Shown in pieces: positions 1 to 32,465 of a DNA stretch of 32,465 nucleotides. The position numbers were made by a program, and so were the translations under genes. The number at the start of each line of letters is the position of its first letter. Positions within the stretch are counted from its first letter, which is position 1. Origin of the DNA: Vicingaceae bacterium (GTDB lineage Bacteria > Bacteroidota > Bacteroidia > Flavobacteriales_E > Vicingaceae); contig JARGOE010000014.1 of the NCBI GenBank assembly GCA_029210015.1, positions 8,932 to 41,396 on the forward strand. The letters run 5' to 3'. The notes under the pieces were generated by a model. The model was given only the letters and a program-made list of their open reading frames with translations, was not told where the DNA came from and ran no database searches.

Positions 1-257
1 AGGTCGAAATGAATTTCTTCCATACATAAATCATCGCCTTTTCCAATTAGGTGAGAGAATTGGCAGAATAACTCATAAGTCCAGAAATCAGAATTCTTTT
101 GAGCTAAGATTACATCATCAAAAATAAACCCTTTGAAAATAAAAGCAACAACAGTAAAAACTAAAATAACTGCAGCAGAACGCACTAAATGCCATCTTAA
201 CACCTCTAGGTGTTCAAGAAAAGACATGTCTCCTTTACTTTTTTCTTCTTTGCTCAT
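1..257 (-). CDS. tatC: Sec-independent protein translocase TatC, N-terminal part (runs off the window edge)
   Basis: Not in the ORF track. Reverse translation from the CAT at 255-257 gives MSKEEKSKGDMSFLEHLEVLRWHLVRSAAVILVFTVVAFIFKGFIFDDVILAQKNSDFWTYELFCQ..., with the TatC signature MSFLEHLEVLRWHLVRS. Confidence 0.9.
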   Translation of the reverse strand, partial: MSKEEKSKGDMSFLEHLEVLRWHLVRSAAVILVFTVVAFIFKGFIFDDVILAQKNSDFWTYELFCQFSHLIGKGDDLCMEEIHFD

Positions 258-306
258 TAAGAGACAAATTTAGTTAAATAGTTTTGATTCCGATTTATCG
301 AAAAGT

Positions 307-1383
307 CTAATAAAAACGCTTGTCTTTGGTTAGTTTAATATCGCTTACAAATTGTTTAATTTCTTGCTCGTCTTGTTTTTTACAAACCAATAAAATATTG
401 TCTGATTCAACAACGATATAATCTTTTAAACCTTGTAATACTACCAACTTATTTTTAGGAACATTAACAATGTTTCCTTTAGACTCATATAGCATTACAT
501 TTTTGCCAACTACTGCATTTTTGTTTTCATCAAGTGGTAGGTGAGTGTAAATAGAACCCCAAGTTCCTAAATCGCTCCAACCAATATCAGCACTAATTAC
601 ATGTACATTTTTGGATTTTTCCATAATGCCGTAATCAATAGAAATATTCTTGCAAGTAGAGTAAGCTTCTTTAATAAAAGCCTCTTCTTCAGAAGTGTTG
701 TATTTTCCTTCACCAGCACTAAAAATTTGATGCATCGTAGGTAATAGTGTTTCAAATGCTATGTTGATACTTTTTAAACTCCAAACAAACATTCCAGAAT
801 TCCAACAAAAATCTCCGCTGTCAATAAATTGTTTAGCCAACTCTAAGTTGGGTTTTTCTGTAAAGGTTTTTACTTTTTTAATGTCTTCCTCAGTATCATC
901 AAATTGAATATAACCGTAACCAGTATCTGGTCTTGTAGGCGTAATTCCTAAAGTAAATAAAGCATCATTTTTTGCAGTGTAATCTAAAGCCATATTGATT
1001 ACTCTAACAAACTCATCTTCTTTTAAAATAAGATGATCTGCAGGTGCAACAACAATATTGGCATTAGGGTTTTTAGCTGCTATTTTAAAATTAGCATAAG
1101 CAATACAAGGCGCAGTGTTTCTTCTGCTAGGCTCACACACCACTTGCTCATCATTTAAATTTGGTAGTTGCTCAAAAGTTAATTCTCGGTAAATATCATT
1201 GGTAACAATGTAAATGTTTTCTTCTGGACAGATGCGTTTTAAGCGGTTGTATGTTTGTTGTATTAATGTTTCGCCAGTTCCTAAAATATCTAAAAATTGT
1301 TTAGGGTGCTGGGTTCTGCTCATAGGCCAAAACCTACTTCCTATACCACCAGCCATTATTACGCAATAATTATTTTGATTCAT
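307..1383 (-). CDS. manC: Mannose-1-phosphate guanylyltransferase (sugar nucleotidyltransferase)
   Basis: N-terminal VIMAGGIGSRFWPMSRTQHPKQFLDI nucleotidyltransferase motif; FTEKPNLELAKQF; GWSDLGTWGSIY. Confidence 0.92.
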   Translation of the reverse strand: MNQNNYCVIMAGGIGSRFWPMSRTQHPKQFLDILGTGETLIQQTYNRLKRICPEENIYIVTNDIYRELTFEQLPNLNDEQVVCEPSRRNTAPCIAYANFKIAAKNPNANIVVAPADHLILKEDEFVRVINMALDYTAKNDALFTLGITPTRPDTGYGYIQFDDTEEDIKKVKTFTEKPNLELAKQFIDSGDFCWNSGMFVWSLKSINIAFETLLPTMHQIFSAGEGKYNTSEEEAFIKEAYSTCKNISIDYGIMEKSKNVHVISADIGWSDLGTWGSIYTHLPLDENKNAVVGKNVMLYESKGNIVNVPKNKLVVLQGLKDYIVVESDNILLVCKKQDEQEIKQFVSDIKLTKDKRFY

Positions 1384-1384
1384 T

Positions 1385-2680
1385 TTATACTTGTTTTAAC
1401 TTGCTCAATGCTGTTTCTAAATTAGCAAAAAGCTCATCAATTTCTTCAAAAGCTGAAGTTCCTACTGAAAGTCTGTACCAGGGGGATTTACGAGAAGCAC
1501 CAAAAGCGTAAAAAGGAACAATAGCTAAACCTGCTTCATCTAACAAATATTGAGTTACTTCTTCAGTTGTATTTAAAACAGTTCCATCTTCAGTTTGGTG
1601 CTTTGTTAAATCAAACTTAACAGTTAAATATATAGCCGCTTGTGGGGGAATAGCATCTACTTGAAATCCTTTCCCTTTCAAGTCAATCATGCCTTTGTAA
1701 AATGAAGTTAATCTTTTACTGATATTATTTTTAAATTTGAAAAGGTAATCTTCAATTTGTTCGTTATTGTCTAAGTAATTAGCTGAAGCTACTTGTTCTG
1801 CTTTAGGTGCCCAAGCACCTACATGACTTAAAATAGCTTTCATTTTATTCATTATTTTTTGTGGACCAAAAGCCCAACCAACTCTAACTCCTGTAGCAGC
1901 AAATGCTTTAGACATTCCATCAATATAAATCGTGTATCGTTTCATATCAGAATTAATTGAAACGGGATCGTAATGTCTAGTTTCTCCATGAGTTAGGGTC
2001 CAATAAATTTGGTCAAACATTAAGTAAACAGGCTTTCTACTGTCACCACGTTTTTTATTTTCTTCTAAGATTAAGTCGCAAATTTCGGCTAAACCGTTTT
2101 CAGTAAAAACAGTTCCTGTAGGATTTAATGGAGAGCAAACTGCAATCAAGTTTGCCTCAGAAATGTATGGTTTAATATCTGCAGCTGATGGCATAAAGTT
2201 GTTTTCAGCTGTAGCTTCAATAAACTTTTGTTTACAGTGAGATAAATGACTGTAATGATTATTGTTCCATGATGGAACAGGAAATACTACGGTATCTCCC
2301 GGATCTAAAATGGTTTGGTAAGTTGCATAAATTAATGGTCTTGCACCACCAGAAATCAAAATTTGATCAGCACTATATTCTAATCCACCATTCACATGTA
2401 GAAAATGTGAAACTGATTCTCTTAGTTCTTGAATTCCGTTTGCAGCAGGGTAATTAGTTTCATCATTTTGGTAAGCCTTTATAATTTCCTCTTTCAATTC
2501 AGATGGAATAGGAAAAATATTAGGATTAAAATCACCAATAGTAAGATTGTAGATTTTTTCTCCATTTTTAATTTTTTCTTTAACCTCTCCAGCTAATTTA
2601 ATTATTTCAGAACCTACTAAGTTTTCGGCCATTTCTGATACACGTTGATTTACAATGGGATCCAATAATGATTCGTTCAT
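1385..2680 (-). CDS. Pyridoxal-phosphate-dependent class I/II aminotransferase
   Basis: Fold type I aminotransferase motifs: SPLNPTGTVF, PLP-lysine region IYIDGMSKAFAATGVRVGWAFGP, YRLSVG near the C-terminus. Confidence 0.9.
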   Translation of the reverse strand: MNESLLDPIVNQRVSEMAENLVGSEIIKLAGEVKEKIKNGEKIYNLTIGDFNPNIFPIPSELKEEIIKAYQNDETNYPAANGIQELRESVSHFLHVNGGLEYSADQILISGGARPLIYATYQTILDPGDTVVFPVPSWNNNHYSHLSHCKQKFIEATAENNFMPSAADIKPYISEANLIAVCSPLNPTGTVFTENGLAEICDLILEENKKRGDSRKPVYLMFDQIYWTLTHGETRHYDPVSINSDMKRYTIYIDGMSKAFAATGVRVGWAFGPQKIMNKMKAILSHVGAWAPKAEQVASANYLDNNEQIEDYLFKFKNNISKRLTSFYKGMIDLKGKGFQVDAIPPQAAIYLTVKFDLTKHQTEDGTVLNTTEEVTQYLLDEAGLAIVPFYAFGASRKSPWYRLSVGTSAFEEIDELFANLETALSKLKQV

Positions 2681-2703
2681 TTTACTACAATTTTTAGTTA
2701 TTG

Positions 2704-2711
2704 CGAAGGTA
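2704..2711 (-). promoter_or_regulatory. Candidate Bacteroidetes -7 element (TACCTTCG) upstream of the aminotransferase gene
   Basis: Minus strand reads TACCTTCG, one mismatch to TAnnTTTG, about 25 bp before the ATG at 2680. Confidence 0.4.
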
Positions 2712-2786
2712 ATTAAAACACATTTGCCACTTGGAATAATCGCTGAGATTAGTTATTAACAAGGCGTTGAATTAGTTAATAAGCTA

Positions 2787-3398
2787 CTAATCAACAATCA
2801 AAACATCAGCAACACCATTAATCAAGTATTGTTTTTTTGTGTTGATTTCTTTGCAAAAATATCGGGTTCTTCGTTTTTTACCTTTGATAAAAATTCTTTT
2901 GCCGTTTAATGTGAATTTGGTTCCTTCAGGCAAATAAGAAAGCATGATTAAATCAGAAGGTGCATCATATTTTTTTAATTCAGATATTAGTTTAGCATCT
3001 CTGGCTGAAGAAGCAGCTGGATTTTTCATATGTTGTTCTAACACTGATTTTAATGGTTCTGGGAAAATACCTTTTTGCAATAATATTTGCATCAATTTGC
3101 TAAACTCTGTTTTCCATTCTATACCATGAGCTTTAGCTTTATGTTTGTGGTTATGCCAAACTAAAAGGTGGGCAAATTCATGTGTAAGAGTAATTAAAAA
3201 AGCATATTGATTGAGATTTGAGTTAACACTAATCTTAGGAGATCCACCTTTTAAAGATGCTCTAAAATCACCAAACTTTGTTGCTCTTTTTTTTGTGATT
3301 TTTAGTTCGAATGGTCGTTGATCAAACCATTTATGAAGTACTGACAAACTATTTTCGGGAACGTATTCTTTTAGTATGTTGAAGTTGTGGGTTATCAC
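2787..3398 (-). CDS. SprT-like domain zinc metalloprotease-like protein
   Basis: HEFAHLLVWHNHKHKAKAHGIEWK contains HExxH with SprT context. GTG start overlaps the feoB TGA stop as GTGA. Confidence 0.82.
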   Translation of the reverse strand: MITHNFNILKEYVPENSLSVLHKWFDQRPFELKITKKRATKFGDFRASLKGGSPKISVNSNLNQYAFLITLTHEFAHLLVWHNHKHKAKAHGIEWKTEFSKLMQILLQKGIFPEPLKSVLEQHMKNPAASSARDAKLISELKKYDAPSDLIMLSYLPEGTKFTLNGKRIFIKGKKRRTRYFCKEINTKKQYLINGVADVLIVD

Positions 3399-5323
3399 GA
3401 AAATATAGTGTAAATCACAAAGCTACCAATATATGCTAAAGCCCCCATATAAATAATTTGGATAATAGGCCATTTTATAGACTTTGTTTCACGATACACA
3501 ATGGCTAATGTTGCCATACATTGCATGGCAAAAACATAAAATATTAGTAATGATAATGTAGTAGCTGTAGTGTAAAGTTTTCCTCCATCAGCATTTTTAG
3601 CTTCCATCATTTTTTGTCGAATAGATTTTGTGTTGTCTTCATCTCCAACACTATACAGTGTTGCCATCGTTCCAACAAAAACTTCTCGTGCAGCAAAAGA
3701 AGTAACTAACGAAATACCAATTTTCCAATCGTATCCTAGTGGTTTTATTGTAGGCTCAATAGTCTTTCCAATAATTCCTGCATAAGAGGCCTCTAGTTTT
3801 TCTGAAGCAATTTTTGAGGATAGTTCATCTTTATCTAATTGTTGTTCGTTTTGAACATACTTTTTATCAATTTCTTCAAATGTATCTCCTGGGCCATAAG
3901 AAGATAAGACCCACAACAGAATTGATATGGCAATGATGATTTTTCCAGCATCAAATAAAAATATTTTTACTTTACTTACGATTTCTATCCCAACATTTTT
4001 CCATCTTGGTGCTCGATAAATAGGCATTTCTAGAGTGAAAGCACTTTGTTGTTTAGCTTTAATCAGCCATTTCATTAATAGGGCAGAAAGTAACGCTGTT
4101 ACAAAACCTAAAAGATAGAGACTTAGCACTAATAGTCCTTGAAGGTTAAAAATACTAATAGTACTATCTTCAGAAACAATTAGTGCGATTAATATCGTAT
4201 ATACGGGAATTCGTGCCGAGCAGCTCATTAAAGGAGCTACCATTATAGTTATTAGTCTTTCTTTAGGGTTTCCGATAGTTCTTGCGCTCATAATTGCAGG
4301 CACAGCACAGGCAGTACTACTTAATAAGGGGATAATTGATTTTCCGTTTAATCCAAATATGCGTAATATTCTATCCATTAAAAAACTTACTCGAGCCATA
4401 TAACCAGTGTCTTCTAGAATAGTGATAAAGGCAAAAAGTATGGCTATTTGTGGGACAAATATGACTATTCCGCCTAATCCTGCAATAACTCCATTAACCA
4501 ATAAGTCATTTAAAACTCCTTCGGGTAAGTTGGTAGCTACAAAATCACTTAACCATATAAATCCACTCTCAATTAAGTCCATTGGGTAAGATGACCAGGA
4601 AAAGATTGCTTGAAAAATGATAAAAAGTAAAATCAAAAAGATTAAATAACCATAAATTTTATGAGTTAATATATTGTCAATTTTCTTGGTTAGGAGATAT
4701 GATTTATTTTCTCCCTTGTTAGTCACACAATCATTTAAAATAGTATCGATTTTTTTAAATCGAAGCATTGTGTCGTCAATAGTGTTGTTATTGCTTTCAG
4801 TTAAGAAAGGAGTAGGATTTACTTGATAGTTTGTTATACTCTCTTTTAACTTGTTAATTCCCTTACCTAATCGAGCATTAATTGGAATAACAGGGCATCC
4901 AAGTGATGCAGCTAATTTTTCTAAGTTGATTTCTTGCTTGTTTTTATACAAGAGATCCATCATGTTTAATCCTAAAATTACTTGCTTACCTTCATCAATA
5001 ATTTGAGAACAAAGCAGTAAGTTTCTTTTAAGATTAGTAACATCAGCAACAAATACAATTAAGTCATTATTTGTTGTATCTGAAATATAATTGCGAGTTA
5101 TTTTTTCATCTTCAGAGTTAGGGTTTAAGCTATATGCCCCAGGTAAATCAATAACATTATATTTCGTATCATTAATTTTAAAATAACCTGTTTTTTTATC
5201 TACAGTAACTCCTGGAAAATTTCCAACTTTTTGATTTAAACCAGTTAGTAAGTTGAAAAGTGTGCTTTTTCCAGTGTTTGGATTACCAACTAAAACAATA
5301 TTTGTATCTGAAATATCTGACAA
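3395..5323 (-). CDS. feoB: Ferrous iron transport protein B (G-protein coupled Fe2+ transporter)
   Basis: GNPNTGKSTLFN G1, DLPGAYSL G3, GLNMMD G4, then a multi-TM core with CAVPAIMSARTI and SCSARIPVY. TTG start; directly downstream of feoA. Confidence 0.96.
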   Translation of the reverse strand: MSDISDTNIVLVGNPNTGKSTLFNLLTGLNQKVGNFPGVTVDKKTGYFKINDTKYNVIDLPGAYSLNPNSEDEKITRNYISDTTNNDLIVFVADVTNLKRNLLLCSQIIDEGKQVILGLNMMDLLYKNKQEINLEKLAASLGCPVIPINARLGKGINKLKESITNYQVNPTPFLTESNNNTIDDTMLRFKKIDTILNDCVTNKGENKSYLLTKKIDNILTHKIYGYLIFLILLFIIFQAIFSWSSYPMDLIESGFIWLSDFVATNLPEGVLNDLLVNGVIAGLGGIVIFVPQIAILFAFITILEDTGYMARVSFLMDRILRIFGLNGKSIIPLLSSTACAVPAIMSARTIGNPKERLITIMVAPLMSCSARIPVYTILIALIVSEDSTISIFNLQGLLVLSLYLLGFVTALLSALLMKWLIKAKQQSAFTLEMPIYRAPRWKNVGIEIVSKVKIFLFDAGKIIIAISILLWVLSSYGPGDTFEEIDKKYVQNEQQLDKDELSSKIASEKLEASYAGIIGKTIEPTIKPLGYDWKIGISLVTSFAAREVFVGTMATLYSVGDEDNTKSIRQKMMEAKNADGGKLYTTATTLSLLIFYVFAMQCMATLAIVYRETKSIKWPIIQIIYMGALAYIGSFVIYTIFS

Positions 5324-5326
5324 AGG

Positions 5327-5548
5327 TTATGTTTTGTTGATTTTAATTTGTTTGGCATCTTTTTTTCTGATACTGATATAGTTATCGCCAGAAGTAATTA
5401 TCATTGGATCGTTAAGTGGAGCTATACGCTCAACTTTAACCTCTTCACCTAAAATAAATCCCATAGCTAATAATTGAATAGCTAAACTTTCATCTGAAAT
5501 GCTTTCAATTATACCTTTTTCGTTTTCCTTTAGGGTGTCTAATGTCAT
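5327..5548 (-). CDS. feoA: Ferrous iron transport protein A (FeoA/SH3-like domain)
   Basis: 73 aa with FeoA pattern (LLAMGFILGEEVKVERIAPLNDPMII); adjacent to feoB. Confidence 0.9.
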   Translation of the reverse strand: MTLDTLKENEKGIIESISDESLAIQLLAMGFILGEEVKVERIAPLNDPMIITSGDNYISIRKKDAKQIKINKT

Positions 5549-5556
5549 ACTTAGTT

Positions 5557-5575
5557 ATTTAGAATTAATCTAAAT
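5557..5575. promoter_or_regulatory. 19-bp inverted repeat ATTTAGA-ATTAA-TCTAAAT, candidate metal-dependent repressor operator of feoAB
   Basis: Perfect 7-bp arms with 5-bp spacer, 9 bp from the feoA start and just downstream of a near-ideal Bacteroidetes promoter. Confidence 0.55.
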
Positions 5576-5582
5576 AGAAGTT

Positions 5583-5613
5583 CAAAAGTAAAATTAATTT
5601 TACGTTAAAGCAA
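5583..5613 (-). promoter_or_regulatory. Predicted feoAB promoter: TTG-N20-TACTTTTG
   Basis: Minus strand: TTG (plus CAA 5611-5613), 20-bp spacer, TACTTTTG (plus 5583-5590), fitting TTG-N~19-21-TAnnTTTG. Confidence 0.6.
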
Positions 5614-5642
5614 TGATTATAGTCAGAAATAAAAGCTTTTGA

Positions 5643-5786
5643 TTAAACAGGTTTTTTTGGAGTTTCGATGTTAGTCTTGCTCCATTTAGGACAAGTATTA
5701 CATCTATTTTTCTTTCTCAAAAAACAAGATGAAAGAATTAAAGAAACACTAATAAGAGTTATAATAATCTTTAATTGGTTTTTCAT
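5643..5786 (-). CDS. Small (47 aa) putative lipoprotein with CxxC motif
   Basis: Not in the ORF track. Reads MKNQLKIIITLISVSLILSSCFLRKKNRCNTCPKWSKTNIETPKKPV*: signal sequence, lipobox-like LSSC and CNTC motif. Confidence 0.7.
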   Translation of the reverse strand: MKNQLKIIITLISVSLILSSCFLRKKNRCNTCPKWSKTNIETPKKPV

Positions 5787-5867
5787 TATGTAAATATAAA
5801 AAATGCTGATGACTTATACTTTAGAAGTTCGGTAAGAAATATTTACTTTTATATTTTATTAACATAT

Positions 5868-6611
5868 ATGTTAAAAGCATTTCATCATATAGGTAAATAC
5901 TTTTTGTTATTAGCAAGAGTGTTTAAGAAGCCAGATAATTATAAATTATATGGGCGACAAACTATTAATGAAATGGTTAGCCTAGGGTTAGGTTCTTTAG
6001 GTTTAATTTCAATTATTTCATTATTTATGGGAGCTGTTGTAACATTGCAAACTGTTGCAGCTATAGATAGTCCTTTAATTCCTCTGTATACTGTTGGTTA
6101 TGCTACTAGGCAGTCATTCATTTTAGAGTTAGCTCCTACCATTATGTGTTTAATATTGGCTGGTAAAATAGGTTCTAATATTTCGTCTGAAATAGGTACT
6201 ATGCGAATTACAGAACAAATAGATGCTTTAGAAATAATGGGAGTTAATTCAGCCTCATATTTAATATTTCCCAAAATAGTAGCAGCTTTGTTCACTATTC
6301 CAATGATAGTTGTTTATAGTATGTTTTTAGGTTTAGTTGGAGGTTGGGTTGTTGGATTGTATTCGGGAATGTTAACAGTAGAAGATTATTTGTATGGGAT
6401 AAGGTGGGATTTTAAAACTTTTGATGTGATTTATGCGCTTATTAAAACATTGTTTTTTGCATTTATCATTACGAGTATTCCCTCATATCATGGATATTAC
6501 ACTAGAGGAGGTGCTTTAGAAATAGGAAAATCTAGTACTAAATCTGTTGTTTATAGTAGTATCTCTATTCTGGTGATTAATTATATTTTAACACAATTAT
6601 TATTAATATGA
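5868..6611 (+). CDS. mlaE: MlaE/YrbE-family ABC transporter permease
   Basis: SLFMGAVVTLQ, LAGKIGSNISSEIGTMRITEQIDALEIMGVNSASYLIFPKIVAALFTIP are MlaE-family hallmarks. The track start at 5775 is a TTG overlapping the divergent lipoprotein gene; the ATG at 5868 is preferred. Confidence 0.9.
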   Translation: MLKAFHHIGKYFLLLARVFKKPDNYKLYGRQTINEMVSLGLGSLGLISIISLFMGAVVTLQTVAAIDSPLIPLYTVGYATRQSFILELAPTIMCLILAGKIGSNISSEIGTMRITEQIDALEIMGVNSASYLIFPKIVAALFTIPMIVVYSMFLGLVGGWVVGLYSGMLTVEDYLYGIRWDFKTFDVIYALIKTLFFAFIITSIPSYHGYYTRGGALEIGKSSTKSVVYSSISILVINYILTQLLLI

Positions 6612-7357
6612 TAGAGGTAAAAAATATAAATAAGTCATTTGGTAAAAAGCAAATTCTTCATGACGTTTCTATTTCATTTTTGAGAGGTAAAATAAACTTG
6701 ATTATTGGAGCGAGTGGTTCTGGTAAATCTGTTTTAACTAAATGTATTGTTGGTTTGCATGAAATTGATTCTGGTTCTGTTGAGTATGATGGAAGGAATT
6801 TTTCTATTATGAATTTTAAGCAACGTAAAGCGGTTAGAAAAGAAATTGGCATGTTGTTTCAAGGGTCTGCCCTTTTTGACTCTTTAACCGTTGAAGAAAA
6901 TGTTAAGTTTCCTATGGAAATGTATACCAAACAAAGTGAAGAAGAAATTTTAGAGCGAGTTAACTTTTGTTTAAAACGCGTGCAGCTAGAAAATGCAAAT
7001 CATCTTTATCCTGCTGAATTAAGTGGAGGAATGCAAAAAAGAGCTGCACTAGCTAGGGCTATTGCTCTTAATCCTAAGTATTTGTTTTGTGATGAGCCTA
7101 ACTCTGGGTTAGATCCTCAAACGGGAATTGTTATTGATAATTTAATACAAGAGATAACACATGAGTATGATATGACTACAATTGTAATTACTCACGATAT
7201 GAATTCAGTTATGGAAACAGGTGAGAATATATCTTTTATCCATCAAGGAAATATATGGTGGACAGGGAATAAAGAAGATATTCTTAAAACTGATAATAAG
7301 GAGCTAAATGAGTTTGTTTATTCTTCTAAAATTATGCAGAAGTTTAAAGGACTTTAA
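6608..7357 (+). CDS. mlaF: MlaF-type ABC transporter ATP-binding protein
   Basis: Walker A GASGSGKS, signature LSGGMQKRAALARAI, Walker B YLFCDEPNSGLDP; ATGA overlap with the permease gene. Confidence 0.92.
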   Translation: MIEVKNINKSFGKKQILHDVSISFLRGKINLIIGASGSGKSVLTKCIVGLHEIDSGSVEYDGRNFSIMNFKQRKAVRKEIGMLFQGSALFDSLTVEENVKFPMEMYTKQSEEEILERVNFCLKRVQLENANHLYPAELSGGMQKRAALARAIALNPKYLFCDEPNSGLDPQTGIVIDNLIQEITHEYDMTTIVITHDMNSVMETGENISFIHQGNIWWTGNKEDILKTDNKELNEFVYSSKIMQKFKGL

Positions 7358-7404
7358 TCTAAGTTTTAATTAATAATAATCAATAACAATAATTTGTATA
7401 AAAG

Positions 7405-7436
7405 AAAAAGCCCGCTCTCATTGAGCGGGCTTTTTT
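7405..7436. terminator. Bidirectional intrinsic terminator between convergent genes
   Basis: AAAAA-GCCCGCTC-TCATT-GAGCGGGC-TTTTTT: perfect 8-bp GC-rich stem flanked by A-run and T-run. Confidence 0.93.
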
Positions 7437-7457
7437 ATTTTCAAAGTATAACTAATA

Positions 7458-8513
7458 TTATTTAGTTACAATCATTCTTTTAGTTAATCTTTGACCATTA
7501 GCTAATAAAGAATAGAAATAGTTTCCTGAAGAAAAATCAGAAGCATCTATTACTACATTGTAAGAACCTTTTGCTTGACTTCCGTAGTTTACGTCATGAA
7601 CTTTCTTGCCAGTCATGTCATAAACGATTAACTTAACTTCATTCATGTTTTCACTTAAGTTGTAAGAAATCGTAGTTTGATCAACAACTGGGTTAGGGAA
7701 AGCACTTAATTGCATTCCGTTATAGAAATCTTTGTCATCAATACCAACAAAAGTATCATCGATAACTGGGAATAAAGCAATGTTATTGTTTAAAGCACCA
7801 CCGAATAAATCGTTAGTTACATACCATTCGCTATTGTTAGCTGATTGGTGATAAGCTAATCTGAATCCTTCACCGTCAGCATCACAAACTAAACCGATAG
7901 TATCGTTAGCAGCTTTAACAGCAGTTGCATCCATAGTAACAGCGAAATCACTATTAATTCCAGTAACTGATGGGAAAGGAACGTATACTACATTTGGCCA
8001 AACTGTATCAGCAGCAGCAAAACCTAAAGTAGCTGAACTTAAAGCAGTACCATTTGGTCCTAAAGCTGTCATTGTAAAGTTAGGAGAAGTTCCTTCGTTT
8101 GCAGAGTTAGCAGCCATAGTCATAAGGTTAAATGTTATAGTAGAGTTTCCTCCACCAGCACCATCTTTACCAACAAACCAAGTAATTAAACCTTCAACAC
8201 CAATGTTTGCACCAAGTAAGTTTTGGTAACCTTGAGCAACATGGTTAATTTCATTTGTACTGATGTTAGTTCCGTAGACGTAACCACCACCAGTGTAACC
8301 AAAGTTCCAAACTTGAGCACCAACAGCAAATTCTGACGGTAACCAGTTTGTGTTAGGTACCCATCCAAGAGTATCATTAGCAACTTTGTTGTTGTTGTGT
8401 TTCACAGAAATAGCTTTGCTTTCTTTAGCATATGCTTTTCCTGTTTCAGAAACCTGTGCAATCGCAGCTGTTGAAAATAAAGCAGCAGCAGCTAAAATGT
8501 AAATTTTCTTCAT
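7458..8513 (-). CDS. Secreted protein with C-terminal T9SS type A sorting domain
   Basis: Signal peptide MKKIYILAAAALFSTAAIAQ; C-terminal LSAFPNPVVDQTTISYNL...VYDMTGKKV...GNYFYSLLANGQRLTKRMIVTK is canonical T9SS type A CTD. Confidence 0.92.
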   Translation of the reverse strand: MKKIYILAAAALFSTAAIAQVSETGKAYAKESKAISVKHNNNKVANDTLGWVPNTNWLPSEFAVGAQVWNFGYTGGGYVYGTNISTNEINHVAQGYQNLLGANIGVEGLITWFVGKDGAGGGNSTITFNLMTMAANSANEGTSPNFTMTALGPNGTALSSATLGFAAADTVWPNVVYVPFPSVTGINSDFAVTMDATAVKAANDTIGLVCDADGEGFRLAYHQSANNSEWYVTNDLFGGALNNNIALFPVIDDTFVGIDDKDFYNGMQLSAFPNPVVDQTTISYNLSENMNEVKLIVYDMTGKKVHDVNYGSQAKGSYNVVIDASDFSSGNYFYSLLANGQRLTKRMIVTK

Positions 8514-8538
8514 AGTTATAAATTTTAATTAGTTTATG

Positions 8539-8546
8539 CAAAAATA
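8539..8546 (-). promoter_or_regulatory. Candidate -7 element TATTTTTG upstream of the T9SS cargo gene
   Basis: Plus CAAAAATA equals minus TATTTTTG, a perfect TAnnTTTG match 25 bp before the ATG. No clear -33 TTG seen. Confidence 0.5.
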
Positions 8547-8652
8547 CAAAAAATAATAATTGAATAATAACCTAAAGGTAACTTTTGAGTGCTAAATTTA
8601 GTTAACGGTTAAATTTTTAGTCAATTTGTGTATTTGAGTTATATTAGTAATA

Positions 8653-8682
8653 AAAATAGGCCTAATTTCTTAGGCCTATTTT
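8653..8682 (-). terminator. Intrinsic terminator downstream of gcvP
   Basis: AAAATAGGCCTAA-TTTC-TTAGGCCTATTTT: 13-bp perfect stem, located after the gcvP stop on the minus strand. Confidence 0.8.
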
Positions 8683-8712
8683 ACATTATTGTTTATGTTA
8701 CATTAAGAAATT

Positions 8713-11574
8713 TTAAGCCTCCTCCATAAATTCTTCAATTGGAGCACAGCTACAAATTAAGTTTCTATCACCATATGCATCATCAGCTCTTCCAACAGTT
8801 GGCCAATATTTTGAGTTCTGAATCCATTTTAGTGGAAAAGCTGCTCTTTCTCTGGAGTATGGATAGTCCCATTTATCAGAGATTACAACTTTAGAAGTAT
8901 GTGGAGCATTTTTTAAAGGATTATTTTCTTTATCCATATCACCAGTAATAATAGCATTAATTTCATTTTTAATAGCAATCATAACTTCAATAAAACGATC
9001 TAACTCCTCTTTGCTTTCACTTTCTGTTGGTTCTATCATTAGTGTTCCAGCAACTGGGAAAGAAACAGTAGGAGCATGATAACCATAATCCATCAATCGT
9101 TTTGCAATATCAGCCACTTCAATACCTGAAGCTTGTTTGAAGTCTCTACACTCTAAAATCATTTCGTGAGCTACTCTATTTTTATCATTGGTATACAAGA
9201 TCTTGTAGTCGTTTTCTAATTTAGCTTTAATATAATTAGCATTTAAAATTGCAGTTTCTGTAGATTTTCTCAATCCATCTGTTCCTAACATTTTAATGTA
9301 AGCATATGAGATTAGACAAACATAAGCACTACCCCAAGGTGCAGAAGAAACAGCTGTTATTGCATGTTCTCCGCCAGTTTTAATTAAAGGGTTACTTGGT
9401 AAAAAAGGTGTTAGTTGTTTCGCAACTCCAATAGGTCCAACACCAGGGCCACCACCTCCGTGAGGAATAGCAAAAGTTTTATGTAAGTTTAAGTGACAAA
9501 CATCTGCGCCAATATTTGCAGGGTTTGTTAACCCTACCTGAGCATTCATATTTGCACCATCCATATAAACTTGACCACCATTATCATGTATAACTTGCGT
9601 TAATTCCATGATACTTTCTTCAAAAACACCATGTGTTGATGGATATGTAATCATTGTACATGAAAGGTTATCTTTATGTAATACTGCTTTAGCCTTTAAA
9701 TCTTCAACATCAATATTGCCGTTTTCATCACATTTTGTAACTACTACTTTCATTCCAGCCATAACTGCACTAGCAGGGTTTGTTCCGTGAGCAGAAGCAG
9801 GGATTAAAGCAATGTTTCTGTGGTGATCGCCTCTACTTTCGTGATATGCTTTAATTACTAATAAGCCAGCATATTCTCCTTGAGCACCAGAATTCGGCTG
9901 TAATGATACTGCATCAAATCCTGTAATCTCAGACAAATCGTTCTCTAAAGTGGTTAACATCTCTTGGTATCCTTCAGCTTGATTAATAGGGGCAAAAGGG
10001 TGGATGTTTGACCATTCTTCCCAACCTAAAGGAATTAACTCGGATGCAGCATTTAATTTCATGGTGCAAGAACCAAGTGAAATCATAGAATGTGTAAGAG
10101 ATAAATCTTTATTTTCTAATCTCTTAATATATCGCATCATATCAGATTCTGAATGGTACTTATTAAATGATTCGTGAGTTAAATAGGAACTAGTTCTGTT
10201 TAAATCAGCAGGAATACCAATTATTGCAGAGCTATGTACTTCAGCATTATCAGTTGCATGAGAAAAAATAGAAGCAATCTGGTTAACGGATTCTTCATTT
10301 TCAGTTTCCCCCAAACTAATAGATATTGTTGAGTCTGTATAGTAGAAATTAATGTTATGAGATAATGCTAATTCCTTAATTTTTACTATAAGGCCAGATT
10401 CTATATTGTATGTTATAGTATCAAAGAAAGATGTATTAACCCTTTCAAAACCAAGGGCATCTAGTTTTCCAGCTAGTATTCCCGTTAATTCATTTGCATT
10501 TGAAGCAATATTTTTTATTCCTTGAGGTCCATGGTAAGCAGCATACATTCCTGCCATAACAGCTAATAGTACTTGTGCTGTACAAATATTAGAAGTTGCT
10601 CTATCTCTTTTAATGTGTTGCTCACGGGTTTGCAAAGCCATTCTTAAGGCTCTATTTCCTTGAGCATCAACTGTAACTCCAATAATTCTACCTGGTACAG
10701 ATCTTTTGTATTCTTCTTTAGTAGCAAAATAAGCTGCATGGGGGCCTCCATATCCTAGTGGTACTCCAAAACGTTGCGTTGATCCTACAACAACATCTGC
10801 TCCCCATTCTCCTGGAGGAGTTAATAATGATAAACTTAATAAATCAGCAGCTATAACAACTAAACTTCCATTTGCATGGGCTTTGTCGGTAAAAGCTTTA
10901 TAGTTATTTATTTGTCCTGTTACATCAGGATACTGAAGAATAGCTCCAAAAACCATTTCGTTAAATTCAAACGCATCATAGTCTCCAATAACTAATTCAA
11001 TTCCTAAAGGGTTTGCACGTGTTTTTAAAACATCAATGGTTTGAGGAAAGCACTTGTCTGAAACCAAAAATTGATTTGCTCCAGCTTTTTTTGCATCTCT
11101 GCTTCTGTTGTTAAAAGCTAAAATCATTGCTTCTGCTGCTGAAGTACCTTCATCTAATAAAGAAGAATTAGCTAACTCCATTCCTGTTAAATCCAAAACC
11201 ATTGTTTGATAATTTAACAATGCTTCTAATCTTCCTTGAGAAATTTCAGCCTGATAGGGGGTGTATGCTGTATACCATCCTGGGTTTTCTAGAATATTTC
11301 TTTTGATTACAGATGGGGTAATTGTATTGTTGTAGCCTAAACCAATGTATGATTTAAATACTTTGTTCTTTTTAGCTAAATCTTTAATATGATTAAGGTA
11401 TTCATATTCGGTCATAGCAGGTGTCAATTCCAAATCTTTACTCAACCTAATTTTATTAGGAATAGTTTCTTCTATTAATTGGTTGATTGAAGAAGCTTTG
11501 CAATCAGCCAACATACTATTTACGTCTTTGTCTCTAGGACCTATATGACGACTTGAAAATTTATCAGTAACCAT
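8713..11574 (-). CDS. gcvP: Glycine dehydrogenase (aminomethyl-transferring), P-protein of the glycine cleavage system, single-chain form
   Basis: 953 aa; [18 protein letters not shown]-terminus, [47 protein letters not shown]-lysine motif. Confidence 0.98.
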
Positions 11575-11606
11575 AATTATAAGTTTATGTATATTTAAAA
11601 GGTTAG

Positions 11607-11614
11607 CAAAGATA
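11607..11614 (-). promoter_or_regulatory. Candidate -7 element TATCTTTG upstream of gcvP
   Basis: Plus CAAAGATA equals minus TATCTTTG, perfect TAnnTTTG; TTG lies 16 bp upstream; ATG at 11574. Confidence 0.5.
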
Positions 11615-11685
11615 ATAAAAGAAGTACATACAAAATGTGATATTTGTTAACAGCTTTTAATCCTTTTTTAATAAATTTAACAAGC

Positions 11686-12453
11686 CTAAGAATTAGATAA
11701 AACGGAAGTGTTGTATGTTTTTTTCATGCTAGCTATTTGAGAGATTAAATCTCTGTTCTTTTCGGCAGCATTTCCAACAATAATAATATCAGCGCCTGCA
11801 TTATATATTTCTTTGGCAGCTTGAGGAGTTCTAATACCGCCACCTATAATTAAAGGCCCATTTAAATTTTCTTTAGTTTTTTGTATCATTTTGGTAGAGA
11901 TACATTTTTTAGCACCACTTCCACCATCAATGTAGGTTAATTTTAAACCTAGATATTCACCAGCTAAAGCTGTTGTGGAAGCAATTTCATCATTGTTGTG
12001 TGGTATTGGATTCGTTTCACTAACGTAAATTGCGGTAGTTTGAGTTCCGCAGTCAACTAATAAATAGCCTGTTGGAATAATTTCTATAGTTAACTTCTGC
12101 AACTTTGGTGTGGCAGCTACATGACTACCAATTAGTAACTCTGGGTTTCTTCCAGAAATTAAAGATAAAAACAAAATGGCATCCGCATACTTTGAAATTT
12201 GATCAGGACTCCCAGGAAAAATAATAACAGGCTTTTGGGTATTCTCTTTAATTAAGCGACAAGTTTGGTTAAAATCGCCTTTGGTAATAATGCTACCACC
12301 TACAAAAAAGAAATCAACTTCTTGTTCATTACATAATTGAACTGTCTTTAAAAGTTCAGCAACACTTTGTTTGTCAGGATCAATTAAAACTCCAAACATT
12401 TTTTGTTTAGAATTGCTGTTAGCTATAATATTATTATAAATGGGGTTTTGCAT
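11686..12453 (-). CDS. Geranylgeranylglyceryl/heptaprenylglyceryl phosphate synthase family protein (GGGPS/PcrB)
   Basis: FGVLIDPDK N-terminal motif, FFVGGSIITKG, IIFPGSPDQIS, YIDGGSGAKKCIS, GPLIIGGGIRTPQAAKEIYNAGADIIIVGNA. Start set at MQNPIYN (12453) rather than the longer track ORF (12501). Confidence 0.9.
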   Translation of the reverse strand: MQNPIYNNIIANSNSKQKMFGVLIDPDKQSVAELLKTVQLCNEQEVDFFFVGGSIITKGDFNQTCRLIKENTQKPVIIFPGSPDQISKYADAILFLSLISGRNPELLIGSHVAATPKLQKLTIEIIPTGYLLVDCGTQTTAIYVSETNPIPHNNDEIASTTALAGEYLGLKLTYIDGGSGAKKCISTKMIQKTKENLNGPLIIGGGIRTPQAAKEIYNAGADIIIVGNAAEKNRDLISQIASMKKTYNTSVLSNS

Positions 12454-13081
12454 TAATGCGAAGATAAGGATTCGTTGTATAAACCAAAATGTAATCCTCA
12501 ATTTTCTCCCAAGCCATGTTGAGTTGAATTTTTATGTGTGGCATTTCAATTATTCCCTTAAATGTATTCTTGGCTGGAGAAAAATCTTCAATAAATAAAT
12601 TCTCGATAAACAGCACTTCTTTTTTTCCATAATATTTATAAAGCGCTTCCTTTGCACCCCAATAAATGGTTAAACCTTCTTCAGTTGTAATGCTTTTTAA
12701 ATCTGTTTCGTTTAAAAACTTGTGTTTAATCCGTTCTACTTTATCGCTAATTTTTTCAACATCAATTCCACAATGATTTTTTTTATTTAAAATAATTGCA
12801 ACATAATCTCCAGAATGAGAAATTGAAATGTTCCAACCGTTGTTTAAAGAAGGCTTACCTTTTTCATCATAAATGATTGAGGTGTCTAAAAAAAAATGCT
12901 TTAGCAATAGACGTGTAGCTATCCACTGGTTAATTCTATTTTTGTTTTTTACTTCAGGTAAATCTTTAAGGGAAACTCCCTTTTCTGTGGCAATTTTTGT
13001 CAGTTCTTCGGAGGTTTCATTAATATACCAAATGCCTAGTTTAATATTTTTTGTAACGTTTTTATGTCGATATACAGGCAT
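12434..13081 (-). CDS. 4'-phosphopantetheinyl transferase superfamily protein
   Basis: NISISHSGDYVAIILNKKNHCGIDVEKI plus WGAKEALYKYYGKKE are Sfp/AcpS-superfamily motifs. 20-nt overlap with the GGGPS start. Confidence 0.85.
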   Translation of the reverse strand: MPVYRHKNVTKNIKLGIWYINETSEELTKIATEKGVSLKDLPEVKNKNRINQWIATRLLLKHFFLDTSIIYDEKGKPSLNNGWNISISHSGDYVAIILNKKNHCGIDVEKISDKVERIKHKFLNETDLKSITTEEGLTIYWGAKEALYKYYGKKEVLFIENLFIEDFSPAKNTFKGIIEMPHIKIQLNMAWEKIEDYILVYTTNPYLRINAKPHL

Positions 13082-13084
13082 TAC

Positions 13085-13115
13085 TTGAATTGTATTGGGT
13101 TATTCCTTAACTTTG
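13085..13115 (+). promoter_or_regulatory. Predicted ahcY promoter: TTG-N20-TAACTTTG
   Basis: TTG 13085-13087, 20-bp spacer, TAACTTTG 13108-13115, 30 bp before the ATG. Confidence 0.6.
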
Positions 13116-13145
13116 TAGTCCATAAAATTATAAAAACAATAACTA

Positions 13146-14459
13146 ATGAGCACAGACGTGGAAAGATTACCTTACAAAGTTAAAGATATATCCCTTGCAG
13201 AATGGGGAAGAAAAGAAATAAAAATAGCTGAAGCAGAAATGCCAGGTTTAATGAGTTTAAGAGAGGAGTATGGAGAATCTAAGCCCTTATCAGGAGCTAG
13301 AATTGCTGGCTGTTTACATATGACTATTCAAACTGCAGTTTTAATAGAGACACTAACTGCCTTAGGTGCTGAGGTTACTTGGTCTTCATGTAATATTTTC
13401 TCTACACAAGATCAGGCTGCAGCTGCAATTGCTGCAACAGGAGTTCCTGTTTATGCTTGGAAAGGTTTAACTGATGAAGAATTTGATTGGTGTATTGACC
13501 AAACAATAATGGGGTTTAAAGATGGGAAGCCTTTAAATATGATTTTAGATGATGGTGGAGATTTAACAAACATGGTGTTTGATAAATACCCTGAGTTGTG
13601 TAAAGATATTAAAGGTTTATCTGAAGAAACTACAACTGGAGTTCACAGATTATACGAAAGAATGAAAAATGGAACTTTAGTAATGCCAGCAATTAATGTA
13701 AATGATTCGGTTACTAAATCTAAATTTGATAATAAATACGGTTGTAAAGAATCGTTAGTAGATGCAATTAGACGAGCTACTGATGTAATGATGGCTGGAA
13801 AAGTTGCTGTTGTTGCTGGGTATGGTGATGTTGGTAAAGGTTCTGCAGCTTCTTTAAGAGGTGCTGGAGCAAGAGTAATTGTTACTGAAATTGATCCAAT
13901 TTGTGCTTTACAAGCAGCTATGGATGGTTTTGAGGTTAAGAAAATGGATGATGCTTGTAAAGAAGGTAACATCATAGTTACAACTACTGGTAACTTTAAC
14001 ATTATTCAAGGACGTCATTTTGAATCTATGAAAGATCAAACAATTGTTTGTAACATTGGTCACTTTGATAATGAAATTGATATGGCTTGGTTAAATGGTA
14101 AATATGGTGATACTAAGGATACTATTAAACCACAAGTTGACCAGTATAACATTAATGGTAAAGTAATTTTTGTTTTAGCAGAAGGTAGATTAGTAAACTT
14201 AGGTTGTGCAACAGGACATCCTTCTTTTGTAATGAGTAATTCATTTACTAACCAAACATTAGCTCAACTAGAGTTATGGAATAACACAGATGCTTACAAA
14301 AACGAAGTGTACATGTTGCCTAAACATTTAGATGAAAAAGTAGCAAGATTACACTTAGCTAAAATTGGTGTTGAGTTAGAAACGTTAACTCAAGAACAAG
14401 CTGATTATATCGATGTAAAAATTGAAGGTCCTTATAAAGTGGATCACTACAGATACTAG
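13146..14459 (+). CDS. ahcY: Adenosylhomocysteinase (S-adenosyl-L-homocysteine hydrolase)
   Basis: [86 protein letters not shown], ending KVDHYRY. Confidence 0.98.
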
Positions 14460-14479
14460 AAATTAATTTTTCTAATTTG

Positions 14480-14507
14480 AAAAGCCCCAACGATAGTTGG
14501 GGCTTTT
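14480..14507. terminator. Bidirectional intrinsic terminator between ahcY and the convergent lipoprotein gene
   Basis: AAAAGCCCCAAC-GATA-GTTGGGGCTTTT: 12-bp perfect stem with T-run; directly abuts the stop codon of the minus-strand gene (14508). Confidence 0.92.
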
Positions 14508-14930
14508 TTAATTATAAATATGTAAAACACTACCATCAAAGCTAGTTTGATATTGCTTTAGAGGTAAACTTGCTGGGCTTTTGGTTACAGAACCATCCGT
14601 TAATAAAAACTTAGATCCGCAGCAGTCGTCTAAAGCTGTAATATTATTAGTCTCTACAGAAACTAGAGCACAACTACTAGTTGATTCATAAGTACAGTGA
14701 CGATCATAAGCCTTAAACTCATCATTACTTGCTCTGTATAAAATAATACCACGAGAACCACCATTTATATACATCCAACCACCAGGAACAGTAACAGGAT
14801 TATAAGCCGGATTATTAGTTTGGATGTAATAATTAACATTAACAAGAGGTATGTTAGAGTTTTCATCCTTTTTGCAATTGTAAAAAAGCATTAAAGGCAG
14901 TAATAATATGTGGCACCATTTTTTTAGCAT
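14508..14930 (-). CDS. Putative lipoprotein with Rieske-like fold and degenerate cluster ligands
   Basis: Lipobox-like region LLPLMLFYNCKKDE; GGSRGIILYRASNDEFKAYDRHCTYES...DDCCGSKFLLTDGSVTKSPASLPLKQYQTSFDGSVLHIYN follows the layout of Bacteroidetes Rieske [2Fe-2S] small proteins. Confidence 0.6.
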   Translation of the reverse strand: MLKKWCHILLLPLMLFYNCKKDENSNIPLVNVNYYIQTNNPAYNPVTVPGGWMYINGGSRGIILYRASNDEFKAYDRHCTYESTSSCALVSVETNNITALDDCCGSKFLLTDGSVTKSPASLPLKQYQTSFDGSVLHIYN

Positions 14931-14944
14931 TGATGTAAAATTAG

Positions 14945-14958
14945 TAAATTCGAATTTA
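14945..14958. promoter_or_regulatory. 14-bp perfect palindrome TAAATTCGAATTTA in a divergent intergenic region, candidate shared -7 region
   Basis: Reads TAAATTCG (TAnnTTCG) on both strands, between starts at 14930 (-) and 14976 (+). Confidence 0.4.
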
Positions 14959-14975
14959 TAAAAGGAAGAACGTTA

Positions 14976-15272
14976 ATGAGAAGGTTAAAGTATATAGTTT
15001 CAATATTGTTTATTGTGTTATCGGTTTCAGCTTTTGGTCAAGAAACTAAAATGGTAAAAAATCGAAAGAAGCAGTTAGAGAAACAAGAGAAGAATAAAGA
15101 GAAAGAAACAGAAAAATCTATTGATGAGGGGAAGAAACGCCACATGAATATTCAAACTAAGGCGGTAAAAAAACGAATGAAAAAACAAAAAAAGAAATCT
15201 ACAAAATTAAACAGACAGCGGGCTGGTAAAAAGAAATCATTTTTTGCTCGAATTTTTGGAGGGAAAGGATAA
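14976..15272 (+). CDS. Small exported, very Lys-rich basic protein of unknown function
   Basis: 98 aa; signal peptide MRRLKYIVSILFIVLSVSAFGQ, then a highly basic Lys/Arg-rich tail. Confidence 0.8.
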   Translation: MRRLKYIVSILFIVLSVSAFGQETKMVKNRKKQLEKQEKNKEKETEKSIDEGKKRHMNIQTKAVKKRMKKQKKKSTKLNRQRAGKKKSFFARIFGGKG

Positions 15273-16052
15273 TTGGCTAAAATTACCGCTATAATAGTTG
15301 ATGATGAAGAGCTAGCAAGAGAGAATTTGCAAATGCTTTTAGAAGAGTTTTGTCCTGAAGTAGAAGTAATTGGTAAAGGAGAAAATGTTGAGCAAGCAAG
15401 AGAATTAATTATAGAAAGAAAGCCCGAAGCTGTATTTTTAGATATCAGAATGCCAAGTGGTGAAGAAGGGCTAGAGTTGTTAGAAGATGCTAGGCTTGGA
15501 AATTTTCAAATAGTCTTTGTTACGGCATTTAAAGAGCATGCTATAAAAGCTTTTAATGTAAATTCTATCCATTACATTTTAAAACCGATAGATATTGATG
15601 ATTTAAAAGAGGCTGTTGTTAAACTTTTAAATTATAAAGAATTGTTTTTAAAAGATAATTCTAACCTTGAATCTTATTTAGAGTCTTTAAAAAACCTTTC
15701 GGAAACTATACACTATCAAAACGAGTCAACCAAAATTACTGTTGCACATAGTAAAGGGATTAAGATTATTGATGATAATACTATCCTTTATTTAGAAGGA
15801 GACGGTAATTGCACAAATATCCATTTTACTGATGGCACTTCTTTTTTTGATACACGAACGCTAAAGGTTTATGATAATATATTAAATGAAAATAAGTTTT
15901 ATCGTATCCATAAAAAGCACATCATTAATTTAGAATGTTTAACAGATTATATTAGTGATGATGGTAGCTATGCACAACTCCAAAATGGTGTTAAATTGCC
16001 CGTTGCTCGTTCCAGAATTTCCGATTTTGTGCGTACTCTTAAATCATTATAA
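15273..16052 (+). CDS. LytTR-family response regulator 1 (TTG start)
   Basis: Receiver: IIVDDEE, VFLDIRMP, FVTAF, LKPID. C-terminal LytTR DNA-binding domain: ILYLEGDGNCTNIHFTDG...FYRIHKKHIINL...LPVARSR. Confidence 0.93.
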   Translation: MAKITAIIVDDEELARENLQMLLEEFCPEVEVIGKGENVEQARELIIERKPEAVFLDIRMPSGEEGLELLEDARLGNFQIVFVTAFKEHAIKAFNVNSIHYILKPIDIDDLKEAVVKLLNYKELFLKDNSNLESYLESLKNLSETIHYQNESTKITVAHSKGIKIIDDNTILYLEGDGNCTNIHFTDGTSFFDTRTLKVYDNILNENKFYRIHKKHIINLECLTDYISDDGSYAQLQNGVKLPVARSRISDFVRTLKSL

Positions 16053-16063
16053 TAACGAGTTAC

Positions 16064-16094
16064 TACCGTTTAATTGCTCAGAGATACAGTTTAG
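16064..16094 (+). promoter_or_regulatory. Candidate LytTR-type operator: direct repeats TACCGTTTA / TACAGTTTA, 21-bp period
   Basis: 16065-16073 ACCGTTTAA and 16086-16094 ACAGTTTAG match [TA][AC][CA]GTTN[AG][TG] (second perfect, first one mismatch), separated by 12 bp. Confidence 0.55.
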
Positions 16095-16160
16095 TAGTTT
16101 AATAAAACCAATCGCTCTACTTTACGTAAATTTAAAACAGACTAACAAAAACTGTATATC

Positions 16161-16919
16161 ATGACTATTGACACCATTATAATTGACGATGAAGAGAATG
16201 CTCGTAGCAATCTTAAACTAATTTTAGATGAATTTTGCCCTACTATTAATGTTGTAGCTGAAGCTGGTTCCGCTGAAGAAGCTAGAGCATTGATTAACCA
16301 TCATCAACCTAATTTATTATTTTTAGATATAAATATGCCGAATGAAGATGGCTTTGAGTTACTAGAGTCATTAGAAGATAAAAATTTCTCTGTTATATTT
16401 ATTACGGCACATAATCAATTTGCACTAAAAGCACTGAAAGCTGGAGCAATTGATTATATCGAGAAGCCAATTGATATAGAAGATTTACAAGCAGCAATAA
16501 GCAAGGTTTCTGTTGATAATGCTGCTGGAGGAAATGTAGATTATAATATGATTAGAAACATTTTAAACGAGCATAAAAATGATAGTAAATCGGATATTAT
16601 AGCTGTGCCAACATTGAGTGGATATGAGATTATAAAAATTGAAGATATTGTTCATTTAGAGGCTGATGAGAGTTACACTAAAATATTTTTAACTAATGGT
16701 AAAAAAACTACAAGTAGTATGACTATTGCTAAGTACGAAAAAGTATTAAATGAAGATATATTTTTTAGAGTTCACAAATCTCATATTATTAACACACGCC
16801 ATCATTTAAAAGAATTTAATCGTCATGAGGGTAATGTTGCCATTATGGATAATGGTGAAGCAATACCTGTAGCAAGAAGAAAACTTTCTGGATTTATCAG
16901 TAAAATAAAAACATTCTAA
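16161..16919 (+). CDS. LytTR-family response regulator 2
   Basis: Receiver: IIIDDEE, LFLDINMP, FITAH, EKPID. LytTR: IVHLEADESYTKIFLTNGKK...FFRVHKSHIINTRH...IPVARRK. Confidence 0.94.
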   Translation: MTIDTIIIDDEENARSNLKLILDEFCPTINVVAEAGSAEEARALINHHQPNLLFLDINMPNEDGFELLESLEDKNFSVIFITAHNQFALKALKAGAIDYIEKPIDIEDLQAAISKVSVDNAAGGNVDYNMIRNILNEHKNDSKSDIIAVPTLSGYEIIKIEDIVHLEADESYTKIFLTNGKKTTSSMTIAKYEKVLNEDIFFRVHKSHIINTRHHLKEFNRHEGNVAIMDNGEAIPVARRKLSGFISKIKTF

Positions 16920-16928
16920 GATAGTTTA

Positions 16929-19883
16929 ATGCGAAAAATAATAGGGTTTTTTATGGTATTACTCTTATGGAGTAATGTCTTTTCACAGCAATATAATTTT
17001 GTAAACTACTCTATTGAAGAGGGTTTAGCTCAATCTCAAGTTAGAGCAATTTCTCAAGATATCACAGGTTATTTATGGATAGGTACTTTAGGAGGTCTAT
17101 CTAAATTTGATGGGATTAATTTTGAAAGTTTTTCTACTAATGATGGATTAATGGATAACCAGATTAATGCCATTTATACAGATGATAAAGGGAAAGTTTG
17201 GTTAGGAACGAATGGAGGCTTTTCTGTTTATGATGGGAATGCTTTTAAAAATTATTTCTTTAAAGATGAGTTATCTGAAAATTCTGTATTATCAATTACT
17301 AAAGATAGGTTTGGAAATATGTGGTTTGCTACTGATGGTGGTGGAATGGTTTATTTTAATTCTGAAAAGTTAAACTATTTAACCTTACCGAATGGAGTTG
17401 ATAATAACTATATTAGGCATGTAACTATTGATGATGACGGACTGTTGTGGTTAGCTACAAGGAATGGTGTTAGCTCTATTGATGCCGAGTTTAATATTAA
17501 AAGTAAAATTGACAGTATTAATGCTACACAAATATTAATTGATGGAGAAGTTGTTTGGTGCTCAACGTTTGGAGATGGGATGTTAAAATTGGAAAATGAT
17601 TCATGCGTAAAATTAAAAACTGAAAATGGATTGATAAGTGATCATATTAGAGCATTTACTAAGCGTAAAGATGGTTCTTATTGGTTTGTTTCAAAAAACG
17701 GTATTTCAAAGTATTTGAATGGACAGTTTAAAAACTTTACTACAAAAGATGGTTTAAGAGATAATAACATAAAATGTGCTACTGAAGATAGTGAAGGAAA
17801 TTTGTTTTTAGGTGCAGATGGAGGTGGGTTGATTAAGTTTACAAATGAAGATTTTGTAAGTTATACAAAAGAAGATGGTATAGGCAGTAATGTAGTAATG
17901 TCCATTTTGCAGGATCATCATACCAATATTTGGTTAGCTACTTATGGAGATGGAGTAGGTGTATTTACTAGTCATGGCTATGTACCTTTTACTACTGATG
18001 ATGGATTAGGGAATAATACTGCTTGGTGTAGCATTGAGTCAAAAGACCAACGTTATTGGGTAGGAACATCAAACGGTATTTCAGTTTTTAATGGTAATAA
18101 ATTCAAAACTTATAACACTAAAAATGGACTGAATGCTAAAAAAGTTTATGCCTTACAAGAAGATAATCACGGAAATATTTGGATAGGAACAAAAGAAGGA
18201 GTGTCTGTTTTAGATATTAAAACAGAACAAATTAAAAACTTAGGTATAGCTCGTAACATTAGAAGCATATTTATCGAGAATGATAACTATATCTGGTTTT
18301 GTTCATCAGATGGATTGTTTAAATATAATGTTCAAACTCAAAATTTCAAGGCTTTTACAGAGAGAGATGGCTTGCCTGATGCAAGTGTTATGAATATACT
18401 AAAAGATAAAAATGGAAAATATTGGGTGGGTACTTCCAGTGGGTTGGCAATATTAAATGATAATATAATTTCAAAAGTTATTGTTCCAGGAAATTACGCG
18501 TCTAATAACATTAATTTTTTAGAATTAGATAGCTATGAAAACTTGTGGATAGGAACAAATTTTGGATTATATAAATTAAATATTAAAAAACAGAAAAATT
18601 TTAAGCCTACAGATTTTATTAGATATTCAAACCTGGATGGTTTAAAGAGTTTGGAATGTAATCAGAATGCATCATTTATTGATAAAGAGAATAATTTATG
18701 GTTTGGTACAAGTTATGGTTTAATGAAGCATCAATTAAAACCGACTAACACTTCATTTTTTTTACCTAAGGTTCAATTAAAAGGAGTAAGATTATTTTTT
18801 GAGAAATATAATTATAAGAAATTTGCTAAAGGACTTATTGAAAACAGTAAACTGCCAAATGAGCTGGTTCTCCCTTATAATAAAAACCACTTAACATTCG
18901 ATTTTGTTGGTATCTTTCATACTAACCCTGATAAAGTAAAATACCGTTTTAAGTTAGATGGGTTTGATGATAATTGGCAGCCTTTAACTACTTCTAATTT
19001 TGTAACCTACTCCAATATTCCTTCAGGAGATTTTACTTTTATGCTTTCATCTACAACAGATTTATACAACTGGAGTCCACCAGTAAAGTTTTCATTTACA
19101 GTTAAGCCACCTTTTTGGTTAACCTGGTGGTTTTTCACTTTATGTATTATCGCTTTTTATGGAATTGGTTTTTTAATTTTATTGAGAATGAAAAAAAGAA
19201 AATTGGCAAAACAAGCTACAAGGTTATTAGAAGATAAAACTAAAATGCTAACTCTTGAGCAACAAGCTTTAAACGCAAGTATGAATAGGCATTTTATTTT
19301 TAATTCATTAAATTCTATACAATATTATATTAATAGGCAGGATAAAATTTCAGCTAACAAATACTTGTCAAGTTTTGCAAAATTAGTGCGTAAAAATCTA
19401 GATAGCTCTTTAGTACCTGAAATTTATTTAGATGATGAAATAGAGCGTATAAATTTATATTTGAAATTAGAACAAATGCGTTTTCAGGATAAATTTAATT
19501 ACAAGGTAAATGTTGACCCTGCTATAGAGCCTCAATCAATTAAAATCCCTTCAATGCTTTTGCAACCATTTATAGAAAATTCTATTTGGCATGGAATACT
19601 TCCTTCTCAAGAAAAGGGGAACATTACTGTAGATGTTAAAAAAGAAGGTGATAAGTTAATTATTAAAATGTTGGATGATGGAATTGGGATTGATGTAAGT
19701 ATGGCACAAAAAGAAGGTAAAAATCAATACCATGATTCTAAAGGAATGGAGTTAACAAAAGGGCGAATAAACTTAATTAGTAAAATTTCTAATAAAGATT
19801 GTGCAATAAAAGGACCTTATCAAGTTTACGATGAAAACAAGAATGTTTCAGGAACTGAAGTTTCTATAATTTTAACTTTATAA
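16929..19883 (+). CDS. Sensor histidine kinase: periplasmic two-component-regulator propeller repeats, Y_Y_Y-like domain, TM segment, LytS-type His_kinase
   Basis: Repeated (L)WIGT.GG(L)S.(F/Y)DG propeller motifs; PDKVKYRFKLDGFDDNWQPL; TM WWFFTLCIIAFYGIGFLILL; MNRHFIFNSLNSIQYYI H-box; PSMLLQPFIENSIWHGI N-box. Confidence 0.95.
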   Translation: MRKIIGFFMVLLLWSNVFSQQYNFVNYSIEEGLAQSQVRAISQDITGYLWIGTLGGLSKFDGINFESFSTNDGLMDNQINAIYTDDKGKVWLGTNGGFSVYDGNAFKNYFFKDELSENSVLSITKDRFGNMWFATDGGGMVYFNSEKLNYLTLPNGVDNNYIRHVTIDDDGLLWLATRNGVSSIDAEFNIKSKIDSINATQILIDGEVVWCSTFGDGMLKLENDSCVKLKTENGLISDHIRAFTKRKDGSYWFVSKNGISKYLNGQFKNFTTKDGLRDNNIKCATEDSEGNLFLGADGGGLIKFTNEDFVSYTKEDGIGSNVVMSILQDHHTNIWLATYGDGVGVFTSHGYVPFTTDDGLGNNTAWCSIESKDQRYWVGTSNGISVFNGNKFKTYNTKNGLNAKKVYALQEDNHGNIWIGTKEGVSVLDIKTEQIKNLGIARNIRSIFIENDNYIWFCSSDGLFKYNVQTQNFKAFTERDGLPDASVMNILKDKNGKYWVGTSSGLAILNDNIISKVIVPGNYASNNINFLELDSYENLWIGTNFGLYKLNIKKQKNFKPTDFIRYSNLDGLKSLECNQNASFIDKENNLWFGTSYGLMKHQLKPTNTSFFLPKVQLKGVRLFFEKYNYKKFAKGLIENSKLPNELVLPYNKNHLTFDFVGIFHTNPDKVKYRFKLDGFDDNWQPLTTSNFVTYSNIPSGDFTFMLSSTTDLYNWSPPVKFSFTVKPPFWLTWWFFTLCIIAFYGIGFLILLRMKKRKLAKQATRLLEDKTKMLTLEQQALNASMNRHFIFNSLNSIQYYINRQDKISANKYLSSFAKLVRKNLDSSLVPEIYLDDEIERINLYLKLEQMRFQDKFNYKVNVDPAIEPQSIKIPSMLLQPFIENSIWHGILPSQEKGNITVDVKKEGDKLIIKMLDDGIGIDVSMAQKEGKNQYHDSKGMELTKGRINLISKISNKDCAIKGPYQVYDENKNVSGTEVSIILTL

Positions 19884-19891
19884 ACAATCCT

Positions 19892-19899
19892 TATTTTTG
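19892..19899 (+). promoter_or_regulatory. Possible -7 element TATTTTTG immediately before the Nif3 gene
   Basis: Perfect TAnnTTTG ending 6 nt before the ATG at 19905; no obvious -33 TTG. Confidence 0.25.
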
Positions 19900-19904
19900 T
19901 TTTT

Positions 19905-20999
19905 ATGATAGTAAAAGAAATAACTAAAATTATTGAGGAGTTTGCTCCTTTATCATATCAAGAGAGCTATGATAATTCAGGGTTAATAGTAGGGAATCAT
20001 AACGATGAAGTTACAGGTGTTTTGATTGCTTTAGATTGTATCGACTCTGTTTTAGAAGAGGCAATAGCTTTAAACTGTAATATGATTATTGCCCATCACC
20101 CTATTGTATTTAGTGGATTAAAGAAATTTAATGGCAAAAACTATATCGAACAAGTTGTTATAAAAGCGATTAAAAATAATATCATTTTATATGCTGCACA
20201 TACAAATTTAGATAATGCTAATAATGGAGTGAGTTTTAAAATGGCTGAAAAAATAGGCTTAAAAAATTGTAAAGTTTTACAGCCCAAAAAGAATTTGCTA
20301 AGCAAAATAATTACTTATAGTCCTATTGCAAATGCAAATGATATTAGAGAAGCAATGTTTAATGCTGGGGCAGGCAATATTGGTAATTATGCCGAGTGTA
20401 GTTATAATTCTGAAGGATTAGGAACATACAAAGGTTTGGCAGGAACAAATCCGCATCTAGGGACTACAGGAGAGTTTCATCAAGAAAAAGAAACAAAAAT
20501 AGAAATAGTTGTACCTAACCATTTAATAGGTAAGGTGGTTAAAAGTATGATAGCTGCTCATCCTTATGAAGAAGTAGCTTATGATATTGTTCAGTTACAA
20601 AATTCACATCAATTAGTAGGTAGCGGAGTTATTGGAGAATTAGAGCAAGAGGAAGAGGAGAAAGACTTTTTAATGAGATTAAAAAATGATTTAAATACAG
20701 ATTGTGTTAGACACACTAATATGCTGAATAAAAAAGTGAAAAAAGTAGCTTTATGCGGTGGTTCGGGTAGTTTTTTATTAAACGATGCTATTCAAAATAG
20801 TGCAGATGTTTTTATCACAGGAGATTTTAAATACCATCAATTTTTTGATGCAGAAGATAAAATTATAATTGCAGATTTAGGGCATTATGAGAGTGAGCAA
20901 TACACAACGGAGTTAATTTATGAAATTCTTAATAAAAAAATTCCTAATTTCGCAATTCGTTTATCGAAAGAAAATACAAACCCAGTAAATTACCTTTAA
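19905..20999 (+). CDS. Nif3-like dinuclear metal centre hexameric protein (long form with central insert)
   Basis: YDNSGLIVGN, MIIAHHPIVFSGLK, YAAHTNLDNA, VALCGGSGSFLL, DVFITGDFKYHQFFDA, LGHYESEQ are Nif3/YbgI/YqfO motifs. Confidence 0.93.
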   Translation: MIVKEITKIIEEFAPLSYQESYDNSGLIVGNHNDEVTGVLIALDCIDSVLEEAIALNCNMIIAHHPIVFSGLKKFNGKNYIEQVVIKAIKNNIILYAAHTNLDNANNGVSFKMAEKIGLKNCKVLQPKKNLLSKIITYSPIANANDIREAMFNAGAGNIGNYAECSYNSEGLGTYKGLAGTNPHLGTTGEFHQEKETKIEIVVPNHLIGKVVKSMIAAHPYEEVAYDIVQLQNSHQLVGSGVIGELEQEEEEKDFLMRLKNDLNTDCVRHTNMLNKKVKKVALCGGSGSFLLNDAIQNSADVFITGDFKYHQFFDAEDKIIIADLGHYESEQYTTELIYEILNKKIPNFAIRLSKENTNPVNYL

Positions 21000-21000
21000 T

Positions 21001-21816
21001 ATGGCTAAAAAAGAAGCAACAATAGAAGACAGGTTAAAAGCATTGTATGATTTACAAGTTATTGATTCTACTATTGATAAAATACGTACTGTAAGAGGAG
21101 AACTTCCTTTAGAGGTTCAAGATTTAGAAGATGAAGTTGAAGGATTAAGTTTAAGATTAGATAAATTAACTTCTGAAATTGAAGACCTTTCTACTGAAAT
21201 TTCTAACAAAAAGAATGGTATCACTGATGCTAATAACCTAATTAAGAAATACGAAGAGCAACAAAATAAAGTTAGAAATAACAGAGAGTTTGATGCTATT
21301 ACTAAAGAAATAGAGTTTCAAAATTTAGAAATTCAATTAGCTGAAAAAAGAATTAAAGAGGGAGAGTTTTTATTAACTTCTAAAAACGAAAAATTAGCTG
21401 AGGCCAAGGAATATTTAGATGGCAGAAAAGTTGATTTAGCTAACAAACAAAAAGAATTAGAAGAAATTACTTCCGAAACTTCTTCTGAAGAAGAAAAGTT
21501 GGTTAAAAAATCAGAAAAAGCTGCAAAGATTATTGATGATAGATTATTAACTGCTTATAACAGAACTAGAGGTAATGCTAGAAATGGTTTAGCTGTTGTA
21601 ACTGTTCAGAGAGATTCTTGTGGAGGATGTTTTAATAAAATACCACCACAAAGACAGATGGATATTAAAAACCATAAAAAAGTATTGGTTTGTGAGCACT
21701 GTGGAAGAATTTTAGTTGATTCTGCTTTTGACCCTAATTATTTAGAGCCAACAGAAGAAGAGAAAAAACCAAAAAGAAGAACTACTAGAAAGAAAAAAGC
21801 TGAAACTGCTAAATAA
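21001..21816 (+). CDS. C4-type zinc ribbon protein with long coiled coil (CT398/DUF164-like)
   Basis: Coiled-coil N-terminal region; C-terminal RDSCGGCFNKIPPQ...VLVCEHCGRILVD zinc ribbon; Lys/Arg-rich tail. Confidence 0.88.
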   Translation: MAKKEATIEDRLKALYDLQVIDSTIDKIRTVRGELPLEVQDLEDEVEGLSLRLDKLTSEIEDLSTEISNKKNGITDANNLIKKYEEQQNKVRNNREFDAITKEIEFQNLEIQLAEKRIKEGEFLLTSKNEKLAEAKEYLDGRKVDLANKQKELEEITSETSSEEEKLVKKSEKAAKIIDDRLLTAYNRTRGNARNGLAVVTVQRDSCGGCFNKIPPQRQMDIKNHKKVLVCEHCGRILVDSAFDPNYLEPTEEEKKPKRRTTRKKKAETAK

Positions 21817-21840
21817 CAGAAGCTTTTATAATATATGAAG

Positions 21841-21871
21841 AGTCCAATAACAATTGTTATTGGGCTTTTTT
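21841..21871. terminator. Intrinsic terminator between convergent genes
   Basis: AGTCCAATAACAATTGTTATTGGGCTTTTTT: 13-bp arms with one G-T pair, followed by a T-run. Confidence 0.75.
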
Positions 21872-23756
21872 ATTTGTTACAATATTTACTAATCAAGGAA
21901 TATCCTTGGGTTAATCCAAGTTCACCAGCTTTACTTAAATCAGTACAAGCTTGTTCGTTGTTTTCTAAAATTAATAAGATTAAAGCTCGGTTTAAATAAG
22001 CCTCAGCAAATGTGGGTGACAGATTTATCGCTTCACTAAAATCATCGATAGCTCCAATGTAGTTTTTATTTTGAAACTTTAAATACGCTCTATTAAAGTA
22101 AGCGTAAGCAAATTGGGGGTTTAACTCAATACATTTATCATAATCTTTAATTACTTGCTCAATAGAATAGATTTCGCTTTCTTCTAGCTTGGATATAGTT
22201 TCGTAAAGCATGTTTGCTTTGCCAAAATAGGCCATATAATTATCTGCATCTAGGTGTAAAGATTTGTTAAAGTCAAGTAAAGCCTTATCATTTATGTCTA
22301 AAGAAGCATTGGTAATTGCTCTTTTTAAATAGAGTTCACCATTTCTAAAGTCATTCTCAATTTTACTGTTGAGCTCAGCTAATTTTTTTTGTTTCCTTTC
22401 ATTAGATATGTCATCATCATTATTATTTAATAAGAAGTAAGCAGTAAATGCTTGGTTCTTTTTGTTCCAGCTATCTATTATTCTTTTATGTTTAGTTGAA
22501 GCCAATAGACTAATGAAGAACGGTTTAACTAAAGCTATCTCATTGTTGTTCATCTCTTCTACATTTTTATTGGTAGAGTTGCCACTAAATGAAGTAACTT
22601 TTGCAATATTCATTTCTTCGTATCGCTTTAAACTATCAGTTATATTAATTTTACTTTCATTAATTATTTCTGCTGTTTGCTGATCTAAAGCAGCACCTTT
22701 ATAATCTCCTATTTGGTATTTTAAATTTGAACGTAATTTGTACCCATCAACAAAATCTGGATACAGTCCTATAGCTTTTTCAACATCATTTATGGCTGCT
22801 TTAATCTTTTTAGTTTGCTGATATATTAATGCACGGTTGTAGTAAGCTAGAATGTTTTTAGGGTTTAATAAAATCACTTTATTATAATCTTCTAAAGCTT
22901 TTTCATATTCTTCATTTTCAGCATAAATTGATGCTCTATTGTAATAGGCAGAAGTAGAACTGGGTGTTAATTCAATTACATTATTTAGTTCAGATAGGGC
23001 TAATTCATTTTTGTCAGTTTTGTTATAAACCATTGCTCTTTGGAAAAAAGCATAACTATTTTTTGAATCTAAATATAAGGCGTGGTTGATATTTGTTAAA
23101 GAAGAGTCATAGCTTTCTAAATAATAATATGCAGTAGCTTTTCTAACGTAAGTGTTAGCCCTTCTTGGGTTGTTTTTAATGATAATATTAAAATCATTTA
23201 TTGCATCACGATATTGCTTTGCCCCTAATTTTGACATGCCTCTAATGATATAAACCAGTTCTTTATTGTTTCCATATTTTAATGCCGTTTCACAATCGGC
23301 AATTGCATTTTCATATTCTTGAATATAGTTGTATGTAATTGATCGGTTGAGGTAAATGTCCGAATTGGTAGAATCTATATTAATAGCTTCTTGAAAATCA
23401 CTAAAAGCTCCTCGATGGTCTAGCAACCTATCTCTTACAGAAGCTCGAATAATAAATAAATCAACAAGTCTTGAATTATATTTTATTGCTTCTGTAAAAT
23501 CTTGTTCTGCTCCAATATGGTCACCTAATTCTAGTTTTGCAATTCCTCTGTAATAATAAGGTTCATAATTATTAATTTGATTTTTTATTACCTCATTAAA
23601 TTTTTCGATTGCACTCTTGTAATTTTTTTCTGAAAGTTCTAATCTCCCAATAAGTAGTTTATTCTCTTTTTTTATTTGAGCAAAATTGGGTGATGCAAAA
23701 ATAAGTAACGCGAAGAGGATTGATATTTTAGATAGATTGGAAAACATACTTAACAA
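21870..23756 (-). CDS. Secreted/periplasmic tetratricopeptide-repeat protein
   Basis: Signal peptide; many TPR units such as AYYNRASIYAENEEYEKALEDYNKVILLNPKN and AYAYFNRAYLKFQNKNYIGAIDDFSEAINLSPTF. Confidence 0.92.
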   Translation of the reverse strand: MLSMFSNLSKISILFALLIFASPNFAQIKKENKLLIGRLELSEKNYKSAIEKFNEVIKNQINNYEPYYYRGIAKLELGDHIGAEQDFTEAIKYNSRLVDLFIIRASVRDRLLDHRGAFSDFQEAINIDSTNSDIYLNRSITYNYIQEYENAIADCETALKYGNNKELVYIIRGMSKLGAKQYRDAINDFNIIIKNNPRRANTYVRKATAYYYLESYDSSLTNINHALYLDSKNSYAFFQRAMVYNKTDKNELALSELNNVIELTPSSTSAYYNRASIYAENEEYEKALEDYNKVILLNPKNILAYYNRALIYQQTKKIKAAINDVEKAIGLYPDFVDGYKLRSNLKYQIGDYKGAALDQQTAEIINESKINITDSLKRYEEMNIAKVTSFSGNSTNKNVEEMNNNEIALVKPFFISLLASTKHKRIIDSWNKKNQAFTAYFLLNNNDDDISNERKQKKLAELNSKIENDFRNGELYLKRAITNASLDINDKALLDFNKSLHLDADNYMAYFGKANMLYETISKLEESEIYSIEQVIKDYDKCIELNPQFAYAYFNRAYLKFQNKNYIGAIDDFSEAINLSPTFAEAYLNRALILLILENNEQACTDLSKAGELGLTQGYSLISKYCNK

Positions 23757-23826
23757 GTAACAAAAAAACAGATTATTTATTTTGCTATCGCAATAGTTGG
23801 TAACTAAAATGTTAAAGATGTATAAT

Positions 23827-26529
23827 CTACTTTAAGTTATAAGTGTAAATCATTTTGTTATGGGCAACTACTAAATTCATTATCTGATCATTATTTATAT
23901 CTGCAATATGAAATGTTGTAGAGCCAGCTAATGGAAATCCATCTTCAAGTGTACCATCATTATTGATTAAATATATTTGATTTTGTATAACTAAACCTGT
24001 TTTGTTTTGTGATAATTTAAAGCTTATAGGTTGTTGGCTAATATTGTTTTCATAGTCCATTTTAAATAGTTCTTTTTTCTGGTTATCTACAACTAACAAT
24101 TTGTTTGCTGAATTTAGAATGTAATCTTTTGCCTTATCGCTATTAAAGTCGAAAAAGCTGAAGGTTGCTTTGCTTGGAGCGTTATCAATTTTTAAAGCTT
24201 CTTTTTTATCATTAAAAAATAATTTTACGATAGTAGAATTGCTATCTGCAGATATTAAATAAGATTTTGCTAATGATGACCCTACTTTTAGGTAAACAGT
24301 ATTTCCAGTTGGTAACATTTTATCTAGCTTTATTCTGTCTTTTCCTGCACGCTCAACAATTTTTATTTGTCCATTTTGTAAAGGAATAACAACATAATCT
24401 TTACCTCCAATAGCAAAATGCCATATATTCCCTTTAGCAGGGCTTTGAGTTGAGCTGTATTCCCATCCTTTAACTTTGTTTCCAGTTATGTCATAATTAT
24501 AAACCATGTTATTACTACATCCAATAAGTATTCTATAGTTTCTATTTTTATCATAATCTATTGGAGTAACATCATTAGTTGCTTCAGCATCTAGTTTTAC
24601 AGGATAGTTTTCTACATTATTGCCATTTCTGTCTAATAAGTAGATTTTAGATTTGGTATTAAATAGTAATTGTAACTTGTTGTTTTTGTACACATCTATT
24701 TGCTGAAATTTGCTCATTACTTTTTCTGCCAATTGTTTGCTCCAAATTACTTTTCCTGTATTGCTGATTAAATAAATTTTATTAGCATCATCTTGAACAA
24801 TAATTTCTTTGCCACTAGTTTTATGATTGGTAACAATTTGAGGTTCATTACTTACATTGGTATCTAACGCTAACTCCCATAAAGATGCCGTTTCTTGCTT
24901 GTAAACGGGGTTGTACTTCAGGTACATATTGTTATAATACAAGTTGTTTTTTTCTGTACTCATTTGGTAAGCTACAGCTTCAAACTTTCTGAAAAGCTCT
25001 AGTTGATCTTCAAAAACAGTAATATCATCCTCTTTGCAGATAGTCTTGTAAAGATTTACAGAACGTGCAATATTATTGTAAATAAATAGATTGCTGTTAG
25101 ATGAAAGATTTTCATTAAACGATTCAAAGTTGTCATTTTTACTTAGGACTTTTTCATTAGTAACATTTGTTATAAATGATTGTAGTGAACCGGAAGAGTT
25201 GCTAAAAACAACATAGTCATCAATAAAAGTATAATAATGATTACTGAAATTTGGAAAAGGCTTACCTAATAAATTCTGAAAAACGTTTTTTAAATTTAAT
25301 TGGGCAATAGACTTTTCATTAAAAATAATAGGTTCTATTGGTTCATCATTAGTTTTAATAGATAATGCTTTTAGGCTTTCTTTAGCTTCATCGACATCTT
25401 TAATTTTAAGAATAACATATTTGTTATTACTAAAATCTTCAGTTTGAGACTCAGTAATAAGCATTGCTATTTCAGAAGAAATATGATTTAATAATTCTAC
25501 TTCTAAATCTATTCCAAAATCACTTGTTTGCTCATCCAAGTATTTTTGAAAATTAAAAAATTGATTTTCTCCCTTCAGTAAAGACATTCTATTGTCAAAA
25601 AAAAGTTCAGAATTGCTTACCCCATAATGATATAAAAATGCTGTATTGTAAGGTAAAATTTCAAGCATGTCAATATCTTGTGGTTTCTGGTTTTTAAGTA
25701 GGGTTACTATGTTTTTATCATTAGCAAAACTAAAACCGTTTAGTGCTAAAGAATTTGGTTTTATGGTAATATCTAATTCAGTCCAAGTAGCGTAATTTTC
25801 ATAATTTTTAAAATAGGCTTTACTAGATTTGTTAAGGTATTGGTTAATGATTTTTGAGAAGTATTGGTTGTTTACAAATAAATTTCCATCAGATGATTGT
25901 CCTGAAGTTCTGATAACTTGCGCAAAAGTGCTATCGGATAATAAGTTGGTTTCATTTTTTAATTGACGAATTACATCTTCAATTAAAACGGTACTAAAAC
26001 TAAATGCTAAAGTGTTTTTATAGTGTGTTAATGCAATTTTTTCATTCTCTAAATAAGGAAAAGTATTAATAGCTACACCATCATAATCCCTTTTATTAGG
26101 ATTAGTTTTTGTTACATTTTTAATTTTTTGAATTATCTCATCTGTTTCAACAGATGGTATTGATAGATAAAAAATAAAGTCATAATTATTCGCACCAGAT
26201 AAATGCAATGAACCTAACACTTCTTTGTTTTTAATAATGGTTTTAAACGGACCATTCAACAAAGAGTCTAAATAATTCATTTTATTATTTAAATCTTTTG
26301 CAGAAGCTGTATGAGTAGTTAGCTCTTCCCAAATAATATTGGTAGAATTAATTTTTTCAAAAAGAGCATGAAAGTTATTTTCTTTAATTATTAAAGCTGC
26401 ATTTAATGGGATAGCTTCAAACGCTGTTTGACTAACAGGTTCTTTAACATTTTTGTAAAAGTTGTAAGCAATAAAACTTACTGCTCCCATTAATAGAATA
26501 AATAAACCTAAAAGTATTTTTTTAGTCAT
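23827..26529 (-). CDS. Membrane-anchored protein, DUF3352-like N-terminal part plus C-terminal beta-propeller-like region
   Basis: N-terminal TM; long region resembling DUF3352-type proteins; C-terminal repeats such as NKIYLISNTGKVIWSKQL, SKIYLLDRNGNNVENYPVKL and DGTLEDGFPLAGSTTFHIADINNDQIMNLVVAHNKMIYTYNL. Confidence 0.65.
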   Translation of the reverse strand: MTKKILLGLFILLMGAVSFIAYNFYKNVKEPVSQTAFEAIPLNAALIIKENNFHALFEKINSTNIIWEELTTHTASAKDLNNKMNYLDSLLNGPFKTIIKNKEVLGSLHLSGANNYDFIFYLSIPSVETDEIIQKIKNVTKTNPNKRDYDGVAINTFPYLENEKIALTHYKNTLAFSFSTVLIEDVIRQLKNETNLLSDSTFAQVIRTSGQSSDGNLFVNNQYFSKIINQYLNKSSKAYFKNYENYATWTELDITIKPNSLALNGFSFANDKNIVTLLKNQKPQDIDMLEILPYNTAFLYHYGVSNSELFFDNRMSLLKGENQFFNFQKYLDEQTSDFGIDLEVELLNHISSEIAMLITESQTEDFSNNKYVILKIKDVDEAKESLKALSIKTNDEPIEPIIFNEKSIAQLNLKNVFQNLLGKPFPNFSNHYYTFIDDYVVFSNSSGSLQSFITNVTNEKVLSKNDNFESFNENLSSNSNLFIYNNIARSVNLYKTICKEDDITVFEDQLELFRKFEAVAYQMSTEKNNLYYNNMYLKYNPVYKQETASLWELALDTNVSNEPQIVTNHKTSGKEIIVQDDANKIYLISNTGKVIWSKQLAEKVMSKFQQIDVYKNNKLQLLFNTKSKIYLLDRNGNNVENYPVKLDAEATNDVTPIDYDKNRNYRILIGCSNNMVYNYDITGNKVKGWEYSSTQSPAKGNIWHFAIGGKDYVVIPLQNGQIKIVERAGKDRIKLDKMLPTGNTVYLKVGSSLAKSYLISADSNSTIVKLFFNDKKEALKIDNAPSKATFSFFDFNSDKAKDYILNSANKLLVVDNQKKELFKMDYENNISQQPISFKLSQNKTGLVIQNQIYLINNDGTLEDGFPLAGSTTFHIADINNDQIMNLVVAHNKMIYTYNLK

Positions 26530-26614
26530 GAAGCCTTGCTTTTTATTCTTGTAAAAATAAGGTGTTGCTAAGTTTGTATAAGCAAGATTTTATTAAAGAA
26601 TTAACAACAAGAAG

Positions 26615-27796
26615 TTAATAGGATTTTTTACTATTTTGTAATAAGAATATTAAGGTAGTTCCACCTAGGCAAAGGAATAAAATGCCAGAGAATAATAGTG
26701 CTTGCGGTAAAGTATAAACATCTGCAACATAACCTAATAAAGGAGAAATAGATGCAAATACAATTCTTATAATAAAACTTCTGATAGACATAATTGTAGC
26801 ACGCATTTCAGAAGGAGTATGTCTATTCATATAATCTCTTAAAACGGGAGTTGCTATGCCTCTAACAATATAAAAAATTAGTAAAAGCACTAAACTCCAA
26901 AGAGTAACAAACTGACTAACTAAAAAGTAGCAGATACTTAATGCGGTTAGGAAAAATATTAGCAAGTACCTTGTTTTAATTTTTTCTTCAATGATGTGAG
27001 CATAGAATGATGGTATCGCAACAGCAATATTTAAGACTGCACCTATTATTCCAAAGTAAATTACGTTTATGTCTAGTAATTTGTAGTAGGGCTGAACAAA
27101 CCATGCCATTGTTAGGGTGGCAGCCCCAATTATTGAGGAGTACAGAATGAAATATCTTAGAGTTTTATTTTCCTTAAGTGCAAATCGAATAATGTTTCTA
27201 ATATTTTTCCAAGGTTTCTTTTTTCCATCAGATAGTTTGTAAACTTTAGGTTCAATTAATAAAAGAGCAGTAAAAAAACCAATTGCAGCAATTCCTATTT
27301 GATAGTAAAAAGGGGTTCTAAGTGTAATTTCTGCTAAAAAACCACCAATAACAAAAGCAACTGCTTCTGCAAAATTCCCCATAGAAATAGTTCTTCCTTC
27401 TAGTTTGATAAAGTCTTTTTCGCGCTTAAGTTCTAGTAATGAATCATACATTAAGGCAGTGTCAGAACCCGAAACGAAACTTTGGCCTATACCCATACAG
27501 AGTGCAGCTGGTAAAAAGCAAAAAAAGCCAAAACTAAAAGCATAGATTATAATGCCAGCTAACCCGAAGAATGTTCCCACTATCATAGAGTTTTTTCTTC
27601 CAAAAACATCAGCCGCATAACCTGATGGAATTTCTAATAAAGCAATGGTTACAGAATAAATTGCTTGGATTAACATAATGTCAAACAGCTCTAACCCATT
27701 TTCTTGAAAAAATAAAACTACTGTAGGCATAAAAAGCATCATCCATTTTGATGCTTTAATAACATAGAGCTTCCAGATATTTGAACTAATGCTCAA
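26615..27796 (-). CDS. MFS transporter
   Basis: About 12 hydrophobic segments; EIPSGYAADVFGRKNSMIVGTFFGLAG is the MFS loop 2-3 motif. TTG start directly after the aroQ stop. Confidence 0.9.
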   Translation of the reverse strand: MSISSNIWKLYVIKASKWMMLFMPTVVLFFQENGLELFDIMLIQAIYSVTIALLEIPSGYAADVFGRKNSMIVGTFFGLAGIIIYAFSFGFFCFLPAALCMGIGQSFVSGSDTALMYDSLLELKREKDFIKLEGRTISMGNFAEAVAFVIGGFLAEITLRTPFYYQIGIAAIGFFTALLLIEPKVYKLSDGKKKPWKNIRNIIRFALKENKTLRYFILYSSIIGAATLTMAWFVQPYYKLLDINVIYFGIIGAVLNIAVAIPSFYAHIIEEKIKTRYLLIFFLTALSICYFLVSQFVTLWSLVLLLIFYIVRGIATPVLRDYMNRHTPSEMRATIMSIRSFIIRIVFASISPLLGYVADVYTLPQALLFSGILFLCLGGTTLIFLLQNSKKSY

Positions 27797-28222
27797 TTAA
27801 TCTTCAACGCTTAAAAAATGTTGAACAGCTAATTGATAAGAATTTAAACCCATTCCGGCAATTACACCTATACAGTTTTTAGCCATTAATGATTGATGCC
27901 TGTATTCTTCACGAGCATAAACATTAGAAATATGAACTTCAATAACTGGAGTTTCAATTCCTGCAATAGCATCAGCAATACCAATAGAAGTATGAGTATA
28001 TGCTCCAGCATTCATTATAATCGCATCATAATTAAAACCAACTTCATGTAGTTTATTAATTAGTTCTCCTTCAACATTGCTTTGGTAATACTCAAAATCT
28101 ATTTTTGGAAAATCTTTTTTCAGACGATTATAATAATCTTCAAAAGAACTTTCGCCATAAATACTTTTTTCTCTTTTACCTAAAAGATTTAAGTTGGGGC
28201 CGTTAATAATTAATAGTTTCAT
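27797..28222 (-). CDS. aroQ: Type II 3-dehydroquinate dehydratase
   Basis: LIINGPNLNLLGKREKSIYG, YQSNVEGELINKLHE, IIMNAGAYTHTSIGIADAI, EVHISNVYAREEYRHQS. Confidence 0.97.
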   Translation of the reverse strand: MKLLIINGPNLNLLGKREKSIYGESSFEDYYNRLKKDFPKIDFEYYQSNVEGELINKLHEVGFNYDAIIMNAGAYTHTSIGIADAIAGIETPVIEVHISNVYAREEYRHQSLMAKNCIGVIAGMGLNSYQLAVQHFLSVED

Positions 28223-28240
28223 AGTAAAAATCTGAAAAGC

Positions 28241-28256
28241 AAAGATATATATTTGT
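28241..28256. promoter_or_regulatory. Abutting divergent -7 elements for aroQ (-) and xerD (+): CAAAGATA|TATATTTG
   Basis: Minus-strand TATCTTTG (28241-28248) directly adjoins plus-strand TATATTTG (28249-28256); both perfect TAnnTTTG. Confidence 0.5.
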
Positions 28257-28305
28257 AATTAGACTTATTTGAATAAACTAATCAATAATTGCCGTTATTG
28301 GCACC

Positions 28306-29214
28306 ATGATGAATTGGAATCCAACTATAAAAGGTTTTAAATCTTACTTACAATTAGAAAGATCACTTTCTATTAACTCAATAGAGGCCTATATAAGAGA
28401 TGTAGAAAAGTTGGTGCAATATTTTGAGTTGCAAGATTTGAATTTGCAACCTGAGAAAGTAGAGCAACAACATGTTGAAAATTTTTTAAAATGGATTAGT
28501 GAATTAGGTTTAAATGCAAGGAGCCAAGCAAGAATACTTTCTGGGTTAAAGGCTTTTTATAAGTATTTATTAATGGAAGATATTTTAGACGTTACACCCA
28601 CAGAATTATTGGAAGCACCTAAAATTGGAAGGAAACTTCCTGAAGTTTTAAGTATAGAAGAGATTAATCAATTAATTGATGCAATAGATTTAAGTAAAGC
28701 AGAAGGGGAGCGGAATAAAGCAATGCTCGAAACTTTATATAGTTGTGGCTTAAGGGTTTCTGAATTGATTGGTTTGCAACTTTCTAATTTACTATTGGAT
28801 GAAGGTTTTATAAGAGTTGTTGGTAAAGGGGATAAAGAACGTATTGTTCCTATAGGTAGTGTGGCAATAAAACACATTAATACTTATATCAATTTTGTAA
28901 GAAATCATCAAAACAATATTAAAAGAGAAAGTGAAGACATACTTTTTTTAAACAGAAGAGGAAGCCAGTTGACAAGAGTAATGGTGTTTACAATTATTAA
29001 ACAATTAGCAGAAAAAACGCAATTAACAAAAACAGTAAGCCCACATACATTTAGGCATTCTTTTGCTACCCATTTAGTAGAAGGTGGTGCAGATTTAAGA
29101 GCTATACAAGAAATGTTGGGGCACGAATCTATTACTACTACAGAGATTTACACACATTTAGATCGGGAATATTTGCGACAAGCAATTGTAGAGTTTCATC
29201 CAAGAGGTAAATAA
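28306..29214 (+). CDS. xerD: Site-specific tyrosine recombinase XerD
   Basis: SAM-like N-terminal domain; LYSCGLRVSELIGLQLSNL, VVGKGDKERIVPIG, HTFRHSFATHLVEGGADLRAIQEMLGHESITTTEIYTHLDREYLR (R-H-R-H-Y set). Confidence 0.94.
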   Translation: MMNWNPTIKGFKSYLQLERSLSINSIEAYIRDVEKLVQYFELQDLNLQPEKVEQQHVENFLKWISELGLNARSQARILSGLKAFYKYLLMEDILDVTPTELLEAPKIGRKLPEVLSIEEINQLIDAIDLSKAEGERNKAMLETLYSCGLRVSELIGLQLSNLLLDEGFIRVVGKGDKERIVPIGSVAIKHINTYINFVRNHQNNIKRESEDILFLNRRGSQLTRVMVFTIIKQLAEKTQLTKTVSPHTFRHSFATHLVEGGADLRAIQEMLGHESITTTEIYTHLDREYLRQAIVEFHPRGK

Positions 29215-29246
29215 TTTTTTTGTAACTTGGGACTGATTAAATATAT

Positions 29247-30707
29247 ATGAGTGCAATAGTAGATACAACACAAAATTGGAAAACCGAGTTAAAAAAAACG
29301 GTTAAGAAATATCATGTAATCACATGTTGGGTGGCGGTAGTATTTAATATGCTGTTTTTTGTAACTGACTATTTAAATCTATATGATTATTGGGAGGAGT
29401 TTCTAACATTTAGGACATCAGTTTCAATAGTATGTTTAATTACTGTTTTATTCTATAAAAAACTTAAAATACCAATTGAGTTAGTTGGTGTAATCCCAGT
29501 GTTATTAATTTCTATTCAAAATGCTTACATGTGGAGTGTAATGGATGCTGAGCATTTACAGAAGCACACAATGGCATACATGGCACTTTTTATTGGGTCA
29601 GGGATGTTTGTCTTTTATCATGTTTATTTTTCGATTTTAATAGTTGTAGCTAATCTAATAGCAAACATTGTGTTTTTGCATTTCAATAGCCCATTAACGA
29701 TAGATGAGATATTACTGAATGGGGGTTTGTTAGTAGCTTCAGTAGCTGTGTTTTCGATTCTTTTAATTAGAATGAGATACAATTTAACTAAGAAAGAGAT
29801 TGTATCCCGATTTGCATTGCAACAATCAAAGCATGAGGTGGAAGAAAAAAATAAGGAAATTGTAGATAGTATAAATTACGCTAAAAGAATACAAGATGCC
29901 TTAATTCCTCCAACTGAGGTAATGAAAAAGATACTGCCTAATTCTTTTGTTATTTTTAAACCAAAAGATATCGTAAGCGGAGATTTTTATTGGGCTTCTA
30001 CAACAAATACCACAGTTCAATCCGAAAAAGATAAAGAAAATTTAGTGTTGTTTAGCGCTGCTGATTGCACAGGGCATGGTGTGCCTGGAGCTTTCATGAG
30101 TGTTATAGGATTAAAGCTATTTAATCAGTCGGTAAAACAATCTGAAGTGAACTCTCCAGCTCAAGCTTTAGATTTTTTAAATACAGAAGTCTTTACAACT
30201 GTTAATTTACACTCTGACGGAGAAAATGTAATTAGAGATGGAATGGATGTTGCCTTTTGTGCGATTAACTATACTTCACTAAAACTTTATTTTGCTGGAG
30301 CTAATAACCCTGTATATATAGTTAGAAAAGCTGCAGGAGGAACTGCTCTCGAAACAGATGACTCTTCATTAACTTATTATGATGTAGACGGAGAAAATAG
30401 AGTGTTAATTGAAATTAAAGGAGATAAAAAACCTATTGGTTCTTATGAGTCTGAAGAATCATTTACTGATAAGGAATACCAATTACAAAAAGACGATATG
30501 ATTTATGTTTTTTCTGATGGGTATCCTGATCAATTTGGAGGGCCTAAAGGGAAAAAACTAAAATACTCTGTCTTTAAAAAGTTGTTAGTTGAGAACTCTC
30601 ATTCTTCTGTAGAAACTCAAAAGGATTTTTTAGATAAATATTTTGAAGATTGGAGAGGTAAATTAGAACAGTTAGATGATGTTTGTGTAATAGGTGTAAG
30701 AATATAA
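29247..30707 (+). CDS. Membrane PP2C-type (SpoIIE/RsbU-like) serine phosphatase
   Basis: N-terminal TM helices, linker EIVDSINYAKRIQDALIPP, then KPKDIVSGDFYWAS, SAADCTGHGVPGAFMSVIG, VFSDGYPDQFGG. Confidence 0.92.
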   Translation: MSAIVDTTQNWKTELKKTVKKYHVITCWVAVVFNMLFFVTDYLNLYDYWEEFLTFRTSVSIVCLITVLFYKKLKIPIELVGVIPVLLISIQNAYMWSVMDAEHLQKHTMAYMALFIGSGMFVFYHVYFSILIVVANLIANIVFLHFNSPLTIDEILLNGGLLVASVAVFSILLIRMRYNLTKKEIVSRFALQQSKHEVEEKNKEIVDSINYAKRIQDALIPPTEVMKKILPNSFVIFKPKDIVSGDFYWASTTNTTVQSEKDKENLVLFSAADCTGHGVPGAFMSVIGLKLFNQSVKQSEVNSPAQALDFLNTEVFTTVNLHSDGENVIRDGMDVAFCAINYTSLKLYFAGANNPVYIVRKAAGGTALETDDSSLTYYDVDGENRVLIEIKGDKKPIGSYESEESFTDKEYQLQKDDMIYVFSDGYPDQFGGPKGKKLKYSVFKKLLVENSHSSVETQKDFLDKYFEDWRGKLEQLDDVCVIGVRI

Positions 30708-30760
30708 CCGATTATAAAACAGTATTAAGTATCCCTATAAAATGATTATCTTTACCTGCT

Positions 30761-32356
30761 ATGCTCAATACTAAGCAAATACTAATTTTAATTCTTTCAG
30801 TTTTTCTTCTTTTTTCTTGTAGAAAAGATTTTGAACGCCCTAATTGGGATGTTGATTTATTAGCTCCTCTAATTACAACAACATTAAACCTTGAAGATAT
30901 TTTACCCGATTCTGTTTTAGTAACAAATCCTGATACTTCATTAAAGGTAGTTTATGAAGAGAGTATTTTTGACGTTGGTGTAGATTCATTATTTAAAATA
31001 CCCGATACAACAATTACTGATATATATGTAGTACCTATAACTTCTATTGTTGCTCCAGGAGGTTCTTTTTATAGTGAGTCAGAAGAATATGCATTAACTA
31101 TCACAAACGGGGTTGGGCTTAATTTTGCAATTATAGAGTCAGGTTTTATTGAGGTAGAAATTTTAAGCGAAATTCAAGAAGATATTATTGTAACTTATGT
31201 AATACCAAGTGCCATTAAAAATGGAGATACATTAAGGCTTGTAGAAACAGTTCCTGCAGGAAGCCCTGGTAATCCAACTTCATTTAAAAAGAAGATTGAT
31301 ATGAGTGGTTATGAATTAGACTTGACTGGTATTTCTAAATCTCAAATTAATACCTTAGTTACTAGAGCTGTTGGAACTGTTGATCCTAATGCATCAAATT
31401 CTGTCACATTAAATGTTGGTGATGAAATTGTGTTTAAAAACAACCTTATAGATATAGTTCCCTATTTTGTTAGAGGTTATTTCGGACAGCAGAATTTTAG
31501 TTACAAAGACACATCTGACATTGACGTTTTAAAGAAAATTTCAGGTGGCTTAGATCTAGATGAGGTAGATGTTGATATTGAATTTAAAAATGGGATTGGT
31601 GTAGACGCTCAAATGGTGTTGAATCAATTTACAACACAAAATACAACTACAAATATTAATGCTAGCTTATCTCATTCTGTAATAGGAACTCCTTTAAATT
31701 TAAATAGAAGTACTTTAACTTATAGCACTCCAGAAGTAAATTACACCAATTATAATGTTGATATAAATACTAATAACTCTAACATAGATAATTTGATAGA
31801 GTTGATACCTAACCAATTAATTTATGATGTTGATTTAATCATAAATCCATTAGGAAATATTTCAGGAGGAAACGATTTTGTTTACAAAAAACATGTTCTT
31901 GAAACTAATATAAAAGTTGAATTTCCGCTATCATTAATTTCTAACAATTTAGCACTTCAAGATACCTTAGGATTTTCTTTGCCAGAAGAAAGTGAGACGG
32001 GAAGAATACTTGATGGGACCCTTTTTCTGTATGCAGATAATGGATTCCCTTTTGATGCTAAAATCCAATTAGCAATGTATGATGAATTTGATAATTACAT
32101 TCAGACAATTAACGTTGATAATCAGATATTGGCTGCTCCTGTAGATGGTAATTTACGCGTAACATCTAAAAAGCAGTCTGTATTATCAATACCATTGAAT
32201 ACTAGTGATGTAGATAATTTATATATGGCGAAAAAATTGCTTTTTACTATTGCGTTTACAACTCAACCACAATCTCAATTTATCAAGATTTATGAAGGAT
32301 ATGAAATTGACTTACAGATTGTTGGAGATTTTTCATACAATGTGGATTTAAAATAA
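30761..32356 (+). CDS. Hypothetical lipoprotein, beta-rich, unknown function
   Basis: Signal peptide and lipobox LLFSCRKDFERP; no recognised catalytic motif. Confidence 0.75.
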   Translation: MLNTKQILILILSVFLLFSCRKDFERPNWDVDLLAPLITTTLNLEDILPDSVLVTNPDTSLKVVYEESIFDVGVDSLFKIPDTTITDIYVVPITSIVAPGGSFYSESEEYALTITNGVGLNFAIIESGFIEVEILSEIQEDIIVTYVIPSAIKNGDTLRLVETVPAGSPGNPTSFKKKIDMSGYELDLTGISKSQINTLVTRAVGTVDPNASNSVTLNVGDEIVFKNNLIDIVPYFVRGYFGQQNFSYKDTSDIDVLKKISGGLDLDEVDVDIEFKNGIGVDAQMVLNQFTTQNTTTNINASLSHSVIGTPLNLNRSTLTYSTPEVNYTNYNVDINTNNSNIDNLIELIPNQLIYDVDLIINPLGNISGGNDFVYKKHVLETNIKVEFPLSLISNNLALQDTLGFSLPEESETGRILDGTLFLYADNGFPFDAKIQLAMYDEFDNYIQTINVDNQILAAPVDGNLRVTSKKQSVLSIPLNTSDVDNLYMAKKLLFTIAFTTQPQSQFIKIYEGYEIDLQIVGDFSYNVDLK

Positions 32357-32361
32357 TCAAA

Positions 32362-32465
32362 TTGAGAAAAAGAATACTATTATTTTTAATTGCGTTAGGG
32401 TTTTCTTTTAGTGGATTTACTCAGTTTAACAATGATTTTTTTGTTGATTCAGTTCAACGATTAAA
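32362..32465 (+). CDS. N-terminal fragment of an exported protein (TTG start), truncated by the window edge
   Basis: Open frame LRKRILLFLIALGFSFSGFTQFNNDFFVDSVQRLK: typical Bacteroidetes signal peptide, 5 bp after the preceding stop. Not in the ORF track. Confidence 0.6.
   Translation, partial: MRKRILLFLIALGFSFSGFTQFNNDFFVDSVQRL

Follow-up and report, generated by a model that had tools for sequence, protein, structure and literature searches.

A candidate activator-type LytTR operator and promoter conserved between two tandem response regulator genes in Vicingaceae

Does the short gap between two tandem LytTR response regulator genes carry an operator and a promoter that serve the second regulator and the kinase behind it? 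The question is raised by a locus of a Vicingaceae bacterium represented by a draft genome that is 82% complete. The stretch of DNA analyzed, referred to here as the window, comprises 32,465 nt (GCA_029210015.1, contig JARGOE010000014.1, positions 8,932–41,396, forward strand), and the four genes described next lie on its plus strand. RR1 (15273..16052, TTG start) and RR2 (16161..16919) each encode a response regulator with a receiver and a LytTR domain (Pfam PF00072 and PF04397) and are separated by 108 bp (16053–16160). RR2, the first gene behind the putative operator, is followed by a sensor histidine kinase gene (16929..19883; Pfam domains Reg_prop propeller, Y_Y_Y, and His_kinase, PF06580). 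Upstream of RR1 lies orf98 (14976..15272). It is the first gene of the syntenic block, and its product is small, very basic, and resembles a signal peptide at its N-terminus. The gene order orf140 (divergent)-orf98-RR1-gap-RR2-kinase was identical in all eight relatives examined, with orf98 upstream of RR1 and the kinase directly 3' of RR2 in 8/8 loci; genes for PF04397 regulators adjoin the gap. NIF3 and the zinc-ribbon gene followed the kinase in seven of the eight, and neither appeared in the part extracted from the remaining genome (G043). In the divergent gap between orf140 and orf98 (14931–14975 in the window; about 42–57 bp across loci L179–L186), a 17-bp element, TAAAATTAGTAAATTCG, was identical in the window and all eight relatives examined; it is probably a divergent promoter common to orf140 and orf98-RR1. 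No LytTR repeats were detected by a matrix scan of this conserved promoter region upstream of orf98-RR1.

Within the RR1-RR2 gap, TACCGTTTA (16064–16072) and TACAGTTTA (16085–16093) form direct repeats with a period of 21 bp. Compared with the published LytTR consensus [TA][AC][CA]GTTN[AG][TG], the 9-mer ACCGTTTAA deviates at one position and ACAGTTTAG matches throughout, and 12 bp separate the two. The repeats, their coordinates, period, and gap, and the mismatch counts had all been given in the first-pass annotation and were confirmed in the sequence. Taken by itself, the window gives a modest signal. When the 108-bp gap was dinucleotide-shuffled, 4.5% of the shuffled sequences held a consensus pair with at most one mismatch per site and a 12–13-bp gap, and 1.4% held some direct repeat matching at 8/9 positions with a 21-bp period; the whole window has 18 such consensus pairs.

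Conservation was then assessed with RR2 orthologs that have RR1 in front. This set covered 16 species, 13 of the genus of the window (window included) and three of another genus in the same family; the named near relatives are Flavobacteriales metagenome-assembled genomes, and the RR2 orthologs of the 15 other species showed 66–86% identity. One genome also carried a second RR2 copy (L016, on contig C133 of G001) that was 75% identical, lacked the first 31 residues, and had no operator in front; it may be a truncated duplicate, or the assembly may have produced it. The pattern CTACCRTTTAAT-N9-CTACYRTTNRAT-AGTT was recognizable at exactly 21 bp in all 16 species, the weakest being that of G003 (L014). 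The first-pass annotation had made its reading depend on the 21-bp-period repeats being kept in relatives with the gene pair, and it withstood this comparison. Half-site 1 (CTACCGTTTAAT, 16063..16074, plus strand), which is of LytTR type, showed a mean pairwise identity of 0.82 over the 16 gaps against a random expectation of 0.30. Half-site 2 (ATACAGTTTAGT, 16084..16095, plus strand), exactly 21 bp farther on and likewise conserved in 16/16, reached 0.67, and the AGTT extension behind it (16096..16099, plus strand) reached 0.73. The half-sites fit the published consensus, and the relatives share ACCRTTTAA, in which the last position is A and not the published T or G. Half-site 2 of the window is among the weaker ones (8.1 bits), with ATACAG in place of CTACCR. 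The 12-bp spacer, present in 16/16 species, falls within the range of known LytTR sites, which have 9–11-bp repeats and 11–13-bp spacers (PMC4847170). These results indicate that the repeats are real despite the modest signal in the window, because they are conserved in 16/16 species and the genomes show no further copy that stands out.

A weight matrix built from half-site 1 alone was used to search 200 offsets, and peaks appeared at +21 (z 6.5) and −21 (z 5.0); as the species are related, these z values characterize the pattern and should not be read as probabilities. The upstream peak corresponds to a third direct half-site, TAAC[CT]GTTTAAT, located exactly 21 bp before half-site 1 in 14/16 species, which the first-pass annotation had missed. 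The RR1 stop codon forms its first three bases in ten species. At three loci (L003, L148, and L149), RR1 ends farther upstream and the third half-site is still recognizable, which means that the stop codon does not account for it. The species of the window and G006 are without it, and the coding end of RR1 fills the register. In the window, this register (16042..16053, plus strand) reads AATCATTATAAT and is degenerate, with a score of −6.7. The third copy that the first-pass annotation had proposed was a different one, inverted and just before the ATG, where it might block initiation. The sequence is there: AAACTGTAT (16149..16157, minus strand) is the exact reverse complement of 16084–16092 and forms a perfect 9-bp inverted repeat with it. 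The operator role, however, was rejected, and we place this copy outside the operator. It is unconserved in the relatives, scores −6.5 bits on the conserved half-site weight matrix, and is expected by chance, since a perfect 9-bp inverted repeat occurred in 26% of shuffles.

Downstream of the repeats, a box with the pattern TAnnTTTA was found in all 16 species, at 63 bp (one species), 64 bp (nine species), or 65 bp (six species) from half-site 1. In the window, this is TAAATTTA (16127..16134, plus strand), the predicted −7 box of an rr2-kinase promoter of the Bacteroidota sigma-A type (consensus TAnnTTTG). It resembles the −7 element TAnnTTTG, which lies at −12 to −5 at sigma-A promoters of Flavobacterium psychrophilum (PMC9723704). 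The stretch from half-site 2 to the box is near random, with an identity of 0.353 versus 0.302 expected, and no −33 element was conserved among the 16 orthologous gaps. A missing −33 element is common at activator-dependent promoters. The predicted transcript start is near 16139, so that the two repeats would be centered at about −60, and in the window the box follows the second ACC-equivalent at a distance of 41 bp. The core box thus stands at a fixed distance from the repeats, as for an activator site at a sigma-A promoter. The position of the repeats upstream of the box argues for activation, and the main reason for favoring it is that the layout resembles two proven activator layouts, those of AgrA and of autoregulated LytTR promoters. 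The earlier proposal that a LytTR operator gives rr2-kinase its own promoter is upheld as far as the conserved repeats and the box at a fixed distance are concerned, but not for the inverted copy. No terminator was found in the RR1-RR2 gap; read-through from RR1 to RR2 is therefore possible, and the predicted promoter may add to it rather than replace it.

We examined whether the operator serves other genes by genome-wide scans of 46 family genomes, which were pattern searches and did not use the weight matrix; the order-level search covered the same 46 genomes. With at most two mismatches over both half-sites, only the orthologous locus was found in the genus, and one background-level match was found elsewhere in the 46 family genomes. 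Matches with three mismatches outside the locus were about as frequent as those of a reversed-pattern control. No good site was present in G007, a 97% complete congener that lacks the locus, or in the other genomes without the locus. In matrix scans, neither the region upstream of orf98-RR1 nor the surroundings of the genome's other LytTR genes showed a further copy. The genome regulon anticipated in the first-pass annotation was accordingly not borne out, as the genus- and family-wide pattern scans gave no excess beyond the orthologous site. With only one standout site per genome, the operator seems to serve its own operon alone; a weaker regulon with different spacing may exist. The motif was also looked for at distant LytTR homologs (L081–L120) and was not seen there, and its transfer to them was rejected. 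Another Bacteroidota LytTR clade among them (L086–L102) has a long conserved element, TTACTCCCTATTaACAAACACTATTTTACTCAAACGGT...GTTAAATAAATG, about 60–115 bases upstream of the LytTR match and in front of a TTAGnTTAGC-like box, which is possibly that clade's own operator.

Several known systems share features with this locus. The HdrRM/BrsRM promoters (PMC6193735) likewise have 9-bp direct repeats of the form ACC..TTA with a 12-bp spacer upstream of their own operon. In autoregulated promoters of the HdrR type, about 42 bp lie between the start of the second repeat and the −10 element (9+10+6+17; PMC6193735), close to the 41 bp to the −7 box in the window. Those promoters differ in having only two half-sites, a −35 box, and a membrane inhibitor as the partner instead of a kinase. 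The present locus falls outside the LytTR Regulatory System (HdrRM/BrsRM), because RR1 and RR2 have receivers and their partner is a histidine kinase. AgrA at agr P2 and P3 is, like RR1 and RR2, a response regulator with a LytTR domain; its direct pair is centered at about −60 relative to both promoters, and its own operon includes a kinase (PMC4227749). However, agr is a staphylococcal quorum-peptide system, whereas here a Reg_prop/Y_Y_Y kinase is found with two adjacent regulators. PlnC and PlnD of Lactobacillus plantarum (TACGTTAAT-N12-TACGTTAAT; PMC2714321) match in the 21-bp period, a similar half-site, and two adjacent regulators with a kinase, but they control several operons, whereas here one standout site per genome lies between the regulator genes. 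The predicted Bacteroides LytTR promoters (TCCGGTATTCA-N11-ACCGGAAATCA and TATCTTTG; PMC6193735) come from the same phylum and belong to the same promoter class, with a TAnnTTTG-type box; they differ from the window in repeat sequence, a 22-bp period, and a longer distance to the box.

The repeats are a genuine conserved site and almost certainly a docking place for a LytTR-type regulator that would switch on rr2-kinase. We consider it likely that 16063–16134 constitutes an activator-type LytTR operator with its promoter, most likely exerting positive feedback on rr2-kinase; this reading joins the directly observed sequence, conservation, spacing, and restriction to the locus to a binder, an activation, and a feedback that we infer. 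A dimer of a LytTR regulator (RR2, RR1, or both) would bind both direct half-sites, which lie two helical turns (21 bp) apart on the same DNA face and are centered near −60. The predicted promoter has a good −7 box but lacks a conserved −33 element; the bound regulator would assist RNA polymerase there, and the transcript would encode RR2 and the Reg_prop/Y_Y_Y kinase. Active regulator would thereby raise its own level and that of the kinase, separately from the promoter in front of orf98-RR1.

The binder may be either protein, as the sequence gives no preference for RR1 or RR2; the two genes adjoin the site and neither is damaged. Both proteins retain the LytTR signature FhRhHRS (FFRVHKS in RR2 and FYRIHKK in RR1; FFRCHNS in AgrA). 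An attempt to choose between them by way of solved LytTR structures was given up: the sole solved domain found, 3d6w, has no known site, and no contact map is therefore transferable. The position before rr2-kinase favors RR2 feedback. If RR1, made from the promoter upstream of orf98, were instead to bind the site and switch on rr2-kinase, RR2 would act elsewhere. We regard such cross-regulation as fairly unlikely: RR1 is always directly upstream, its separate and strongly conserved promoter region (TAAAATTAGTAAATTCG) lacks LytTR repeats, and its signature residues are kept as well as those of RR2, but LytTR regulators commonly control the operon that they head (PMC6193735). RR1 and RR2 could also share the site in opposite or cooperative roles, through PlnC/PlnD-like competition or mixed occupancy of three half-sites, which we judge rather improbable. 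Two tandem LytTR regulators do surround one operator with three half-sites in most species, and PlnC and PlnD set a precedent in which two adjacent LytTR regulators, an activator and a repressor, act with opposite effects on shared repeats of 21-bp period (PMC2714321). Although the spacing of repeats and box fits activation, RR1 or RR2 may act here as a repressor, as PlnD does. On the other hand, the LytTR domains of RR1 and RR2 are only 37% identical, compared with 59% for the whole PlnC and PlnD proteins, and the species of the window manages with two half-sites.

Two further explanations dispense with a protein site. The conserved block lies between co-directional, possibly cotranscribed genes, as would suit a transcribed RNA element such as a leader, an attenuator, or a terminator. 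This is very improbable, given that RNAalifold predicts no pair, that neither an Rfam match nor a terminator was found, and that direct-repeat conservation at 21 bp is typical of a dimer on DNA. That the repeats arose by chance in A+T-rich DNA has a negligible probability: the frequency of such pairs in gap shuffles would allow it, but conservation in 16 species amid a near-random neighborhood refutes it.

The activator-type operator would be a known kind of feedback device, placed in a group of Bacteroidota with very few described sites of this type. Among Bacteroidota LytTR operators in the literature, we found predictions for two Bacteroides sites and none that had been tested by experiment; this locus offers a well-supported motif, its spacing to a −7 box, and a testable gene pair. 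The form with three sites between adjacent regulators allows one to ask cleanly if a single operator serves paralogous LytTR regulators jointly. A quite doubtful conjecture is that the ancestral operator was an array of three half-sites at a 21-bp pitch starting in the RR1 stop codon, which the two LytTR regulators would jointly occupy to set the level of RR2 and the kinase, and which would have been reduced to two sites in the window. The three-half-site form is the part of this locus most worth an experiment.
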